Below are positions 1 through 64,000 of a stretch of DNA of 64,000 nucleotides, piece by piece. Source of the DNA: Collinsella sp. An2 (GTDB lineage: Bacteria > Actinomycetota > Coriobacteriia > Coriobacteriales > Coriobacteriaceae). Made by a program: the position numbers and the translations under genes. The notes under the pieces were generated by a model. It was not told the origin of the DNA. It ran no database searches and saw only the letters and a list, made by a program, of their open reading frames with translations. Position 1 is the first letter of the stretch, and each line of letters starts with the position of its first letter. The DNA lies in contig NZ_NFJW01000006.1 of assembly GCF_002160065.1 (NCBI RefSeq), positions 32,001-96,000 of the forward strand. Reading direction: 5' to 3'.

Positions 1-278
1 AGCAGGCAGCGCAGACGCACGGGGGTGATGTTGTTCCAGACCTCGTATTTACGCGCCAGGCGGAAGATCTCTGCGATGCGCTTGCGACGGCCGGCAAAGC
101 TGAGCTGGTACTTCTCCGTCTCAGCCATGACCTCGGGCTCTTCGGGAAACTCGTCCACCGCCCGTTCACGATGGAGCATCGAGCGCGAGGGGATGAACGG
201 CTCATCCTCGGTAAAGCCGGGCTCCTCGGGAATGAGGGGCTCGCGATGTGTCTCAGGCTTGCCGGCATCGATAGGCAT
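1..278 (-). CDS. ABC1/UbiB-family atypical kinase, N-terminal fragment
   Basis: Only the first 92 codons are inside the window; the gene runs off the left edge. The reading frame starts MPIDAGKPETHREP and, after an acidic, proline-rich lead of about 60 residues, reads FAGRRKRIAEIFRLARKYEV followed by ITPVRLRCLL. This resembles the start of ABC1/AarF/UbiB kinases, where a KYG-like helix precedes the LGPTFIKLGQ motif that would lie just outside the window. The start lies 4 bp after the stop of the phasin-like gene, so the two are probably co-transcribed. Members of this family are ATP-dependent membrane-associated regulators of lipid or quinone metabolism; the substrate here cannot be told. Confidence 0.7.
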   Translation of the reverse strand, partial: MPIDAGKPETHREPLIPEEPGFTEDEPFIPSRSMLHRERAVDEFPEEPEVMAETEKYQLSFAGRRKRIAEIFRLARKYEVWNNITPVRLRCL

Positions 279-282
279 GTGC

Positions 283-738
283 TTAAGCGTCCTGTCCGTC
301 CGTGCTCGAGGCGTCCGCCGCGTCCGCATCGGGCTGCGCGGTTTCCTCGGAGTCCTCCTCGACCGATTCGACCTCGACGGTGACCGTCGCATCGTCAACC
401 GAATCGACGAGGTCGCGCACATGAGCCAGGAAGGCGGTGCGCTCCGCCATGGTAAGCGTGCGCACGCGGGCCAAGATCAGCTCGTCGAGCACGCGCTCGG
501 CAACAGTCGAACCCTGGGAGCTCAGACGCTCGGTCACATCGCTAAACGCCCCGCCGGCCCGCACAAACACGTCGGACATGGAGCGCGCGAAATCGGACGT
601 CGGCTTCTCGCTGCGAACCTGCTCGCCCTTGGCGTTGAAGTCATCCAGAACTTCCTTGCCCTTCTCGGCCGCAGTCGCAGCCATGCCGATGCCGATATTG
701 ACCATGTTGTTGACGAGGTCTTCGAAAGTCGTGGCCAT
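283..738 (-). CDS. Phasin-like coiled-coil protein
   Basis: A 151-aa soluble, mostly helical protein. Residues 1-110 (MATTFEDLVNNMVNIGIGMAATAAEKGKEV onward) look like the amphipathic helices of phasin/PhaF-type proteins; residues 112-151 are a very acidic, low-complexity tail rich in E, D, A and S. Start choice is firm: AAAGGAG lies 6 bases upstream of the ATG. It sits directly before a UbiB-type kinase gene with a 4-bp gap, and in this context such proteins are usually annotated as polyhydroxyalkanoate-granule or membrane-associated helpers. No polymer synthase is visible, so a granule role is not supported here; a partner role for the kinase is an inference. Confidence 0.6.
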   Translation of the reverse strand: MATTFEDLVNNMVNIGIGMAATAAEKGKEVLDDFNAKGEQVRSEKPTSDFARSMSDVFVRAGGAFSDVTERLSSQGSTVAERVLDELILARVRTLTMAERTAFLAHVRDLVDSVDDATVTVEVESVEEDSEETAQPDADAADASSTDGQDA

Positions 739-837
739 GGTGTCTCCTTTTTCTGCTGGAAGCCGGCGGTGCTGGGCCGGCCGGCGTTTCCCTCCTTGTA
801 CCCCATTGGCTCACAGCATAACGAGGCGTGCGGACAG

Positions 838-864
838 ACGGCGCGCCCCGCTGCGGGGCCGCCG
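838..864 (-). terminator. GC-rich hairpin after the dipeptidase gene
   Basis: Inverted repeat CGCCCCG-CTG-CGGGGC with flanking pairing lies between the dipeptidase stop and the phasin-like gene. It could form a strong stem but there is no following T run on the minus strand, so termination is only suggested. Confidence 0.4.
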
Positions 865-891
865 TGTGCCGACGGCCCCGAACAGAGCTCG

Positions 892-2439
892 CTATCGCTC
901 GTTGTCGGACATCGCGAAGCCGTTTTTCATGGCGCAGCTCGTGGTATAGAGCACGCTCGCCAGCAGCCCCTCGGTCTCTTTCTTGAGCGTCGCCGCCATG
1001 CGCTCGTTGGCCTTTGCCAGAGCGGCAGGGACCTCGGCGGCGGGCAGGTCGGCCACGGCCGCATCGGTCTCGCGCAGCATCTTGTGGCCGAGCGCCCCTA
1101 CCGTTTCCTGATACCGTTCGACCGCGGCGGAGTTCTCGTGGAAACGCGCGTCGGCAAGCGCCGCGATCACACGGTTCGCCCAATAGAAGCTCTCTGTGGT
1201 CACGCGCGCCGTCGTGTTGGACAGGTACTCGGGAGCCTCGTCGACGTTGCCATAGAAGGGCACGAGGGCATTGAACGGATTGGACCCGAAGGCCATCCAC
1301 TGCACGGCGCGCGAGGACTCGGGACGATACGGACGAATCTGCAGCACCGCGAGCTGGCCGTTGCGGTTGATGCCGATGGGGCGATACATGCCGCGCGTCG
1401 CGTCGGTGCCCGCCTTGCCATACGGGTCGTAAGGTGTTCCCTGGTAATGGGCCGAAAGGACATACTTGACATCCTCAATGGTGAGTTTGCGCTCGGGAAC
1501 GCGCGACCACGGAATGTTGTCGGACTCGGGACGCAGCGGCGCGGCTGGGCCGTCCCAGCGATCGCTCGGGTTGAGACAGCGCTGCATATACCAGGCGCGA
1601 GGCGTGTTGTATACGTGGTCCGAATCGCTGTGCGAGCCAAACGCGTCACGCGGATTGAAGACCGAACCTCCCTTGGCGGAGCGCTCCGCAGAGAATCCGA
1701 CCCGTGCGCTGGAAAGCGTCAAGTCCAGGTGGTTCTCGGCCATCCAGGAGCGCAGGTCGGGGCTCGCCATGTGCTCTCGCGCCTCACCCTCGGCGTCTGC
1801 AAGGTCAAAGGAGTCGATGCCCAGCTGGTTGGGCATGGTCACATAGGCGTCGTCGGGCACGCGCTTGGCGATCCAATGGTGACCGCCCACGGTCTCGAGC
1901 CACCAGATCTCGTCCACATCGGAAAACGCGATGCCGTTCATCTCGTAGGTGCCGTAGCGCTCGAGCAAGGCGCCCAGGCGGCGCACGCCGTCACGAGCGC
2001 TTGTCATATAGGGCAGCACGAGGGTGACCATGTCCTCCTCGCCGATGCCGCCGGGCACCTCGGGGACATAGCCGTCCTCGCCTTCGGTGCCCCTGGCGGG
2101 CGTGTAGACCACAAGCGGGTCCGCGCCCAGCACGCGCTCGTTCGAGGTGATGGTCTCGGTCGCGGTCATCGCCACGTTGCGCTCGTTGAAGCCCGCGGCC
2201 GCCCACACGCCGTGACCCGGCAGAGCGTCCGGAACGGAGGTGTAACGCATGGGCTCCTCGGGAAGCTCGATCGTAAGATGCGACTCGACGCTCGTATAGA
2301 CGCGCGGCTGCTCCTCGCGGCTCACGACGTGCATACGCTTGGGCTCGAACTGCCCGTTGGGCGAGTCCTCGTTGCGGGCGATGATGGTCGACCCATCATA
2401 GCTGGCGTTCTTGCCGATCAAGATGGTGGTACATGCCAT
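892..2439 (-). CDS. pepD: C69-family dipeptidase (PepD type)
   Basis: A 515-aa cysteine dipeptidase of the Ntn-hydrolase fold. The mature enzyme would expose Cys3 as nucleophile: the protein begins MACTTILIGKNASYDGSTII followed by ARNEDS, the family signature. Other typical stretches include the WAAAGFNERNVAMTATET region and the DEIWWLETVGGHHW block, which forms the substrate pocket. The ATG at 2439 is preceded by AGGAGG at optimal spacing; the frame remains open upstream but has no other good start. Length matches the 460-520 aa usual for the family. Monocistronic; likely cytoplasmic or secreted peptide scavenging. The symbol is given by family resemblance. Confidence 0.9.
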   Translation of the reverse strand: MACTTILIGKNASYDGSTIIARNEDSPNGQFEPKRMHVVSREEQPRVYTSVESHLTIELPEEPMRYTSVPDALPGHGVWAAAGFNERNVAMTATETITSNERVLGADPLVVYTPARGTEGEDGYVPEVPGGIGEEDMVTLVLPYMTSARDGVRRLGALLERYGTYEMNGIAFSDVDEIWWLETVGGHHWIAKRVPDDAYVTMPNQLGIDSFDLADAEGEAREHMASPDLRSWMAENHLDLTLSSARVGFSAERSAKGGSVFNPRDAFGSHSDSDHVYNTPRAWYMQRCLNPSDRWDGPAAPLRPESDNIPWSRVPERKLTIEDVKYVLSAHYQGTPYDPYGKAGTDATRGMYRPIGINRNGQLAVLQIRPYRPESSRAVQWMAFGSNPFNALVPFYGNVDEAPEYLSNTTARVTTESFYWANRVIAALADARFHENSAAVERYQETVGALGHKMLRETDAAVADLPAAEVPAALAKANERMAATLKKETEGLLASVLYTTSCAMKNGFAMSDNER

Positions 2440-2682
2440 GGGGTTCCTCCTGAGATCGAAGTCATACCTTCCACAGGGTAGCACGCAGACACCCCCGACA
2501 CGCGAAGAGAGGTACCTTGCAGACGTGGTCGGGCTGCGCGGAAACGCTCTGTCGTCGGCGGATTGCAATCTGTCAAATTCATGCATGAGGCGGCGCGTCC
2601 CGGGGTATGATGCCCAATCAGTGTGCCGCGACCGCGACACACCGCATGAGCCCCGCGCGGGGCCTACGAAGAAAGGGTTAGC

Positions 2683-2913
2683 ATGGCTACCGGTACGCTT
2701 AAGAAATCGTTCTTCCGTGAGAAGGGGTATGGCTTCATCGAGCCGGACGAGGCTCCGGAAAACGCTCCTCATTCCGACGTCTTCGTGCATTTCAGCGCCA
2801 TTCAGATGGATGGCTACAAGTCTCTCGACGAGGGCGATCGCGTTGAGTATGAGGTCGGTCCGGGCAAGAAGCCGGGCGAGACACAGGCCCTCAACGTGAG
2901 GAAGATCGGCTAA
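2683..2913 (+). CDS. Cold-shock domain RNA-binding protein
   Basis: A 76-aa single cold-shock domain (OB fold) protein. RNP1 is KGYGFIEP at residues 14-21 and RNP2 is DVFVHFSAI near residue 33, carrying the aromatic residues that stack on single-stranded RNA. GAAAGG lies upstream of the ATG. It reads divergently from the dipeptidase gene and is followed by an intrinsic terminator, so it is a single-gene unit. It acts as an RNA chaperone or antiterminator in the cytoplasm. It has a slightly longer loop than CspA (EAPENAPHS, residues 24-32). Confidence 0.93.
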   Translation: MATGTLKKSFFREKGYGFIEPDEAPENAPHSDVFVHFSAIQMDGYKSLDEGDRVEYEVGPGKKPGETQALNVRKIG

Positions 2914-2927
2914 GCCGCTGCAGCGCT

Positions 2928-2995
2928 AAACGGGACGTCCCCTCAAGCTTCTGAGCTCAGATCAAAAGCTGGCGTGGGACGCCCCGTTTTGTTTT
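2928..2995 (+). terminator. Intrinsic terminator of the cold-shock gene
   Basis: Arms AAACGGGACGTCCC and GGGACGCCCCGTTT (one mismatch) are separated by about 37 bases and followed by TTGTTTTC. The stem is long and ends in a T-rich run, as expected for Rho-independent termination. The rest of the gap to 3276 holds no gene I can support. Confidence 0.75.
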
Positions 2996-3276
2996 CTTTC
3001 CCGCATAGCCGCTCGATACAATACTCAAGTTGGCTGAAGTCATGTCCGTGCGTTCTCTCGAGCTAATTCTCCGGACATCTCCTCAATACATCAGCTCAAG
3101 CCGTCCATAAGCAACTCCCGCGCCAACGATGACGCAGCATGCTCGCAAAACACTGACGATGGTGCTATGAGCAAAAATGGGCATAATTATCACTGATCTT
3201 TCTCAACGGGACCGCATGCGCTCCTTCAAAGGCATTGTAACCGCATGTAACAACGCATCCATATGGAGGTGTTGGT

Positions 3277-3531
3277 ATGCCAGCAATTTCGATGTTCTAT
3301 GGCATCATCATCTACATGTACTACCAAGATCACGTACCGCCTCATTTTCATGCGCGCTATCAAGACGAAGAAGCGTGCTTCACCTTTGACGGAGAGCTTC
3401 TACAAGAAGAGTTTCCGACCAAGCAGAAGAAACTCGTAGCAGCATGGGCCGTACTCAACACTGACGAGCTCAACGCAAACTGGGAACTGGCTCGCAACAA
3501 ACAGGAGCTTTTCAGAATCCGCCCGCTGTAG
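3277..3531 (+). CDS. DUF4160 family protein
   Basis: An 84-aa protein with the DUF4160 pattern: MFYGIIIYMYYQDHVPPHFHARY near the N-terminus, where the PPHFHA motif is diagnostic, followed by a short beta region and a helix ending LARNKQELFRIRPL. GGAGG lies 7 bases before the ATG. It is followed after 8 bp by a DUF2442 gene, a pairing seen in many genomes and often suspected to be a small two-gene module of toxin-antitoxin type. Function is unproven. Base composition (AT-richer than neighbours) hints at recent transfer. Confidence 0.85.
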   Translation: MPAISMFYGIIIYMYYQDHVPPHFHARYQDEEACFTFDGELLQEEFPTKQKKLVAAWAVLNTDELNANWELARNKQELFRIRPL

Positions 3532-3539
3532 GAGTCGCC

Positions 3540-3776
3540 ATGAAGTATCACGTCACGCTTGCCAAAGCTATTGACAACTCAACCCTCTACCTGGAATTCC
3601 AGGACGGACGCCACGGAACATACGATATGGCGCCGCTCATTGGGAAAGGCGTGTTTGCCAAACTCTCCAGCCCTTCGGAGTTCGCTTCCGTTTGCTCGGA
3701 TGGCTTCACGGCGGTCTGGCCGTGCGGTGTGGACATAGCGCCGGAAGAGCTCTATGAGAACTGCGTTGTATGCTGA
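3540..3776 (+). CDS. DUF2442 family protein
   Basis: A 78-aa protein matching DUF2442: an N-terminal beta strand ending LYLEFQDGRHGTYDMAPLIGKGVFAKL, then SVCSDGFTAVWPCGVDIAPEELYEN, the usual WP-x-G-x-D-IAPE-ELY motif. It begins 8 bp after the stop of the DUF4160 gene and surely shares its transcript. The partner pairing is common; the biochemical role is unknown. Two closing cysteines (ENCVVC) are a minor oddity. Confidence 0.85.
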   Translation: MKYHVTLAKAIDNSTLYLEFQDGRHGTYDMAPLIGKGVFAKLSSPSEFASVCSDGFTAVWPCGVDIAPEELYENCVVC

Positions 3777-3797
3777 GCACTCGTCACAATATGCCTT

Positions 3798-3838
3798 GAG
3801 GCCTGCCCCGCTCGTGCGAGACAGGCCTCTTCTCTTTT
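3798..3838 (+). terminator. Intrinsic terminator after the DUF4160/DUF2442 pair
   Basis: GAGGCCTG and CAGGCCTC arms, with further CTCG/CGAG pairing in the loop, are followed by TTCTCTTTTG. It separates the pair from the convergent ruvB gene. Confidence 0.75.
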
Positions 3839-3861
3839 GTAATACTGCCGCGTAAGCACAT

Positions 3862-4950
3862 TTACAGATTCGCAGGGGGTTCCATGCCCAGATGGTCGTA
3901 GGCGGCAAGCGTTGCCATGCGACCGTTTTTGGTGCGCACCATGAGGCCGCGCTGCAGCAGATAGGGCTCGTAGACGTCCTCCAACGTGGCCGGGTCCTCT
4001 CCCACCGCGCTCGCCAGGGTGCTCAGACCCACCGCCCTTCCGCGGAACGTGCGCGCCAGCGTCTCGAGGATGCGGATGTCCATCCAGTCCAACCCCAGCT
4101 CGTCGATCTCGAAGAATTCAAGTGCCTCGCGGGTGATCGGAAGGTCGATGTCTCCCCCGCCGCGCACCTGCGCGTAGTCGCGAACGCGCTTGAGCAGACG
4201 GTTTGCCAGGCGCGGCGTGCCGCGTGAGCGCGAGGCGATCTCTTCGGCGGACTCCTGATCGATACGCACGTTGAGAATCGTCGCCGAGCGGGTCACGATC
4301 TGGGCCAGGTCGCGCACCGAATAATAGTCCAAGCGAAACGAGATGCCGAAGCGGTCACGCAGGGGACCTGTAAGCATGCCAGAGCGCGTCGTCGCGCCCA
4401 CCAGTGTGAAATGGGGAATTTCCAAGCGAATGGAGCGCGCCGCCGGCCCCTTGCCAATCACGATGTCGAGCGCGAAGTCTTCCATCGCGGGATAGAGCAC
4501 CTCCTCAACCGAATGGTTGAGACGGTGAATCTCATCGATGAAGAGCACGTCTCCGGGCTGGAGATTGGTGAGAATCGCGGCGAGGTCGCCCGTCCGCGCG
4601 ATTGCCGGGCCCGACGTAGTCTTGATCTGCGAGCCAAGCTCGTTGGCGACCACGGTGGCCAACGTCGTCTTGCCCAGGCCCGGCGGGCCCGAGAAGATCA
4701 CGTGGTCCAGGCACTCCCCGCGGCTCTGCGCCGCTTCGATGAGGATGCGCAGGCTTTCTTTGATATGGTCCTGTCCGCAGTAGTCGTCCAGGCGCTGCGG
4801 GCGTAGCGATCGCTCGACATCCAGGTCGTCGCTCGTCAGGCTGCCCGTGACAAACCGATCGCCATGCGCCCCGCCGTGGGAAACGGCAGAGCCGGAGCTT
4901 GTCGGAACGTCCTCCCACAGGTCTCGCGAGTCATCGGCTTCCCACATCAT
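3862..4950 (-). CDS. ruvB: Holliday junction branch-migration helicase RuvB
   Basis: A 362-aa AAA+ motor that, as a hexamer with RuvA, drives Holliday junction migration. Walker A is GPPGLGKTT, Walker B is DEIHRL, sensor 1 is [18 protein letters not shown], and a C-terminal winged helix holds [29 protein letters not shown]. The N-terminal 40 residues are a variable acidic lead before the [11 protein letters not shown] start of the conserved core. Its ATG overlaps the ruvA stop (ATGA), showing translational coupling in the order ruvC-ruvA-ruvB. Confidence 0.98.
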
Positions 4951-5564
4951 GCTCCCATTCCCAGTCGCTTGAGCGCGGCGGCGAGGATATCCTCGACCCG
5001 CATGTCACGGCCATCATACCCCTCGAGAGCAAGGTCTGTCTCCTGCGGGCTGAAGCCCATGGAGAGCAGCGCCTCGCGCGCATCGCCGAGCGCGTCCGAG
5101 GAGGCGGCCCCGATGGGAAGCTGCCCGGCGGCCGGAACGGCCTCCCCGGCCAGGCCGCGGTCTTTTGCAAAGGTGCCCTTGAGCTCCAAGATCAAGCGCT
5201 GTGCCGTCTTCTTGCCCACGCCGGGAACCGTCGCCATGGCCTTGGCGTCCTCCGAGAGCACGACGGTGTAGAGCTGTCCCACCGTGAACTTAGAGAGAAC
5301 CGACAGCGCCAGGCGTGGCCCGACGCTCGAAACGGAGACGAGCCGGTCGAACACGGTGCGCTCTGCCGCGGTCGAGAACCCAAAGAGCGACACGACGTCG
5401 TTCGAGATGCGCATCCGCGTATAGAGACGGACCTCTTCACCGGGTGTGGGCAGCGCGGCGGCCGTCGTACCCGAAATGCCCACCTCGTAGCCAACACCCC
5501 CTACGTCCAGCACAGCGGTGGACATGGTGGCTTCCAGCAGCGTTCCACGCAGTTGAGCGATCAT
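4947..5564 (-). CDS. ruvA: Holliday junction DNA-binding protein RuvA
   Basis: A 205-aa protein with the three RuvA domains: an OB fold ([30 protein letters not shown]), central helix-hairpin-helix motifs ([14 protein letters not shown] and [17 protein letters not shown]), and a C-terminal UBA-like domain ([20 protein letters not shown]) that contacts RuvB. Its start overlaps the ruvC stop by 4 bp and its stop overlaps the ruvB start by 4 bp. It binds junctions as a tetramer and recruits RuvB. Confidence 0.98.
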
Positions 5565-6109
5565 GAGTACGGATTCCCTTTCTCTTGCACGAACCGGCCG
5601 TTCGTGAGCTCCGCCGTGGAGCAGCGGTGGGCATGGCAGATGGCGCAGGCAAGGGCGTCGGCCGCATGGTCAGGACGAGGATCGTGGTCCAGGTGCAGCA
5701 GGTTGCGCACCATATATATAACCTGTCGCTTGTCGGCGGCGCCGGTGCCTACGACGTCCTGCTTAATCTGCATGGGCGTATACTCGCCCACCTCGAGCCC
5801 CGCAAGCGAACAGGCCACGAGCGCCGCCCCGCGCGCATGCGCCGTCGGAATGGCCGAGCGCGTGTTGGCACCAAAAAAGATGCTCTCGATGGCCGCGACG
5901 TCTGGATGATAGCGCCGCGCGACCGCGGCGAGCTCATCGACAATGTGCCTGAGACGCGGCGCGAGCTCTTGATCGGTGGTGGTGTGGATGCACCCGTAGG
6001 CACGGCAGCGGCATTCGCCCCGGCGCTCCTCGACGATGCCCCAGCCGGTGTTAGCCAGGCCGGGATCGAGACCCAGAATGACCACGGGCACCTCCTTCTC
6101 GCATGCCAT
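5561..6109 (-). CDS. ruvC: Holliday junction resolvase RuvC
   Basis: A 182-aa RNase H-fold endonuclease that cuts Holliday junctions symmetrically. The acidic active site is visible: Asp15 in ILGLDPGLANTGWG, Glu in AAIESIFFGAN, and the two aspartates of DHAADALACAI. The frame gives MACEKEVPVVILG; a GTG at codon 7 is another possible start, placing the catalytic aspartate at the usual residue 7-9, and GGAG-like bases lie before it. First gene of the ruvCAB operon. Confidence 0.97.
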   Translation of the reverse strand: MACEKEVPVVILGLDPGLANTGWGIVEERRGECRCRAYGCIHTTTDQELAPRLRHIVDELAAVARRYHPDVAAIESIFFGANTRSAIPTAHARGAALVACSLAGLEVGEYTPMQIKQDVVGTGAADKRQVIYMVRNLLHLDHDPRPDHAADALACAICHAHRCSTAELTNGRFVQEKGNPYS

Positions 6110-6172
6110 GCGCGGTGCAGCCGCACATCTTCGAACATCTGTTCTACTATAGCATGACCGATGTGCGCGCGC

Positions 6173-8185
6173 CTAGTTCTGCGAGAAAAACGGGAAATTC
6201 CGGTCAGGATGCGGCACCTCGAAACCGCCCGCAGCCGAGGGACGCCCATCGGACGGCCCTTCTTGGCCCGCATGTTCGATTATGCGGTTGATGGCCTCTT
6301 GCACCTGTCCTTCAAATCGCTGAAGGTTCTCGCGAATCTTTCGCTGCCCCTCCTCGGATTGCAGGTGCTCGAGCTGCTCGGGCGTGATGCCCAGCATGTC
6401 CCCGATGAGCCCCATGACCTCGCCGCGCACGCGCTCTCCGTATTCGTCACCCTTTTTAGAGATGCGGCCGAGCTCCTCCCTCGCAAGCGCATCGACCCCG
6501 CGCGGCTCCTCGCCGTGACGTCCCAGGTCGGACCAGGCAAGCGATGAGGGCCACAGACGCTCGGAAAACGAGCGACCCGACACGATCGGCGCCATCGGCA
6601 GCATGCGGCGGGCATACTCCCCCTGCCGCACCAACACCAGCAGCAGCGACACGGCTTCGCGGTCGGTCTCCACCAACGGTAGGTCCTCAAAGGGCAGGTT
6701 GCGGTCGACATGGGCCTCAAGGATGCCATCGACCTGGCTGGGCTCGAGCGGCGTGAGGACGCGTGCGATGTGGTCCGCCCACTCGGTCTCGTCCCAACCA
6801 CCCCTCATGGCGCGCGCAAAGGCCTCCGAGAGCGCATGCTCGACGGCGTTCAGCGTGACGAGCCGAGCCGGAACCGCAGCGCCCGAACGGTTGCGCACGC
6901 GCGCCAGGAACTCCAGATTCGACAAATACACGTCGCCGAACGGCGCCATGACGCCACGGTATGCGGACGCGAGGGCGGGCGCCGAGATGGCGGCATCCGT
7001 CTTGGTGATCGACGAGACTGGCAGAGCATGCTCCTGGCGCGCGAGGTCCTCCAGCAGGATGCCCTCGGCCTGCTCGCGCAGCAACGGCTCCTCCCGACGC
7101 GTCAGGGTGCGGTCGGCAAGCGCGGCGGTGTCCGGCGCCTCGTGCTCGACAAGGCGGATATGCAGATTTGTGGCAAGTGCCCGCACCTGCTCCACACGCT
7201 CCCGCTCCTCGGCCTCCTGTGCCGGCGTGAAGACTTCCGAGCGCTCGACGAGCAGCCCCACCACGTTGCGGGGGCCGAGCGCATCGACGCACAGCGCCGC
7301 GGCAAGCGACGAAGACAAATCCCCTGCGAGCACCAGCGCGGCGCGATGGCAACCGCGGGCAGCAGCGGTGTCACGAACGGCGAGCACGAGCGCCTCCCAG
7401 AGCCACTCCTCGCGACGGTACTGCGGCAGCTCGTGCGTCTCGATGCACGGCAGCTGCATCCCACGGCGCACCTCCTGCACCAGCAGCGCTTCCTCAAAGC
7501 AAGGCGCTGCGGCCACGACGCGACCTGCCTCGTCCATCACAAACGAGCCGCCGGTATACACCGCCTCGTCGAACGCGCCGACCGGGGCCATGCAGGCCAG
7601 CCAGACCCCCGCATCGGCCACCTTGCGACGAAAATGCCCGTCGGCAACCGAAGCGACGGCGCTCGACGACTCGTCGTGCACGTCGAAGGCATTCGCCTGG
7701 AAATAGACGACGATGTCGCAGCCGCGCGGCAAGAGCTCGAGGTCCCGGCGGGCGTCAAAGGTCACCGCGATGCGCGTGCCCGCGACGTCGAAGACCGGCG
7801 GCGCCCACAGGTCGTCGGAGTTCTGCTCGCGTCGATAGGCAAGCATGGTGCGGGCGGGAACTGCATGTCCCCTATCCAAAACGAAGACCTCGAACAGCGG
7901 TGCCCCTCCGTACGAGACCATGGCCGGCACGAGCGCCACCACGCCCAGATCTTCCAGACGGGTCGCCAGGCGCTCCAGGCTGCACACGAGCTCGTGCTCG
8001 TAGTTGGTGGCGTCGATGAGCCCGCCGGGCATGATGCCGCCAAGCAGCGGGGCGGGGACGCAGAGCAGGTCTGCCCCCTGCTGCTTCGCGAGAACAGCCT
8101 GACTCTCGACCCGGGCGCAGATACCCTCGATATCGCCAAGGCGCATGTCAATCTGCGCGAGCGCGATGTTCACCGACGCCACCAT
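6173..8185 (-). CDS. NAD+ synthase (nitrilase-fused) homologue with eroded active sites
   Basis: A 670-aa two-domain protein laid out like glutamine-dependent NadE: a nitrilase-like glutaminase domain (residues 1-240), an ATP-pyrophosphatase synthetase domain (265-560) and an extra helical tail (560-670). The frame of the fold is clear (TGGSFVMDEAGRVVAAAP; NVVGLL; APFGDVYLSNLEFLAR). Yet the catalytic residues are gone. The glutaminase Glu is Ala45, the Lys is Arg112, and the Cys position lies in AVTFDAR (about 140-146) with no Cys. The synthetase SGGxDS loop reads AGDLSS (287-292). It may be a non-catalytic relative or have a new role. It precedes ruvC by 63 bp on the same strand. Confidence 0.75.
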   Translation of the reverse strand: MVASVNIALAQIDMRLGDIEGICARVESQAVLAKQQGADLLCVPAPLLGGIMPGGLIDATNYEHELVCSLERLATRLEDLGVVALVPAMVSYGGAPLFEVFVLDRGHAVPARTMLAYRREQNSDDLWAPPVFDVAGTRIAVTFDARRDLELLPRGCDIVVYFQANAFDVHDESSSAVASVADGHFRRKVADAGVWLACMAPVGAFDEAVYTGGSFVMDEAGRVVAAAPCFEEALLVQEVRRGMQLPCIETHELPQYRREEWLWEALVLAVRDTAAARGCHRAALVLAGDLSSSLAAALCVDALGPRNVVGLLVERSEVFTPAQEAEERERVEQVRALATNLHIRLVEHEAPDTAALADRTLTRREEPLLREQAEGILLEDLARQEHALPVSSITKTDAAISAPALASAYRGVMAPFGDVYLSNLEFLARVRNRSGAAVPARLVTLNAVEHALSEAFARAMRGGWDETEWADHIARVLTPLEPSQVDGILEAHVDRNLPFEDLPLVETDREAVSLLLVLVRQGEYARRMLPMAPIVSGRSFSERLWPSSLAWSDLGRHGEEPRGVDALAREELGRISKKGDEYGERVRGEVMGLIGDMLGITPEQLEHLQSEEGQRKIRENLQRFEGQVQEAINRIIEHAGQEGPSDGRPSAAGGFEVPHPDRNFPFFSQN

Positions 8186-8346
8186 CCTTTCGAACGCGAA
8201 AAGGGGTCGCCCGAAGGCGACCCCTCGTTATAGCAACCTTACTCCAACCGGGGGCGCGACGGTACGCCGAGACGCGGTTTGGTCGGGCTGACCTTCCGGC
8301 GGACCTCAGCGCTCCGTCAAGCGGTCTGCTGCAGGCTGCATGGCCT

Positions 8347-8709
8347 TTAGAACGACTTCTTCCACAGGCCGTGCAGGTTGCAATAGGCGTACACGGTACC
8401 CGTCTTCATGCCGCCGGCGAAGAAGGTGGCAGGGGTCTGGCCCGGTTTGAGCTCGTGGACCTCCAGACGGCCGTCCGCCTCGAGCGCGATCCACTCGATA
8501 TAGTGCTCGTCGAGCATGGGATGCTCGACCTCGCCCACCGTCACGTGCACCACGTGGCCGTCGCGCTGCAGGTCGACAACAGGCACGTGCTTTTCCTGAG
8601 CGGCGTCGACCGAGTTCGCCTCGATAGCCTCGAAGCCCTGCGGGGCGGGCGCGTCGGCCTTCAACGCCGCGAATAGATTGCCCTGAGAGTCCTTGTAAAA
8701 CGTTGCCAT
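8347..8709 (-). CDS. Superoxide reductase (neelaredoxin/desulfoferrodoxin family)
   Basis: A 120-aa non-heme iron protein that reduces superoxide to peroxide without making oxygen, typical of anaerobes. The four His and one Cys that bind the Fe centre are visible: EKHVPV, VEHPML, DEHYIEWI and CNLHGLW near the C-terminus. It also has an N-terminal 35-residue segment (MATFYKDSQGNLFAALK) but lacks the CxxC...CC desulforedoxin centre, so it is a one-iron enzyme. AAGGG precedes the ATG. It stands alone, divergent from the decarboxylase operon. Confidence 0.93.
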   Translation of the reverse strand: MATFYKDSQGNLFAALKADAPAPQGFEAIEANSVDAAQEKHVPVVDLQRDGHVVHVTVGEVEHPMLDEHYIEWIALEADGRLEVHELKPGQTPATFFAGGMKTGTVYAYCNLHGLWKKSF

Positions 8710-9038
8710 GATCGATATCCCTTCAAGATATAAACGGTCTGTCTACAATCCCTTCCAGTATTCCCCTCATGCATGTCAGCTAATCTCGCGCGGGTCAGAC
8801 CACACCCCCTCCACCCACGGCACGCGCCCGCGCCCGCCGGCGTCGCGCCATGAAACAGATGCCACCTGCCCGTACATAGCAGCGACGACAACCGCCTACC
8901 GTCCACCGCTTTTTGACATCCATCCCTTCGCATGTCCTCAAATTCTCTATACAATCATCACTATTGGACTTCGCGCCCCTGCGGCGCCGCCCCCAAGAAG
9001 CCGGGCGACGCCTCCAGGCGCGCGGGAGAGGACGGTCT
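8710..9038. other. Divergent intergenic region before the decarboxylase operon
   Basis: I see no gene here. A TTGACA box at 8913-8918 and a TATACA box at 8948-8953 point toward the decarboxylase operon, but the 29-base gap is too long for one ordinary promoter, so they may belong to separate weak promoters. Confidence 0.35.
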
Positions 9039-9428
9039 ATGGGATTTCGCTCCTGGTTGCGCGAGCGCTTCTCGCGCATGGCACGGCGCCGTGGAAACAG
9101 GCGGGCCCGTCCGCCACGAGGATCCGCGGCACCGCATGTGGAGATGATCGCGCCCGGCTGCCCCGCGGCCGATTGGGAAGAGCTGCCTGCATACCTCCCC
9201 GTCGACCCGGCAGGTCACAAGGTGGCGTGCATCGTCGCCGCCGCCATCGCTGCCGGCGAGCACGCCGAGAGTAACCTCGTGCTGCGTCGGATAAGCGTGG
9301 CAAACCCCGAGTACACGCGCGTGGCGTGCATCGCCACCGCTTTGGGCGCGGGGGCGCTGGAAACAAGCTCGTTCACGATTAAACGCATCTATCGAAAGAA
9401 AGTGACGGAGAACACCCATGCTGCGTAA
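9039..9428 (+). CDS. Soluble gamma-subunit-like tail protein of the decarboxylase
   Basis: A 129-aa protein with no membrane segment. After a basic lead (MGFRSWLRERFSRMARRRGNRR) it has two similar copies of about 33 residues: HKVACIVAAAIAAGE...LVLRRISVAN and TRVACIATALGAGALE...FTIKRIYRKK. Each resembles the cytoplasmic end of OadG-type gamma subunits, where a hydrophobic small-residue helix is followed by a basic IKRI-type strand. GGGAGAGGA lies 7 bases before the ATG. It is the first gene of the operon and overlaps the biotin-carrier gene by 11 bp. I infer that it works with the 42-aa membrane peptide encoded four genes later. Confidence 0.55.
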   Translation: MGFRSWLRERFSRMARRRGNRRARPPRGSAAPHVEMIAPGCPAADWEELPAYLPVDPAGHKVACIVAAAIAAGEHAESNLVLRRISVANPEYTRVACIATALGAGALETSSFTIKRIYRKKVTENTHAA

Positions 9429-9846
9429 ATTCAAGATTTCTATCGACGGGACCCAGTACCTTGTGGAGATGGAGGAGATCGGCGCGCCGACCCCCGCTCC
9501 CGCAACCCCTGCCGCCGCGCCCGCACCGGCACCTGCCGCCCCGGCGGCGCCTGCTGCTCCCGCAGCCCCCGCCGCACAGCCGGCTCCGGCTCCCGCTACC
9601 GCCGAGGCCCCGTCGGCATCCGCGCCCGCAGGGGCGCACGTCCAGGCTGCCCCCATGCCCGGCAAGATCATCGACATCCACGTCAACGTGGGCGACGCCG
9701 TGACCGCCAACCAGCGCGTGATGGTGCTCGAGGCCATGAAGATGGAGAACGAAATCGTCGCCGAGAAGGACGGCGTCATCGCTTCCATCAACGTCGCCAA
9801 GGGCGACATGGTCAATCCGGGCGACACGCTCTTCAGCATCGAATAA
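9418..9846 (+). CDS. Biotin carboxyl carrier subunit of the decarboxylase
   Basis: A 142-aa protein: a short N-terminal domain (MLRKFKISIDGTQYLVEMEE), a flexible Ala/Pro linker at residues 23-72, and a biotinyl domain ending in the attachment motif LEAMKMENEI, where the Lys carries biotin. It ferries CO2 from the carboxyltransferase to the membrane beta subunit. It overlaps the upstream gene by 11 bp. The ligase at 34109-34936 is the likely enzyme that loads biotin. Confidence 0.93.
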   Translation: MLRKFKISIDGTQYLVEMEEIGAPTPAPATPAAAPAPAPAAPAAPAAPAAPAAQPAPAPATAEAPSASAPAGAHVQAAPMPGKIIDIHVNVGDAVTANQRVMVLEAMKMENEIVAEKDGVIASINVAKGDMVNPGDTLFSIE

Positions 9847-9912
9847 CCAGGCTTCGTGTGCCGGCGCCGCGCATCTCGTCGCGGCGGCATGCGACCGACA
9901 GGAGGATTTCCG

Positions 9913-11028
9913 TTGGAAGTTTTGATTGAAGGAGTGATGGGGCTCGCAGCCGAGCCGGGCCGCATCGTGATGATGGTCATCGGCTGCATACTCATGTATC
10001 TCGGCATCAAGAAGGAGTACGAACCGACGCTCCTCGTTCCCATGGGACTCGGCACCATTCTGGTGAACATCCCCAACTCGGGCGTGCTCTCGACAGGAGG
10101 CGCCGACGGCCCGTTCCAGGTGCTCTTCAATATGGGTATCGAGACCGAGCTCTTCCCGCTGCTGCTGTTCATCGGCATCGGCGCGATGATAGACTTCGGC
10201 CCGCTGCTCTCGAACCCGTTCCTGCTGCTCTTTGGCGCCGCCGCCCAGTTTGGCATCTTCTTCGTCATCATCGTGGCGACGCTTCTGGGCTTCGACATCG
10301 CCGACGCGGCCTCCACAGGCATCATCGCCGCGGCGGACGGCCCCACCTCGATCTTCGTTGCGAACTCGCTGGGGTCGAAATATATGGGTGCGATCATGGT
10401 GGCGGCGTATTCGTACATGGCCCTCGTGCCCATCATCCAGCCCATCGCGGTCAAGGCCGTCACCACCAAAAAAGAGCGTCGCATCCGCATGACCTACAAC
10501 CCGCGCGCGGTCTCCAAGACGGCCAAGATCCTCTTCCCCGTCATCATCTGCGTGGTCGCCGGCCTCGTTGCCCCCGACTCGCTGCCACTCGTGGGCTTCC
10601 TCATGTTCGGCAACCTGCTGCGCGAATGCGGCGTGCTCAACAACCTGTCCAACACCGCCCAAAACGAGCTGGTGAACCTCATCTCGATCCTGCTGGGCCT
10701 GTGCGTCTCCGTGCGCATGCAGGCGGGCGAATTCCTTCAGGTCGACACCCTCATCGTTATGGCGCTCGGCCTCGTGGGCTTCGTCATGGACTCCGTGGGC
10801 GGCGTCATGTTTGCTAAGCTGCTCAACCTGTTCCGCAAGGAGAAGATCAACCCCATGATCGGCGCGGCGGGCATCTCGGCCTTCCCCATGAGCTCGCGTG
10901 TGATCCAAAAGCTTGCCACCGAAGAGGACCCGCAGAACTTCATCCTCATGCAGGCGGCGGGCGCGAACGTTGCCGGCCAGATCGCCTCGGTCGTCGCCGG
11001 CGGCTTGATCTTGGGCCTGTTGCTCTAA
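9913..11028 (+). CDS. oadB: Na+-translocating decarboxylase beta subunit (membrane pump)
   Basis: A 371-aa multi-spanning membrane protein of the OadB/MmdB/GcdB family, which decarboxylates carboxybiotin and pumps Na+ outward. Diagnostic segments are ASTGIIAAADGPTSIFVANSLG, with the conserved Asp, and PNSGVLSTGGADGPFQVLF. I place the start at TTG 9913 because AGGAGG lies 7 bases upstream; the frame is open further upstream but no other signal is seen. Its substrate class is fixed by the OadA-type partner downstream. Confidence 0.93.
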   Translation: MEVLIEGVMGLAAEPGRIVMMVIGCILMYLGIKKEYEPTLLVPMGLGTILVNIPNSGVLSTGGADGPFQVLFNMGIETELFPLLLFIGIGAMIDFGPLLSNPFLLLFGAAAQFGIFFVIIVATLLGFDIADAASTGIIAAADGPTSIFVANSLGSKYMGAIMVAAYSYMALVPIIQPIAVKAVTTKKERRIRMTYNPRAVSKTAKILFPVIICVVAGLVAPDSLPLVGFLMFGNLLRECGVLNNLSNTAQNELVNLISILLGLCVSVRMQAGEFLQVDTLIVMALGLVGFVMDSVGGVMFAKLLNLFRKEKINPMIGAAGISAFPMSSRVIQKLATEEDPQNFILMQAAGANVAGQIASVVAGGLILGLLL

Positions 11029-11043
11029 AAGGAGGCGTGACAC

Positions 11044-11172
11044 ATGTCTGAGAACCTGGTGATCGCCGTAGAGATCCTCGGCCTGGGCTGGGGCGGCATC
11101 TTTCTGGTGATGTTCGTCATCTACCTTGTCTCCCTCGTGCTCTCGCGGATGTTCCCGCCCGAGAACGAATAA
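11044..11172 (+). CDS. Single-span membrane peptide, gamma-subunit anchor of the decarboxylase
   Basis: A 42-aa peptide: a short acidic start (MSENLVIAVEILGLGWGGI), one hydrophobic helix (FLVMFVIYLVSLVLS) and a short tail RMFPPENE. This resembles the N-terminal membrane part of OadG gamma subunits, without the cytoplasmic tail. AAAGGAGGCG precedes the ATG. It lies between the beta and alpha genes, exactly where gamma is often encoded. The missing tail is plausibly supplied by the soluble protein at 9039-9428. Confidence 0.7.
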   Translation: MSENLVIAVEILGLGWGGIFLVMFVIYLVSLVLSRMFPPENE

Positions 11173-11202
11173 CCTCGCCACCTTGAAGGAGGTGCAACCC
11201 AT

Positions 11203-12597
11203 ATGACCCGCAAGATCCGTTTCATGGAGACCATCCTGCGCGACGGCCAGCAAAGCCAGATCGCCACGCGCATGCCCATCGAGGACATGATCCCCATGCT
11301 GGAGCCGCTCGACTCGTGCGGCTTTGAGGCGCTGGAGGTCTGGGGCGGAGCGACGTTCGACGCCTGCCTGCGCTACCTCAACGAAGACCCCTGGGAGCGC
11401 CTGCGCATCATCCGTGAGCACGTGAAGCACACCAAGCTGCAGATGCTGCTGCGCGGCCAGAACCTGCTGGGCTACCACAACTACGCCGACGACGTCGTGG
11501 AGGCCTTCGTCAAGAAGTCCGTGGAAAACGGTATCGATATCCTGCGCATCTTCGACGCGCTCAACGACACGCGCAACCTGACCACCTCGATTCGCGCCGC
11601 CAAGGAGGCCGGCGGCGAGGTGCAGGCCGCCATTTGCTACACCACGAGCGACGTACACACCATCCGCTACTTCGTGTCGCTCGCAAGCGAGATGGAGCGC
11701 GCCGGCGCGGACTCGATCTGCATCAAGGACATGGCCGGCGTTCTCACGCCCGACGTCGCATACGACCTGGTGCGCGAAATCAAGCAAGCAACCGACCTGC
11801 CGCTTCAGGTACACACCCACGGAACAGCCGGCATCGCCCAGATGACCTACCTCAAGGCCGTCGAGGCTGGCGCGGACATCATCGATACCTGCCTGTCCCC
11901 CTTCGCCGAAGGCACCTCGCAGCCCGCGACCGAGTCGCTCGCCATCGCGCTCGACGCGCTGGGCTACGACACCGGGCTCGACGTGGACGGGCTCGACCGC
12001 ATCGCGAAACACTTCGCGACGGTGCGCGACCGCTTCATCGCCGACGGCGGACTGAACCCCAAGGTGCTCGAGGTCGAGCCCAAGGCGTTGCTGTACAAGG
12101 TGCCGGGCGGCATGCTTTCAAACCTCATCAGCAACCTTGCCGACCTGGGCGCGAGCGACCGCTATGGCGAAGTCCTGGCAGAGGTGCCGCGCGTCCGCGC
12201 CGAGCTGGGTTATCCTCCGCTCGTGACGCCGCTCTCGCAGATGGTGGGTTCGCAGGCCCTTATGAACGTACTTTCAGGCGAGCGCTACAAGGTGGTTCCG
12301 AAAGAGATTCGCGACTACGTGCGCGGTATGTATGGGCGGCCCCCGGTATCCATCTCGAAGAGCATTCGCCGACAGATCATCGGTGACGACGAGGTCATTT
12401 CCTGCAGGCCGGCGGACCTTATCGAGCCGCAGCTGCCCCGCCTTCGCGAAGAGATCGCCTGCTACGCACGCTCTGAGGAAGACGTGCTGTCCTACGCTCT
12501 CTTCCCCGAGCAGGCTCGCGACTTCCTGGGGCGCCGCGAGGACCCGTTCTACGATGTGCCTGTACAGGAGGTCAACGTCACCATCGACGTACGATAG
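11203..12597 (+). CDS. oadA: Oxaloacetate decarboxylase alpha subunit (carboxyltransferase)
   Basis: A 464-aa TIM-barrel carboxyltransferase related to the C-terminal part of pyruvate carboxylase. Visible motifs: FMETILRDGQQSQIATRM (metal and substrate site), DSICIKDMAG with the carboxylated Lys, and LPLQVHTHGTAG with the two metal-binding His. It ends after the PYC/OADA conserved region and has no biotin domain of its own; biotin is on the separate carrier. AAGGAGG lies upstream. As last gene of the operon it completes a Na+ pump coupling oxaloacetate to pyruvate conversion with a sodium gradient. A related 2-oxoacid substrate cannot be ruled out. Confidence 0.92.
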   Translation: MTRKIRFMETILRDGQQSQIATRMPIEDMIPMLEPLDSCGFEALEVWGGATFDACLRYLNEDPWERLRIIREHVKHTKLQMLLRGQNLLGYHNYADDVVEAFVKKSVENGIDILRIFDALNDTRNLTTSIRAAKEAGGEVQAAICYTTSDVHTIRYFVSLASEMERAGADSICIKDMAGVLTPDVAYDLVREIKQATDLPLQVHTHGTAGIAQMTYLKAVEAGADIIDTCLSPFAEGTSQPATESLAIALDALGYDTGLDVDGLDRIAKHFATVRDRFIADGGLNPKVLEVEPKALLYKVPGGMLSNLISNLADLGASDRYGEVLAEVPRVRAELGYPPLVTPLSQMVGSQALMNVLSGERYKVVPKEIRDYVRGMYGRPPVSISKSIRRQIIGDDEVISCRPADLIEPQLPRLREEIACYARSEEDVLSYALFPEQARDFLGRREDPFYDVPVQEVNVTIDVR

Positions 12598-12671
12598 CCA
12601 GCAACGGCGCTCGCCTCTTCGGGCGGCCTCAGAGCGACGTGGCTCTATCGCCGATGATCGAACATGAAAAC

Positions 12672-12717
12672 CGCGCGGCTCGCAGCCTTTGTATGGGCTG
12701 CGAGCCGCGCTCGTTTA
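12672..12717 (+). terminator. Intrinsic terminator of the decarboxylase operon
   Basis: Perfect arms GCGCGGCTCGCAGCC and GGGCTGCGAGCCGCGC, 7-base loop, followed by TCGTTTAC. The stem is about 15 bp. Confidence 0.8.
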
Positions 12718-12887
12718 CGACAAAGGCCGCCGTGGCCTTTATAGAGCGTCCCGCCGCAGCCCGGCCCCGTCCCTCCCGGCGCGACGCCCCGCACGATTCC
12801 CGGCATGCATAATATCGAGCCCGGCTTGCATAGGATTCGGGGGCTTCTGGGCTCCCGGCGGGGCACGGCGGCGGTCAGAGCGGCCGG

Positions 12888-13043
12888 GGTGGACAAATTT
12901 TCGAGAAGTCTGTACGCGACGGCCCGAATCGGGGCCCGACAGAGGGTCGGTTAATGCGATTCCGGGCCTTATATCGCCCAAAAGCTTATACATGAACCCG
13001 AATCCGCGGCCCTGGCTACAGACTTCTCGATTATTTGTCCACC
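12888..13043. repeat. 156-bp inverted-repeat element, family A
   Basis: Left arm 12888-12914 and right arm 13017-13043 are inverted copies over 27 bases with two mismatches; the shared core is TCGAGAAGTCTGTA next to GGTGGACAAAT. The 102-bp centre contains further short palindromes (for example GGCCCGAATCG and CGATTCCGGGCC). No transposase or good coding frame is present. It looks like a dispersed palindromic element; I cannot check other copies in the genome. Confidence 0.75.
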
Positions 13044-13283
13044 TCGGCTCAGAAACGCCTCGCCGAGGCCGGGGGGCGGCCGTGTTGCCCGTTCAGCTTG
13101 CCGGCAACGAGAGAATCGGCGCGAAGAAGGCCACACAGCCGAGAGTCCGCTCGTGGTGTCGGTCAGGGTATCGCTGAACGCGAGCTCGAACGCAGACAGC
13201 AGTGCCATTATCAGACACGCGCAGGGGCCTTCGGATGCGCCCGGCTGCGAAGGCAGCACGGCATCGATACGAGACAAGTCCAT
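12969..13283 (-). CDS. Hypothetical small protein running into the inverted-repeat element
   Basis: A 104-aa frame with a good start signal (GGAGG, 7 bases before the ATG) located 48 bp downstream of the XRE gene on the same strand. It begins MDLSRIDAVLPSQPGASEG and has a short hydrophobic stretch near residues 23-35. The C-terminal third is translated from the right arm of the repeat element and is probably not original, so the gene may be truncated by the element or be spurious. Confidence 0.3.
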   Translation of the reverse strand: MDLSRIDAVLPSQPGASEGPCACLIMALLSAFELAFSDTLTDTTSGLSAVWPSSRRFSRCRQAERATRPPPGLGEAFLSRGGQIIEKSVARAADSGSCISFWAI

Positions 13284-13331
13284 GATTGCCTCCGTTCCAG
13301 CACGCTTCCCCACGTCCTCAACATCACGTAG

Positions 13332-13802
13332 CTACTTGAAGGCGTCCTCCGCCGCGTCGTCGCGCCAACGTCTGAGCGTAGGCAGCACGGCGCCCATCAG
13401 TGAGGCGCATTCGTCGACAGACCAGCCCACGGCCTCAGCCATCCGTGGCGCGCAGTCCTCGATCATGTCCTCCATCGAGATGTCCTCCACCCAGGCCCCG
13501 TCGTCGTAGCACCAGCGGCAGAGGTCGGCGACCTCGGCGCCGTTCGCTTCGTGCCCATGCTGATCGGGCCCCGTGAACATCATGCCGCAGCTCTGGCAGT
13601 AGTGGTCGGGCATCTCAAGCAGTTCCGTCACCGGGACATCGAGCTCACGGGCTATGAGCTTGGTCATGTCGATTCCCGGCGTCGTCTCGCCGCATTCCCA
13701 GCGGCTCACCGCCTGACGGGTAATGAAGAGCCTGCTCGCCAGGTCCTCCTGGGTAAGCCCGCGTTCGTTGCGCAAGCGGGGCAGCACGTCTTTGATTGCC
13801 AT
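13332..13802 (-). CDS. XRE-family regulator with C-terminal zinc-ribbon domain
   Basis: A 156-aa protein. Residues 1-62 are a Cro/C1-type helix-turn-helix (LRNERGLTQEDLASRLFITRQAVSRWECG). Residues 70-156 match the putative zinc-ribbon domain often fused to such regulators: HYCQSCGMMF and LCRWCYDDGAW supply the CxxC pairs, followed by a helical MEDMIEDCAPRMAEA region. I choose ATG 13802 because AGAAGGGAA lies upstream. It is transcribed away from the LanFEG operon and could be its local regulator, though the two-component pair is the stronger candidate. Confidence 0.85.
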   Translation of the reverse strand: MAIKDVLPRLRNERGLTQEDLASRLFITRQAVSRWECGETTPGIDMTKLIARELDVPVTELLEMPDHYCQSCGMMFTGPDQHGHEANGAEVADLCRWCYDDGAWVEDISMEDMIEDCAPRMAEAVGWSVDECASLMGAVLPTLRRWRDDAAEDAFK

Positions 13803-13948
13803 GACGATTCCCTTCTCGTCGGCTCGTTGCAGGTCGGCGGTCACCGCTGACCACAGTATCCCCCGGCCCACAGGCAGCCGCAAGCAACAGCCCGTTGCGT
13901 GGCGGCACCCTGGCGGCTCATCGCAGGCGGGATCACTTTTTTCGCCGC

Positions 13949-13969
13949 CGTTAGGGATTCGTTAGAGAC
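13949..13969 (+). promoter_or_regulatory. Candidate response-regulator operator before the LanFEG operon
   Basis: CGTTAG occurs twice, at 13949 and 13960, exactly 11 bases apart, and the block is bounded by GCCG and CGGC. An 11-bp spaced direct repeat is the usual binding geometry of OmpR-family regulators, and the regulator gene is in the same operon. It lies about 50 bp before the first start codon. Confidence 0.45.
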
Positions 13970-14018
13970 GGCATCCATCCTTGAAGGCGTAGGAACCACA
14001 CGACTGGAAAGGATTCCG

Positions 14019-14747
14019 ATGGACTGCATACTCCAGACGCGAGCACTCACCAAGCGGTTCGGCCGCGGACACGACACGCAGACCGCCGTCGAGGACGTTT
14101 GCCTCCACGTCGAGCGGCAGCGCGTCTACGGTCTGCTCGGGCCGAACGGTGCGGGTAAGTCGACCACCTTGAAGATGATCTGCGGCATGCTTCGCCCAAG
14201 CTCCGGGGACATCGTGTTCGACGGGCACCCCTGGCGGCGCGACGACCTCTACGAGATCGGCTCGCTCATAGAGGAGGCACCCGTCTACCCCAACCTTTCG
14301 GCGCGAGAGAACCTGCGCGTGCGCACCACACTGCTCGGGCTGCCCGAGCAGCGCATCGACGAGGTCCTCGAGATCGTCGACCTGACGAGCGCCGGCAAGA
14401 AGCGGGCCGGCAGGTTCTCCATGGGCATGCGCCAGCGCCTGGGAATCGCCCTCGCGCTGCTCGCACACCCGCGGCTGCTCATCTTGGACGAACCCACCAA
14501 CGGCCTCGACCCGATCGGCATCGAGGAACTCCGCGACCTGATACGGGACTTTCCCGCCCAGGGCATCACGGTGCTCGTGTCGAGCCACATTCTCTCCGAG
14601 GTCCAGCAGATGGCGGACCGCATTGGCATCATCACAGACGGACGCCTTGCCTACGAGGACGAGCTGCGTCCCGGCGACGACCTCGAACGGCTGTTTATGG
14701 ATGTCTGCCGAACGAGCCGCGCCGGCAAGAGGGGGTGGGCAGCATGA
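14019..14747 (+). CDS. LanF/BcrA-type ABC transporter ATPase (peptide resistance)
   Basis: A 242-aa ATPase. Walker A GPNGAGKST, signature FSMGMRQRLGIA, Walker B LLILDEPTNGLDP and the switch His in LVSSHILSE are all intact. The signature with MGMRQR and the gene order point to the LanF/BcrA/CprA group that exports lantibiotics or other membrane-active peptides. I place the start at ATG 14019 (GGAAAGGATT upstream). Its 3' end overlaps the first permease gene by 13 bp. No lantibiotic structural or modification gene is near, so the role is resistance rather than production. Confidence 0.9.
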   Translation: MDCILQTRALTKRFGRGHDTQTAVEDVCLHVERQRVYGLLGPNGAGKSTTLKMICGMLRPSSGDIVFDGHPWRRDDLYEIGSLIEEAPVYPNLSARENLRVRTTLLGLPEQRIDEVLEIVDLTSAGKKRAGRFSMGMRQRLGIALALLAHPRLLILDEPTNGLDPIGIEELRDLIRDFPAQGITVLVSSHILSEVQQMADRIGIITDGRLAYEDELRPGDDLERLFMDVCRTSRAGKRGWAA

Positions 14748-15574
14748 CGAACTCAGTCGCGACCCATCTCAACCCGACGGCCGCTGAGCCGTCCGGACGT
14801 CCTGCGCCGAACGCGCGTCCAGGCTTTATCGCGACGCTTCGCGCCGAGGCCCGCAAGTTCCGGCATGCCGCCCCGCTCCGCCTCGCCATCGGCCTGGCGC
14901 TGCCGATGCCGTTGCTCGGCGCCATGCCATACCACGGTTACCAGTCCTTCTCGGCCTGGAACTATTGGTACGCGCTCTTCATGCCGGTCGCCTCGGCGCT
15001 AATCGCCGCATGCGTCGCCCAGGCGGACGCACGCCTGGGTATGCGCTCTGTGCTGGGACAGGGCACTCCGCCCGCCCACTCCTGGTGGGCCAAGGCGCTC
15101 CTGTGCCTCGCGTTGAGCGCGCTCTCCAATCTTGTCGTCTTTTTGGTCTATCTTGCAGGCTCGGCGTTCTCGGCGCAGGGCATCACGCCGGCAGGCACGC
15201 TCACCATGCTTGCCTGCGCAGGCGTCAACACCCTCACCTGCTCGTGGATGATTCCTGCGGGACTTTTCCTCACCGTGCGAGCCGGCATGCTCGCCGGCAT
15301 TTTCGCGCCGCTCGCCATCCAGCTCGCAGGAGGCTTTGCCTGGTCGCTCATCCCACTGCCGCAGCTCTTCCCGCCGTCGGCGACCATGGTCATACCCACG
15401 GCGTTCATCCCTGTGCTGCCGAGCGGCGAGCCCTTTGGAGCAGATGTCGCGCTGGGCGGGGCACTTGCCCAGGGAGGAGCAATCATCGCCTTCGGCCTTG
15501 TTGTGTGCGCAGGTGCGTTTGTGCTTCTCACCGCACTCGGAGCCGCCTGGTTCTCGCGATCGGAGGGGCGGTGA
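14735..15574 (+). CDS. LanE-type ABC-2 permease subunit
   Basis: A 279-aa membrane protein with about six hydrophobic segments. After a 30-residue soluble lead, FIATLRAEARKFRHAAPLRLAIGLALPMPLL begins the first span, as in LanE/MutE permeases. Other spans include FMPVASALIAACVAQ and MLAGIFAPLAIQLAGGFAW. It overlaps the ATPase gene and its TGA shares one base with the start of the second permease, so all three are translationally coupled. With the second permease it forms the transmembrane channel of the exporter. Confidence 0.85.
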   Translation: MGSMTNSVATHLNPTAAEPSGRPAPNARPGFIATLRAEARKFRHAAPLRLAIGLALPMPLLGAMPYHGYQSFSAWNYWYALFMPVASALIAACVAQADARLGMRSVLGQGTPPAHSWWAKALLCLALSALSNLVVFLVYLAGSAFSAQGITPAGTLTMLACAGVNTLTCSWMIPAGLFLTVRAGMLAGIFAPLAIQLAGGFAWSLIPLPQLFPPSATMVIPTAFIPVLPSGEPFGADVALGGALAQGGAIIAFGLVVCAGAFVLLTALGAAWFSRSEGR

Positions 15575-16407
15575 TGGTTGCAATGATGTCGCCTGCAGCC
15601 ATGAATATGCCCCGCGCGCTGGGCTCTGAGGTACGGCGGCTCGTCCGCTCCGCCCTGCTACCCGTGCACCTTGTCTGCGCGATTGCCGCTGGCCTTGCCT
15701 GCGGAGCCTATTTCTCCGTCGCGCCCTGGGATCCGAACATGGGCGTCGACGCCTACGTGCAATTCCTCGGTGCCATGATGCCGCTTATGGCAGGCATCGT
15801 CTGCGGGCTCGCCCTGGACGAGGAACGCCGCGCGGGCCGCTTAGCAAACCTCGTCGCCGTACCTTCACGCCGCATCGCAATCACCGCCAAAGCGGCAGTC
15901 CTCTGGATCATGGGAACAGGCGCGCTGGCCCTTGCCCTTGGCATCTTCTGCACCGTGCTTGCCGCCACAGGAAGGCTTGTACTCGGACCGGCCCACCTCG
16001 TCGCCGCCCTGGGCGGCCTTGCCGTGGGAAGCGCCCCATTCTATGTGCTTATGGTCGCCCTCTCCCTCAGATGGGGACGCAACGCCTCCATAGCCGTCGG
16101 CGCCGCGGGGCTCGTCATCGCGTTCTTCTCGGTGGGAGGCCTTGCCCATGGCCTTATGACCGGCGAGCTCACCGGAGCCGCGCCTGCGGGCGTCCTTGGA
16201 TGGATTCCCTTCTCCTGGCCGGCGCGCCTGGGATCGCTTGGCATCGAAGCCGGCATCGCGGCGGAACACGCCGGCGGCGCCTTGCTCTCCGCCATTCAGG
16301 GCTCCTACCTCACGCTTGCTGCCACGGCCCTCATCGTTGTGGTCGTAAGCACTATCGCACTGGTGATCTGGTTCGACCGCTTCGAAGATGGGAGTAGCCA
16401 TGACTGA
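15574..16407 (+). CDS. LanG-type ABC-2 permease subunit
   Basis: A 277-aa membrane protein with six predicted spans, starting MVAMMSPAAMNMPRALGSEVRRLVRSALLPVHL. The conserved GLALDEERRAGRLANLV block between spans two and three is typical of LanG/MutG proteins, where it follows the MxxGEE-like segment. GGAGGGGCGG precedes the start; GTG 15571 is one codon upstream and equally possible. It completes the heteromeric exporter. Confidence 0.85.
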   Translation: MVAMMSPAAMNMPRALGSEVRRLVRSALLPVHLVCAIAAGLACGAYFSVAPWDPNMGVDAYVQFLGAMMPLMAGIVCGLALDEERRAGRLANLVAVPSRRIAITAKAAVLWIMGTGALALALGIFCTVLAATGRLVLGPAHLVAALGGLAVGSAPFYVLMVALSLRWGRNASIAVGAAGLVIAFFSVGGLAHGLMTGELTGAAPAGVLGWIPFSWPARLGSLGIEAGIAAEHAGGALLSAIQGSYLTLAATALIVVVVSTIALVIWFDRFEDGSSHD

Positions 16408-17005
16408 CGACACACGTCGCGCAACCAACGTGACCGACACACCCGGTACGGCGTGGCGCGGGGCCGACGCGTTCCGCACGCCCCACATACGCCGGGAGCC
16501 CCATACAGCCGGCACTGCCCGCGCAGCCCGCACACCCCGTGCACGCCGCATGCCCCGGGTGCCCCACACAGCCGACGCACCCCGCACGCTCCGCCCGGCA
16601 CGCCGTCGAGCACTCACGATCTGCGCCCTCGTAGCCGCTCTTGTATGCACGACCACCCTCTCCGGGTGCGGAGCCTGGGGATACGCAGCTCAGTCGGTGC
16701 TCGACCGGCTCACGAGCCCCCAGGTGACCATGTGGGCGCCCGCCCCCGCGCCCGACTCCTTTGTCGAGTCGTATGGCGACGCCACGGGAGCGGGAACCAA
16801 CTACGTCTATCGCGTCGAGGCCGCAACGGAACGCGGCGATCTGCGCACGCTCACGGTCATCTTCTTTGGACGCAAGGCAGCGGGCACGGGCTGGCTCGAA
16901 ATCGACGCGCAGGGGGCATCGGGTGCGCATTACCAAACGGTCGAGGACGCAGAGGTGCCCCAGGCAGCGCTCGACGCCCTCGATGACACTGACGCCCCGC
17001 ACTAG
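16400..17005 (+). CDS. YxeA-like (DUF1093) lipoprotein
   Basis: A 201-aa protein whose C-terminal 105 residues match YxeA/DUF1093: NYVYRVEAATERGDLRTLTV followed by strands and DAEVPQAALDAL. A lipobox LSGC places the lipid-bearing Cys at 90, preceded by a normal hydrophobic core (ALTICALVAALVC). Odd is the 66-residue lead before it, rich in R, T, P and H with imperfect repeats; a later start is possible but has no clear ribosome site. It overlaps the LanG gene by 8 bp. YxeA-type lipoproteins occur beside peptide-resistance exporters, so a surface peptide-binding or immunity role is inferred. Confidence 0.7.
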   Translation: MTDDTRRATNVTDTPGTAWRGADAFRTPHIRREPHTAGTARAARTPRARRMPRVPHTADAPRTLRPARRRALTICALVAALVCTTTLSGCGAWGYAAQSVLDRLTSPQVTMWAPAPAPDSFVESYGDATGAGTNYVYRVEAATERGDLRTLTVIFFGRKAAGTGWLEIDAQGASGAHYQTVEDAEVPQAALDALDDTDAPH

Positions 17006-17069
17006 CGTCGGGACCGCTATGATGCCAGGAGGCATACGCACAGACGCAGCCGGAAAGGAGACAAAGGTC

Positions 17070-17732
17070 ATGGCGCACATCCTTGCCGTCGACGATGAGC
17101 AGGCGATCCTAGACACGCTCGCGCGCATCCTCAAGCGCGACGGCCACGACGTTACCGCCGTCACGGACCCCCTAACGGTCACCTCGCTCGACCTGGGGCG
17201 CTTCGACCTCATGCTCTGCGACGTCATGATGCCGGGAATCGACGGCTTCGAGCTGGTGCGTCAGATTCGCCCGCGCTTCGACGGCCCCATCCTCTTCCTC
17301 ACGGCGAAGGTCGCCGAAGACGACGCCGTCACAGGCTACGGCATGGGGGCAGACGACTACATTCGCAAGCCGTTTGGGGCCGCCGAGCTGCGCGCGAAGG
17401 TGCAGGCGCATCTGCGACGCGAGCGGCGCGCCCACACCCACGCACTCTCGTTTGGGAACGTGCGCATCGACCTCGGCGCGCGCCAGCTGCTTGTAAATGG
17501 CACGGTCGTGGCCCTCACGCCCTCCGAATACGCCATCTGCGAGCTCCTGGCGCGCCGGCGCGGCCAGGTGCTTTCGCGCTCGCAAATCCTTGAGGCGGCC
17601 TTTGGCTGGGAACGCGAGGCTGATGAAGCGGCGGTCTCCATGCACGTGAGCCGCGCTCGCAAGAAGCTCGCCACGGCAGGGGCAGACCCCATCGCGACAG
17701 TCTGGGGAATGGGATATAAATGGCAGCTCTAG
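17070..17732 (+). CDS. OmpR-family response regulator of the peptide-resistance operon
   Basis: A 220-aa regulator: receiver domain with Asp51 in LMLCDVMMPG, acidic pocket VDDEQ and switch Lys in YIRKPFG, then a winged-helix output domain (LTPSEYAICELLARRRGQVLSRSQILEAAFGW ... VSMHVSRARKKL). I choose ATG 17070, with AAAGGAG upstream. It overlaps the kinase gene by 13 bp. Order LanFEG-lipoprotein-regulator-kinase resembles the CprABC-CprKR type of loci for cationic peptide sensing. Confidence 0.93.
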   Translation: MAHILAVDDEQAILDTLARILKRDGHDVTAVTDPLTVTSLDLGRFDLMLCDVMMPGIDGFELVRQIRPRFDGPILFLTAKVAEDDAVTGYGMGADDYIRKPFGAAELRAKVQAHLRRERRAHTHALSFGNVRIDLGARQLLVNGTVVALTPSEYAICELLARRRGQVLSRSQILEAAFGWEREADEAAVSMHVSRARKKLATAGADPIATVWGMGYKWQL

Positions 17733-19246
17733 ATTCGTGCGACACAGCCTCTCGCAGCCGTGCGAGCCGGTGGCGCATGCCGCTTGCGCTGGTAATCGCC
17801 CGGTACTTCGCCTATATCGTTGTCGGCCTTGCCGCGACGTGGCTCGTTCTGTTCGCCGCGTTCTCGGTCTCCATGAACCTCGGTTTCGTGTATCCCGCCA
17901 ACTTCGGTCCGGCCCATGCCGCCGAGGTGGCTCGGAGCCTGCAGGACAAGACCTCTTTTGACGCGCAGACCATCCCGACCGCCTACCGGTACCTTCACTT
18001 GGACGCTGCGGGCAATGTTGTGGAAGGCGACCTGTCCGCCACGCAGCGGGCAGACGCCCTTGCAGCCGTGCGGGCCGAGCTTGCAGGCCGCGACGCATCG
18101 GAGGACGCAGTCTACCCCGCCGAACCCGCGGTCTTTGGCGGCGGCAACGGCACGACCTATACGGCGTTTGCGCTGGACGACGGAACGGCTTGCATCTTGG
18201 TCTGCAGCTATTTGCCCCAGTTTGCCGACCGCGCCCTGCGCGACGCCCTGCCTAATCCCCAGGACCTGCTGCTTGTCGCCGGCAGCGCGACGAGCATCCT
18301 GGTGATTGCGGCCGTCGCCCACCGCGCTAGCCGCGTGCTCACCCGCAAGATGGCGCCGCTCACCGCCGCCGCAGACGCCATAGCCCACCAGGACCTCGAT
18401 CAGCCCGTAGGCACAAGCAACGTCCGCCAGGTCGACGACGTCCTTTTGGCCATGGACCGCATGCGCATCGAGCTCAAAGCGTCGCTCGAGGCGCGCTTCC
18501 AGGCCGAGCGAGCTCAGCGCGAGCAGGTGGCGGCCCTTGCGCACGACCTTAAGACGCCGCTCACCATCGTGCGCGCAAACGCCGAGTTTGTGGCCGAGGA
18601 GGCCGCCGCGCTGCCCGCCTCCAAGGAGCTCGTAGACCTTGTTGCGGCGGCAAACGACATAGCCCGCGGAGCCACGCGCCTCGATGCCTACATCCACCTC
18701 TTGATCGAGGCTTCCCGCGGCGACGCGGAGCCCCTGGGGCGCGAGGCCGTCGACGTCGCTGCCTTTATTCGCAACGTGCAGGACGAGGCGGCCGGACTTG
18801 CGCGTGCGGCCGGCATATCGTTTCGCGCCGCTGTTGACCCGACGCTAGCAAGCGCCACAATCCTGGCTGACGCGCCCGCGCTGGAGCGCGCCGTTGCAAA
18901 CGTGGTCTCGAACGCCTGCGACCACGCGCGCACCTCGGTGAAGTTGTCCGCGCACATGGATGCACGCGAGCTCGTCCTCGTCGTGGATGACAACGGTCCC
19001 GGCTTCACGCCGGCGGCGCTCGAGCACGGCTGTGAGCGCTTCTTCCGCGATGACAGCGCGCGCGGCGGAGACGGCCATTATGGCATAGGGCTTTTCGCCG
19101 CGGCCCAGACGCTTCGAACACACGGCGGATCGCTTGGCTTGGAAAACCGCCGCGACGCAAACGGAGACGTCCTAGGGGCGCGTGTCACCATACGTGTTCC
19201 CCGTGCGGCCGGAGACAGCAAGACGCAGGGCGGCAGCGACCGCTAG
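17720..19246 (+). CDS. Sensor histidine kinase of the peptide-resistance operon
   Basis: A 508-aa membrane kinase. Span 1 is near residues 27-52, an extracellular loop of about 130 residues follows, then span 2 (DLLLVAGSATSILVIAAVAH), a HAMP-like linker, and the HisKA site AHDLKTPLTIVRANAEFV with His about 275. The ATPase part has N-box NVVSNACDHA, G1 DDNGPGF and G2 GHYGIGL. The sizeable outer loop suggests direct ligand sensing. The stop overlaps the convergent MFS gene: both stops share the bases CTAG. Confidence 0.92.
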   Translation: MAALDSCDTASRSRASRWRMPLALVIARYFAYIVVGLAATWLVLFAAFSVSMNLGFVYPANFGPAHAAEVARSLQDKTSFDAQTIPTAYRYLHLDAAGNVVEGDLSATQRADALAAVRAELAGRDASEDAVYPAEPAVFGGGNGTTYTAFALDDGTACILVCSYLPQFADRALRDALPNPQDLLLVAGSATSILVIAAVAHRASRVLTRKMAPLTAAADAIAHQDLDQPVGTSNVRQVDDVLLAMDRMRIELKASLEARFQAERAQREQVAALAHDLKTPLTIVRANAEFVAEEAAALPASKELVDLVAAANDIARGATRLDAYIHLLIEASRGDAEPLGREAVDVAAFIRNVQDEAAGLARAAGISFRAAVDPTLASATILADAPALERAVANVVSNACDHARTSVKLSAHMDARELVLVVDDNGPGFTPAALEHGCERFFRDDSARGGDGHYGIGLFAAAQTLRTHGGSLGLENRRDANGDVLGARVTIRVPRAAGDSKTQGGSDR

Positions 19247-20673
19247 CGACACGTCCCCGTGCGACGAGCGCGCTTGCCGCGAACCAGGAACACCGCTATG
19301 AACAGCAGCACCGCCGTCACGACGGACATCGCCATGAAGGCGATGGAAAAGCCCTGCATAGAGGCTGCCGCCTGTGACTCCGCGCCCGCCTCGACTCCAG
19401 CGGCGACGCTCGTCATTACGCCTACGAACACCGCCGAACCGATGGCGCCCGCAATGGTGCGCAGCGACGTGAGCAGCGCGGTTCCGTGGGCGGTCAGGTC
19501 GAGCCCGATGCGACTTGTTCCCCAGGTGACCAGAGGCATCATGAGGCAACCGATCGCGACGCAGCGCACGGCGTTGAACGCGGCGGCCACGGCCACACTG
19601 GTCTCAAGATTCACGCAGGTCATACCTATGTTGCTGACAAGCATGAAGGCTGCGCCCGCGACAAAAAGGCGCTTCATGCCCAGCGCGTCGTAGATACGTC
19701 CGGCAAACGGGCTCACGATGGCCATGGCAAGCGAGCCGGGCAATGTGACCAAGCCGGACACGGTGGCGCTCTCGCCCAGGATGTTCTGGACATACAGCGG
19801 CATAAGCACCGAGGAACCCATCATAACCAGATAGAGCAGCATGCTGCCTATTACCGAGAGCGCATAGTCGCGCTGTCGCAGAATGCGAAGCTCAAGGAAC
19901 GGCTCGTCCATATGCAGCTGACGCCACACAAAGATGACGGCGGCGACCGCTCCCACCCCAAGGGGAACCAGCGTCTGCACGTTGCCAAGACCAAGGCTCG
20001 AGATGTTGCCTACACCCAGCGTGACGCCCCCAAACGCGAAGATGCTCAGCACGAACGAGACGATGTCGAACTGCTTGCGCTTGGTCTCGAGCACGTTGCC
20101 AAACACGCGCAGCGCAAGCATGAACGACAACGCCATGATGAGAATTGCCAGGTAGAAGATCCACCTCCACCCCACCGAATCCACCAGGATGCCGGCGAGC
20201 GTGGGCGCCACGACCGGCGCCGCGCCAACCGAGAGACCGTACCATCCCATCGCCTGTCCGCGCTGCTCGGTCGGGAAAATGGTAAGGATGATGACCTGTG
20301 CCATGGAGGTGAGCGCGCCTCCACCGAGTGCTTGGGCGACGCGGCCGACCATCATGATCTCGAAACCCGGGGCAATCACGCAGAGCACCGAGCCCGCGAT
20401 AAACGTACCAAGCGCCGTAAGGTAGAGACGACGTGTGGGAAACCGCGTGATGAGAAAGGCAGTGAGCGGCATCATGATGCCCATGGCAAGCGAATAGCCA
20501 CTGGTGAGCCACTGCCCCGTCGAAGCATCGAGCGAGAGCTCGGACATGATGGGCGGCAGCGCCGTCGTCAAAGCCGTCGAAAGCATTGAGGACGCAATGC
20601 AGGTCACCACGATGTTGATGAAGATGAGCGCCCGCTGACGGGTGTCCACCACAGCAGAGGTAGAAGCGGCCAA
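19243..20673 (-). CDS. DHA2-type MFS multidrug efflux transporter
   Basis: A protein of about 476 aa with 14 hydrophobic segments, of the EmrB/QacA group. Motif C-like (GWYGLSVGAAPVVAPTLAGILVDSVGWRWIF) and the start region LPPIMSELSLDASTGQWLTSGYSLAMGIMMP are characteristic. I prefer TTG 20673, which has GGGAG nine bases upstream; an ATG at 20718 would add 15 residues. Likely a proton-driven drug exporter. Monocistronic; a T/A-rich stretch at 20760-20820 may hold its promoter. Confidence 0.88.
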   Translation of the reverse strand: MAASTSAVVDTRQRALIFINIVVTCIASSMLSTALTTALPPIMSELSLDASTGQWLTSGYSLAMGIMMPLTAFLITRFPTRRLYLTALGTFIAGSVLCVIAPGFEIMMVGRVAQALGGGALTSMAQVIILTIFPTEQRGQAMGWYGLSVGAAPVVAPTLAGILVDSVGWRWIFYLAILIMALSFMLALRVFGNVLETKRKQFDIVSFVLSIFAFGGVTLGVGNISSLGLGNVQTLVPLGVGAVAAVIFVWRQLHMDEPFLELRILRQRDYALSVIGSMLLYLVMMGSSVLMPLYVQNILGESATVSGLVTLPGSLAMAIVSPFAGRIYDALGMKRLFVAGAAFMLVSNIGMTCVNLETSVAVAAAFNAVRCVAIGCLMMPLVTWGTSRIGLDLTAHGTALLTSLRTIAGAIGSAVFVGVMTSVAAGVEAGAESQAAASMQGFSIAFMAMSVVTAVLLFIAVFLVRGKRARRTGTCR

Positions 20674-20916
20674 GATAATCAGCTCCCATCGGTAACGTTG
20701 TTGCAACACCCAGCGCAACGACTTCGGGGGCCGGCGCGGGCATGCTTCCGTTTTTCCGGGTGGGTACTATAGCCAATATCTCATGGGTACCTAAGTATCA
20801 TCACGATTTATAAACAAATTGCCTCGGTTTGTTTATGTTCCTGAGCGCCGGCATGGGCCGGGCGTAGAGCCCGGCAGCGCCGATGCAGCCCTGCCGAGAC
20901 ACCCAGACCCGCGCAT

Positions 20917-21459
20917 TCACGCCTTGCGTGCCAGCCCAAATAGCGCCTGCGCCGCGCGCGCAGCAAGCAGGCCCAGAACGGCTCCGATGAGCGCGCCGAC
21001 AAGAACATCCGTGGGAAAATGCACAAACAGGTAGAGGCGAGAGAAGCCGACCAGAACAGCAAAGGCAAATGCGGGAAGTGACGCACGCCGCCAGCCCTTA
21101 GGCAACGCCGATGCCAGGGCTGCCGCCGCGGCGAACGCCCGCGCGGCATGCCCCGAAGGAAACGACCAGCTGGTCGGGCAGGCAACAAGCATGTCGACGC
21201 TCTGGTCGATCATGCAGGGTCGCGGGCGCATGACGATGTTTTTGAGCAGGAGATCGCATACGAGCTCGCTTGCAACCAGGGCAAGCAGGACTGCAACGCC
21301 CACCGGACGCGTACGGCGGTGCGGCAGCAAGGCTAGGCCGAGCACGATCCATACCAAGCCGCCGTTTGCGAGGGAGCTTACAGCGACCATGAACGCGTCG
21401 AGCCCCACAGACCGCACGGTCTGGATACCATGAAGCAGCGCTAGCTCAAGCCCGTCCAT
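20917..21459 (-). CDS. PAP2-family membrane phosphatase
   Basis: A 180-aa membrane phosphatase. The three catalytic motifs are present: KNIVMRPRP, PSGHAARAF and SRLYLFVHFPTD, with nucleophilic His in the last. Five to six hydrophobic segments surround them. GGGAGGCG precedes ATG 21459. Candidates for the substrate are undecaprenyl pyrophosphate or phosphatidate; the sequence does not decide. Undecaprenyl-PP recycling would fit a neighbourhood rich in cell-envelope stress genes. Confidence 0.9.
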   Translation of the reverse strand: MDGLELALLHGIQTVRSVGLDAFMVAVSSLANGGLVWIVLGLALLPHRRTRPVGVAVLLALVASELVCDLLLKNIVMRPRPCMIDQSVDMLVACPTSWSFPSGHAARAFAAAAALASALPKGWRRASLPAFAFAVLVGFSRLYLFVHFPTDVLVGALIGAVLGLLAARAAQALFGLARKA

Positions 21460-21567
21460 ACGCCTCCCCTCTCGTCGAAGATCCCCTCGTCGAAGACGCT
21501 CTCGCGCGACCCCCATGGTGCGCCCGCACCCCGCGGTGCGCATGTTGGGTTGCAGGGACAAGCAAGT

Positions 21568-22251
21568 CTAGGGGCGGCGCAGCACCATGACATGCTCCAG
21601 ATCGTGTGCCCCACCGGTTCTCTCTTTACAGTCCTGAACGTGATGATACGTCATGCCCAGACGCTCCATGACGTGCTTTGACCGCTCATTCCCATCGAAA
21701 TAGCAGGCCCATATGGTCGAAAGTCCCAGGTCGTCGAAGCCAAAACGCACCAGCTCGCGCGCGGCCTCGGTCATATATCCCTTGCCCCAAAACGGCACGC
21801 CCAACCAATAGCCGAGTTCCATCTCCAACACGTCGTCTGCGTCCACATGCCTCACGGCGGTAAGCCCGATGCATCCGACGAGCCGCCCTGCCGTGGCAGA
21901 CACCTGGGACGCGGCTTCCTGGACGGCTGACGATACGTCCGACGCGGGCGCCGCCTCTTCGCGCACGTTGCTCACCGGCACATCGCAAGCTCGCGCAGCA
22001 CTCGCGTTGATTGCCGCGGCATCCTCATCCGCCACGCGCTCAAACATCGCGAACGTATATGGCGTCGACAAGACATCGCGAATCGTTTGCCGGCTCTCCG
22101 CCACACTTGCATGAGGTGGCCATCCAGCGGCGCTTCCCACCCGCGGGTCACGTGCCAGCTCGTACAACGCCTCGGCATCCTCGTCGCGCCACGGACGAAG
22201 AACGAGCCGTTCGGTTGCAAGAACCACGTGAGGCCAATCCTGTGCCGTCAT
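21568..22251 (-). CDS. GNAT N-acetyltransferase (RimJ/RimL type) with an insertion
   Basis: A 227-aa acetyltransferase. The start LATERLVLRPWRDEDAEALYELARDP and the acetyl-CoA loop region ELGYWLGVPFWGKGYMTEAARELVRFGFDDLG are classic for RimJ/RimL. The end NERSKHVMERLGMTYHH is also typical. Residues about 75-122 are an Ala/Ser/Val-rich insertion (AINASAARACDVPVSNV...) between two core strands, absent from usual family members of 170-185 aa. The substrate is unknown. Confidence 0.88.
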   Translation of the reverse strand: MTAQDWPHVVLATERLVLRPWRDEDAEALYELARDPRVGSAAGWPPHASVAESRQTIRDVLSTPYTFAMFERVADEDAAAINASAARACDVPVSNVREEAAPASDVSSAVQEAASQVSATAGRLVGCIGLTAVRHVDADDVLEMELGYWLGVPFWGKGYMTEAARELVRFGFDDLGLSTIWACYFDGNERSKHVMERLGMTYHHVQDCKERTGGAHDLEHVMVLRRP

Positions 22252-22374
22252 GCGCCATCTCCCCTATCGACTGCATTGTTCAGCCAGTATAGGACACCAT
22301 TACGACGGATACGGCGCGCATGGGCGGGCGGTCAGCCCGCATCATGCTTCCTTCGCGCGAAGCATGAAACGCGT

Positions 22375-22794
22375 CTACACGAGGGCAGCGCCTAGCGACC
22401 GACAGGCGCCTGCGGCAACCTCATCGGGATAGTCTTTGGCAATGACCGTGTCGCCTACCGTGATGCCTGCAGCTTCGGCGCGCTCACGCCACAGGTCCAT
22501 CCATTCGCCGTCCGCCCAATCGTAGCTTCCAAACAGAGCAACCTTACGTCCAGGCAGCTCCGGCTCGATCTCGTCCCAAACAGGTTCGAACTCATCGCTC
22601 TCAAGCTCCTCCGAACCCATGGCCGGGCAGCCGAATGCAAACGCATCGTAGTCGTCCAAATTCGAGGCAGAGAAGTCGGACACCTGGATGACGTCGGCCT
22701 CTCCACCCGCTTCGCTAACGCCCTCGGCGACGAACTCCGCCATCGCCTCGGTATTACCCGTGCCACTCCAGTACACGACTGCGACCTTGCTCAT
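22375..22794 (-). CDS. Flavodoxin
   Basis: A 139-aa short-chain flavodoxin: FMN phosphate loop YWSGTGNTEAMAE at residues 9-21, the GCPAMGSEELE loop near 55 and FGSYDWADGEWM near 89 for isoalloxazine contacts. It carries electrons in anaerobic metabolism. AAAGGAA lies upstream of ATG 22794. It stands alone. Confidence 0.95.
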   Translation of the reverse strand: MSKVAVVYWSGTGNTEAMAEFVAEGVSEAGGEADVIQVSDFSASNLDDYDAFAFGCPAMGSEELESDEFEPVWDEIEPELPGRKVALFGSYDWADGEWMDLWRERAEAAGITVGDTVIAKDYPDEVAAGACRSLGAALV

Positions 22795-22921
22795 ATGACG
22801 TTCCTTTCTCTTCGTGTCTCGCTTTGCGCAAGACGGGAAACCCGATCGTAGGGACAGCCGCTGCACCTTCGCCCGCGCACGATGCGCTCGTCGGTCAGAT
22901 GGCGAACAAGGAGGTCGCGGT

Positions 22922-23005
22922 ATGACCGCGCGCCGCCGCCTCGGCAAACCGGCTTCGCGAAAGCGGTTGACCCGTAATCCCCCATTCCTTGTGCCGCACA
23001 TATGA
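22922..23005 (+). CDS. Possible 27-aa basic peptide
   Basis: A short frame starting MTARRRLGKPASRKRLTR and ending PHI, with a near-perfect AAGGAGG seven bases before the ATG. The peptide is very basic and not recognised. The frame lies divergently upstream of flavodoxin. Only the strong ribosome site argues for it. Confidence 0.25.
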   Translation: MTARRRLGKPASRKRLTRNPPFLVPHI

Positions 23006-23292
23006 CGCACCCGGCTACTGTCCACCAAAAGTTAACCTAGTAGAACTTCAGACGTAGTACAAGACGTTTTGCAAAAGTTTCAGAGAGGTAACTTATAGTG
23101 AGCCTCAACTCAGCAGGCGAGAGCCGAGCGCGCCCAAGCCGCGTCGACACGAATGTCGGAAAGTCGGGGATTGCGGTGGAGCGTCCACCCTGCAGCAATC
23201 GACTGCACGTATCATAGAGAGCGAGTCTGCGCTGAGGCGCGATTGCCCCGGCTTCGCCCCATGCAGGCCCCCCGTTTTTTGAAAGGACCTCT
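23006..23292 (+). promoter_or_regulatory. Leader region of the FecCD-type importer operon
   Basis: No gene is seen. TTGCAA (near 23070) and TATAGT (near 23095) form a possible promoter with 19-base spacing. Downstream is a perfect hairpin GGTGGA-GCG-TCCACC near 23173. I looked for the conserved core of a cobalamin riboswitch and did not find it. Confidence 0.3.
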
Positions 23293-24591
23293 ATGTTGCC
23301 GTTTACCATGTTCCGCGGCACCACCGGTGACCGCGATATGACCGCGAGCCCGCACCCCCTGCTGATGGGACGGCGCGGACTGTGCGCCGGCATCCTTGCT
23401 GCCGCCTTTAGCCTGCCTCTTGCTGCCTGCTCCCCTGCTACCTCCCCCGCAGGGTCGAAGGCAGGCTCCACGTCAACGGCGGCGGGCAGCGCCACATCCA
23501 GTTCCCAGAGCAATACGAAGCAACCGAGCTTTCGCAACACAGATCTGGGATGCGGCTGGGAGCCCACCGAGTCGTTCGCCCTTGACTACGCTCAAAACTT
23601 CACCGTCGACCGCTACGACGGCGGCTATCAGCTCGCCTGCATCTCGAACGGCGAGCGCTTCCTGGTTGTCCCCGAGGGCAAAGACGACCCCGACGGCCTT
23701 GCCGAGGACATCGCCCTGGTCCGTCAGCCTTTAACGAGCGTCTACCTGGTTTCCACCGGCATGATCTGCCTTCTGGACGAAATCGGCGCGCTCGACGCAG
23801 TGACCGTGTCCTCGGTGACCGCCGACGACAGCCCCGTCGAGGACCTCACCCAGGCAATCCAGGCGGGAAGCGTGGCATACGGCGGCAAATACAGCAGCCC
23901 CGACTTCGAGCTCGTGGCGGAGCGCGGCTGCACCCTTGCCATCGAGAACACCAAGATCAACCATGCGCCCGACATCAAACAGAAGCTGCAGGACCTGGGC
24001 GTCACCGTGCTCACCGAGCAATCCAGCAGCGAGCCCGAAGCGCTTGGGCGCCTGGAGTGGCTCAAGCTCATGGGCGTGCTCTTCGGACGCGAGACCGAGG
24101 CCGAGACAAGCTTCGAGCGCATCGCCGAGCGTGTCGAGGCGGTCGCCTCGCAGGAGCCCACGGGCAAGACGGTCGCATTTTTCTACATCAACGACGACGG
24201 CGCAGCGGTCACGCGCCGCTCGACCGATTACTTCTCGCAGATGATTGAGCTGGGCGGCGGCACGCTCATAAGCTTTGACCCCACAGAGGAAAACGACGGG
24301 TCGTCCTCAGTGCAGGCGGTCATCGACATGGAGGCGTTTTATGCCGGCGCCAAAGATGCCGACGTGATCATCTACAACACCACCGTCGATGCCAGCGTGA
24401 CCTCGCTGGACGACCTGGTGGCGAAAAACGCCCTGCTCGCCGACTTCAAGGCCGTCCAGCAAGGCGCGGTCTACGCCTGCGACGAGCACATGTACCAGCG
24501 CATGACCGACATGGACGAGATTTTGGGCGATATCCGGGCGGCACTCGAGGGCACCGGCGAGAGCGCGGGCTTCATCTGGAGGCTCGGCTGA
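23293..24591 (+). CDS. Iron/cobalamin-type substrate-binding lipoprotein
   Basis: A 432-aa lipoprotein with lipobox LAAC (Cys46) after a signal segment, then a Ser/Thr/Ala linker and a two-lobed BtuF/FhuD-type binding domain (VSTGMICLLDEIGALDAVTVSS ... EWLKLMGVLFGRETEAE ... VIDMEAFYAGAKDADVIIYNT). AAAGGA precedes ATG 23293; the ATG at codon 16 is another candidate. It delivers ligand to the permease encoded 1 base downstream. The ligand (heme, siderophore or corrinoid) is not fixed by sequence. Confidence 0.9.
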   Translation: MLPFTMFRGTTGDRDMTASPHPLLMGRRGLCAGILAAAFSLPLAACSPATSPAGSKAGSTSTAAGSATSSSQSNTKQPSFRNTDLGCGWEPTESFALDYAQNFTVDRYDGGYQLACISNGERFLVVPEGKDDPDGLAEDIALVRQPLTSVYLVSTGMICLLDEIGALDAVTVSSVTADDSPVEDLTQAIQAGSVAYGGKYSSPDFELVAERGCTLAIENTKINHAPDIKQKLQDLGVTVLTEQSSSEPEALGRLEWLKLMGVLFGRETEAETSFERIAERVEAVASQEPTGKTVAFFYINDDGAAVTRRSTDYFSQMIELGGGTLISFDPTEENDGSSSVQAVIDMEAFYAGAKDADVIIYNTTVDASVTSLDDLVAKNALLADFKAVQQGAVYACDEHMYQRMTDMDEILGDIRAALEGTGESAGFIWRLG

Positions 24592-24592
24592 G

Positions 24593-25711
24593 ATGCCCGG
24601 TTCGGCACGAGCAAGGCACAGAAGCAAGCCGGACGCTGGACAACTGCGGCCGGCAGCTGACCCGCAAGGAAGCGCGGCGACAAAAGCGCGGCGAGGCGGC
24701 TTGTCGCGCCACACTCGCGTCCTGGTGGTTGACGTCGCCCTTGCCATCGTTTTGGTCGCACTCATGGCGCTCAGCGTCTGCCTGGGCAGCGTGGGCGCGA
24801 CGCCGGCCGAGGTGCTCGGCGCGATTTTGAGCGGCCCCACCGACGCCACGCTCTCCCAGGTGATCTGGCAGATCCGGCTGCCGCGCGTCCTGACCTCGGC
24901 GATTCTGGGCGGGGCGCTGTCGCTTTCCGGGTTCTTGCTGCAGACCTTCTTCAACAATCCCATCGCCGACCCCTATGTCTTGGGCATATCGTCGGGCGCG
25001 CGTATGGCGGTCGCGCTCGTCATGATCGCCCTGCTGGGCAGCAGCAATATCCTGACACCATGGGGATCGGTTGCGGCAGCCCTCGTGGGATCGCTTGCGA
25101 CCATGGGCATCGTGCTGCTGCTTGCGCGGCGCGTGCGAACGCAGAGCATGCTCATCATCGCCGGCATCATGGTGGGATACGTCTGCTCGGCGGCGACCAA
25201 CTTCCTTATCGCCTTCGCCGACGACCAGGATATCGTCAACCTGCAAAGCTGGACCCAGGGAAGCTTCTCGGGTGCATCGTGGTCGGACCTCGCGGTGATA
25301 GTCATCGCCGTGGCGGTCATGTCGGTCGTGGTCTTCGCCCTCTCCAAACCGCTGGGGGCCTATCAGCTGGGCGAAACCTATGCACAGAGCGTCGGTGTCG
25401 ACGTGCGCAGGCTGCGGATTCTCATCGTACTCGTGTCGAGCCTGCTCTCGGCGTGCGTGACGGCGTTTGCGGGACCCATTTCGTTCGTGGGCATTGCGGC
25501 GCCGCACCTGGCGCGGCTGGCAGTGGGCTCCTCGCGACCGCTCGTCGTGACCCCCGCCTGCTTTCTCGCGGGCTCCGTCTTCTGCTGCGGCTGCGACCTG
25601 CTGGCCCGCATGCTGTTCTCTCCGGTGGAGCTCTCGGTGAGCGCCGTCACCGCCGTCTTTGGCGCGCCGGTGGTCATTGCCCTCATGCTGCGGCGAAAGG
25701 GGTACCGATGA
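24593..25711 (+). CDS. FecCD-family importer permease
   Basis: A 372-aa membrane protein with about nine to ten spans. Family blocks: IRLPRVLTSAILGGALSLSGFLLQTFFNNPIADPYVLGISSGA, and PISFVGIAAPHLAR near the C-terminus. The first 40 residues are a basic soluble lead. The start lies 1 bp after the lipoprotein stop and the stop overlaps the ATPase start as ATGA, so the three genes form a coupled operon. Confidence 0.94.
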   Translation: MPGSARARHRSKPDAGQLRPAADPQGSAATKARRGGLSRHTRVLVVDVALAIVLVALMALSVCLGSVGATPAEVLGAILSGPTDATLSQVIWQIRLPRVLTSAILGGALSLSGFLLQTFFNNPIADPYVLGISSGARMAVALVMIALLGSSNILTPWGSVAAALVGSLATMGIVLLLARRVRTQSMLIIAGIMVGYVCSAATNFLIAFADDQDIVNLQSWTQGSFSGASWSDLAVIVIAVAVMSVVVFALSKPLGAYQLGETYAQSVGVDVRRLRILIVLVSSLLSACVTAFAGPISFVGIAAPHLARLAVGSSRPLVVTPACFLAGSVFCCGCDLLARMLFSPVELSVSAVTAVFGAPVVIALMLRRKGYR

Positions 25712-26991
25712 GCGAGCGACCCTACGATACCCAGAGCGACGTGCGAACCGCGGCGGGTGCGCAGGCGGGCCTTGGCATGCGCGCGACCGCGGCGGCGTGC
25801 CCCGACGGCCAAGCCACACATGACCAAGGCGATATCGGCGCAGCCCACGCCCTTGAGCTTCGAGGACTGGCGGTGGGCCACGGCGCCCGCGCCCTGGTGA
25901 GCGACATCGACCTTGTAGTCGACCCCGGCGAGGTCGTCGCCCTGATCGGGCCAAACGGCAGCGGCAAGACCACCATCCTGCACACCGTCGCCGGACAGCT
26001 GCGACCGCTTGCGGGGTCGGTTGAGCTCTTCGGCCATGAGCTCGCATCGCTGACCGGCACAGAACGCGCCCGCACCATGGCGGCGCTGTTCACCGACCGC
26101 CCGCGCACCGATCTCCTCACTTGCCAAGATATTGTCGAGGCAGGCCGTCACCCCTACACCGGAAGCCTCGGCATTTTGAGCGATGAGGACCACCGGCGCG
26201 TCCGGGAGGCTATGGAGGCCACCGACACCTGGGCGCTGCGAGACCGCGACTTTGCGCACATGAGCGACGGCCAGCGCCAGCGCGCCCTTATCGCACGGGC
26301 CCTCTGCCAGGAGCCCCGCGTGCTGCTGCTGGATGAGCCCACATCGTATCTGGACATTCGCTCGCAGGTCGACATGCTGCAGCTGCTGCGTGCCTGGGCG
26401 CGCGAGCGCGGCATGGCGGTGCTGGCGTCCCTCCACGAGATCGACCTGGCACAGAAGGCCGCGGACCGCATCGCATGCGTGCGCGACGGGCACATCATGT
26501 TCCAAGGCACGCCGGACGAGGTCTTTACCAGCGACGTGATCCCCGTCCTATACGACCTGGATTCCACAAGCTACGACCCGTTCTTTGGCGGCGTCGAGCT
26601 TGCCCGGCCCGAGGGCGAGCCGCAGGTCTTCGTTATCGCCGGAGGAGGTGCCGGCGCCACCATCTTCCGCGCGCTGCAGCGGCAAGGCATCCCCTTTGCC
26701 GCCGGCGTCCTGCATCGACATGACATCGACGGCCTGCTGGCATCCCACCTTGCCGTCAAAAGCGTGTTCGAGGATGACTTCGAGCCTGTTGGAGAGGATG
26801 CCTTGCGCCGCGCCGCGGACGCGCTTCGGAGCTGTCGCGCCGTCATCTGCCCCCTCGAGTCGTTTGGCGCCCTCAACGCCCGCAATGCCGAGCTGCTCGA
26901 CGCCGCACGCGACGCCGGCATCCCCGTTGTGCGAGACATCGAGCAGCTGGGCCGTGTGCTCAAGCTGGGCCGCACCGCCTCAAACGACTAA
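25708..26991 (+). CDS. FecE/BtuD-type ATPase with an additional C-terminal domain
   Basis: A 427-aa protein, far longer than the usual 255 aa. Residues 1-45 are a variable lead; 46-285 are the ABC domain with Walker A GPNGSGKTT (about 81), signature MSDGQRQRA, Walker B LLLLDEPTSYLD and switch His in SLHEID. From about 295 to 427 is a separate domain starting VFVIAGGGAGATIFRALQRQGIPFAAGVL, with a Rossmann-like glycine turn. Such an extension occurs on some importer ATPases linked to corrinoid uptake; I infer a sensing or regulatory function. ATG 25708 overlaps the permease stop. Confidence 0.88.
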   Translation: MSERPYDTQSDVRTAAGAQAGLGMRATAAACPDGQATHDQGDIGAAHALELRGLAVGHGARALVSDIDLVVDPGEVVALIGPNGSGKTTILHTVAGQLRPLAGSVELFGHELASLTGTERARTMAALFTDRPRTDLLTCQDIVEAGRHPYTGSLGILSDEDHRRVREAMEATDTWALRDRDFAHMSDGQRQRALIARALCQEPRVLLLDEPTSYLDIRSQVDMLQLLRAWARERGMAVLASLHEIDLAQKAADRIACVRDGHIMFQGTPDEVFTSDVIPVLYDLDSTSYDPFFGGVELARPEGEPQVFVIAGGGAGATIFRALQRQGIPFAAGVLHRHDIDGLLASHLAVKSVFEDDFEPVGEDALRRAADALRSCRAVICPLESFGALNARNAELLDAARDAGIPVVRDIEQLGRVLKLGRTASND

Positions 26992-26995
26992 CAGG

Positions 26996-27050
26996 ACGTG
27001 CGGCCCGCACCGCGACCACCCTCGTGTCGTCGCGCTGCGGGCCGCACGTG
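26996..27050 (+). terminator. Long perfect hairpin after the importer operon
   Basis: ACGTGCGGCCCGCA and TGCGGGCCGCACGT are perfect 14-bp arms separated by 27 bases that pair further (CGCGAC with GTCGCG). There is no strong T run after it. It separates the operon from the convergent aminopeptidase gene. Confidence 0.55.
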
Positions 27051-27115
27051 TCATGAGCGCATCGCTCGGCAACAGATGCCAAACGATGCCCAAGAATCTG
27101 TATCGGTCCCGGTCG

Positions 27116-28495
27116 TTATGCGATATCGACAGCATCGGCCTCGACGATGCGCAGGTCGGCTTCGAAGAACGCTTTCAGGGCCTTTGTCGCGAGCGTCACG
27201 TCACGCGTACCGGCCGTCTCATAGGAAGAGTGCATGGCAAGCTGAGGGCATCCCACGTCAACCGCATGCATGCTCGCCTGGATGTTGGAGAGGTTGCCCA
27301 AGGTCGAGCCGCCCGCCATGTCGCTGCGGTTGGCGAAGGTCTGCAGCGGAACCTCGGCGCGGCGACACACCGCGGCAAGGACGGCGCGGCTGAAGGCGTC
27401 GGTGCAGTAATGCTGGTTTGCCGCCTCTTTCACCACGAGGCCGCCGTTCAGCCTGCAGCGGTTCGACGCATCGTAGCGTTCCGGGTGGTTGGGATGCACC
27501 GCATGGGCGTTGTCGCAGCTCACCAGCATGGACTTTGCCAGCGCACGGCGATACCCCTCTTCGCCCGCGCCCAGCGCGGCGCTCAGGCGCACCAGCACGT
27601 CCGGCAGGAAGGTGGACATGGCGCCCTGCTTGGTGTTGGACCCGACCTCCTCGTTGTCAAAGCAGCAATACACACTCACCGCCGCCGTGTTGCGCGCCTC
27701 AAGGAACGCCTCGAGAGACACGTAGGCGCACATGAGGTCGTCGAGCTTGGGCGACGAGATGAACTCGTGCTCCGCGCCCCACACGCACGGCTGCTGTAGG
27801 TTCACCAGGAAGAGATCGCGCGCGAGCACCTGCTCGGGCTCGACGCCGGCCGCGTCGGCAACCAGCCGGTCGAAGGTCGCCTCGTCCATGAGGCCGGCAG
27901 AGACGAGCGGGCATACGTCGGTCGCACGGTTGGGCGAAAAGGCGTCGTTCATGCTTCGGTCGAGGTGAATCGCCAGGCTGGGAATCATGGCAACAGGACG
28001 GTCGAGCGAGACCAGCCGGCTCTCTACCCGCTCGTCCACCTGCACGAACACGCGCCCCGCCAGCGAGAGCGGGCGATCGAACCAGGTGTAGTCGATCATG
28101 CCGCCATAGGCCTCGACGTTGAGTCGCAGGCCGCCCTCGGGCCCGTCGAGCGTGGCGACGTCTTTGACCTTGAAGGTCGGGGAATCGCCGTGGGTGGCAG
28201 ACAGCTGGAAATGAAAACGACCGGAGTCGGTTGCGCCCTCCCCCACCTTGAAAGCGATGACACTCGAGTTGTTGCGCACCACGTAGCAGCAAGAGCCGGG
28301 CTCGACGGACCAAGCGTCGCCCTCGCGCAGGCGCGTGAACCCCGCATCGTCAAGCCGGCGCGCGATCGTTTGCGCGGTGTGGAACATGCTTGGACACGCC
28401 TGAATGAACTCGAGCAGCCCGTGGGCCGCCTCGACATCGGCGTCGGTTATCGACACGTGCTCGCGCGTGGCATCGTCACTCGTTATTTGGGTCAT
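27116..28495 (-). CDS. M18-family aminopeptidase
   Basis: A 459-aa dinuclear-zinc exopeptidase of the DAP/ApeB group. Metal and catalytic segments are present in order: SATHGDSPTFKVK (His near 102), ISSPKLDDLMCAY, CFDNEEVGSNTKQG, SCDNAHAVHPNHPE and LAMHSSYETAG. Length is normal for the family (430-460). GGAAGGCGG lies before ATG 28495. It removes N-terminal residues from peptides in the cytoplasm. Monocistronic, 53 bp after the permease gene. Confidence 0.95.
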   Translation of the reverse strand: MTQITSDDATREHVSITDADVEAAHGLLEFIQACPSMFHTAQTIARRLDDAGFTRLREGDAWSVEPGSCCYVVRNNSSVIAFKVGEGATDSGRFHFQLSATHGDSPTFKVKDVATLDGPEGGLRLNVEAYGGMIDYTWFDRPLSLAGRVFVQVDERVESRLVSLDRPVAMIPSLAIHLDRSMNDAFSPNRATDVCPLVSAGLMDEATFDRLVADAAGVEPEQVLARDLFLVNLQQPCVWGAEHEFISSPKLDDLMCAYVSLEAFLEARNTAAVSVYCCFDNEEVGSNTKQGAMSTFLPDVLVRLSAALGAGEEGYRRALAKSMLVSCDNAHAVHPNHPERYDASNRCRLNGGLVVKEAANQHYCTDAFSRAVLAAVCRRAEVPLQTFANRSDMAGGSTLGNLSNIQASMHAVDVGCPQLAMHSSYETAGTRDVTLATKALKAFFEADLRIVEADAVDIA

Positions 28496-28548
28496 GGGAA
28501 CCGCCTTCCAACGTTGGTCTGCCCCATGATACCCAACATAGACGGTAC

Positions 28549-29310
28549 CTATCGTCGCATGACCTCGGCCTCGACCACGCGGGCGGCGCGTCGGCAGCAG
28601 GCAACCGTAAGCACAGCAAAGCCGACCGTCCATGCAAATGCCAGCCCGCCGAGCAGCGCGGGAGACCCTATGGCCGCGATGTCGCAGGCGTGGCGAATGA
28701 GACCCACCGCCGGACCCATAGGCAAAAACCACGTAAACGCATAGATATGCTCGGACATGAAGGACAGCAGCGGCGACACCGCCACGGCCATGACAACCAC
28801 CGACAGCGCGCTCGACGCCATCTGCTCGCTGGCGACGAGGCCGGCACTCACGCCCAAAAGAAGTACGGGCAGTGACGCCACGACGCTCAGGGCAAGAAAC
28901 GCGGCCAGGACAGTCGGATCCACCTGCCCCGGCCCCATCGCAACAACCATCGCCAGCTCGACCGCACATGTCGCCACCAGCGCCGAGACCAGTTTCGATG
29001 CGGCAATGCACCCCATGGATACCCCTGCCTCGACGAGCGTGACGTACGCGCCGCGCTCGCGTTCCTCGCTCATCACGTAAAGCGAGAGCGTGCAGCCCGC
29101 AAACGATGGAGCGCAGGCAAGCATCGACGCCATGAGGAAGGCCGGTGCCTCGCCCGCATCGAAGCGCGTGCCGGCCTGGGCGATAAAGCCAAAGAACGCC
29201 GCGATCGCCATGCAGGCGGCGAGCATCATGAGCATGGTCGGATTGCGCAGGGCATCGTACAGGTCGTGCGCAACAAGCGCGCCGATATGTGAGGCAGTGT
29301 GTCTGTTCAT
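28549..29310 (-). CDS. ABC-2 type permease, paralogue of the one at 32373-33134
   Basis: A 253-aa membrane protein with six spans. It begins MNRHTASHIGALVAHDLYDALRNPTMLMM, closely parallel to MNASLRKIGALVAKDATDLFKNPAMAVV of the downstream permease of identical length. The central SLYVMSEERERGAYVTLVEAGVSMGCIAASKLVSAL is the ABC-2 coupling region (YxxxEEKExxTLxxL). No ATPase is adjacent on this strand; it may use the ATPase at 31526. An ATG three codons upstream is an alternative start. Divergent from the LytTR regulator with only 62 bp between them. Confidence 0.85.
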   Translation of the reverse strand: MNRHTASHIGALVAHDLYDALRNPTMLMMLAACMAIAAFFGFIAQAGTRFDAGEAPAFLMASMLACAPSFAGCTLSLYVMSEERERGAYVTLVEAGVSMGCIAASKLVSALVATCAVELAMVVAMGPGQVDPTVLAAFLALSVVASLPVLLLGVSAGLVASEQMASSALSVVVMAVAVSPLLSFMSEHIYAFTWFLPMGPAVGLIRHACDIAAIGSPALLGGLAFAWTVGFAVLTVACCRRAARVVEAEVMRR

Positions 29311-29372
29311 GGACCCCATAGTACTCGATATACTGTAGAGCCACGGCGCACAGGACAAGAAAGGGCAAACCC

Positions 29373-30293
29373 ATGGCAGGATACGACTCCATCGAGGAGC
29401 TGCTCGGCCACGAAGAAGGCGCAAGCGTTCATATCGAGTGCGGACGAGAGGCCGTAGACCGCGCGGCACGCCTGGTTCACGAGCGCTATGCCGGCAGGCG
29501 CTGTGCGTTCTTCCTGGAAACAGACCGCGGCTTCGACCGGGATACCGTCCGCTCGTACCTGCGACTCTTTTCCCGTATTGCCGGGGGCAACGTGACACCC
29601 GAGGAAGCGATTGCCCACTTTGACCTCCGGCACGTCGCTAAGACCCAGCTCAAGAAGCTCACCCCCGAGCAGCGCGCGCTCGTAAACTTTGCCCGCATGA
29701 GCCTCTTCGAGCCCGAGGTGGTTTTCTGCGAGCACCCCCTCGCCGACGTCACGCCTGCCACGCGCACGGTGGTGCTCACATGGCTTGGGCAAATCGCAGA
29801 GGCGGGCGGCACAGTGATTACCTGTGGAGAGCCCCTGCGCGAAGCGCTCCTCATGCCGGGCTGTGCCTATTACGAGGAAGAAGGCCGATACCTCCCCGCC
29901 AAGACCGCGCTGGGGGATGTAGAAGAAGACGTTGAGTACGCAGGCGATGAGGTGCGCGTGTTCAAGGTCCCCGCGCGCTCCGGCGACGCGACGCTTCTGT
30001 TCGATCCGCGCGAGGTCGACTTTATTGAAAGCGTAAACCGCCAGAACTTCGCCTCGGTGCGTGGCGAGCTCTATCCGGTCTCGATGACGCTCGACGAGCT
30101 GACCGAGGAGCTTGAGCGCTTTGGCTTCTTCCGTTGTCATCGCTCCTACATCGTAAACGTGCAGAAGGTGGCAAAGGTCGAGCGCTTTACCCGCAACAGC
30201 TTCAACCTCACGCTGTCGGACGCCGCCCAGACCTCGATTCCGCTTGCAAAAGGGCGCGCCGAAGAGATGCGCGTTCGCTACGGCTGGAAATAG
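29373..30293 (+). CDS. LytTR regulator with a degenerate ABC-ATPase-like N-terminal domain
   Basis: A 306-aa protein. The C-terminal 100 residues are a LytTR DNA-binding domain (LLFDPREVDFIESVNRQNFASV, the FGFFRCHRSYIVNVQKVAKVERF block, and LSDAAQTSIPLAKGRAEEMR). Residues 30-190 resemble the second half of an ABC ATPase: TPEQRALVNFARMSLFEPEVVFCEHPLADVTPATR matches signature to Walker B, but the DEPT position reads EHPL and Walker A is absent, so it cannot hydrolyse ATP. ABC-LytTR fusions are known regulators of nearby ABC exporters, and a permease gene lies divergently 62 bp away. Confidence 0.85.
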   Translation: MAGYDSIEELLGHEEGASVHIECGREAVDRAARLVHERYAGRRCAFFLETDRGFDRDTVRSYLRLFSRIAGGNVTPEEAIAHFDLRHVAKTQLKKLTPEQRALVNFARMSLFEPEVVFCEHPLADVTPATRTVVLTWLGQIAEAGGTVITCGEPLREALLMPGCAYYEEEGRYLPAKTALGDVEEDVEYAGDEVRVFKVPARSGDATLLFDPREVDFIESVNRQNFASVRGELYPVSMTLDELTEELERFGFFRCHRSYIVNVQKVAKVERFTRNSFNLTLSDAAQTSIPLAKGRAEEMRVRYGWK

Positions 30294-30421
30294 CGAGCGA
30301 CGGCGCCAGTCGGCGGTAGCTGTGGCGGGTGGACGGACGCTGCGACACGCGCCTGCGGCTGCCGGATGGGCGCGGCGGCACGACAAATCGATTGAAATCG
30401 TCGTTTCGAAGGCAACCTGAA

Positions 30422-30565
30422 AAACTCGTTTCGGTTTTATGCAGTTAGTTCGGGAATCCTCGAGTAGACGGCCGATTTCGCTGACAAAACACCTGGATTC
30501 AAAGGGCCAAGAAGGCGGTCTACTCGGCGAGTCGCAAATTAACTGCATAAAACCGAAACGAGTTT
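30422..30565. repeat. 144-bp nested inverted-repeat element, family B
   Basis: Arms 30422-30447 and 30540-30565 are a perfect 26-bp inverted repeat with core CGTTTCGGTTTTATGCAG. Inside, CGAGTAGAC (30460s) and GTCTACTCG (30520s) form a second inverted pair. No coding frame with a start signal spans it. It is unrelated in sequence to the element at 12888-13043. Confidence 0.8.
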
Positions 30566-30753
30566 CTCTTGAGGTCGGTGATAGGCGCGCCCTCGGGGCC
30601 TCGCAGACCGTGTGCGGCCGTTCTATGTGTAGCCGGTCGTTCCCTGCCGAGCGCGAGGGGTCGATTGTTCCATGCCAGGTCGGTCGTTCCATACCGAGCG
30701 CGGCCGGTCGGCTGCCCCATTCCACCGCCCGCGCCGCTGCGGCACGCCACTCG

Positions 30754-30807
30754 AAGAAAAACTGAGCCTCGGCGACAGCCTTTTTCGCCGAAGCTCAGTT
30801 TTTCTTC
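30754..30807. terminator. 54-bp long palindrome, bidirectional terminator shape
   Basis: Perfect 15-bp arms GAAGAAAAACTGAGC (30754-30768) and GCTCAGTTTTTCTTC (30793-30807), with TCGGCG/CGCCGA pairing inside. The T-rich arm would serve as U tract only partly. It lies in a gene-free stretch (30294-31099) that otherwise holds only the family B element. Confidence 0.65.
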
Positions 30808-31099
30808 AGAATCGATGCCGATTCTGGAACATTACTGAGCGTTGACGATGCATCAGCATGTGGCGGGCGAGCGCGGCTGCGGCCGCGAAGACAGCCCCAA
30901 AGACCATTCGTTCGCACCGCCGTAGCGGGACCGGGCTTGTACCAGCCCGATGCGGCCTGCTCCTGTCGTACCCCGTATTGCTCCTTTCGTCGGACCAAGT
31001 GCTCCTGATACGCAACTTGCCTGGTAAAACGCACCGTGCTCGGCAATGATGCAGCTGTGCCCAACAGCAGCGGCCCCGCCGCCTAACGAAAGGAACATC

Positions 31100-31312
31100 A
31101 TGACCGAACAGCGCATCGCCCAAATCGCGACCGACATCCTCGGCCCCAATGCACCCCTCAGCTTGGAGCAGCTCTCCATGCTCTTGTTCGTGCTCGCCGT
31201 CGCGACCGTACTTCTTGCCATGGGGTTGGGCTACCAAGCCGCCAAGCTGGACCGCCGCGTGAAGGCCCTTGAGGCCGCCGCACGCACCGAGCAGGGACAG
31301 GAGGTGTGCTAG
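31100..31312 (+). CDS. Small single-span membrane protein of the ABC exporter operon
   Basis: A 70-aa protein: a short amphipathic lead, one hydrophobic helix (MLLFVLAVATVLLAMGLGY) and a basic coiled-coil tail (AAKLDRRVKALEAAARTEQ). GAAAGGAAC lies before ATG 31100. It is the first gene of the operon leading to the ATPase and permease at 31526-33134 and lies 2 bp before the next start. Not recognised; probably an accessory subunit. Confidence 0.65.
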   Translation: MTEQRIAQIATDILGPNAPLSLEQLSMLLFVLAVATVLLAMGLGYQAAKLDRRVKALEAAARTEQGQEVC

Positions 31313-31314
31313 CC

Positions 31315-31533
31315 ATGGAACCCGCACTCATGGGAGCAATCATCATCGCCTGCTGCTTTGCCGCAGGGGTCTTCTCGGATTCCCCGAAGAAACGTGACGA
31401 CCACGGGAGCGCCCGATGCGCCCGCGCCGGCATCGGTCGCACCCGCCGCAGTCGCACAAACGCCAGCTGCGCCCGCACGCGCTCCGAAGCCAGCAGCGCA
31501 ACGCGCACAGACGGGACTGATCGCAATGTCTAG
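31315..31533 (+). CDS. Small membrane protein, possibly frame-disrupted
   Basis: A 72-aa frame: MEPALMGAIIIACCFAAGVFSDSPKKR is a convincing single-span start, but the remaining 45 residues are an Arg/Ser/Thr-rich tail that reads like out-of-frame sequence. In the neighbouring frame the same DNA encodes an Ala/Pro linker (GAPDAPAPASVAPAAVAQ) leading straight into the ATPase. Either the protein ends here with an 8-bp overlap, or a shift near CCCCGAAGAAA would fuse span, linker and ATPase. Confidence 0.45.
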   Translation: MEPALMGAIIIACCFAAGVFSDSPKKRDDHGSARCARAGIGRTRRSRTNASCARTRSEASSATRTDGTDRNV

Positions 31534-32371
31534 CACCATCCTTTCCATGGAAGGCGTCACGCTCTCCTTTGGGTCCAAGCGCGTGCTCGACGGCCTCACC
31601 TTTTCCATCCCCCGCAGCGAGACCTTTGGCTTTTTGGGACCGTCAGGGGCGGGCAAGACCACTACGATCAAGCTGCTCACCCGCCAGCTTGTGCGCGACG
31701 CCGGACGCATTACCCTCTTCGGACGACCCTTGGAACACGCCTGCGATGCCGACTACGACCGCATCGGCATCCTCTCGGACACAAGCTCCCTCTATGAGCG
31801 TATGTCTATCGAAGAGAACCTGCGGTTCTACGCAAAGCTTCGCGGACGTGGAGCGGGAGACGTCGAGCGTCTGCTTGCGCGCGTGAACCTCATCCAAGAC
31901 CGCTCGACGCTGGTGAAAGACTGCTCCAAGGGCATGCGGCAGCGCGCCGCACTCCTTGCGGCCCTCATCCACAGCCCCGAGCTCCTGTTTCTCGACGAGC
32001 CCACCAGCGGCCTGGATCCGGCGGCCCGCGCCGAAGTGCACCGTATGCTCGCCGAACTCAAGAGCGCGGGAACCACGATCTTCATTACCACTCACGACAT
32101 GGCCGAGGCCGAAAACGTCTGCGACCGTATCGCGATCCTCAACGAAGGGCGTATCGCAGCCTGCGACCGGCCGGCTTCCCTTACACTGAGGTTCGCGCGC
32201 AATCGAATCGTCATCGAGACGCGAACGCAGGGAACAGTTGAAACCACCAAGGACGCCGCCGGAGCCGACACGGTGCACAAGCTGCTGGCACAGGGCGAAG
32301 TCCTCTCCATCCACTCTGACGAACCCGATCTCGAGGAGGTCTTCCTCGAGCTGACCGGACGGGAGTTCTAA
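31526..32371 (+). CDS. ABC transporter ATPase (CcmA/NatA type)
   Basis: A 281-aa ATPase: Walker A GPSGAGKTTT, signature CSKGMRQRAALLAAL, Walker B LLFLDEPTSGLDP and switch His in ITTHDMAEA. The C-terminal 60 residues (IVIETRTQGTVETTK ... DEPDLEEVFLELTGREF) are the usual regulatory tail of drug/Na+ exporter ATPases. Start ATG 31526 is chosen at the conserved N-terminus (SMEGVTLSFGSKRVLDGL); the ribosome site is weak and the gene may be coupled to the upstream frame. It is 1 bp before the permease gene. Confidence 0.92.
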   Translation: MSSTILSMEGVTLSFGSKRVLDGLTFSIPRSETFGFLGPSGAGKTTTIKLLTRQLVRDAGRITLFGRPLEHACDADYDRIGILSDTSSLYERMSIEENLRFYAKLRGRGAGDVERLLARVNLIQDRSTLVKDCSKGMRQRAALLAALIHSPELLFLDEPTSGLDPAARAEVHRMLAELKSAGTTIFITTHDMAEAENVCDRIAILNEGRIAACDRPASLTLRFARNRIVIETRTQGTVETTKDAAGADTVHKLLAQGEVLSIHSDEPDLEEVFLELTGREF

Positions 32372-32372
32372 C

Positions 32373-33134
32373 ATGAACGCATCGCTGCGAAAGATCGGGG
32401 CGCTTGTTGCCAAAGATGCCACCGACCTCTTCAAGAATCCCGCCATGGCCGTCGTGTGCCTCATGCCCATCGGTTTTATGGCGCTCTATCGCGTGGTCAT
32501 CGGCGACGCCACGGCCGACGCGGGCCTCGATGCCGCACAGGCGGTGCTTGCCGGACGCGAGATCATCAAGTTCACGCTGGGGGCCGCCCTGTGTATGACC
32601 ATCGGAATGATCGGCTCCATGATCATGATCTACGGCATCGCCGAGGAGAAAGAAAAGCACACGCTGCGCACCCTCATGCTTGCCAACGTGAGCGCTGGCG
32701 AGGTGGCCGCATCGAAGTGCGTCGTATCGGTTGCCGCAATCGCCGTCGTCAACCTTGCCTGCTTCTTCGTGGCGGGCGGAAACGTCGCCTGGCTGGCGCC
32801 CTATATGGTGTTGGGCATTGTGGGGTCGCTGCCCGTCGTGCTGGTTTCACTGGTGCTGGGGCTGGCCTGCCGCGACCAGATGACCGCCGGCTTCTTCAGC
32901 GTGCCCGTCGTGCTTGCCGCGCTCGTCCCCATGTTTGGCATGGCCGACGAAGGCCTGGCACGCATAACCAGCCTCTCGCCCCTCGGCGGCATCTACGACC
33001 TCATGGGCCTTGCAGTCGACGGTGCGCTCATGAGCGCAGAGGCGATCGCACCGCTCGCGGTGACAGGCGCCTGGATCGTCGTGGGATGCGTGCTGTTCGC
33101 CGCGCTCTTCAAGCGCGTCTCCCGCGATAACTAG
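32373..33134 (+). CDS. ABC-2 type permease partner
   Basis: A 253-aa membrane protein with six spans and the ABC-2 coupling block GIAEEKEKHTLRTLMLANVSAGEVAASKCVVS. It starts 1 bp after the ATPase stop. It is paralogous to the permease at 28549-29310 (same length and parallel N-termini), implying that the ATPase may serve both. Substrate unknown. Confidence 0.88.
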   Translation: MNASLRKIGALVAKDATDLFKNPAMAVVCLMPIGFMALYRVVIGDATADAGLDAAQAVLAGREIIKFTLGAALCMTIGMIGSMIMIYGIAEEKEKHTLRTLMLANVSAGEVAASKCVVSVAAIAVVNLACFFVAGGNVAWLAPYMVLGIVGSLPVVLVSLVLGLACRDQMTAGFFSVPVVLAALVPMFGMADEGLARITSLSPLGGIYDLMGLAVDGALMSAEAIAPLAVTGAWIVVGCVLFAALFKRVSRDN

Positions 33135-33406
33135 GATGCAAAAGCAGGCATCCCGGCACGCGAAAGCCCGTCGAAGATCGCGCGCCGGCACGCGATAGGC
33201 CATCAGACGCCCCACGCCAGAAGAGCATCCAAACACGTATGGCTGAATCATTTCCGCAGGTATCCGCCGCGTCAAGAACATTTGACGCGGCGCTCTGGCA
33301 AGGTGGGGGCGGCTGTCAGGTCCTCTTGATGGTAGGCTGAAGCGCGCCGTGCCATGGTGCACCTTGACAGGGGCACACCGGACCGTCGAAAGGAACACAG
33401 CAGCAC

Positions 33407-34036
33407 ATGGAAATCGGGAAGCGTATCAAAGAGCACCGCGCAGAGACAGGCATGTCGCAAGACGACCTCGCCGCGCGGATCTATGTCTCGCGTCAGACCA
33501 TATCGTCGTGGGAAAACGACAAGACCTACCCCGACGTCCAAAGCCTGCTGCTCCTCTCAAACGTGTTCGGTGTGTCCACAGACGACCTCATCAAGGGAGA
33601 TGTGGAAACCATGGCCGAAACCGTTCACAACGATGCCAACCTTATGCTGTGCCTCACCGGGACGATGCTTGCATTTCTTGTACTTGAGGTGCTTGCTGTG
33701 GTCTGGATGGCAGTACAGCTCTGCGTGTGGGACTGGAGCCTCGAGCAGACGGTGCCCACCGTTGTACTTGCCTTGGTACTGTGGGGCATCGCAATGTTTG
33801 CCGCGGTCTGGGTCGAGCGCATCAAAAAGCGCAACGACGTGGTGACCTACCAGGAAATCCTCGCCTTTTCGAAAGGCGAGCCCATCGACCGCACCACCGA
33901 GCGCAGCCGTCGCGAGCGCATGATTCCCCGATGGATGAGGTTCATCCGCGCCACCGGCACCGCACTCATCGCCGCCGCTATCGGCGGGTTCGTTGGCTAC
34001 AACATAGCGTCGATTGTAGATACGCTGTTCGGCTAA
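33407..34036 (+). CDS. Membrane-anchored XRE-family regulator
   Basis: A 209-aa protein. Residues 1-65 are an XRE helix-turn-helix (EHRAETGMSQDDLAARIYVSRQTISSWENDKTYPD). Then come two spans (CLTGTMLAFLVLEVLAVVW and VPTVVLALVLWGIAMFAAVW), a cytoplasmic basic loop and a last span (GTALIAAAIGGFVGYNIASIV). GGAA bases precede the ATG. Such proteins are common in Firmicutes and Actinobacteria next to ABC exporters; a role in envelope stress is inferred. Confidence 0.85.
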   Translation: MEIGKRIKEHRAETGMSQDDLAARIYVSRQTISSWENDKTYPDVQSLLLLSNVFGVSTDDLIKGDVETMAETVHNDANLMLCLTGTMLAFLVLEVLAVVWMAVQLCVWDWSLEQTVPTVVLALVLWGIAMFAAVWVERIKKRNDVVTYQEILAFSKGEPIDRTTERSRRERMIPRWMRFIRATGTALIAAAIGGFVGYNIASIVDTLFG

Positions 34037-34108
34037 GCTTGCCACGCGTTCGCCTGGAGGCAGCATCCGCCCGATGCCACAGAGATGCCGGCCCGGCAGC
34101 CTCTGGGG

Positions 34109-34936
34109 CTACTGCTCGCCGGCATCCTGCTTCAGGCGAATCGAGACCTGGGAGGCATCGAAGTACTCGATCTTGCCCGGCTCGGTCTCTACGCGAGCGC
34201 GGCCCCAACCGTCGACGCCGCGCAGAATCCCGGACTCATGAATCTCATACATTGACCCCTCAGGCGAAAAGACCACGACGGGCTGCTCGATATAGGCCAG
34301 GAACTGATGATAGGTGTCGATGAGGCCCGTGAGCGGCAGGGCATCGCTTCCAGCGGCGAGCGCCCGCTCGGTCCACTCCTCGACCGAGACGAGGATGCCT
34401 TCGCGGAGACATTCGGCCAGCTCGTCGATCTCGGGCAGCATGGCGCCGTCGGGCAGACAGCGCATAAGGCCTACCACCGGCAGCGACCCGTCCGTAGGAT
34501 GCTCGATCCGCGGGGTGCGGTAGTTGATGCCCAGCCCGCAGACGGCGACGGTGCGCCCAGAGGAGCGACTGACCTCGACCAGGATGCCGCCGAGCTTGCC
34601 TTCATCGACCACGATATCGTTCGGCCACTTGAGGCGCACGCTCTTGCATCCCAAGTGGTACAGCGTATGCGCGACGCCTATGCCGCAGGCGACCGGCAGC
34701 CCCGGCAGCAGGCGGTCGGGAACCTCAGGCACCACAAGGACCGACATGTAGAGTCCGCCCGTCGGCGACGACCACTGATGCGTACGCCGCCCCTTGCCCG
34801 CAACCTGTGACCGGGCGCGCAGGGCAGCGCCGTGCGGCGCTCCGGCGCGGGCACGGGCCATGAGTTCGTCATTGGTGGAGCCAACCTCGTCAAGAACCTC
34901 GATCTTGCCCAACGCATCCATCTCGAGCGCTGCCAT
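34109..34936 (-). CDS. birA: Biotin-protein ligase (class I, no DNA-binding domain)
   Basis: A 275-aa ligase that activates biotin and attaches it to carrier lysines. Catalytic loop GKGRRTHQWSSPTGGLYMS corresponds to GRGR-W, and LKWPNDIVVDEGKLGGILVE holds the active Lys. VCGLGINYR and the C-terminal SH3-like domain (YEIHESGILRGVDGWGRARV) are also present. It lacks the N-terminal winged helix of E. coli BirA, so it is not a repressor. Its likely client in this window is the AMKM carrier of the decarboxylase. Confidence 0.93.
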   Translation of the reverse strand: MAALEMDALGKIEVLDEVGSTNDELMARARAGAPHGAALRARSQVAGKGRRTHQWSSPTGGLYMSVLVVPEVPDRLLPGLPVACGIGVAHTLYHLGCKSVRLKWPNDIVVDEGKLGGILVEVSRSSGRTVAVCGLGINYRTPRIEHPTDGSLPVVGLMRCLPDGAMLPEIDELAECLREGILVSVEEWTERALAAGSDALPLTGLIDTYHQFLAYIEQPVVVFSPEGSMYEIHESGILRGVDGWGRARVETEPGKIEYFDASQVSIRLKQDAGEQ

Positions 34937-35066
34937 GACGACCCACTCCGTTCTCCACCGACGGTGGCATATGTTGACGATATACCGCGCATTGTACTCC
35001 CGCCCGGCCAGGCTCTCCCCTCGCTTCCGGCGAGTGGCGCTCCTGGTCGGGCGATGTGCTCATGCG

Positions 35067-38000
35067 TTAGATGACCGTCACGCGCCCCTTGTTGCCCACG
35101 ATGGCTTTCGTCTCGGCGATCAGCGGGACGGACCGGGCGTTCACGCGCGCAGGAATCTCGGCGCGCATGGTCTGCCCGTCGCTCTGCTCGATGAAGAGCT
35201 CTACGCGGTCGCCGCCGGGGTTCGTGGAGAGCACGGTGGCCAGACGCGCCATGTTGCCCTGGCTAAAGCGCGAGCTGGGAATCATGATCTCGAACACCTT
35301 GGGACGGTTGTTCTCTTCGGACAGCTCGAGCGCCACGACCTCCTGCGCAATGATCTGATCGCCGCGGTCGCTTCGCTCGACCTTGCCGCGCACACGGATG
35401 AACGCGTCCGAGAGCACGGCGCCCGTCTCGGGGTCGGTCTCGCCGTACAGGAAGTTCTCGCAGCTCTTGTAGACCTTCGGAAAAATGACGACCGTCGCCT
35501 CGCCTTCCATATCCTCCAGACGGACGATGGCCATGGGATCGCCGTTTTTGGTGACACGCTTGGAGACCTCGGCCACCATGCCGGCAAACCAGAACGGCTT
35601 GTTCTCGGGGATGGCCTGGTTCTGGGTGCCGCCGCCGGGCACCATGACCTCGTAGCCGGTATCGATCTGCGAAAGCGAGAACTCGCGCGCCTTGCCGAGC
35701 GCGTACTCGTAGGGGCGCAGCGGGTGGTCGGAGACGTAGATGCCCAGCACGTCGCGCTCGAACGAGAGCTTCATGTGACGGTCCCACTCCTGGCCGTCGG
35801 GCTCGGGCACCACGACCTCGAAGCCCGACCCCTCGACGTCGCCAAAGATGTCGAAGAACGAGGTCTGTCCGCTCGCACGGTCCTTCTGGCGACGCGCCGC
35901 GGCATCGATGATGTTCTCGGGGTTGTTCTTGTCCACAAATCCCATGAGCTGGCGCCGCGGATACCCCGTGGAGTCGAAGGCGCCTGCCTTGATAAGGGCC
36001 TCGATGACGCGACGGTTCGCCTGGGACGAGTCCACGCGGTCCACGAAATCATGCAGGTTCTTGAACGCGCCGCCGCGCTCACGCTCGTCGATGATCGCCT
36101 GCGCCACGCCTTCGCCCACGCCGCGGATGCCGGCAAGGCCGAAGCGCACGCCCTCGGAGGTTGCCGTGAACTCCTTGCCGGACTCGTTGACGTCTGGCGG
36201 CAGCACGGGGATGCCGTCGTGGCGACATGCGCTTACGTAGTGGGTGATCTTCTCGGTCTTACCCGTGTAGGAGGTAAGCACGGCCGCCATGTACTCATGC
36301 GGATAGTGTGCCTTGAGCCAGGCGGTCTGCATAACGAGAATGGCGTAACCGGCCGAATGCGACTTGTTGAACGCATAGGAGGCGAACTCAAGAACGTCGT
36401 CCCAGATGCGCTGGGCGGTCTCGCGCTTGTAGCCGTTGCGCTCGGCGCCGTTCATCCAGTGGTCGTAGATGGTCTCCTCGTGGCCATCCTCCCAGCTGAA
36501 GACCTGCTCGGTGAGCATCTTGATCTTCTTCTTTGCCACCGGCTTGCGGATTCGGCTGTCCGACTCGCCCTTGCTAAAGCCGCACATCTCGACCGAGATG
36601 TTCATAACCTGCTCCTGGTAGACCATGGTGCCGTAGGTCTCGCCCAGGATGTCGTCGAGGCGCGGGTCGTACGAGACGGCGGGCTCTTTGCCGTTCATAC
36701 GGTTGATATAGCTCGTAACCATGCCGGCGCCGAGCGGGCCCGGGCGGTATAGAGCAATCAGAGCGACCACGTGCTTGTACTCGGTGGGCTTCATGTTCTT
36801 GATGGTGGCCGTCATGCCCGCGGACTCGACCTGGAAGACGCCGGCGGTGTGGCCGCCCTGCATGAGCTTGAAGATTTCCGGGTCGTCGAAGGGAATCTTG
36901 TCCACATCGATGTCGATGCCGTAGTTGGCCTTGATGTTGGCCTTGGCCTTGGAGATGACCGTGAGCGTACGCAGGCCCAGGAAGTCCATTTTAAGCAGGC
37001 CCATGTCGGCGACCGTATGGCCTTCGTACTGGGTGATCTCCACGCCGCCCTTGGTGTCGAGCTTGGTGGGCACGTGCTCGTTCACCGGGTCGCGGCAGAT
37101 GAGCACGGCGCACGCGTGAACGCCCTCGCCGCGCGTGAGGCCCTCGATCGAGAGCGCCGCGTCGATGATGCGGCGGGCGTCGGGATCTTTGGCGTAGGCC
37201 TCGGCGAAGTCGGGGTTGAAGTTCTCCTCGTGCCCGTCGATCTTGTTGAGCACCTGCTTGAGCTTGACCTTGGGGTCACTCGAGATCATCTTGGAGAGGC
37301 GCTGTCCCATGTAGACGGGATAGTCGAGCACGCGCGCGGCGTCGTTGATGGCCTGTTTGGCCTTGATGGTCGAGTAGGTGATGACGTGCGTGACCTTCTC
37401 GGGGCCGTAGAGCTGGCGGACGTGCTCCACCACCTCCAGGCGCCGCTCATCGTCGAAGTCCATATCGATATCGGGCATCTCGGTACGCTCGGGCGAGAGG
37501 AATCGCTCGAACATGAGGCCGTTCTCGAGCGGGTCGAAAGTGGTGATGTCCATGGCGTACGCGACGATGGCACCGGCCGCCGAGCCACGGCCCGGGCCCA
37601 CGCCGATGCCGTTCTGCTTGGCCCAGCGCACGTACTCGGCCACGATGAGGAAGTACGCGGCAAAGCCCTTGTCGCAGATGACCTTGTACTCAAACTCGAA
37701 ACGGTCTTTGACGGAGATGCCGTTTACGACCTTGGTCTCCCAATCGGCGCCATAGCGCTTTGCCAGGCCTTCCTCGCATTCGCGGCGGAACTGGCTCTCG
37801 TGCGTCTCGCCGGGATCGAGCAACGGGTAGCGCGGGAGGATGATCTTTCCCCACTCAAGCTGCACGTCGCACTTCTCGGCGATCTCGAGCGTGTTGTCGC
37901 AGGCCTCCGGGCAGTATGGGAAAAGCGAGCGCATCTCCTGCTCGGTCTTCATGTAGAACTCGGTGCCCGTCATGCGCATGCGGTTGGGGTCGTCGACCTT

Positions 38001-38855
38001 GGCGTTCATGCCGATACACATCATGATGTCCTGCACCGGGGCGTCGTCGCGCGTGAGGTAGTGGAAGTCGTTGGTGGCGATCACCTTCACGCCCACCTGC
38101 TTGGCGATATCGATGAGCTGACGGTTGATCTGCTCCTCGGTATTGCCGTGCTCGGTCGTGATGCCGTGCTCCTGAATCTCGATGTAGAAGTTGCCAGGCT
38201 CGAAAAGGTCACGGAAGGTCTCGGCCCACTTGAGCGCCTCGGCGGGGTTGCCGTTGTCGAGGTTCTTCATCACGATGCCCGACAGGCACGCCGAGGAGGC
38301 GATGAGTCCCTCGCGGTGGCGACGCAGGTTGTCGAGGGTGACACGCGGCTTGTAGTAGAAGCCCTGCACGGCGGCCTCGGAGACCGTCTGCATGAGGTTG
38401 ACGTAGCCCGTATGGTTGCGGGCGATGAGAATCATGTGATAGAGCTCGGGCTTGTGGTCGCGGGAGAGGGTCTCGTCCGGCGTAAAATAAACCTCGCAGC
38501 CGAAGATGGGCTTGATCACCGGAGCGGGCTTGGCGTTGTCGAGCGACCCCTCCGCGTCCCAGACGGCACGGTCGCGCTCCCACTGGGCGCGGGCCTTCTC
38601 GCCCTCGGGTGCCTCGCCGAAATCACCTTCGGCGAAGGCGACCTTGTCGTGCTTCCACTGTTTGAAATCCGGCGCGGCGGCGTTGGCGGCGTCGCAGGCA
38701 AGGCCCAGCTCGGGGATGCCGTACATGTAGCCGTGGTCGGTCAAGGCAACCGCCGGCATGCCAAGCTCGACAGCGCGGCTCACCATGTCCGAAACGCGGG
38801 TGGCGCCGTCGAGCATGGAGTACTCGGAGTGATTATGCAGATGGACGAAGGCCAT
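35067..38855 (-). CDS. dnaE: DNA polymerase III alpha subunit DnaE
   Basis: A 1262-aa replicative polymerase. The PHP domain starts at the N-terminus (FVHLHNHSEYSMLDGATRVSDMV). The polymerase core has GPGRGSAAGAIVAYAMDIT near residue 420 and the catalytic aspartates in PDIDMDFDDERR near 462. A helix-hairpin-helix region and an OB fold (MVAEVSKRVTKNGDPMAIVRLEDMEG) complete it. Slightly longer than the typical 1160 aa because of insertions in the PHP region. Monocistronic, ATG 38855. Confidence 0.98.
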   Translation of the reverse strand: MAFVHLHNHSEYSMLDGATRVSDMVSRAVELGMPAVALTDHGYMYGIPELGLACDAANAAAPDFKQWKHDKVAFAEGDFGEAPEGEKARAQWERDRAVWDAEGSLDNAKPAPVIKPIFGCEVYFTPDETLSRDHKPELYHMILIARNHTGYVNLMQTVSEAAVQGFYYKPRVTLDNLRRHREGLIASSACLSGIVMKNLDNGNPAEALKWAETFRDLFEPGNFYIEIQEHGITTEHGNTEEQINRQLIDIAKQVGVKVIATNDFHYLTRDDAPVQDIMMCIGMNAKVDDPNRMRMTGTEFYMKTEQEMRSLFPYCPEACDNTLEIAEKCDVQLEWGKIILPRYPLLDPGETHESQFRRECEEGLAKRYGADWETKVVNGISVKDRFEFEYKVICDKGFAAYFLIVAEYVRWAKQNGIGVGPGRGSAAGAIVAYAMDITTFDPLENGLMFERFLSPERTEMPDIDMDFDDERRLEVVEHVRQLYGPEKVTHVITYSTIKAKQAINDAARVLDYPVYMGQRLSKMISSDPKVKLKQVLNKIDGHEENFNPDFAEAYAKDPDARRIIDAALSIEGLTRGEGVHACAVLICRDPVNEHVPTKLDTKGGVEITQYEGHTVADMGLLKMDFLGLRTLTVISKAKANIKANYGIDIDVDKIPFDDPEIFKLMQGGHTAGVFQVESAGMTATIKNMKPTEYKHVVALIALYRPGPLGAGMVTSYINRMNGKEPAVSYDPRLDDILGETYGTMVYQEQVMNISVEMCGFSKGESDSRIRKPVAKKKIKMLTEQVFSWEDGHEETIYDHWMNGAERNGYKRETAQRIWDDVLEFASYAFNKSHSAGYAILVMQTAWLKAHYPHEYMAAVLTSYTGKTEKITHYVSACRHDGIPVLPPDVNESGKEFTATSEGVRFGLAGIRGVGEGVAQAIIDERERGGAFKNLHDFVDRVDSSQANRRVIEALIKAGAFDSTGYPRRQLMGFVDKNNPENIIDAAARRQKDRASGQTSFFDIFGDVEGSGFEVVVPEPDGQEWDRHMKLSFERDVLGIYVSDHPLRPYEYALGKAREFSLSQIDTGYEVMVPGGGTQNQAIPENKPFWFAGMVAEVSKRVTKNGDPMAIVRLEDMEGEATVVIFPKVYKSCENFLYGETDPETGAVLSDAFIRVRGKVERSDRGDQIIAQEVVALELSEENNRPKVFEIMIPSSRFSQGNMARLATVLSTNPGGDRVELFIEQSDGQTMRAEIPARVNARSVPLIAETKAIVGNKGRVTVI

Positions 38856-38983
38856 AGGCGAGATGCTCCTTGCCAGTCGTTGTGTGCTGGGAGCATTCTA
38901 CCGCAGCGACCGGACACGCCACGGCGCCGCCCGTCGGGTCCCGCAACACCTCCAGAGAGCACGTCCCCGTACCCGGGCACGCC

Positions 38984-39424
38984 CTAGATGCGCCCGCGAG
39001 CCACCTTGATGTTCCGCTCGATCGAGCGTAGGGCCTTTTTCGCGTTGCGACGCATGTCCCAGTCGTAGACTCGGTCGGCCACGCCCGAAAGCGGGCCGCG
39101 CGTCTTGTCCTTCGCGCGGAAGTTCTCGCTAAACGTCACCTCGATGCCGTCTCCCCCGGCATCCTCGACCAGATAGCGAACGGTCTTCACGCCGTCGGGC
39201 CACGTGTGCTTGAGCTCGATCGTGTGCGGCGGCTTATAGGTCACACGCGTCTTGCCGTGGATGACCTTCTTGCCCTCCTGCTCGCTTCGTGCATAGCGGT
39301 AGCCGTCGAGCTTGCCCGTAGAGACCTCCTTGCCGGTCTCGTGCTGCACGCTCCGCTTGATGGTGCGCGCCATCTCCTCGAAGAACTCCTCGACCGAAAC
39401 GTCGAGGTGTCTCGTGTAATCCAT
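38984..39424 (-). CDS. DUF3284 family protein, copy 1
   Basis: A 146-aa SRPBCC-like protein: VSVEEFFEEMARTIKRSVQHETGKEVSTGKLDGYRYAR, followed by strands ending in VADRVYDWDMRRNAKKALRSIERNI. This matches the DUF3284 pattern (EEFF ... TGK ... L.G..Y.K). GGAGGA precedes ATG 39424. It is the first (most downstream) of three tandem paralogues on the minus strand. Function unknown; a hydrophobic-ligand-binding cup is suggested by the fold. Confidence 0.8.
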   Translation of the reverse strand: MDYTRHLDVSVEEFFEEMARTIKRSVQHETGKEVSTGKLDGYRYARSEQEGKKVIHGKTRVTYKPPHTIELKHTWPDGVKTVRYLVEDAGGDGIEVTFSENFRAKDKTRGPLSGVADRVYDWDMRRNAKKALRSIERNIKVARGRI

Positions 39425-39466
39425 GGTGATTCCTCCAGCCCGTACCGCCGTCACGCCTCGCTGTCG

Positions 39467-39907
39467 CTACGAGGTGTGGCGGGCCTTCATGGCACGCTTC
39501 TCGATAGTGGAAAGCGTCTGCTTGGCCTTGCTGATAACCTGTCCCTCGTAGAACTTGCGGTGTAGCATCCCGCCGATGCCCTTCGTAGGTCTTGCGGTCT
39601 CGAATTCCTCCACATAGCGCACCGTGCAGCCGCCCTCGGCGGGCTCGACCTCGTAGGTGACGGTGTTGGAGCCCTGGTCGTACACAAAGCGCACCTGATA
39701 CCGCTCGGGCGGACGACAGCAGCGCACCTTCACCTTCATCTTCGAGGTGTGCTTATCCTGCTTGACCACCTTCGCATAGTGAAAGCCGTGCAGCTTGTCC
39801 GGGGAGATTCGCTTGCCGGTGGCGCGCTCGATGTCTTCGATTGCCGACTGCTCCACCTGCTCGAAAAACTCCTCCGGCGAGATGGCAAGCTTTCGGGTGA
39901 GCTCCAT
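39467..39907 (-). CDS. DUF3284 family protein, copy 2
   Basis: A 146-aa paralogue: ISPEEFFEQVEQSAIEDIERATGKRISPDKLHGFHYAKVVKQ, then strands (YQVRFVYDQGSNTVTYEVEP) and a closing helix (GQVISKAKQTLSTIEKRAMK). ATG 39907 has GAGGAG upstream. 42 bp separate it from copy 1. Its EEFF-TGK-KLHGF pattern is nearest the family consensus. Confidence 0.82.
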   Translation of the reverse strand: MELTRKLAISPEEFFEQVEQSAIEDIERATGKRISPDKLHGFHYAKVVKQDKHTSKMKVKVRCCRPPERYQVRFVYDQGSNTVTYEVEPAEGGCTVRYVEEFETARPTKGIGGMLHRKFYEGQVISKAKQTLSTIEKRAMKARHTS

Positions 39908-40167
39908 GGCGTGCGCGCTCCTCTTCAAGGCCCTGCGGGACGGCCCGCATCCGTTCGATGCAAGCCATTGTACCCCGTTCGTGCCGCGCGCCATCCCTTG
40001 GTGCCCCCGCCCTTGTAAGGGCATGGGGTGGGGGCACAGGCGACGCAACAGGGCCGTACAGACAGCGGGGTACGACAACTCAGACAGCAGGGCGGAACCG
40101 TGCAGAGGACGAGTGAGGGCGCGCAGACGGCGCCGACGGCACCAAGAGGCGCCGACCCGCTCCCGGG

Positions 40168-40674
40168 CTACTGCTTGGCGTCCGAGCCTTCGGCGTCGTC
40201 CTCGCCGGTCGCATCAAGATCGATGCCCTCGGCCTTGAGGCGACGCTCCTGCTTGATGTACTTCTCCATGGCCGGCAGCGTCTTCTTGGCACGCTCGCGC
40301 ACCTTGAAGTTATAGCGCAGTTCGCCCAAGCGGCGATTGAGGCCAAAGCCCGGATTCGTCGGCTTGTACTCTTCGGTATAGGTCACGTCGATGCCACCGG
40401 AGGCGACGGGCTCGGCCTCGTAGACAATCGAGGTCTCGCCCTGTGACGTGGTGAACCGTACCGCATAGCGCTTCGGCGGCTGGTAGCTCTTGATGCGCAC
40501 CTTCATCTCGGAGCGCAGGCGTCCCTGGCGGACCACCTTCTCATAGCGATAGCCGTTGAACTTGCTGGTGGGAACGGTCTTGCCGGTGGCGTCCTCGATG
40601 TCCTTTGCGACGTTACGCGCCAACAGGTCAAAGAACTCCTCGGGCGTAACGTCCAAATGCAGTGTGATCTCCAT
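40168..40674 (-). CDS. DUF3284 family protein, copy 3 with acidic tail
   Basis: A 168-aa paralogue: VTPEEFFDLLARNVAKDIEDATGKTVPTSKFNGYRYEKVVRQ, strands (YAVRFTTSQGETSIVYEAEP) and closing helix. It has about 20 extra acidic C-terminal residues (DLDATGEDDAEGSDAKQ). GGGAGC precedes ATG 40674. It lies 260 bp upstream of copy 2; that gap has no gene. The three copies differ strongly, so the duplications are old. Confidence 0.82.
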   Translation of the reverse strand: MEITLHLDVTPEEFFDLLARNVAKDIEDATGKTVPTSKFNGYRYEKVVRQGRLRSEMKVRIKSYQPPKRYAVRFTTSQGETSIVYEAEPVASGGIDVTYTEEYKPTNPGFGLNRRLGELRYNFKVRERAKKTLPAMEKYIKQERRLKAEGIDLDATGEDDAEGSDAKQ

Positions 40675-40752
40675 GATGCTCCCTGCGTCCGAAAACCATA
40701 TGCCTGTAGGTATACCGCAAAACGTAACCGTCCGCGAGGACATCCGCGAACG

Positions 40753-42669
40753 TCACGCCTTGGAACCGGGGATGGTGAGCGTGAACGTGGTGACGCCGGC
40801 GTCGCTTGTCGCCACGATATCCCCGCCATGGGCCCGGGCGATCTCACGGGCTATCGCAAGGCCCAGACCCGCTCCCCCGCGGCGCGAGGGACGGGCGGCG
40901 TCTTCGCGGAAAAACCGGTCGAAGATCCGGTCCAGGTGCTCGGACGCGATCTCGCGGCCATGGTCGCGCACCACGATGGAAAATCCTGGATTGACCCGAG
41001 ACGTTGCGGCACCGCAAGAAGGTACGCCCTCGCCAACAGTGGCGCCATCCTGGGCATCGGGCTCGTCGACCACCGCCTCGAGTTCCACCACGCTCCCCTC
41101 GTCGGCAAAGGCGACGGCGTTTTTCATGACGTTTGACACCGCACGGAAGAGCTTGGCGGCATCGGCGTAGACCTCAACCCCCTCGGGAGCAGAAACCGAT
41201 ATCGTCAAATGATGGTCAGACGCCTCGGGGAAGAACTCGTCTGCCACCTGATGACAGAAGAGCGCCAGGTCGACGTGCTCGCGCTCTACGACCAGCTGGC
41301 CCAGGTTGTAGCGGGCGATATCGAAGAACTCGTCCAGCATGCCGTCCAGACGATACGCCTTGTCGAGCGCGAGGGAGGCGTAACGCGCACGCTGCCCTTC
41401 GGGCATGTCGGGCGCTTCCTCGAGCAGGGTGAGATACCCCGTAACCGCGGTGAGCGGCGTTTTGATATCGTGCGCGAGATAGGCAACAAGCTCGTCTTTG
41501 CGCTGTTCTGCGGCGCGGGCCGCAATCTCGTCGGCCTCGTTGCGCTCGCGGATGTCGGACAGCAGACGGCGGTCCTCGTCGAGCTCGGGCGGCAAATCGG
41601 GCATGGCGCGCGGGTCGTCGTAGAGCGCAACGATCGCCTGGAACAGTGCATCATAGCGAGCAAGCGGCCGGCGAATCCCCAACACGATGATTGCGAGCAC
41701 GCCGCCCACCGCTACAATCCATCCACACACAGCCAGCGCCGCTGTCACGGCCACATAGGGCCCCGAGTCGCAGCGCTCCACATGTCCGTCGCCAAAGACA
41801 CGATACGAGACCGAGCCTAGACGGCCAGAGGCATCCGGGTCCTCCCAATAGAGCAGATCCATCTCTGAATAGTCGAATCCCGTCGCCTTCTGAGCCTCGG
41901 GAAAGAGCCGCTCGACCGCTTCCGGGTCGTGCGAAAGATCCTTGGTGACCGACCACACCGCATCGGATGCGGCCATAGCACCGCCGTCAACGACGCTCGC
42001 ATTCGCGCTGTCCGAAGCCTCACCCGTGTTAACGATCGTGATCGTCTTGGTTGCCTCGGCGTCGGCATCGGCCTCGGCAGCGGCATCTGCCTCGTCGCCG
42101 ACCATGAGCTGGCGCGCCTGGTCGACCAACGTCGCCGCCTCGTCGGAGGCGGGCGTGAGCGTACCGTTCACGCACCCGACAAGATAGCTTCGGATGCCGT
42201 CAGCCTGAATCGCACGAACCGACTGGCGCAGGTCCGACACCAGCCCCTGCTCATAGTCCGAAAGCCCCGCCAGGTTGGGTTCGGACGCCAAAGCCTGATC
42301 GACCCACCTGGGTGCCTCGACCGTGATCCAGGGGCTAAAAGCGCGGTACAAGCCGCCGGTAAACCAGCTTCCAAACGACGTAGCGGTTACGGCATAGACG
42401 ACGGCAACGCACGCGATGGCAAAGACTACCAGCGCCGCAGCGGTGCGCGCCACCATTCGTGCAAGCATGCGACGCCCGCGCACGGACAGCGGCCGGCGCG
42501 GCGTTCGGCGTCCATGCAGCACATCGCGGGCACGCCGGGACCGTCTCGTCCCCCTGTCGGCACCTGCCGTCGGAGTCGCAGACGGCTGCTCGTCGGGACG
42601 CGTCGTCGGGGTAGACAGGTCTTGCTCGGATACCTGCTGGCGAGGGTCGTCGGCGGCAGACCTACTCAT
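40753..42669 (-). CDS. VanS-like sensor histidine kinase
   Basis: A 638-aa kinase. An 80-residue basic, low-complexity cytoplasmic lead precedes span 1 (AALVVFAIACVAVVYAV). A roughly 210-residue extracellular domain with an acidic Ala/Glu stretch follows, then span 2 (VTAALAVCGWIVAVGGVLAIIVLGI). The HisKA site is LVAYLAHDIKTPLTAVTGYLTLL (His about 400), close to VanS. The catalytic domain has NVMKNAVAFADE, DHGREI and GAGLGLAIAREIA; an insertion of about 25 residues interrupts it before the G1 box. It overlaps the regulator gene by 8 bp. No vancomycin-resistance enzymes are nearby. Confidence 0.9.
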   Translation of the reverse strand: MSRSAADDPRQQVSEQDLSTPTTRPDEQPSATPTAGADRGTRRSRRARDVLHGRRTPRRPLSVRGRRMLARMVARTAAALVVFAIACVAVVYAVTATSFGSWFTGGLYRAFSPWITVEAPRWVDQALASEPNLAGLSDYEQGLVSDLRQSVRAIQADGIRSYLVGCVNGTLTPASDEAATLVDQARQLMVGDEADAAAEADADAEATKTITIVNTGEASDSANASVVDGGAMAASDAVWSVTKDLSHDPEAVERLFPEAQKATGFDYSEMDLLYWEDPDASGRLGSVSYRVFGDGHVERCDSGPYVAVTAALAVCGWIVAVGGVLAIIVLGIRRPLARYDALFQAIVALYDDPRAMPDLPPELDEDRRLLSDIRERNEADEIAARAAEQRKDELVAYLAHDIKTPLTAVTGYLTLLEEAPDMPEGQRARYASLALDKAYRLDGMLDEFFDIARYNLGQLVVEREHVDLALFCHQVADEFFPEASDHHLTISVSAPEGVEVYADAAKLFRAVSNVMKNAVAFADEGSVVELEAVVDEPDAQDGATVGEGVPSCGAATSRVNPGFSIVVRDHGREIASEHLDRIFDRFFREDAARPSRRGGAGLGLAIAREIARAHGGDIVATSDAGVTTFTLTIPGSKA

Positions 42670-43378
42670 CGGAGACCTCCTCGCGCGTCGCCGCCTGCCG
42701 CATGCGATAGCCTACGCCCCATACCGTGTCGATAAACGGTCGGGACGAATCGATGTCTGCAAGCTTCTTGCGCAGGTGGCGAATGTAGACCATGACGGAG
42801 TTGCGCGATGAGGCGTTATAGGCCTCGTGCCACACCCGCTCGTAGAGGTCGCTGGCCGGTACCGGCGACTCTCCAGCACGCATGAGCTCGGCCAACAGGT
42901 CAAACTCGGTAGGCGTCAGCGACACCGGCTCTCCGTTCAGCGTGACTTCATGCGCCGTAGCATCTAGCTCAAGTCCCGCCGAACACAGCAGCTCGTGACG
43001 GACCACATGGGACGACGCGCGGCGGTCCCGCCGGATGCGCGCCCTGATGCGTGCAACGAGCTCGCGGGCTTTGAACGGCTTGGTCACGTAGTCGTCCGCT
43101 CCAATGGCAAAGCCCATCACCTGGTCGAGCTCTTCCGTTTTGGCAGAGAGAAACAGCACGGGGATGTCCGATGAACGCCGAATGCGACGACATACCTCAT
43201 AGCCGTCCATGCCGGGCATCATGATGTCGAGGACCACCAGGTCGAACCGAGCGCGGTCGAGCATGGCAAGCGCCTCTGGTCCTGATCCGCACACGACGGC
43301 TTCGATATCCTCACGACGCAGCAACTCGGCTACGATCTGCGCAACATCGAGCTCGTCATCGCAAATGAGAACGCGCAT
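42662..43378 (-). CDS. OmpR/VanR-like response regulator
   Basis: A 238-aa regulator: receiver with Asp52 in LVVLDIMMPGMDGYEVC, ICDDE pocket and DYVTKPFKARE switch, then a winged helix (LTPTEFDLLAELMRAGESPVPASDLYERVW ... NSVMVYIRHLRKKL). Start ATG 43378 follows from the conserved MRVLICDDE; GGAGGG lies upstream. First gene of the pair with the kinase. Confidence 0.93.
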   Translation of the reverse strand: MRVLICDDELDVAQIVAELLRREDIEAVVCGSGPEALAMLDRARFDLVVLDIMMPGMDGYEVCRRIRRSSDIPVLFLSAKTEELDQVMGFAIGADDYVTKPFKARELVARIRARIRRDRRASSHVVRHELLCSAGLELDATAHEVTLNGEPVSLTPTEFDLLAELMRAGESPVPASDLYERVWHEAYNASSRNSVMVYIRHLRKKLADIDSSRPFIDTVWGVGYRMRQAATREEVSDE

Positions 43379-43500
43379 GCCCCTCCTCCCGGCAAAGCGG
43401 CTGTAAGCCTGCTGCCATTGTACGGGGCCGCCCGGCACGGTATTCGCCGGGCTGCATGCATTTCAGCATTTTTAAGGTCTGGATTGGAGGTGTTGGGAAG

Positions 43501-43696
43501 TTCTATCTTGCTGCAATGTGCACGCTCATCCTTGCGGATGGTCCCATCTTGTCGCAATCCGCACGCTCGTCCTCTGGTACGGTCCTATCCTGCGGCAAAA
43601 CACACGCTCATCCTCTGGCACGCGTCTATCCTGTGGCAAAACACACGCTCGTCCTTGGACACGGTCCTGTTATGTAGCAAAACGCACGCTCAGGCC
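43501..43696. repeat. 41-bp tandem repeat array, about 4.8 copies
   Basis: Units begin with CACGCTC at 43521, 43562, 43603, 43644 and 43685, exactly 41 bases apart; units 2-4 share the tail TGTGGCAAAACA or close variants (GCGGCAAAACA, GTAGCAAAACG). A half unit precedes (43501-43520). Because 41 is not a multiple of three, coding is unlikely. Just after the array (43705-43770) two copies of the tail-plus-head junction recur in the opposite orientation (GCGTGTG followed by ATTGCCACA). Confidence 0.85.
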
Positions 43697-43865
43697 ACCC
43701 AAAACGGCCCTTGAGCGTGTGAATTGCCACAGTTCTCAAACCGTGCGTGTGGATTGCCACAAAACAGAGAGGCACATTCCCCTCGCCAGTCCTTCCGGCT
43801 CCCAACAAAACTACAAAACAGGGAGACACGCTCGGCACACCAACACTTCCAACCTCTAACAAAAA

Positions 43866-43900
43866 GGGGCGGCCCCGGAATGAACTTCCAGAGCCGCCCC
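43866..43900 (-). terminator. Intrinsic terminator of the adhesin-regulator operon
   Basis: Arms GGGGCGGC and GCCGCCCC with partial pairing inside; on the minus strand it is followed by TTTTTGTT. It lies 28 bp after the stop of the winged-helix gene, marking the end of the phase-variable transcript. Confidence 0.8.
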
Positions 43901-43927
43901 TAAAGGTGCTGCTTGTTTTCCGGTGGG

Positions 43928-44278
43928 CTATCTCGTAACGATGCGCCCGGCCGCCCGCTCTCTCAGCAGTTCTTCTGCACGCGTGATGCCGGCCTGCGTC
44001 GCCCGATACGTATTGCCCAGCTGTGCACCCGACGCATCGAACGAAGGAGTGGAGACAATCTGCCCTGCGCGCCTCAACTTGGTGAGGGCTCGGTCGACCA
44101 TCCTATCGCAGCAGCCCAGCTTCTGCGCGAGCTCTCGCTTTCTCATTGCAAGGGAACCGGATACCACCGTTTCCTGAACAATGAGCTCAAGCACCCGCTC
44201 GTGCACAAACGCATGACGACCGCATGCATGTCCGTTCGTAGCTTCGGGCTCAGCAACCACTCCATTCGTTTCGTCCAT
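43928..44278 (-). CDS. Small winged-helix regulator behind the adhesin
   Basis: A 116-aa protein. Residues 28-100 form a winged helix: VLELIVQETVVSGSLAMRKRELAQKLGCCDRMVDRALTKLRRAGQIVSTP, then a wing and a closing helix (TQAGITRAEELLRERA). The lead contains GHACGRHAF. GGAG in the last adhesin codons precedes its ATG, and only 4 bp separate it from the adhesin stop, so it shares the adhesin transcript. I infer that its expression is switched together with the adhesin; its target is unknown. Confidence 0.75.
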   Translation of the reverse strand: MDETNGVVAEPEATNGHACGRHAFVHERVLELIVQETVVSGSLAMRKRELAQKLGCCDRMVDRALTKLRRAGQIVSTPSFDASGAQLGNTYRATQAGITRAEELLRERAAGRIVTR

Positions 44279-44282
44279 GGTG

Positions 44283-47147
44283 CTACGCTCCGTGCTTTTT
44301 CACGTACAGCGAGACACCGATCAGCGCCGCTCCGGCAACAACGACGATGCCAACCACGAAGGGAACCATATCGCCCGTGTGAGGCAGCGTCGGCCCGCTC
44401 GGCGTGGTGGTCTCGACAGGAGGCTCGGCCGTAGGCGTGTAAACGTTGACGAACGTCGGCAGGTCGGTGAGATAGGTGCTCTCACCGTGCTTCTGCACCG
44501 TGTATTGGGCAGAAAGCTCGCCCTTGCCGTTGTCGGTCACCGTAACGGTGATGTCAAACACGGCGCCGTCGTAGGTGACGCCTTCCTGACCGTCGTTGAC
44601 CTCGGCGAGGGTGTAGTGATAAGCTCCGGCCTTCTTGTACTCAAGCACCGGGAACGCGAAGCTGCCGTCGGCGGCGTTGGTAACGGTTGCCAAAACCGAG
44701 CCGGCCTCGTCCTTGAGTTCGAAGGTGAACTGTCCGGCCTCGAGGCTACCGCCCTGGAGCTCCTTCTTAGCGCCCACCGTCACCGTAGTGCCCGTGGTGT
44801 CGTACACGTTCGTGAAGGTTGCATTGTTGCCCGTGACCTTCGCAACATACTTGGTGCCGCTCTTGGTCACGGTGACTACGACCTTGTAGGTCGCCTCGTC
44901 GTAGGTGATGCCGTCCTTCTGAACGCCCGGCGTGTTCGGATCGTCGTCCGTAGGCAGAACCTCGCTCACCACGTAGGTGTGCTCGCCTGTGGCCTTGAAG
45001 GTCTGCTCCGGGAAGGTCACGTTGCCGTTGGCGTCGTTGGTAGCCGTGGCGATGACCTTGCCGGTCTCGTCCACCAGCTGGAACGTGAACTGTCCAGCCT
45101 TAAGGTCGGCGCCCTTGAGCACCTTGTCGGCAGAGATGGTCACATCAGCCGGCGTGGTGGGCGTAGGAGTGGGTGTGGTGCCGCCGCCAGGTTCAGGGCT
45201 GGGTTCGGAGTTCTTCGTGTTAGTGATGGTAACGGTGTAATTACCATCTTCGCCCGTGACCGTATCACCGACTGTTGAGGTGTATCCCTCAACAGTCGTA
45301 AGCTCCTTAACCGCGTACTCGCCTTCGGGAAGATTTGTGAATTGCGCAGTCCAGCCATTCTCCTGGTTGAGATTGACGGTATCGAGCTGATAACCATCAG
45401 AGACAAGCGCTACCTCCACCTCAGGAAGCGTGGCGTCCTCAGAAACGCCTTCCCAAACCTTTTTTACAGTAAGCGTATGCTCGGTGACACCGGTCTCTGG
45501 GCTGGGAGCAGTTCCGATGATGACGCTGCCGTTAGCACCAACGCCAGCGCCACGGTTTGCCTGGTTTCCCGTGATAATCAGCTTGGCATTGTTATTTGCC
45601 ACTGCCTGCGCATCCTCGCTCATACTAGAGACCAGCGCGTAGCTCTGGCCCGCAACGTTGACATCAGTCACAGCATCACCCGGGTTGGACGCGTCATAAC
45701 GCGGCGTGCCATCAGAAACACCCAGATAATACATGCCGGTACCATCAAGACCCTCGCCCTTGTCGTTGGTTGCGTAGACGCCACCATCGTTGTAATAGGT
45801 GACCCTACCGCCACCAAGAGCGCGCATGGCAATGGAGAAGTCCTGGATACCCTCATCGTCGTCATGCTTGACAAATGCAAGGTCGGCACCGGCCGAACCT
45901 GTCTCGTCGCCCGAAGCGGTATTGCCGAAGACCGCGCCGCCGTTGGTAACGTAGACGCGCATGTCGCCGGTCGAGCAGGTCCAGATGCCGCCGCCGATCT
46001 TCTCCGCATTGTTGCCCGTTACCACAACGTTCTTAAGATTGACCTCCTGGCCGCGGACCACATAGATGCCGCCGCCCTGACGAGACGCCACGTTGTTTTC
46101 GATTCGGCCACCGGAGAGCTCAACATCACATGCCCAATCGGTGTTCTGGATACCGGTAAGGTACACGCCGGCACCGTACATAGACTTGTTGCCCGAAATG
46201 GTGCCACCCGTCATGTTGAATTTCGCGGTTGGGTTTGCCACCAGAGCAATGCCGCCGCCGTAGAACTGCCCCTCGTTGCCGGAAATCGTACCACCCGTCA
46301 TCTCGAGGTCGCCATTGACGATGTAGACGCCGCCGGCGTAGTAGGAATCGCCGTACGTGTTGTTGCAGATCTCGCCGCCGGACAGGTTGACCTTGCCGGG
46401 ATGCGCAAGATCGGAGTTGCTACCGATGTACAGACCGCATGAATCGTTGTTGGAAATGCTGCCGCCGCTCATATTAAGCACGCCATTAGATTCTGTGCCA
46501 TTCTTAACAGAGACAACACCTGAAGCACCCTGAGGGTCCTTCACGTAGCAGCCGGAAATCGTACCATCGGAAAAATCAAACACCGATCCCGGAGCAACGT
46601 ACACGATTCCCTGATAGTTACCACCCGTGAGCTGGCAGTCCGCAATGGAGCCGCCCTCCATGATGAAGTGGCCGCCGTCAGCAACGTACACAACACCACG
46701 CCCGGTCGCGCTGCCCGAGTTGATAACGTTCGCAATAGAGCCGCTCTTCAGATCAAGCGAACCGCCAACATAGATCATGCTGCCGGTATCAGCACCGTAA
46801 TTGCAGTCCTGTTGATTGCCATCAAGCGTTACGCCGTCAATCGTGAGCGTAGCACCTTCAGAAATAGCCAGAGGTGCCAGGCTCTCGCCCTTTTCAAAGC
46901 TATCCGCTAGCTTGATGGTGCCCGTGCCATTAAGCGTGACGTCTTTCTTCACGGTAACCGGCTGCTTAAGCTCAATATCGCCGGTAACCGTAACGTCACC
47001 GCCAGCTTCGATGGCCGCAATAAAGCCAGCCTCATCTGTCACCTCGGCAGCAAAAGCCTTCCCCGGAGAGAAGGCCGTCACCGCCAGTAAGAGCACGGCA
47101 AGGGTGGCGAACAACCTCCCAACCGTTCTCCGTAATGTTTCTCCCAT
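44283..47147 (-). CDS. LPXTG-anchored adhesin with beta-helix and pilin isopeptide domains
   Basis: A 954-aa surface protein. Signal peptide 1-33 (ending AFA); a parallel beta-helix at about 36-545 with GGxI/SGGxIxxN turns; a Cna-B domain at 555-647; two FctA-type pilin isopeptide domains at 668-783 and 788-904; sortase signal LPHTG at 921-925; membrane span and tail KKHGA. The isopeptide triads are visible: Lys675, Glu729, Asn780, and Lys795 or 796, Glu849, Asn901. GGAAGGAG precedes the ATG. A stem GCGAACAG/CTGTTTGC sits just upstream of the ribosome site. Its promoter region is bounded by inverted repeats; see the switch. Confidence 0.92.
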   Translation of the reverse strand: MGETLRRTVGRLFATLAVLLLAVTAFSPGKAFAAEVTDEAGFIAAIEAGGDVTVTGDIELKQPVTVKKDVTLNGTGTIKLADSFEKGESLAPLAISEGATLTIDGVTLDGNQQDCNYGADTGSMIYVGGSLDLKSGSIANVINSGSATGRGVVYVADGGHFIMEGGSIADCQLTGGNYQGIVYVAPGSVFDFSDGTISGCYVKDPQGASGVVSVKNGTESNGVLNMSGGSISNNDSCGLYIGSNSDLAHPGKVNLSGGEICNNTYGDSYYAGGVYIVNGDLEMTGGTISGNEGQFYGGGIALVANPTAKFNMTGGTISGNKSMYGAGVYLTGIQNTDWACDVELSGGRIENNVASRQGGGIYVVRGQEVNLKNVVVTGNNAEKIGGGIWTCSTGDMRVYVTNGGAVFGNTASGDETGSAGADLAFVKHDDDEGIQDFSIAMRALGGGRVTYYNDGGVYATNDKGEGLDGTGMYYLGVSDGTPRYDASNPGDAVTDVNVAGQSYALVSSMSEDAQAVANNNAKLIITGNQANRGAGVGANGSVIIGTAPSPETGVTEHTLTVKKVWEGVSEDATLPEVEVALVSDGYQLDTVNLNQENGWTAQFTNLPEGEYAVKELTTVEGYTSTVGDTVTGEDGNYTVTITNTKNSEPSPEPGGGTTPTPTPTTPADVTISADKVLKGADLKAGQFTFQLVDETGKVIATATNDANGNVTFPEQTFKATGEHTYVVSEVLPTDDDPNTPGVQKDGITYDEATYKVVVTVTKSGTKYVAKVTGNNATFTNVYDTTGTTVTVGAKKELQGGSLEAGQFTFELKDEAGSVLATVTNAADGSFAFPVLEYKKAGAYHYTLAEVNDGQEGVTYDGAVFDITVTVTDNGKGELSAQYTVQKHGESTYLTDLPTFVNVYTPTAEPPVETTTPSGPTLPHTGDMVPFVVGIVVVAGAALIGVSLYVKKHGA

Positions 47148-47208
47148 GGTTCTCCTTCCGTCGTCGCAAACAGAAAATGCCTGTTCGCAGGCCGTGTTTG
47201 ACGGTCAA

Positions 47209-47232
47209 CAACGGAATGGGCGTTCCGTTGCT
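47209..47232 (+). repeat. Left inverted repeat (recombination site) of the switch
   Basis: 24 bases, exact inverse of 47414-47437. Core CAACGGAA-TGGGCG-TTCCGTTG: 8-bp inverted arms around an asymmetric 6-bp spacer, the form of Xer-type recombinase sites. The asymmetric spacer gives the site a direction, as needed for inversion. Confidence 0.85.
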
Positions 47233-47252
47233 AGGTGGAGATTGGGGTGACT

Positions 47253-47290
47253 AAAAATGAAAAACGACCCGCGCAAATAGCGACAGGTCG
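47253..47290 (-). terminator. Intrinsic terminator inside the invertible segment, facing the adhesin
   Basis: On the minus strand, CGACCTGT and GCGGGTCG form an 8-bp stem (two G-U pairs), 10-base loop, followed by TTTTTCATTTTTAG. In the present orientation it would stop transcripts running from the segment toward the adhesin. Confidence 0.6.
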
Positions 47291-47350
47291 AGGTATCGGC
47301 CGCGCGAGGGCCCGGCAGCCGGAAGGGATTTACGGGCTTTGTGCTAAAAT

Positions 47351-47380
47351 TTGGCTACATTTGTCTGCAAGGTATATATT
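47351..47380 (+). promoter_or_regulatory. Promoter candidate inside the invertible segment
   Basis: TTGGCT (47351-47356) is followed after 16 bases by TATATA (47373) or after 18 by TATATT (47375). It points rightward, away from the adhesin. The reverse strand also offers TTTACC (47400-47395) 16 bases from the same TATATA, so direction is not settled by boxes alone. Confidence 0.5.
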
Positions 47381-47413
47381 TCTTCATATCCGCAGGTAAA
47401 TGGGGTGTTAGCC

Positions 47414-47437
47414 AGCAACGGAACGCCCATTCCGTTG
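47414..47437 (-). repeat. Right inverted repeat (recombination site) of the switch
   Basis: Exact 24-bp inverse of 47209-47232. Here the arms extend to 10 bp (AGCAACGGAA and TTCCGTTGCT) around spacer CGCCCA. It lies 75 bp from the recombinase stop codon. Confidence 0.85.
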
Positions 47438-47455
47438 CTTTTATTTCGGCTCACA

Positions 47456-47477
47456 GAGACGCAACGGGCGGCGTCTC
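47456..47477 (-). terminator. Hairpin between recombinase and switch
   Basis: GAGACGC and GCGTCTC, 8-base loop, 34 bp after the recombinase stop (minus strand). No T run follows. It may insulate the switch from recombinase transcription. Confidence 0.4.
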
Positions 47478-47511
47478 AACGAGCCTCGGACTCAGTCCTC
47501 AGCAGACGCAG

Positions 47512-48363
47512 CTAGACGAATCCCAAGCATGAAACCTGGCGGCGCCGTTCGGCTTCATCTTCCGCCAAATACAATCGCGTCGTCTCCAATCGGGCATGGC
47601 CTAACAGGACGCTCAAAGATTCCAGATCGCGATGCACCCGTTGAAACGTCGTGGCAAACAGATGCCGGAGTGCATGCGGAAACACGCGACGTACTTCGAT
47701 GCCGGCAAGGCGCGCGAGCTCCTTGAGAATGCGCCACACCCGCGTACGATCGATCGGGTTGCCGCTTCGCGTCACAAACACCGGGCCCGACCGTATCTTC
47801 TGCCGAAACACATGGATCGTGAGCAACTTGCAGAGCCGCTCGGGAAACCAAACGCGACGCGTCCTCCCCTTGTTTCTCACCACGGCGTAGCCCACGCGTA
47901 CGGCATCCACCGTCACCGCTTCAAGCTCGCTGACGCGAATGCCTGTCGAACAGAGCGTCTGTACCAGAAGCGCCTCCACGTTGTCGCCCTTATTGTGGGC
48001 AGCTTTGACAAGCTTTTTATAATCGGCCTTTGTAATGCCGTCGACCGCACAGCGCGGCATGGGCTGCACGCGAAGACGACGCAGCTTGAGCTCGGAGTGC
48101 CCTACAAACGCGAGGAAGCCGTTGACTGCCGCAATGGCGGTGTTTGCTCCCGAAGGAGCGCGTTCTTCCAACAGCTTTGCCTTATACGCAAGAACATCCT
48201 CGCGGCCAATCTCCGCCGCCGAGCCCACGCAGCGTTCGCTGGCGAACGCTGCAAAGTAACGCGCCTCGCGCAGATAGCGCTCAACGGTCGCCGGAGCGGC
48301 CTCCCTGTGCACCAGATACTGTTCCCACCGCGCAACCTCCGGCCAATGCTCTCGCTGCGTCAT
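47512..48363 (-). CDS. Tyrosine recombinase (Xer family), likely DNA invertase of the switch
   Basis: A 283-aa integrase-family recombinase. The SAM-like core-binding domain is residues 8-92. The catalytic set is complete: Arg143 (TGIRVSEL), Lys165 (RNKGRTRR), His230 and Arg233 (FPHALRH), His256 (LLGHARLETT) and nucleophile Tyr265 (RLYLAED). Length is that of XerC/D, without the N-terminal arm-binding domain of phage integrases. It lies 75 bp from the right repeat, transcribed toward the switch. Sites with 8-bp arms and a 6-bp spacer fit this family. No phage genes surround it. Confidence 0.92.
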   Translation of the reverse strand: MTQREHWPEVARWEQYLVHREAAPATVERYLREARYFAAFASERCVGSAAEIGREDVLAYKAKLLEERAPSGANTAIAAVNGFLAFVGHSELKLRRLRVQPMPRCAVDGITKADYKKLVKAAHNKGDNVEALLVQTLCSTGIRVSELEAVTVDAVRVGYAVVRNKGRTRRVWFPERLCKLLTIHVFRQKIRSGPVFVTRSGNPIDRTRVWRILKELARLAGIEVRRVFPHALRHLFATTFQRVHRDLESLSVLLGHARLETTRLYLAEDEAERRRQVSCLGFV

Positions 48364-48568
48364 ACATCCTCCCTGCCCTTCATAACGTTTCGCGAGGCAA
48401 CACTGTATAGACCGATTAACCCCTTATAGGTAACGATAGTTGCTCGACCGGACATATGTTCGATTTTTGGTCGCGATATATGTACGTTCTATGGAGAGAT
48501 ACCATCCGCCTGCTGAGCACGCGCGGATATAACCAAGCTCGACACGGCATACGACCGCGTCGAGCCGT

Positions 48569-48600
48569 GAAAAACAAACGGGGCCCCGTCAGGCCCCGCG
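48569..48600 (-). terminator. Intrinsic terminator of addBA
   Basis: On the minus strand CGGGGCC-TGAC-GGCCCCG is followed by TTTGTTTTTC, directly after the addA stop. Between 48364 and 48568 no gene is seen. Confidence 0.8.
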
Positions 48601-48602
48601 TA

Positions 48603-51600
48603 TTAGAACTGATAGGTCACTGTCTGAGGCTCTCCCGGACAGGAGGGGTCCTCGATCTGTACGCGAACGAACGTAAGCGTCACACGAGCAAACCCCGCCC
48701 GGTGCAGCGCATCGGCATAGACGCGAGCTTGCAGCTCATGCTTATCCCGAAGCTTCTCGGGCATCTCAGATGCAGAGCCACCGGTCTTGTAATCAACTAC
48801 AAACGCCTCGTCCGGCCGGGCGGGATCGGTGCACAAGACGTCGATCGAGCCCTCGGCATAAGAGCCGAACCGCTCGCGCGCCCCGTCCATGCCCTCAGAG
48901 AAAAACGGCACCTCGGCACGCACGCACGGCCACGACAGCACCTCTCGGCGCACCGCAGACCTCTCCCATCGGCCAAGCGCCTCCAAGAGCCGCGCGCGCT
49001 GGGACTCCGAAACCCCCCAATAGGCACACAGGGAGGCGATGCGCGACGCGGGGACCGTGCCTTGACGGGTCTCGATAAGCCATTGTGCCGCAGCATGGAA
49101 CGCCGAGCCGAGCGCCGTAGGGTCTTCGGGAACAGCAGCCTGCGCCGTTGATACGGGCTCCGCGCCGGCGCCCTCATCAGCGTCGTCACCAAACGTCGCA
49201 TCTACAACGTCGACCACCGGAGGCGCAGGTGCGACCTCATCCGCATCGGAGGATGCGACAAGCGAGGCAACAGACTCGCCCTCCCCCAAACCAGCGGCGT
49301 CGAGGGCATCGGCAAACTCACCAGCATCTGCCGCAACAGCTCGGTCCTCATCCTCGGCGTGCAGCGCTGCCGCCATGGACGTATAGCTGTACGAGATACG
49401 CGGGGGCCTGGGCGACGGAGCGGTGCGCACGGAAACACGTACCGGCTCGACGAGCGTAAACGTATCCATGGGACCGTCGTCATCTGGAAGCGCGTCTTCC
49501 GCCCCGGGCGCGCCAACGGGCTCCTCCCCCTCGGGCGTCGCCGCCTCAACCGCTTCATATGAGGCGTCCTCAAACACGAATCCGCTCAGAGGAATGAACT
49601 CGAAGTCGCCGGGCTGCGAGCCCTCGTAATACAGACGATTCGTTGCAAGCGATGGCCACGCAGGCAGGATACGCTCCAACACGCGCCCGGTGAGGTCGGT
49701 CCTCTCGTCAAACTTGAGCGTGGGAATCTTGCCCTCAGACCCGATTCGTTCCCCCATGGCAAGAATCAGAAGCTCTCGCGCGCGGGTCATGGCAACGTAG
49801 AGCAGGCGCGCCCGCTCCGCGAGTTCGAGCTGAAGATTCTCCTCGCCAAAGCTATTGAACGCACCAAGCGCCGACCCCGTAGCACACACCTCGTCTGCCA
49901 GGTCATCGTTAAGCCACTTCGTCACTTTTTTGAACTGTTTCTCGACTGCAGTCGCCGAAATACTCGAACCGTCAGAGGCGGTAATCGAGGGGAATCGCGA
50001 AGGCAGCAGGGCCGCATCCACGCGGTCGCTCTCCCGCCGCACGCGGAACCTCGAGGCGTCGCTTCGAACCGAAAAACACTCCGCAACCGCCACCACGGGG
50101 AACTCAAGGCCCTTGGACGCGTGCACCGTCATGATGCGCACCGCGTCGCCACCCTCCTCGTTGAGGGCTCCCGGCGCCTCCTTGCCCGCCAAAAAGCGGT
50201 CGAAGGCCAGGACGATCTTTCGCGGAGCGTTCCCCAGCTCTGCCTCGGCCTCGCCCAGGGCGTCGAGGGCCTTGAGCACGTTTGCCGCGACCGCTTTGCC
50301 TTCCGGCCCGCGATCGGCAAGGCGCACGAACCAGCCGGACTCGTTCACCACGTCGCGAGCGATGCGGGCGAAGGGGTCGCGACCCACACGCGAGAACGCC
50401 CGACGCAGCACCGTGCGGGCGCGCCCGACCAGCTCGAGACCCGCAAGCCCCGGCGCGTCGTCGCTGGATGCAATGCCCGCGTCGAGGTTGCGACGGCGCG
50501 TCTCACCGGTCTCGGAATCCCAGGCGGTCGTGAGCGCCAAGAACTCCTGCACGCCGAGCGAGAACATGGGCGATTGCAGCAGCAGCGCCAGACCCTGGGC
50601 GGTATCCGCCGGGTTTGCAAGCGCGCAGGCAAGGGCGCGCACCGCGGAGACCTCGGGCGCCTGAGAGAAGACCGATCCTCCCGCTATGACGCAGTCGAGC
50701 CCTTCCGCCCGAATGGCATCGGCGTAGAGATCGGCATAGGTCATGCCGCCCAACAGGAGCACCATGCCGCCCGCCGGCTGGCCCGCATCGGACAGCTCGC
50801 GAAAGCGACGGGCAATGGAAGCGGCGAGCGCCGGACGAATGTCCTCGGTGTGCTGGGCCGCCACGAAGATCGCCTGCCGACGCGACGCGCCCTGCGCCTT
50901 AAGACCGTCGGCGCGCCCCTCGTTGGGCACGAGGTCCAGAAAATCCCTCATGATGCCGCCGCGACCATCATCAAAGACCTGCGCCACATAGTCGAGGATG
51001 TCGGCATGGCTGCGGAAGTTCTTGATGAGGCGCACGATATGCCCGTGCCCGGCGGCGTCCTGCCCGGCAGCGGCGTCCTTGCTGACAGCGCCGTCCTGGC
51101 CGGCGATGCCGTCCGCGCCCGCATCGGACATGCGAGAGATCTCGCGCTCCTTACGCCGGAAGACTTCGACATCGGCACCGCGGAACCGATAAATCGACTG
51201 CTGAGCATCACCCACGGTACACAGGTGTATGCCGCCCTCCCCCGCAAGCAGGTCGATGAGGTCAACCTGCTGCTGAGCGGTATCTTGAAACTCGTCGATC
51301 ATGACCAGCTTGAACTTGCCCTCATAGGCGGCGCGGACCGACTCGTGGTCGCGCAGCGCCGCAAAGGCAAGACGCAGCAGGTCGTCGTTGTCGAGCAGCG
51401 ACTGCTCCGCCTTGAGCCGTCTATACTCCGCCTCGACGTTGCGCGCAAAGAGTAAGAGCTCGTCCAGAGCATCCGAAGACAGCGCTACATAGGCATTGAC
51501 GACCGCCTCGGCAGCTTCGGCTTTGATGAGCGTCGCGGCAGCCTTGGCGTTGCCGCTCGCAGCCGGCACGTCGAGGTTCATGAGCAGCTCGACGACCTGA

Positions 51601-52340
51601 TCCAATGTCGCTGTGGAAGCGTCGATGGCCTCCGCGCGCCCCAGAAGTTCCTGGGCCTTCTGTGCACCCTTGCTCTTGGGATTTGCGTCCGCCAGATAGG
51701 CGCGGCATGCATCCGCCAGGCCCGAGAAGTCGACATAGCCGCGCGCAAGGTGCACGTCGTCCATGCCGTGGGGCAGCGCGCACGAAAGCTCAAGCAGACG
51801 ACGCACGATGCCCACGACGCTTGTCCCGCCTTCGCCGCCCCCGGGACGAACCTCCCCGCGCAGCGCAAACCAGTCGCGGATGCCGCCATGGAAGGGCAGC
51901 CTGCCCTCCGCTTGCATGCGGGCAAGAACATGCTCCACAGCCTGGTCCATGAGCTCGTCAGGGTCGCCCAACACCGAGAACTCGGGGTCCAGGCCCAGCT
52001 CGAGCGCATGGGCGCGCAAGATGCGCGAACACATGCCATGGATGGTCGAGATCCAGGCGTCGTCGACGCGGAGCGCTTCCTCTTCCACGCCCGCCTTGAC
52101 GAGCGCGGCGCGCACCCGCTCGCGTATCTCTGCCGCGGCGTCTTTGGTAAACGTGATGGCAAGCACCTGGTCCAGATGGTCCACATAAGGTCCGGACTCC
52201 GGGCTCAGCGCCCAAAGGATGCGCTGGGTGAGCGTGAACGTCTTGCCCGAGCCTGCTCCCGCGGAAACAAAGAGCGGCCCATCGAGCGTTTTCACGATCT
52301 CGAGCTGCTGAGGCATGAGGGTGCTGAGGTCGATCGCCAT
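48603..52340 (-). CDS. addA: AddA-type helicase-nuclease subunit
   Basis: A 1245-aa UvrD-like helicase fused to a RecB-type nuclease. Walker A SAGAGSGKTFTLTQRI at 26-41, AITFTKDAAAEIRERV, ISTIHGMCSRIL, Walker B IDEFQDTAQQQ near 348, GDAQQSIYRFRGAD, MTVHASKGLEFPVV and VAMTRARELL are all present. The C-terminal nuclease has VVDYKTG near 1182 and KHELQARVYADAL. A 200-residue acidic, low-complexity segment (about 930-1060) precedes the nuclease. It starts 2 bp after the addB stop. Works in double-strand break repair ahead of RecA loading and the RuvABC proteins. Confidence 0.93.
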   Translation of the reverse strand: MAIDLSTLMPQQLEIVKTLDGPLFVSAGAGSGKTFTLTQRILWALSPESGPYVDHLDQVLAITFTKDAAAEIRERVRAALVKAGVEEEALRVDDAWISTIHGMCSRILRAHALELGLDPEFSVLGDPDELMDQAVEHVLARMQAEGRLPFHGGIRDWFALRGEVRPGGGEGGTSVVGIVRRLLELSCALPHGMDDVHLARGYVDFSGLADACRAYLADANPKSKGAQKAQELLGRAEAIDASTATLDQVVELLMNLDVPAASGNAKAAATLIKAEAAEAVVNAYVALSSDALDELLLFARNVEAEYRRLKAEQSLLDNDDLLRLAFAALRDHESVRAAYEGKFKLVMIDEFQDTAQQQVDLIDLLAGEGGIHLCTVGDAQQSIYRFRGADVEVFRRKEREISRMSDAGADGIAGQDGAVSKDAAAGQDAAGHGHIVRLIKNFRSHADILDYVAQVFDDGRGGIMRDFLDLVPNEGRADGLKAQGASRRQAIFVAAQHTEDIRPALAASIARRFRELSDAGQPAGGMVLLLGGMTYADLYADAIRAEGLDCVIAGGSVFSQAPEVSAVRALACALANPADTAQGLALLLQSPMFSLGVQEFLALTTAWDSETGETRRRNLDAGIASSDDAPGLAGLELVGRARTVLRRAFSRVGRDPFARIARDVVNESGWFVRLADRGPEGKAVAANVLKALDALGEAEAELGNAPRKIVLAFDRFLAGKEAPGALNEEGGDAVRIMTVHASKGLEFPVVAVAECFSVRSDASRFRVRRESDRVDAALLPSRFPSITASDGSSISATAVEKQFKKVTKWLNDDLADEVCATGSALGAFNSFGEENLQLELAERARLLYVAMTRARELLILAMGERIGSEGKIPTLKFDERTDLTGRVLERILPAWPSLATNRLYYEGSQPGDFEFIPLSGFVFEDASYEAVEAATPEGEEPVGAPGAEDALPDDDGPMDTFTLVEPVRVSVRTAPSPRPPRISYSYTSMAAALHAEDEDRAVAADAGEFADALDAAGLGEGESVASLVASSDADEVAPAPPVVDVVDATFGDDADEGAGAEPVSTAQAAVPEDPTALGSAFHAAAQWLIETRQGTVPASRIASLCAYWGVSESQRARLLEALGRWERSAVRREVLSWPCVRAEVPFFSEGMDGARERFGSYAEGSIDVLCTDPARPDEAFVVDYKTGGSASEMPEKLRDKHELQARVYADALHRAGFARVTLTFVRVQIEDPSCPGEPQTVTYQF

Positions 52341-52342
52341 GG

Positions 52343-55300
52343 CTAGGCGTCCCTTCTGGTAAATCCAAACGGATGGTTGAATGCACAGCGCGAGGCGGGT
52401 TCCTCCACGGCGGAGACGACGCCATGCGCAAGGTCGTCGAAACGGTCGGCGATGCTGCTCTCCACGCGGTCAAGCAGCTCGTCGAATGTCATGCTGCCGC
52501 CGTCGGCATCGGGAAAACCGTGGCTGAGCCCCGGGATGCGGCCATCGCCCTTCTCCTCTTCTACAAGCTCCTCCGACGCCGCGCCGACGATCTTGGGCGG
52601 ACGCTCCTTGGTAACCATATAGAGCGCCGCACGGACATCGAGCCCCAGGGCACGGCGCAGCGCCTGCGCATAGATGAGCGTCTGCGTGTGCTCCGGCAGC
52701 CACCGCGGGTCATCGGCGGGAACGGAACCGTCCTTGAGGGGAAGCGTGGGATCTTTAAGTGCAAACTGGCGTGCGCCGGTGCGATGCTTGTAGTCGATCA
52801 CCACGGCGCGGCCCTCCGCATCCACATCCACGCGGTCGATGCGCCCGCCAAGCGGCATGCCGGCATACGAGACATCCAGATCGTTGAACGCGTACTCCAA
52901 ATACGCCGGCGCAAACGGCGTCAAGGTGCGCGCCTCAAGACGGACGACTCGTTCCAGCAGCGAAAGAATCTCGTCGACCGCAGCTTCCTCGGTTGCGGAC
53001 TGGGGAATGAGCGCTGCGGAGCTCGAGGTCTTGTTGCGCCGATGCTCCTCGCGCACCGCCTCGAAGACGTTTGCCAGACGCGCAAGGCATGCGTCGAGGT
53101 TCTCGGGAGTTACGCGCGGCACGCCGTCGTCGGCAAGCTCCGTGTGGAAGCGATACAACACGTCGTGGACGAAATTGCCCTTTTCCATGTTTCCAAAGCC
53201 CGCGTCGATCGTCTGAGGGCGAACGCGCGATGACATGAACCAGCAGAGGGGACACGTCGCGTAACTCTCGATCTGCGATGCCGAGAACTGCCGCGGCTCG
53301 AGCCGCTCGGTGCCGTCCGCGTCGCATACCCGCCGCTTGAGCACAAGATACGGAATGGCGTCTTCGCTCAGACGCTGAGGAGGCTCGCACGTAACCCGGC
53401 GACGGACCAGGCCCATCGCACCCGCATCGTCGAGGTTTTGAACGATGTCCCCTTCGCCCACCGAACGCTTTGGCGCCGCATCGCCCGCACGGGCGGCAAG
53501 CTCCGTCCAAATGGCCGCCGGGTAGCGGTCCTTGGCCTGGCGATCGTGTGTGACGCGGGCGAACGTCGCTTGCCCTACCGCCTGCAGCACACACGCGGTA
53601 CGGGCCCGCAAGAGCGCCGCAGGCTCAATGGAGATGGTCTCGGCGCCCAGCTCGGCAGCCAAGGTCGCAAGCGGACCGTCGGCGTGTGCAAGCGGGTAGC
53701 TCTGCACATCGACGTCGGCAAAAAACGCCGCAGACGCTGCCCCCGCAGGACGCCAGGCAGCGTCGGCGAGCGTAAGGAACTCGGCGTGGCCGCACGGCTC
53801 GCCCTCAGGCACGCAGTCCATTGAAACCGAGACGGCTATACCGTCGAGCACGGTACATGCCACCGCCTGCGAGACGCCAAGACGATGTGCGAGGTCGCCC
53901 ACGACCTCGAGCGCTCGCGAAATCGCCGCACGCTCGACGGAGGCGCGTAGGCGCCCGGCGTCGGCGCCCCATGCCGAGGCGGGCAGAAGGTCGACCTGCG
54001 CGAGCAGGGTCTTGAGCGCAGTCACCGGCCGCCCCTGGCGCACGGCCTGAAACACGTCGGCGCAGATAGCGGGAACGTCGGCCCACGGAGACGTGGCGTC
54101 CAGGTGCTTGCGCTGCGCACGCTGCCGCCCCTGCACCGACTGGAGCTGCCGCATCACGCCTTCGGGCGTAAGCGACCGGTCGCCGCGGATCTTCTTGTCA
54201 AATGCGCGCGCAAGCGAGGCCTCCACCCCCGAAAGGGGCGAGTAAAGCCAGTCGGTGAGCTCCGGCGCAGGCCACCACTCGGACGCGCCGCCCCGGCCTG
54301 CCTCCGCATCTGCCATGCGGCGTGCGAGGTCCATAAGCGCCATGAAGTTCGTGCCGGCAGAAGTCTGCGAAAAGCGCACGAAGCCCGTCGCATGCCCCGC
54401 AATCCCCCGCACGGCAAGGCGCGGGGCAATATCTTCGAGCAGCTCGGCAGGCCGGGGCGCCACCACGGCGACCGAGGGAACGCCATCCGCCTTGCCTGCG
54501 GCATCACGCGCAAGTTCGGCAATGTCTACGGCATATGCCTCCGAGCGCGCGTGGGGCCCGGCGACCTCGAGAAACGAGACCGCGCCGACATCCCCGCACG
54601 CGCCCGCCGCATCGCCGTCCGACTGCATGGACACGCGCTCGACAGTGCACCCACGCTTGGAGAACTCGCGCTCAAGCTCCTCTGCAAACGGCTCTTCCCC
54701 GTCGCAGAGCATGACGGTCACGTCCCCCACCGCAGAGATAGCGGCAAGCAGGCGCACCAGATAGCCGGAAAGAGAGAGGACGCCGCGCAGCGTAACCGAG
54801 CGCAGCCGAGAAGGGACATGGGCCGGATCGGCCGCGGCAAGCTCAAGGGCAAGCTGCTCGGCCGCCTCCGATGCTTCGATGAGACCCAGGTGTTCTAGGC
54901 GCTCGCGATAGGCTGCAACCACACGTGCCACGGCCTCGTTCGCAGCGCTGTCGGACACCCCCGCGACGCCATCAGCCGACGCGCCCGAGGTCGCGTTCCC
55001 CAGGTGGGGAGCATGATCGCGGGCCATACGGGCAATCATCCGGACGGTTCCGGGATTTTTCCTGAGAGGGGCAAGCGCGTCATCTGCGACGCCGTCGACG
55101 ATCTCTGCGATTATCAGCTGCCGCTCGATGTCGCGCACCATATGGCGCCCATCGCTCAACAACTCCCAGAGCGATTCCAGCCATGAAGCCGGTGTAAGCA
55201 CGTCTATACCTACGCCATGTCCCGCGTCGGCAAGTTCGCGCCGCGCGCGCTCGCGCGCCGCATAGGCAGGCACAAGCAGCGTGGACGTTTCCACGCCGCT

Positions 55301-55369
55301 CGCAAGGATGTCCATCTCCCGCGCGGTGAGCCCTGCGCCAGAGCCGGTCTCTAGGATTCGGATCGCCAT
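52343..55369 (-). CDS. addB: AddB-type nuclease subunit
   Basis: A 1008-aa protein with an inactive UvrD-like N-terminal part (GSGAGLTAREMDIL in place of a Walker A) and a RecB-fold nuclease at the C-terminus: FSASQIESYATCPLCWFMSSRVRP near 710 opens the domain with two of the Cys used for the iron-sulfur cluster. GNFVHDVLYRFHTEL, GGRIDRVDVD and AVVIDYKHRTG near 858 form the active site, and HTQTLIYAQALR closes it. The first gene of an addB-addA operon. Confidence 0.88.
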   Translation of the reverse strand: MAIRILETGSGAGLTAREMDILASGVETSTLLVPAYAARERARRELADAGHGVGIDVLTPASWLESLWELLSDGRHMVRDIERQLIIAEIVDGVADDALAPLRKNPGTVRMIARMARDHAPHLGNATSGASADGVAGVSDSAANEAVARVVAAYRERLEHLGLIEASEAAEQLALELAAADPAHVPSRLRSVTLRGVLSLSGYLVRLLAAISAVGDVTVMLCDGEEPFAEELEREFSKRGCTVERVSMQSDGDAAGACGDVGAVSFLEVAGPHARSEAYAVDIAELARDAAGKADGVPSVAVVAPRPAELLEDIAPRLAVRGIAGHATGFVRFSQTSAGTNFMALMDLARRMADAEAGRGGASEWWPAPELTDWLYSPLSGVEASLARAFDKKIRGDRSLTPEGVMRQLQSVQGRQRAQRKHLDATSPWADVPAICADVFQAVRQGRPVTALKTLLAQVDLLPASAWGADAGRLRASVERAAISRALEVVGDLAHRLGVSQAVACTVLDGIAVSVSMDCVPEGEPCGHAEFLTLADAAWRPAGAASAAFFADVDVQSYPLAHADGPLATLAAELGAETISIEPAALLRARTACVLQAVGQATFARVTHDRQAKDRYPAAIWTELAARAGDAAPKRSVGEGDIVQNLDDAGAMGLVRRRVTCEPPQRLSEDAIPYLVLKRRVCDADGTERLEPRQFSASQIESYATCPLCWFMSSRVRPQTIDAGFGNMEKGNFVHDVLYRFHTELADDGVPRVTPENLDACLARLANVFEAVREEHRRNKTSSSAALIPQSATEEAAVDEILSLLERVVRLEARTLTPFAPAYLEYAFNDLDVSYAGMPLGGRIDRVDVDAEGRAVVIDYKHRTGARQFALKDPTLPLKDGSVPADDPRWLPEHTQTLIYAQALRRALGLDVRAALYMVTKERPPKIVGAASEELVEEEKGDGRIPGLSHGFPDADGGSMTFDELLDRVESSIADRFDDLAHGVVSAVEEPASRCAFNHPFGFTRRDA

Positions 55370-55509
55370 GGTCCTCCATTCACGTCGTATCCGAATCTTA
55401 TCCTACCTGCCCGTGCGGACACGAAGACGGAGCGCATATGCCCGCAGACGCTGGACTCTAGATTGGCGCCGGCGGCTCGGGCGCTTCTGCCCCAGCGCAG
55501 GCAAACGCC

Positions 55510-56025
55510 CTACGAGACGGCCTTCTCCATGATGTAGTCGTCCATGATGAAGCCCTCACCAATCGGAGTCTCAACAGAGTCGATCGTGGCAAACCCCGTG
55601 CCGCGGTATGCCCGGACACCGAGCTCGTTGTGCTTGTTTACCGTGAGGTGCATGGCTCGAAGGCCGCGCTCGCGGCACAGGCGCTCGTAGAACTCCACGA
55701 CCGCGCGAGCATACCCCCGCCCGCGCTCGGCAGCCAAAAGGTAGATCTTGGAGATGAAGAAGCGGTTCGTCTCGGGTTCTACGTGTCCTCCCGTATAGCC
55801 CACGACATGGCCGTCTTCGGCACAGATAAACCAATACTCGTAGTCGTGCTCGGCCATGTCTCGGCGAATGGCGTCAAGCGACTGAAACTGCGCAACCATG
55901 TACTCGGTCTGGTCTGCTCCGATGAGCGCCGGCCAATACTCACGCCAGATGCCACCCGCAAGCTCCGCGAGCCGCTCCTGGTCTTCCGGCGTTTTCACAG
56001 CTTCAAACGACGTCTTGACGGTCAT
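55510..56025 (-). CDS. GNAT N-acetyltransferase
   Basis: A 171-aa acetyltransferase. The acetyl-CoA site is ISKIYLLAAERGRGYARAVVEFYERL, followed by LRAMHLTVNKHNELGVRAYRGTGFATIDSVETPIGEGFIMDDYIMEK, typical of the spermidine/spermine or protein N-acetyltransferase group. ATG 56025 has GGGGGAA upstream. Substrate unknown. Monocistronic. Confidence 0.9.
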   Translation of the reverse strand: MTVKTSFEAVKTPEDQERLAELAGGIWREYWPALIGADQTEYMVAQFQSLDAIRRDMAEHDYEYWFICAEDGHVVGYTGGHVEPETNRFFISKIYLLAAERGRGYARAVVEFYERLCRERGLRAMHLTVNKHNELGVRAYRGTGFATIDSVETPIGEGFIMDDYIMEKAVS

Positions 56026-56118
56026 GCGCGTTCCCCCTGTATGGCTCGGTCCATTGTTCCAGAGGTCTATGGTACCGCCACACCGACCGGGAAACGCCGC
56101 GCGGCCCTTTTCTGGCGC

Positions 56119-56181
56119 TACTCGCCGTCTTATTACTCGCCGTCCTGTCGCTCGCCGTCCTCTGTGTTACTCGCCGTCCTC
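56119..56181. repeat. Short tandem repeat at the 3' end of the TrpR-like gene
   Basis: ACTCGCCGTC or GCTCGCCGTC recurs at 56120, 56135, 56150 and 56169 (15, 15 and 19 bases apart). The copy at 56169 encodes the last codons and the stop of the TrpR-like gene; the others lie behind it. Likely slipped-strand duplication. Confidence 0.7.
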
Positions 56182-56466
56182 AAGCTTGATGAGTATGCGG
56201 CGGTATCCTCCGTATTCGCCGTTGAGCGCCTTCGAGACGCGGCTCACCGTGGTGGACGACGCGCCGGTGCGCGCCTGGACCTGTACATAGGGCTCCCCTT
56301 CGTCCAGATAACGCGCCACCTGGAGTCGCTGGGCAAAATCGCACACCTCGCGCGGGGTGCAGAGGTCGGTGAGAAACGCTTCGATGTCCTGCTCGGTCTC
56401 AAGCAGCGAGAACGCATGCACGAGCTGGCTGACGTCAGGCCGATCAAACATCGCATCAATATTCAT
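56167..56466 (-). CDS. YerC/YecD-type TrpR-like regulator
   Basis: A 99-aa protein of the TrpR-YerC/YecD group: LVHAFSLLETEQDIEAFLTDLCTPREVCDFAQRLQVARYLDEGEPYVQVQARTGASSTTVSRVSKAL. The helix-turn-helix VQARTGASSTTVSRV matches the TrpR DNA-binding motif; the tryptophan pocket is not evident. It stands alone, and its target is unknown. The 3' end lies in a short tandem repeat. Confidence 0.92.
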   Translation of the reverse strand: MNIDAMFDRPDVSQLVHAFSLLETEQDIEAFLTDLCTPREVCDFAQRLQVARYLDEGEPYVQVQARTGASSTTVSRVSKALNGEYGGYRRILIKLEDGE

Positions 56467-56736
56467 CAGAGACCGCCAAATCCACTAGAAATGTACATAT
56501 AAGATACCTTCGAATAGCCGATATAGCGAAATCTATGCACGCTTTATCGAACTAAACCGGGCCGGGGAGCAGTGTATCATAGCCAGGCGTCAAGCCAAGC
56601 ACGTCTCTGCGAGCGGTCACATTTGTCTGGCTCGCGCACAAAGAATCTCCCCAACATGTTCTCCGAAGGCAAGCGCAATCTTGCACAGGGCTTCTGTGGT
56701 CGCGAGGGATCCACCGCGCGATCCGCCGCGCGAAAC

Positions 56737-57801
56737 CTAGAACCGCGGCAGCGTGGGAACGATGGACAGGGCGTCGGCGATGCCGCTGGTCCAGCTCACC
56801 TGGTCGCGGTCGTCTATAAGCACGGCCTCTACGCCGGGAAGCCCCTCGATAAACGCCACCGCGTCGCGCGCACCCAGCATGAAGGCCGTCGTGGACCATC
56901 CGTCGCAGTCCATCGACCGCTCGGCCACGATGGTGGCGCTCACCACATCGGTCTGCGCAGGCATGCCGGTACGCGGATCCAGGATGTGATGATAGGTGAT
57001 GCCGCCGCGCGTAAAGCTGCGTTCCTGGATGCCGCTCGTCACGACCGACCCCGACACGAGTTTGACCACCGCGCGGTTGTGAGACGCATCCCACGGGTTC
57101 ACGATGCCCACCTTCCAAGGCGACCCGGCATGCACCGGAGGACGATGGGCGTCGTCGCGCGGCCTTCCCCCGCGCACAAGCACATTACCTCCCAGATTCA
57201 TGGCGAAGCGCTTGACGCCGTGCTCTTCCAGCAGGCGAGCCAGGTCGTCGGCAATGTACCCTTTCGCTACACCGCCCAAGTCGAGGATGGTCTCCGGGTC
57301 GTCGATGGCAAGTGTGGGCATGTCGCCGCGCTTCCCTAGAACGATGTGCTGAAAGCCCACGTGGGGCAGCGCGCGGGCAAGCGACAGATGCGAGGGCACC
57401 ACGCCGGTATGGAAATCCCACAGCGACGTTACCGTGCCCATGGTAATGTCGAAAAGACCTCGGCTGCCTTCGCAGTACCCCAGGGCAAGGCGTACAAGCT
57501 CGGCCGTTTCGGACGAGACTACAACGGGCTCGGGAGATGCGGCGTGCGCCCGAGCAATGTCCGAATCGGGGCGGGTGCGTGAAAACGCATGCTCGAAGAA
57601 CAGGCAGCGGTCGCGAAAAGCAAGCAGCGCCTCGTCGATACGGCGCACGACCGCAGAGTCGCGGAGGTCCTCACCGTCAGAGGCATAGCCATGCACATGC
57701 ACGCACGTGTTGAAGATAAAAAACGAGATGACCCGCGAGGCATCTGCGCCCTCGACGGGCTCTGCCGTTGTCGCATCTCCATACAGGTATGTCTGCTGCA
57801 T
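56737..57801 (-). CDS. apbE: FAD:protein FMN transferase ApbE
   Basis: A 354-aa flavin transferase that attaches FMN covalently to Thr of Rnf/Nqr or flavocytochrome-like partners. Signature segments: FEHAFSRTRPDSDI, GLFDITMGTVTSLWDF, DLGGVAKGYIADDLA, SGIQERSFTRGGITYHHILDPRTGMPA and MDCDGWSTTAFMLG with the metal-binding Asp. ATG 57801 follows GGAGGGG. No signal peptide is evident, suggesting a cytoplasmic form. A flavinylated client gene is not in the window. Confidence 0.92.
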   Translation of the reverse strand: MQQTYLYGDATTAEPVEGADASRVISFFIFNTCVHVHGYASDGEDLRDSAVVRRIDEALLAFRDRCLFFEHAFSRTRPDSDIARAHAASPEPVVVSSETAELVRLALGYCEGSRGLFDITMGTVTSLWDFHTGVVPSHLSLARALPHVGFQHIVLGKRGDMPTLAIDDPETILDLGGVAKGYIADDLARLLEEHGVKRFAMNLGGNVLVRGGRPRDDAHRPPVHAGSPWKVGIVNPWDASHNRAVVKLVSGSVVTSGIQERSFTRGGITYHHILDPRTGMPAQTDVVSATIVAERSMDCDGWSTTAFMLGARDAVAFIEGLPGVEAVLIDDRDQVSWTSGIADALSIVPTLPRF

Positions 57802-57967
57802 AGCCCCTCCACCCTTGTGCCGTGCTACGGCCGATGCCACTTTGTGTGCCCGCCGTGAATCATGCCTGGGTAGGGCATAATCGGGGGCGACGCACCGAGC
57901 CGGTGCGTAACCTTGCCATCATAGCGCGCCCAACACGGGCACCGCCCATCGAGGGAGGACGTCCCCC

Positions 57968-58333
57968 ATGAGATTTCTGCTGAACTGGATCGTCACGTCG
58001 CTTGCCGTTTCGGTCGCCGCGTTTATTGTTCCGGGCATCATGCCGTTTGGGCCAGTTGACGCCTGGGTTTGCTTCGCATTCACCGGCCTGTTCCTAGGCA
58101 TTGTGAACTCGCTGGTCAAGCCGCTTGTCTCGTTTATCTCCCTACCGGTGACCATCATGACGCTCGGCATCTTCCAGCTGGTTGTGAATAGCTTCATGCT
58201 GGAGCTCGCGGGATGGCTCTCGGTCAATCTGCTGGGCGCGGGCATTGCCATCGAGGGCTTTTGGTCGGCGTTCTTTGGCGGCATCATCGTGAGCATTATG
58301 TGCTCGATTCTGGGTATCGCCACTAAGAACTAA
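57968..58333 (+). CDS. YvlD-family (phage holin IV-like) membrane protein
   Basis: A 121-aa protein with four hydrophobic segments: FLLNWIVTSLAVSVAAFIVPGI, FTGLFLGIVNSLVKPLVSFIS, VTIMTLGIFQLVVNSFMLEL and FWSAFFGGIIVSIMCSILGI. The NSLVKPL and LxLPVTIMTLGxFxLVxNxxML blocks are the YvlD signature. GGAGGACG precedes ATG 57968. The holin name is historical; nothing phage-like is nearby. Role unknown, possibly in envelope stress. Confidence 0.9.
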   Translation: MRFLLNWIVTSLAVSVAAFIVPGIMPFGPVDAWVCFAFTGLFLGIVNSLVKPLVSFISLPVTIMTLGIFQLVVNSFMLELAGWLSVNLLGAGIAIEGFWSAFFGGIIVSIMCSILGIATKN

Positions 58334-58426
58334 CCCAAGGACTTGGCGCGGGTGCTGATAGGGTTGAACTGCGTCACGGAACTTGGACGCATTGAGTCGT
58401 AACTGCCGTGAGCATGCCAAAGATCT

Positions 58427-58663
58427 CGTTAGCGCGTCGGGGACCTTAGTAACACCGCCCGCGCATTCCGCCGTGCCGGGGAGGCCCGGCCGCACCGTCC
58501 GGCTCCTCCGCCGTGCCGGGGGACCTCGACAGTGCTGTCCGGTTCCTCCGCCGCGCCGGGGGACTTGACAGTACTACCCGGCTCCTCCGCCGTATCGAGG
58601 GACCTCGGCAGCACCGTCCGGGCCTTCCTCCGTTCCTGGGAGGCTCGCGAAAGCATCACGCGG
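58427..58663. repeat. 40-bp GC-rich tandem repeat array, about 6 imperfect copies
   Basis: Units start near 58462, 58503, 58543, 58582 and 58622 (41, 40, 39, 40 bases), built as CTCCTCCGCCGTGCCGGGGG then a variable ACCTCGACAGTGCTGTCCGG. A weaker copy precedes at 58427. The period is not a multiple of three and no start signal is seen, so it is taken as non-coding. Confidence 0.8.
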
Positions 58664-58734
58664 ACCTTCCGACGCAGGAATTATGCGCGCTCTCGGCGCC
58701 CTCCAAGAGCCACGAGGCAGAAAATGGAACCCTA

Positions 58735-58888
58735 TGTGTGCAAGATCGGCCGTTTTGTACGACTGAAATCTCACATCCAGCCCCGGACAGGTTTTTCGGC
58801 ATCAAAACACCTGGTAAGCACATGCATAAAGAAGCTTTGAAACTGTATATCGAAATCATGTCGTACAAAACGCCAAGTTTTACACACA
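58735..58888. repeat. 154-bp inverted-repeat element, family C
   Basis: Arms 58735-58763 and 58860-58888: a perfect 13-bp pair CGTTTTGTACGAC/GTCGTACAAAACG, extended outward with mismatches to TGTGTG/CACACA. The interior is AT-rich compared with its surroundings. Same architecture as the elements at 12888 and 30422 but different sequence. Confidence 0.7.
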
Positions 58889-59113
58889 ATAAAGCTCTTT
58901 TGGGACCTCTTGAGTGCAGCACCCGAGAAAGGATGGACCGAAGGGGCACCCCGAACCGGCAACCCAGAACCACGCGACCTGATGGCGGACCCGAGTCGCG
59001 CAACCTGGCGACAGGCCCGCGCCGCGCGGCGCGGCGGCGATTCGTTGACGGCGGCACCGGCAGCTCCCTGGGTACGCCCGCGGCACCTTCCTCATACGAA
59101 ATCGCGCTCCCCG

Positions 59114-59335
59114 TGCGCGAATCACGTGCTCCGCTCTCGAGTTGCGTACCCCGTTTTCAAGTTGCGTACGCCTGACGAAAGTTGCGTGCACGCTTTCAAA
59201 ATTGCGAGTGCGATTCGTCCAAAACTCCTCACTTTTGAAGGTGAAAATGGCCGATACCCTCTACCAACTTTAAAAGCGCGCACGCAACTCGAGAACAGGG
59301 TACGCAACTCGGGTATGGGGCACGTAACCTGGAGG
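59114..59335. repeat. 21-bp tandem repeats with inverted copies
   Basis: Five 21-bp units (59114-59218) share AGTTGCGTACCCCG or variants; after a 55-base spacer about three units recur inverted (59275-59335, CACGCAACTCG, TACGCAACTCG, CACGTAACCTG), 20 bases apart. The whole could fold into a long imperfect stem. Confidence 0.75.
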
Positions 59336-59397
59336 GGAAATGGACGAGAGGATGGACGTCTCCCGGAACAAAACGGGTCCGGAGCCGCAAAACTGGT

Positions 59398-59566
59398 CGG
59401 TAGCCGGCCATATGAACGCTTGGCATCCGCAGTCGCGCGTAGGCCCGCGCGCAAGCAGTTGCAGCCCCATGCGTGGACAGCCATAGTCCCGCGCTTCGAT
59501 AGCTGCCTGCCCTATGCGCGAGTGCCGCGAGCTCGTGCGCGGCAACCGGCCATATGAGCGTTTGAC
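59398..59566. repeat. Pair of direct repeats in the gene-free island
   Basis: The stretch containing CCGGCCATATGAACGCTTGGC at 59398-59423 recurs as CCGGCCATATGAGCGTTTGAC at 59540-59566, 142 bases apart. No gene lies between. Both copies include the same ATATG core. Confidence 0.6.
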
Positions 59567-59721
59567 GCCCACGGGCGTCCGCAGCCCCGCTCGTCGACGT
59601 CCGCAAGGCGCCCGCAGCACACGCACAGTGAACCGCCGCCTCCATAAGACGTCCCGGCGTTTATCTATATCGTTTGTTCGATTCCCGACATGTGGGTTTG
59701 CAAAAGCTGAGAAAAACGCCC

Positions 59722-60141
59722 TTACAGCTGCGCTTCAGGCGCTTTGCAGAGGTCCGCCACCGTCACGTTGTCCAGATAGCCGCTGATACGCCGATCGAGC
59801 TCGACCCACATGGGATGAGTGGGGCAGTTTTGTAAGCGACCGCAGGTCAGGCAATCTTTCTCCAAGCAGGAGACCGGTGCGATGGTTCCCTCCGTGAGAC
59901 GAAGCACCTCGCCCACCGTGTAGAGCTCCGGCTCGCGGGTAAGGCGATACCCGCCTCCCTTGCCGCGCATGCCCGACAGCATGCCGCTGCGAACGAGTAC
60001 GGACAAAATATTCTCCAGGTACTTCTCGGAGATACCCTGCCGCTCGGCAACTTCCTTGAGCGGAACGCGCCCTGAACCCTGATGCCTGGCAAGATCGACC
60101 AGAACCCTCAGCGCATATCGTCCCTTGGTGGAAACTAGCAA
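59722..60141 (-). CDS. Rrf2-family (IscR/CymR-like) regulator
   Basis: A 139-aa winged-helix regulator: MLVSTKGRYALRVLVDLARH, LKEVAERQGISEKYLENILSVLVRSGMLSGMRGKGGGYRL. Cys92, Cys97, Cys100 and Cys106 with His109 match the spacing of an IscR-type [2Fe-2S] site, unlike Cys-free CymR. I place the start at TTG 60141 because GGGGG lies 8 bases upstream and the N-terminus then matches the family; an ATG 9 codons upstream is the alternative. Divergent from cysK-mnmA, which it probably regulates. Confidence 0.9.
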   Translation of the reverse strand: MLVSTKGRYALRVLVDLARHQGSGRVPLKEVAERQGISEKYLENILSVLVRSGMLSGMRGKGGGYRLTREPELYTVGEVLRLTEGTIAPVSCLEKDCLTCGRLQNCPTHPMWVELDRRISGYLDNVTVADLCKAPEAQL

Positions 60142-60245
60142 AACTAACACCCCCTTTACCATCTCAGAATATATCAGATATGCCCGCCGCACGACACACG
60201 ATGTGCGTTTCTGGCAAAGTGGTATCTTTTTTGTGCTCATTAATT

Positions 60246-60269
60246 CCTAGCTATTCGCTAGGGTATACT
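60246..60269 (+). promoter_or_regulatory. Palindromic operator overlapping the cysK promoter
   Basis: CCTAGC-TATTC-GCTAGG (60246-60262) abuts a -10 box TATACT (60264-60269). A regulator bound there would block the promoter. The divergent Rrf2 gene makes it the natural candidate. Confidence 0.55.
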
Positions 60270-60347
60270 GCGGAGCATCGCCTTCGTTGACCCGACGCGG
60301 GCGGGGCATGACAATACAGATAACCACCCTGACCTTGGGAGGAACCC

Positions 60348-61292
60348 ATGAGCAAGATCTACACGTCCATCGACCAACTCATCGGCAAGACACCCCTCTT
60401 GGAGCTCACGAACATCGAGCGCGAAGACGGCCTCTCGGCACGCGTGCTCGCCAAACTCGAGCTCTTCAACCCCGGCGGCTCCGCCAAGGACCGCATTGCC
60501 CTGTCCATGATCAACGCCGCCGAGGCCGCCGGCAAGCTGCGTCCGCACGAGGGCTACACCATCATCGAGCCCACGTCGGGCAACACGGGCATCGGCCTGG
60601 CATCGATTGCAGCCGCGCGCGGATACCGAGCCGTGATCGTCATGCCCGAGACCATGAGCATCGAGCGCCGCAAGCTCATGCTTGCCTACGGGGCAGAGCT
60701 CGTACTCACCCCCGGCTCCGAGGGCATGTCCGGCGCCATCGCGCGCGCCGAAGAGCTTGCCCGCGAGACGCCGAAGAGCATCATCGCCGGCCAGTTCGAC
60801 AACCCTGCTAACCCCGCGGCGCATCGCGCCACCACCGGCCCCGAGATCTGGAACGACACCGACGGCGACGTGGACATCTTCGTTGCCGGCGTGGGAACAG
60901 GCGGCGCTGTGACCGGCGTGGGCTCCTACCTGAAGGAGCGCAAGCCCGGCGTGCAGGTCGTCGCCGTGGAGCCGGCAGACTCCCCCGTCCTGTCGGGTGG
61001 CAAGCCCGGTCCTCACGGCATCCAGGGCATCGGCGCGGGATTCGTCCCCAAGGTGCTGGACACCTCCATCTACGACGAGGTCATGACCGTAACGAACGAT
61101 GAGGCCTACGCCGCGGCGCGCCGCATGGGCGCCACCGAAGGCGTGCTGGTGGGCATCTCCTCCGGCGCAGCCCTGCACGCGGCGATCGAGCTCGCGCGCC
61201 GACCCGAAAACGAGGGGAAGGCCATCGTCGCGTTTTTGGTGGACACCGGCGAGCGCTACCTCTCCACGCCGCTGTTCGCGCAGGAGGCGTAA
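60348..61292 (+). CDS. cysK: Cysteine synthase A (O-acetylserine sulfhydrylase)
   Basis: A 314-aa PLP enzyme making cysteine from O-acetylserine and sulfide. PLP Lys47 is in [12 protein letters not shown]; phosphate and substrate loops [22 protein letters not shown] and [10 protein letters not shown] are present; [11 protein letters not shown] is typical of CysK rather than cystathionine beta-synthase. GGGAGGAA precedes the ATG. Its TAA shares a base with the mnmA start (TAATG), so the two are translationally coupled. Confidence 0.97.
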
Positions 61293-62545
61293 TGCCCAAG
61301 CCCCAGCGCGTACTTGTTGCCATGAGCGGCGGCGTCGATTCGAGCGTCGCCGCCTGGCTGCTGCAGCAAAGCGGATACGAATGCATCGGCGCCACGATGC
61401 GCCTGTACGACACCGAGCAGCCTGGCAACGATGCGAGTGAAAGCCCCGTGCGAGCATGCGGCAACGCGAAGGACATCGAAGACGCCCGCGCCGTCGCCGC
61501 ACGCCTGGGCATTCCCCATCACACACTTGACTGCCGCGCCGAGTTTGAACGCGACGTCGTCGAGGACTTCGTGCGCTCCTACGAGCGCGGCGTCACCCCC
61601 AACCCCTGCGCCGTCTGCAATCGCCGCATCAAATTCGGCCTGTTGCTGGAACATGCGCGCGAACTGGGCTGCGACGCCATAGCGACGGGCCACTACGCCC
61701 GCATCCGCACGCGGGAGAGCTCAAACGGCACCACCTACGAGCTGGTCAAGGCGGCAGACGCGAGCAAGGACCAGAGCTACTTCCTCTACAGCCTGACGCA
61801 GGACGTGCTCGCCCATGTGATCTTTCCGCTCGGCGAGCTCACCAAAGAGGGAGACGTGCGCCGCATCGCTGCCGAGCTGGGTTTCTCGAACGCCCAGAAA
61901 CGCGACAGCCAGGGCATTTGCTTTGTTCCTCGCAACGACTTCGCAAGCTTTATCGAGCGCAGGCGAGGCCACGCCCTTCCCGAGGGCAAGGTGCTTGACA
62001 CCGCAGGCAACGTGCTGGGAAGCCATCGCGGTGCCATCCGATACACCGTGGGCCAACGCAAGGGGCTGGGCATCGCCGCTGCGCACCCACTTTACGTGAC
62101 CGCCACCGACGCCGTCGCTAACACGGTAACCCTCGGTGAGGAAGCTGACCTGTTCGCCTCTTCCCTCATAGCCGACGACTGGGTCTGGAGCGCGCCGGCG
62201 CACGTCATGGCCTCGCGTCTGGACGAGGCCCAAAGCGGCACGCCCTTCCAGGCAGCGGCTCAGATCCGCTATCACCAGCCCGACCAAGACGTGTCTCTCA
62301 GCTGGGCGGATAGCGACCAGCGGGGCGATGTTGATGAACAGCGCACACACGGCGATGTCGACGGGCGGCACGCAGCCGGCCACGCCGGCGGGCAGCACAC
62401 AGCCGGCCACGCCGACGGCACCCGCCGCATACGGATTGACTTCGCACGGCCCCAGCGCGCCATCGCGCCCGGTCAGGCTGTCGTGGTCTATGAGGGGGAC
62501 GTGGTCCTGGGCGGCGGCACCGTCGTCTGTGTTCCGCGCGCCTAG
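61292..62545 (+). CDS. mnmA: tRNA 2-thiouridylase MnmA with a low-complexity insertion
   Basis: A 417-aa enzyme that thiolates U34 of tRNA. The PP-loop is AMSGGVDSSVAAWLL (10-23), Cys109 in TPNPCAVCNRRIKF and Cys210 in SQGICFV are the catalytic pair, and KDQSYFLYSLTQ is typical. The usual size is about 360 aa; the extra length is an insertion near residues 341-376 (DEQRTHGDVDGRHAAGHAGG...) in the C-terminal beta domain, rich in H, G and D and made of short repeats. Directly coupled to cysK. Confidence 0.95.
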   Translation: MPKPQRVLVAMSGGVDSSVAAWLLQQSGYECIGATMRLYDTEQPGNDASESPVRACGNAKDIEDARAVAARLGIPHHTLDCRAEFERDVVEDFVRSYERGVTPNPCAVCNRRIKFGLLLEHARELGCDAIATGHYARIRTRESSNGTTYELVKAADASKDQSYFLYSLTQDVLAHVIFPLGELTKEGDVRRIAAELGFSNAQKRDSQGICFVPRNDFASFIERRRGHALPEGKVLDTAGNVLGSHRGAIRYTVGQRKGLGIAAAHPLYVTATDAVANTVTLGEEADLFASSLIADDWVWSAPAHVMASRLDEAQSGTPFQAAAQIRYHQPDQDVSLSWADSDQRGDVDEQRTHGDVDGRHAAGHAGGQHTAGHADGTRRIRIDFARPQRAIAPGQAVVVYEGDVVLGGGTVVCVPRA

Positions 62546-62663
62546 CGAAGGCGCCGGCCACGAAGAAACCGTCGGACACAGCGGGTGCTGGTCCGCAGCC
62601 GAGCCTCAGCCAAGCCTCATCCAAGCGGCGGCCCAGCGAAAACCAGGCAAGCAATCACGACAC

Positions 62664-62760
62664 AAAAACGCCCCAGGCACCCGAGGCTGCCAAACCTCAG
62701 CGGCATCGCGTAATCGCACGCGAGCAGCTGGCAGGCAGCATAACGGGACACCTGGGGCGT
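62664..62760 (-). terminator. Structured terminator region between mnmA and fucO
   Basis: ACGCCCCAGG (62669-62678) and CCTGGGGCGT (62751-62760) are perfect 10-bp arms separated by 72 bases that contain further short pairs. On the minus strand the structure ends in TTTTTGTG, so it serves fucO best. The long loop is unusual. Confidence 0.55.
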
Positions 62761-62806
62761 CCATAGCATCAAGCGGCTATACGGCCCTCAAAGCCGCGCA
62801 GCCTTC

Positions 62807-63967
62807 TTAAGCCATGATCTTGCGGAACAGCTCCACAACGGTATCGTGGTCGGCGTCGCGGGGATTGCCCGGATAGCAGGCGTCGGCAAGGGCGTCGTCG
62901 GCGATCTGGTCGAGCTCGTCTTCCTTGATTGCCTCGCACACCTGCGGAATCTCGACGTCGGCGGAGAGCTGGCGCACGGCGTCGATGGCGGCGTCGGCGG
63001 CCTCGTCGGTCGTCATACCCTCGGTGTTCACGCCCATGGCAACGGCGACCTCGGCCAGGCGCTCAGCCACGACGGGCTTGTTGAACTCCATGGCGATCGG
63101 CAGCAGCATGGCGCAGGCCACGCCGTGCGGAGTGTCGTAGTGCGCAGAGAGCGTGTGAGCCATGGCGTGGTCGATGCCCAGGCCCACGTTGGAGAAGCCC
63201 ATGCCAGCGATGTACTGGGCAAGCGCCATGCCCTCGCGGCCGGACCCCGGCTTGCCGCTCTTGGCCTCGGCAACGGCGTCGCGCAGGTTCTTCGCGATGA
63301 GCTCGATGGCCTTCAGGTGGAACATGTCGGTGAGCTCCCAGGCACCCTTCGTGGTGTAGCCCTCGATGGCGTGCGTGAGCGCGTCCATGCCGGTGGCGGC
63401 GGTGAGGCCGGCGGGCATGGTGGCCATCATGTCGGGGTCGACCACGGCGACCTCGGGCGCGTCGTTGGTGTCGACGCACACGAACTTGCGGACCTTCTCG
63501 GGGTCGGTGATCACGTAGTTGATGGTGACCTCGGCCGCGGTGCCGGCTGTGGTGGGCACGGCGATGGTGAACACGGCGTGGTTCTTGGTGGGAGCAACGC
63601 CCTCGAGCGAGCGCACGTCGGCGAACTCGGGGTTGTTGATGATGATGCCGATGGCCTTGGCGGTATCCATGGAGGAGCCGCCGCCGATGGTCACGATGGA
63701 ATCGGCCTCGGCAGCCTTGAAGGCCTCGACGCCGTCCTGGACGTTCTTGATCGTGGGGTTGGGCTTGATCTCGGAGTACAGGCTCCAAGCGATGCCCGCC
63801 TCGTCCAGCAGGTCGGTGACCTTCGCCGTGACACCAAACTTCACCAGGTCGGGATCGGAGCAAACGAAAACCTTCTTGTAGCCACGACGCTCGAGCTCGC
63901 CCGGAATCTCCTTGATGGCGCCGGAGCCGTGATAGGAGATGGTGTTGAGAACGATACGATTGGACAT
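62807..63967 (-). CDS. fucO: Lactaldehyde reductase (iron-dependent alcohol dehydrogenase)
   Basis: A 386-aa Fe-dependent dehydrogenase reducing L-lactaldehyde to 1,2-propanediol with NADH, as in anaerobic fucose or rhamnose breakdown. It follows E. coli FucO closely: SDSIVTIGGGSSMDTAKAIGIIINNPEFADVRSLEG, IPTTAGTAAEVT-like VPTTAGTAAEVTINYVITD and metal ligands Asp and His in GMDALTHAIEGY plus His in DHAMAHTLSAHYDTPHG. AGGAGG lies before ATG 63967. No fucose genes are inside the window. Confidence 0.93.
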   Translation of the reverse strand: MSNRIVLNTISYHGSGAIKEIPGELERRGYKKVFVCSDPDLVKFGVTAKVTDLLDEAGIAWSLYSEIKPNPTIKNVQDGVEAFKAAEADSIVTIGGGSSMDTAKAIGIIINNPEFADVRSLEGVAPTKNHAVFTIAVPTTAGTAAEVTINYVITDPEKVRKFVCVDTNDAPEVAVVDPDMMATMPAGLTAATGMDALTHAIEGYTTKGAWELTDMFHLKAIELIAKNLRDAVAEAKSGKPGSGREGMALAQYIAGMGFSNVGLGIDHAMAHTLSAHYDTPHGVACAMLLPIAMEFNKPVVAERLAEVAVAMGVNTEGMTTDEAADAAIDAVRQLSADVEIPQVCEAIKEDELDQIADDALADACYPGNPRDADHDTVVELFRKIMA

Positions 63968-64000
63968 GGAACCTCCTCGATACGAACGTACGGGTCTCAG

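Follow-up and report, generated by a model that had tools for sequence, protein, structure and literature searches.

Results

The nadL locus and the fold of its product

Within the window analysed here, a 64,000-nucleotide stretch of the Collinsella sp. An2 genome (bases 32001-96000 of contig C43; genome size 2.54 Mb, completeness 99.9 percent), a gene upstream of ruvCAB raises the question of why a protein with the fold of a NAD synthase is kept after the apparent loss of both of its active sites. The original prediction for this gene left a choice between a new, perhaps non-catalytic, role next to ruvCAB and a second, true NAD synthase elsewhere in the genome. We refer to the gene as nadL, a name coined in the present analysis; the features of the locus are compiled in Table 1.

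The intact frame of 670 amino acids that had been predicted was recovered without interruption at exactly 6173-8185 on the minus strand. Proteins of relatives begin at residue 5, and therefore a GTG at 8173 is probably the true start, four residues in, with a product of 666 amino acids. Among named organisms, Enorma phocaeensis has the closest protein (81 percent identity), ahead of Candidatus Limicola and Collinsella, which puts the genome in the Coriobacteriaceae and probably in the genus Enorma. For the neighbouring genes, we take 5561..6109 (-) to be ruvC, as in the original prediction, and 8347..8709 (-) is presumably superoxide-reductase/desulfoferrodoxin-like, judging by its sequence.

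Table 1. Features of the nadL locus, with positions counted from the first letter of the window
Feature	Position	Strand	Basis
nadL, NadE-derived, both active sites lost	6173..8185	-	ORF, Pfam/NCBIfam matches, relatives
Nitrilase/glutaminase-like domain, residues 1-245; Glu->Ala45, Lys->Met114, Cys->Phe143	7451..8185	-	Pfam CN_hydrolase, alignment with 12 intact NadE
NAD-synthetase-like domain, residues 256-553; without NxQAR, TGNKSE, GYSTLYGD, KPPSAE	6527..7420	-	Pfam, alignment, structure match
SGGxDS loop remnant AGDLSS, residues 287-292	7310..7327	-	Alignment
Fast-evolving nadL tail, residues 554-662; predicted helices 564-597 and 602-639, then disordered	6200..6526	-	Alignment, AlphaFold
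Conserved C-terminal peptide FPFFSQN-COOH, residues 664-670	6176..6196	-	Comparison of relatives
GAACAGATGTTC, presumed SOS (LexA-type) box between nadL and ruvC	6133..6144	-	Box in 37/37 related loci
GC hairpin and T run between superoxide-reductase-like gene and nadL	8199..8224	-	Sequence of gap
ruvC (presumed), neighbour	5561..6109	-	ORF list; conserved neighbour
ruvA, neighbour	4947..5564	-	ORF list; conserved neighbour
ruvB, neighbour	3862..4950	-	ORF list; conserved neighbour
Small gene, presumably superoxide-reductase/desulfoferrodoxin-like, neighbour	8347..8709	-	ORF list; conserved neighbour

The two-domain architecture typical of PRK13981/NF010588, nitrilase-like followed by NAD-synthetase-like, was recognised by Pfam, Foldseek and VIA-align alike, in line with the predicted retention of the fold. 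Pfam placed CN_hydrolase at residues 7-241 (E 9.6e-9) and NAD_synthase at residues 263-363 (E 4.1e-6), and NCBIfam PRK13981 (NAD+ synthase) covered residues 3-542 at 129.9 bits, far below its curated cut-off of 479, which leaves nadL outside that family by score. The AlphaFold model, computed from a thin alignment, had a mean pLDDT of 68 and a pTM of 0.48; its best match was the glutamine-dependent NadE 3n05 (Foldseek E 2.3e-22; VIA-align Z 23.8 over 460 aligned residues, rmsd 7.6). Past residue 553, the tail comprises about 117 amino acids, close to the 110 residues described as helical in the original prediction; a helical part is indeed predicted at 564-639, but residues 640-670 are predicted to be disordered, both at low confidence, with the last 30 residues having a pLDDT under 50.

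A further, weak PF02540 NAD_synthase match (20.5 bits) was observed in the window at 61304-61693 (+), inside a 480-amino-acid frame (L004) that probably encodes another PP-loop enzyme.

Loss of both active sites

As a reference for alignment, we employed 12 two-domain NadE proteins from other Coriobacteriia orders, all 12 of which have the Glu-Lys-Cys triad and the SGG[ILV]DS loop intact. Against this reference, the catalytic Glu column is occupied by Ala45 in nadL, the Lys column by Met114 and the Cys column by Phe143. Hence the loss of both sites stood up to alignment, as did Ala45 and the missing Cys; Arg112, previously assigned to the catalytic Lys, falls instead in a Tyr column. The SGGxDS position reads Ala287-Gly-Asp-Leu-Ser-Ser292, just as predicted.

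The same picture was obtained in the two families carrying the gene, namely Coriobacteriaceae (f1) and its sister family f5, which we take to be Atopobiaceae (f2-f10 are used as family codes). Sequences were fetched for 20 of 64 f1 relatives and for 18 of 21 f5 genes (all except those of G084, G105 and G111). All three triad residues were absent from 21/21 f1 proteins; among the 18 f5 proteins, Glu and Lys were kept in none and Cys in one, a row that is probably misaligned. The loop Asp (D291) was retained in 0/21 f1 and 0/18 f5 proteins, G289 in 1/21 and S287 in 4/21 of the f1 set, and none of the three in any f5 protein. Of the 119 columns that are invariant in the 12 intact enzymes, f1 retained 27 and f5 retained 20 at a level of at least 80 percent; the same test applied to 19 relatives with a live synthetase loop (described below) retained 80. 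The motifs of the NadE synthetase domain that bind substrate are known for the family, and in the f1 and f5 synthetase half nearly every invariant column within those that are recognisable was lost, the columns kept being glycine, proline and core residues. On this alignment, the conservation pattern of nadL reads as a preserved scaffold with gutted pockets, and we infer that the protein has no catalytic activity.

Two enzymatic readings have to be weighed against this pattern. That nadL still makes NAD through displaced catalytic residues would agree with the retained fold and with some remaining loop residues; it is nevertheless extremely improbable, given that the SGGxDS Asp, NxQAR, NKSE, YGD and KPPSAE are gone in f1 and f5 and that every f1 and f5 genome has a match to an intact-type NadE. 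A new activity in remodelled pockets, for instance other amide-bond or nucleotide chemistry, is quite unlikely. In its favour, the f1 proteins share a fairly constant new loop consensus, xGDLxSS, and Lys395, Thr396, Asp418, Arg431 and Arg526 are nearly invariant across f1 and f5; Lys395, Asp418, Arg526 and others could belong to a new active site, which would count against a pseudoenzyme. Against it, the f5 loop at the SGGxDS position is highly variable, the residues retained are mostly glycine, proline or part of the core, and the nitrilase-like half has no Cys/Lys/Glu.

An intact NadE elsewhere in the genome

The search of the genome for an intact nadE, suggested along with the original prediction, returned a glutamine-dependent NadE at G000:C44 in a frame of over 800 amino acids, with the motifs LPELCLTGY, AKQYLPNYGEF, VEVCEDLW and LSGGLDST, and thus with Glu, Lys, Cys and SGGLDS intact. 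It is of the Mycobacterium tuberculosis type, for which Cys176, Glu52 and Lys121 are given as catalytic residues in PMC6946656. A PF02540 match of this type was present in 65/65 f1 and 22/22 f5 genomes, and the NadE motifs could all be read in each gene checked (20 of the 65 f1 genomes and 22/22 in f5). Two of the f5 genes have Thr instead of Pro before the Glu. In G135 (f5), the M. tuberculosis-type gene, L143, is split over two frames by a frameshift or a sequencing error.

NAD in Coriobacteriaceae cells is therefore presumably made by the M. tuberculosis-type NadE, whose presence means that the nadL ancestor could lose catalysis. The two options originally offered as alternatives turn out to hold together: the second NadE was found, and the non-catalytic role is argued from conservation.

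This co-occurrence might also point to a regulatory role of nadL toward the active NadE, either through mixed assemblies or by sensing NAD precursors and controlling NadE. Its descent from a NAD synthase fits such a role, as does its constant company with the M. tuberculosis-type enzyme (65/65 f1 genomes, and f5 wherever nadL is present). We consider it rather unlikely, however, since the active NadE lies on a distant branch, with solved structures of its type sharing no more than 13-14 percent identity with the nadL model, since nearly all substrate-binding motifs of the nadL synthetase half are gone, and since the terminal peptide described below is already found on the f3 enzyme of G066, a genome in which no second NadE was detected. 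Control of NAD synthesis by PII through NadE is, as judged by its title, the subject of PMC7196632.

Selection and shift of constraint

In four gene pairs, the dN/dS of nadL was 0.135, 0.185, 0.255 and 0.274, ratios that are rough because dS was near or above 0.8. Orthologues were present in 64/64 Coriobacteriaceae relatives searched (65/65 f1 genomes including the own one) and in 21/22 f5 genomes. nadL is thus under purifying selection, without decay, and the maintenance originally read from its open frame is borne out by dN/dS, by the 64 relatives and by a conserved gene context. Taken together, the alignment and the dN/dS values place the loss of catalytic motifs under purifying selection, as expected for a pseudoenzyme, which nadL very probably is.

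The dN/dS values and the presence of the gene across relatives led us to reject a decaying pseudogene. Similarly, a slowly dying leftover without function is highly improbable: the loss of both sites, the one f5 genome without the gene and the high divergence are what such a leftover would display, but the ratios of about 0.13-0.27, the occurrence in 65/65 f1 and 21/22 f5 genomes and a nearly invariant end peptide speak against it. The f5 genome without a nadL match, G093, is complete in one contig, and close genomes of the same genus keep the gene; nadL was therefore dispensable at least once.

Constraint has shifted in nadL toward the nitrilase-like half, whereas live relatives conserve their synthetase half more strongly. 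Pairwise identities for the nitrilase-like and synthetase-like halves were 0.50 and 0.45 in f1 and 0.41 and 0.36 in f5, compared with 0.45 and 0.61 in f6 and 0.59 and 0.71 among intact NadE. The f3 enzyme L059 is divided in the same sense, its nitrilase-like half being closer to f1 than to f6 (0.29 vs 0.20) and its synthetase half closer to f6 than to f1 (0.50 vs 0.25). Within f1, the nadL tail is fast-evolving (identity 0.34), and its last seven residues reach 0.73.

Probable order of the losses within Coriobacteriia

Seven other families of the order contributed 19 two-domain relatives, of which 19/19 have kept the SGGxDS loop and 0/19 any of the triad residues, which indicates that the glutaminase died first. 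No second NadE was detected at E below 1e-12 in 16 of the 19 genomes with these live-loop relatives, the exceptions being G069, G075 and G143; such cells presumably run an ammonia-fed enzyme. The 19-row group and the full-length tree were assembled without L084 (contig end), L094 (single domain), L124/L125 and L095, an f8 protein of 538 amino acids in which SGGLDS is present and the glutaminase Glu absent.

Three quick trees were computed. In the 70-row tree, f1 and f5 formed one clade (100*), sister to L059, which carries SGGIDS (97*). Common descent of nadL with an active enzyme is further reflected in a neighbour gene, as the superoxide-reductase-like gene also lies at L059. From these distributions, we infer a stepwise loss, from intact NadE through a dead glutaminase with a live synthetase to a protein in which both sites are lost.

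A second case was encountered in the f3 genome G074, where the loop reads AGDLDSS and the eroded second half is on a separate contig. The nitrilase-like domain of this protein groups with L059 (99*), apart from f1 and f5, and the f3 synthetase loss was therefore independent. G074 also holds a foreign short NadE, L186, with SGGKDS. By these alignments and trees, the synthetase was lost at least twice independently, each time beside another NadE, and we regard this as the strongest argument that the protein was relieved of catalysis but preserved for some other property. The G074 gene (L084, L193/L194) is split by contig ends, and its MPLFSKN end is retained.

An origin of the f2 single-domain NadE by dropping of the dead glutaminase domain was set aside: the protein was placed inside the order's clade, but with support 85, no star and long branches.

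A conserved C-terminal peptide

The nadL protein ends in [FY]F[SA]xN in 64/65 f1 genomes, the remaining gene (G063) being cut by a contig end; 61 of these 64 ends were found by pattern at the nadL position and three by eye (FPYFSQN twice, SFFAQN once). An FSxN end was likewise present in 18/18 f5 proteins, and the f3 ends are FPIFSKN in L059 and MPLFSKN in G074, so that the motif over families can be written [F/L/Y]F-S-x-N-COOH after a variable tail. Serine codons at the motif alternate between TCN and AGC, indicating that the constraint acts on the protein. As L059 is still active and has an FSxN-type end, the peptide is most simply older than the loss of NAD synthesis.

No FSxN-type end was found in the two-domain proteins of four f7, one f10, two f4, one f9 and one f2 members, and when the protein ends of the own genome were searched, no further FFSxN end turned up. 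In relatives, the commonest other matches read FFT or end in TGG and are pattern artefacts, next to a few single matches in some genomes. The f6 NadE with a live loop have a short tail with a terminal Asn and no FSxN in 9/9 proteins (L078, L080, L081, L083, L087-L089, L092, L093); this Asn may or may not be related to FSxN, f6 not being sister to f1, f3 and f5 in the tree.

Relation to ruvCAB

The order superoxide-reductase-like gene, nadL, ruvC, ruvA, ruvB was conserved in 20/20 f1 loci fetched; in f5, ruvCAB followed nadL in 17/18 loci and the superoxide-reductase-like gene preceded it in 13/18. A GAAC-N4-GTTC box, which we take to be the LexA/SOS box, lies between nadL and ruvC in 37/37 related loci and in the window, with 0.05 expected by chance. 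In the window, GAACAGATGTTC is found directly after TATAGT at 6146-6151 (-), upstream of ruvC. As the box occurs in every nadL-ruvC gap, we read it as a damage-controlled promoter that ruvCAB has of its own, separate from nadL. If nadL acted together with RuvABC, be it in the processing of Holliday junctions or in the SOS response, its place directly before ruvC (20/20 f1, 17/18 f5 loci) would be accounted for; the SOS box in all 37 loci and the window, together with the lack of ruvC in the stretches fetched around the two f3 genes with the same end peptide, makes such a role very unlikely. The link to ruvCAB put forward originally thus finds no footing in the promoter arrangement, and a role in that operon was set low accordingly. 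The 37 boxes also provide a clean collection of SOS boxes from Coriobacteriaceae and f5.

Directly before nadL lies TATAAC (8227-8232, minus strand), and after it comes a GC hairpin with four T. This hairpin (8199..8224) is either, probably, the terminator of the superoxide-reductase-like gene or a nadL leader hairpin. It had no match in a terminator scan (only four T), and a repeat search at default length found no inverted repeat there, although the short hairpin is plain. By eye, the nadL upstream regions displayed no obvious shared regulator site beyond a -10-like element.

Discussion

A function that may have outlived NAD synthesis

The best explanation overall is, in our opinion, that nadL serves as a scaffold without catalysis and docks a partner through its end peptide, a job that would be older than the death of the enzyme; we give it about an even chance of being right. 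In an ancestor within the order, the glutaminase half of a two-domain NAD synthase would have been the first to die, and what remained was presumably an ammonia-fed enzyme. NAD synthesis would then have passed, in the ancestor of f1 and f5, to a second NadE, glutamine-dependent and of the M. tuberculosis type, after which the old synthetase site would have been lost as well. We propose that nadL was kept because a second, non-catalytic job was already in place. For this job the dead nitrilase-like domain would provide a folded platform, and [F/L/Y]F-S-x-N-COOH, carried on the flexible tail, would dock into a partner protein; belief and doubt are equally balanced for this docking mechanism. Counting against it are the complete f5 genome from which nadL is missing, the low pLDDT of the last 30 residues, by which the model gives no hint of where the peptide goes, and the absence of the motif from all other protein ends of the own genome. 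More generally, and more tentatively, at somewhat short of even confidence, the NAD synthase of the order may have had a second, non-catalytic function, formed by the dead glutaminase domain and the C-terminal peptide, which survived the end of NAD synthesis on at least two independent occasions, in genomes that each hold another NadE.

If such a function did outlive NAD synthesis, nadL and its relatives would represent an interaction module of gut bacteria that is family-wide and has gone unrecognised. The intact enzyme, the dead glutaminase with a live synthetase and the protein with both sites dead plus a replacement make up an ordered, replicated series in one class, which allows tests of how a moonlighting function can preserve a protein whose enzymatic role has been taken over. 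On the practical side, automatic annotation of gut Collinsella and their relatives may label nadL as a NAD synthase and thereby mislead metabolic models.

Comparison with known NAD synthetases and pseudoenzymes

NAD synthetases exist in fused and single-domain forms, a mosaic that has been explained by transfer and loss in the part of PMC3376133 available to us; this part contains no inactive form, and the terms Collinsella, Olsenella and Actinobacteria, where searched, gave no mention. The Coriobacteriia series adds to this published picture. In the literature searched, there was no report of nadL, of a NAD-synthase pseudoenzyme or of a dead NAD synthase in Coriobacteriia. Pseudoenzymes as such are known; what is new here is one derived from a NAD synthase with an unusually well-ordered history.

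Among known systems, nadL is closest to the PRK13981/NF010588 NadE (3n05, 5kha, 4f4h), with which it shares descent, the best fold match and the same two domains in the same order (residues 3-542), and from which it differs in its score (129.9 vs 479 bits), in the loss of the triad and SGGxDS, and in an extra tail of about 117 amino acids with a conserved end. The M. tuberculosis-type NadE (3syt, 6ofc; here G000:C44) is of the same superfamily, but is encoded separately and has kept Cys, Lys, Glu and SGGLDS. Single-domain, ammonia-dependent NadE (1nsy, 1wxi) has a fold in common with the synthetase-like half (Z about 19); in contrast to these enzymes, nadL is devoid of the P-loop motif and of the substrate motifs. 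Finally, nadL resembles pseudoenzymes in general (reviews PMC5106787 and PMC10211241) in having kept the fold, lost the catalytic residues and remained conserved beside an active relative.

Follow-up and report, generated by a model that had tools for sequence, protein, structure and literature searches.

The window analyzed is a 64,000-nucleotide stretch of a contig from Collinsella sp. An2. A tyrosine recombinase gene, a short intergenic segment bounded by inverted repeats, a gene for an LPXTG-type surface protein, and a small winged-helix gene lie in succession within it (Table 1). The initial annotation of this DNA had described a perfect 24-bp inverted repeat, made of 8-bp dyads around a 6-bp spacer and enclosing 181 bp; a complete Xer-type recombinase about 75 bp away; and a sortase-anchored adhesin beside the segment. 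All three were recovered. The two 24-nt arms are 100% complementary; the recombinase reading frame is intact, matches PF00589, and has its stop codon 74 bp from the right repeat; and the surface protein has a signal peptide, a Cna_B domain, two FctA domains, and an LPHTG tail, consistent with a role as an adhesin. The same genome encodes three sortases at other loci. The winged-helix gene begins after a gap of 4 bp, and its modelled product (AlphaFold, pLDDT 74) has a fold matching MarR/PadR structures and may act as a regulator. Degenerate ~60-bp repeats with the core GCAAAACACACGCTC, some of them inverted, occupy positions 43500-43740, between two-component genes and the end of the cassette. 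Rfam gave no match within the window.

Table 1. Features of the recombinase-adhesin locus (window positions; strand "." where the feature has none)
Feature	Position	Strand	Details
Predicted terminator closing the adhesin-regulator operon	43857..43905	-	-33.7 kcal/mol, z -7.1, then TTTTTGTT
Small winged-helix protein (MarR/PadR-like fold)	43928..44278	-	AlphaFold model; homologues in the same place in L047, L018, and L048
Putative LPHTG surface adhesin, 954 aa	44283..47147	-	Signal peptide, GG-rich repeat region, Cna_B, two FctA/pilin isopeptide domains, sortase tail
Left inverted repeat/putative recombination site	47209..47232	.	CAACGGAA-TGGGCG-TTCCGTTG
Putative invertible segment, 181 bp	47233..47413	.	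Perfect repeats at both borders; equivalent segments in relatives
Predicted internal intrinsic terminator facing the adhesin	47257..47290	-	-16.2 kcal/mol, z -5.3, then TTTTT
Promoter-like site, sigma-70-like	47351..47380	+	TTGGCT-18-TATATT; directed away from the adhesin in the assembly; predicted OFF
Right inverted repeat/putative recombination site	47414..47437	.	CAACGGAA-CGCCCA-TTCCGTTG
Right repeat as predicted terminator hairpin with T-tract, for the outward promoter	47414..47445	+	-14 kcal/mol, z -5.6
Tyrosine recombinase, 283 aa, presumed invertase of the adjoining segment	47512..48363	-	PF00589, E=1.2e-22; catalytic residues invariant; clade with the other three CAACGGAA-site recombinases, support 99/96

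The locus has two features of a recombinase-linked inverton: inverted repeats surround an intergenic segment, and the intact recombinase that adjoins it has relatives showing the same association. A simple calculation gives a chance expectation of ~1e-7 per 64 kb for a perfect 24-bp inverted pair spaced within 300 bp. An exact-site search of the genome found two perfect copies only, both at the cassette (controls, 0), and viral contigs contained no exact match. The assembly contains no sequence of the segment in the alternative orientation.

The initial annotation had suggested looking for the cassette in related genomes, and the same four-part arrangement was found in four of the 397 genomes from the order, probably Coriobacteriales. 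Site pairs occurred in exactly these four, namely, the window's own genome (G000), G150, G126, and G025, and these also gave the four best recombinase matches in the order; in the search, the recombinases of the last three were 62, 49, and 52% identical to that of the window, respectively (overall range, 47 to 62%). Seven further genomes each had a single site with one mismatch, which is at chance level. The spacers (TGGGCG, TTGGCG, TGGGTG, and TATTCG, in the same order of genomes) differ among genomes and are identical inside each pair, and this identity persists despite changes in the arms (CAACAGAA in G150 and CAATGGAA in G025). Identity of the spacers within a pair is a requirement of strand exchange in the spacer. 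In all four loci the recombinase is followed by the inverton, the LPXTG protein, and the winged-helix gene, with order and direction kept and the surroundings different. The four winged-helix proteins are true homologues, since leave-one-out profiles recover each of them (E values of 1e-7 to 1e-12). Comparison of the segment with those of the nearest relatives (L048 left out) revealed no alignable inversion.

Other cassettes of the order differ in what they appear to control. Those at L049, L050, and L019 switch runs of genes that, on reading of their sequences, are LPXTG pilin-like; at L049 and L050, the first gene past the inverton resembles, on the same basis, an Rrf2-type regulator. In three genomes of family f4 (L051:8769-9083, L052:7230-7577, and L054:8357-8796), a c-di-GMP-I riboswitch (RF01051) lies past a homologous inverton and precedes SipW-like signal peptidase and TasA/CalY-like genes, the genes being named by sequence resemblance only. 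These loci have a common promoter (TTGCAA-17-CATAAT), directed toward the target in two and away from it in one, an arrangement in which control by DNA inversion would be in series with control by c-di-GMP.

The catalytic residues of the window recombinase (R143, K165, H230, R233, H256, and Y265) do not vary across 12 aligned homologues. The protein scored best with XerA/XerC/D models and weakly with models of ~200-aa tyrosine-type DNA invertases (8e-7). In a phylogenetic tree, from which the mis-framed row L006 was disregarded, the four CAACGGAA-site recombinases form a single clade (support, 99/96), nested in a larger family of inverton-linked recombinases that is separate from the genome's own Xer-type proteins. 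Type I hsdS-like loci with distant recombinases (L021, L022, L024, L058, and L060-L065) form a separate clade and were kept apart; these loci, named hsdS-like from reading of their sequences, contain repeated and inverted gene copies. A search for related loci in genome contigs and viral contigs with the single recombinase gave no match. In vivo, the window recombinase might lack activity or depend on host factors.

The best 80 matches to an alignment query came only from Clostridia, other Bacillota, or unassigned metagenome-assembled genomes. The clostridial loci, with recombinases 35 to 46% identical to that of the window, have the same layout. In 61 of 62 clostridial homologues with enough flanking sequence, a perfect inverted pair of at least 13 bp starts 9 to 99 bp past the recombinase; random 900-bp windows from the same loci gave such a pair in 116 of 1,000 cases. 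Between L111 and L156, the recombinase is collinear at 83% identity and the segment is inverted (80% identity over 199 bp); the pairs L106/L156, L087/L091, and L089/L116 likewise have collinear recombinases and segments in opposite orientations. Because close clostridial pairs carry the segment in opposite orientations beside collinear recombinases, we concluded that this recombinase family inverts DNA. A sigma-70 promoter, often TTGACA-17-TATAAT, outscored shuffled sequences (P ≤ 0.05) in 60 of 78 family segments. At L080, L081, L128, L137, and L145, the gene apparently switched encodes not a surface protein but a helicase whose helicase-associated (HA) domains are repeated.

These data bear on a different reading of the locus, in which the repeats serve only to end transcription or, as palindromes, to bind a regulator, and the recombinase is an integrase that belongs to a mobile island and has no connection with them. 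The right repeat does resemble a terminator, and the absence of the region from the congener G001 would fit a mobile insertion: there, 77 bp separate a helicase gene from a decayed response-regulator remnant, compared with 5.4 kb at that place in the window genome. G002 has no match to the two-component genes in the stretch fetched, and both available congeners lack the cassette, which was therefore gained in the window genome or lost in the congeners. Against an integrase, however, the left and right copies are identical across all 24 bp, including the asymmetric spacer; spacers vary among genomes but never inside a pair; paired sites follow the recombinase subfamily; equivalent segments are inverted between close homologues; and inverted sites make excision of the cassette impossible. 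We rejected this reading, which we regard as very improbable, on spacer identity, the tracking of sites with the recombinase subfamily, and the inverted equivalent segments. The earlier proposal that inversion switches the adhesin together with a cotranscribed regulator is, in turn, supported by the co-occurrence of recombinase and sites and by within-pair spacer identity, as well as by the kept gene order and the presence of both orientations among homologous cassettes. We concluded that the locus is, with high probability, a cis-acting phase variation cassette in which the recombinase inverts a promoter segment that drives the adhesin and the regulator, and inversion would be expected in the window strain itself.

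In this cassette, the recombinase would bind both CAACGGAA-N6-TTCCGTTG sites, and strand exchange inside the 6-bp spacer would invert the 181-bp segment. The locus is probably OFF in the assembly, because the best promoter points away from the adhesin and the internal terminator faces it. In the OFF orientation, the promoter would fire toward the 3′ end of the recombinase gene and be halted at the right repeat, where the hairpin is followed, in the direction of the promoter, by the T-tract TTTTATTT; the internal terminator is predicted to stop read-through coming from the recombinase side and would so shield the adhesin. C. difficile cwpV has terminator logic of this kind in its OFF state. In the ON orientation, the promoter, if active, would pass the left repeat, which has the hairpin without a T-tract, and read into the adhesin and winged-helix genes with a leader of ~110 nt before the adhesin ATG; the transcript would end at the terminator common to both genes. 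A weak hairpin, GCCTG-CGAA-CAGGC followed by ATTTTCTGTT, lies on the minus strand at positions 47179-47192, in the stretch that separates the left repeat from the beginning of the adhesin gene, and is a possible attenuator.

The window promoter score, 10.1, is marginal (P of about 0.07 versus dinucleotide shuffles), and promoter predictions are weak in the segments of the three nearest relatives. A modest score, together with an assembly in the predicted OFF state that has no alternative-orientation sequence, would also suit a decayed or locked switch, formerly invertible and now fixed OFF in this strain. Yet the repeats are perfect, the catalytic residues are intact, and the adhesin and regulator frames are open; moreover, OFF is the commoner state across family assemblies, since 48 of the 56 segments with a clear promoter direction point away from the target and 8 point toward it. 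We consider a locked switch improbable. More improbable still is that the segment governs something besides the adhesin, such as antisense control or autoregulation of the recombinase. The assembly promoter does point at the 3′ end of the recombinase gene, 132 bp off, but the hairpin with its T-tract lies directly past this promoter, and a surface or secreted gene is the conserved downstream partner in many family cassettes. An invertible promoter for the adhesin and winged-helix genes is the reading we retain.

The winged-helix family extends well beyond the cassettes. Of the 397 genomes in the order, 97 gave profile matches to it, with several members per genome, and 18 of 39 matches that were read start within about 115 nt past an LPXTG gene. 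Among these 18 are members from three of the four founding cassettes and, on contig C12 of the window's own genome, three of four paralogues. Elsewhere, few LPXTG tails occur: the recombinase loci have 12 in 378 kb, mostly in cassette targets. Given this prevalence, adjacency, and sparsity, we infer that LPXTG and winged-helix genes form an established pair in the order, to which the recombinase switch was joined. In many genomes, winged-helix genes lie directly past LPXTG genes with no recombinase switch seen (L198, L199, and L168-L197). The homologues behind other LPXTG genes hint at a network like that of MrpJ. Tentatively, and with the balance against it, the winged-helix protein may be an MrpJ-like trans-acting regulator, made with the adhesin in the ON state and acting on other LPXTG–winged-helix operons in the genome.

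Mpi is a master invertase that acts in trans. The initial annotation had placed the locus alongside Mpi-type systems of gut Bacteroides, but these are not the closest parallel: the window switch is cis-acting and uses one recombinase, like mrpI and the clostridial invertons. A global invertase of the Mpi type was rejected because the genome's only two perfect sites are both at the cassette. In Proteus mirabilis, a 252-bp element is inverted by MrpI alone, the operon ends with mrpJ, and 10 of the 17 fimbrial operons contain mrpJ-type genes (PMC9820224). The locus matches the mrp architecture, with a sole tyrosine recombinase, one invertible promoter between it and the adhesin operon, and a MarR-like regulator gene last, and in both cases related regulators also end other adhesin operons (PMC9820224). 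The match is one of architecture only. The mrp target is a chaperone-usher fimbria rather than an LPXTG protein, the mrp recombinase is FimB-like whereas that of the window is closest to XerA/XerC/D models, and the orientation of the recombinase gene may differ. Descent from the mrp/fim family was rejected, given the higher scores with Xer-type models and the sortase-type target; the likeness to mrpI–mrpA…mrpJ is probably convergence.

Other switches share fewer elements. In E. coli fimB/fimE-fimS and ipuA-ipuS-upaE, a tyrosine recombinase also adjoins an invertible adhesin promoter (PMC9820224, PMC6083910), but the repeats are 7 to 9 bp, there are two or more recombinases, the adhesins are Gram-negative, and ipuS overlaps a recombinase gene. 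C. difficile cwpV and other invertible switches likewise control Gram-positive surface proteins by inversion; RecV, which acts on the flg and cmr switches, differs in serving several sites and lying outside any one-locus cassette (PMC2784873, PMC9286219). A 2025 survey reported that gut Actinobacteriota carry invertons and that, in Clostridia, invertons and invertases are strongly paired (PMC11892184). As in the window, the recombinase-linked invertons of Clostridia, including inverton group 139/invertase group 35, have a tyrosine recombinase encoded beside the inverton (PMC11892184), and these groups may correspond to the family of the window recombinase. The clostridial sites, however, are mostly of the ACATAAT type rather than CAACGGAA, and the targets are varied (BspA-type LRR proteins, SLH proteins, helicases, and signal peptidases) and have no winged-helix partner.

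The initial annotation had called such a cassette unusual in an actinobacterium. This holds for the exact subtype, found in only those 4 genomes of 397, but not for the wider cassette type, which occurs in 11 genomes of the order, nor for invertons in general, which are reported from gut Actinobacteriota (PMC11892184). We found no paper on invertons in this order in the literature searched. Invertible promoters that adjoin tyrosine recombinase genes are a familiar arrangement. Judged against the same literature, the novel elements are the CAACGGAA subtype, the four-part architecture of its cassette, and the pairing of LPXTG and winged-helix genes.

A recombinase with an inverton directly downstream thus appears as a large conserved module in Clostridia and in this actinobacterial order. 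The cassette would offer, from a gut lineage that has received little study, a clean and portable switch of one enzyme and two sites; the whole circuit of recombinase, sites, promoter, terminators, adhesin, and regulator fits in less than 5 kb. It would extend mrpI–mrpJ-style adhesin control to Gram-positive gut bacteria, apparently by convergence, and it makes testable the idea that a regulator coexpressed with a phase-variable adhesin coordinates other LPXTG loci. If that idea is true, inversion at one locus would set which surface proteins the cell displays, and an adhesin network of that kind would be a first for this actinobacterial group.
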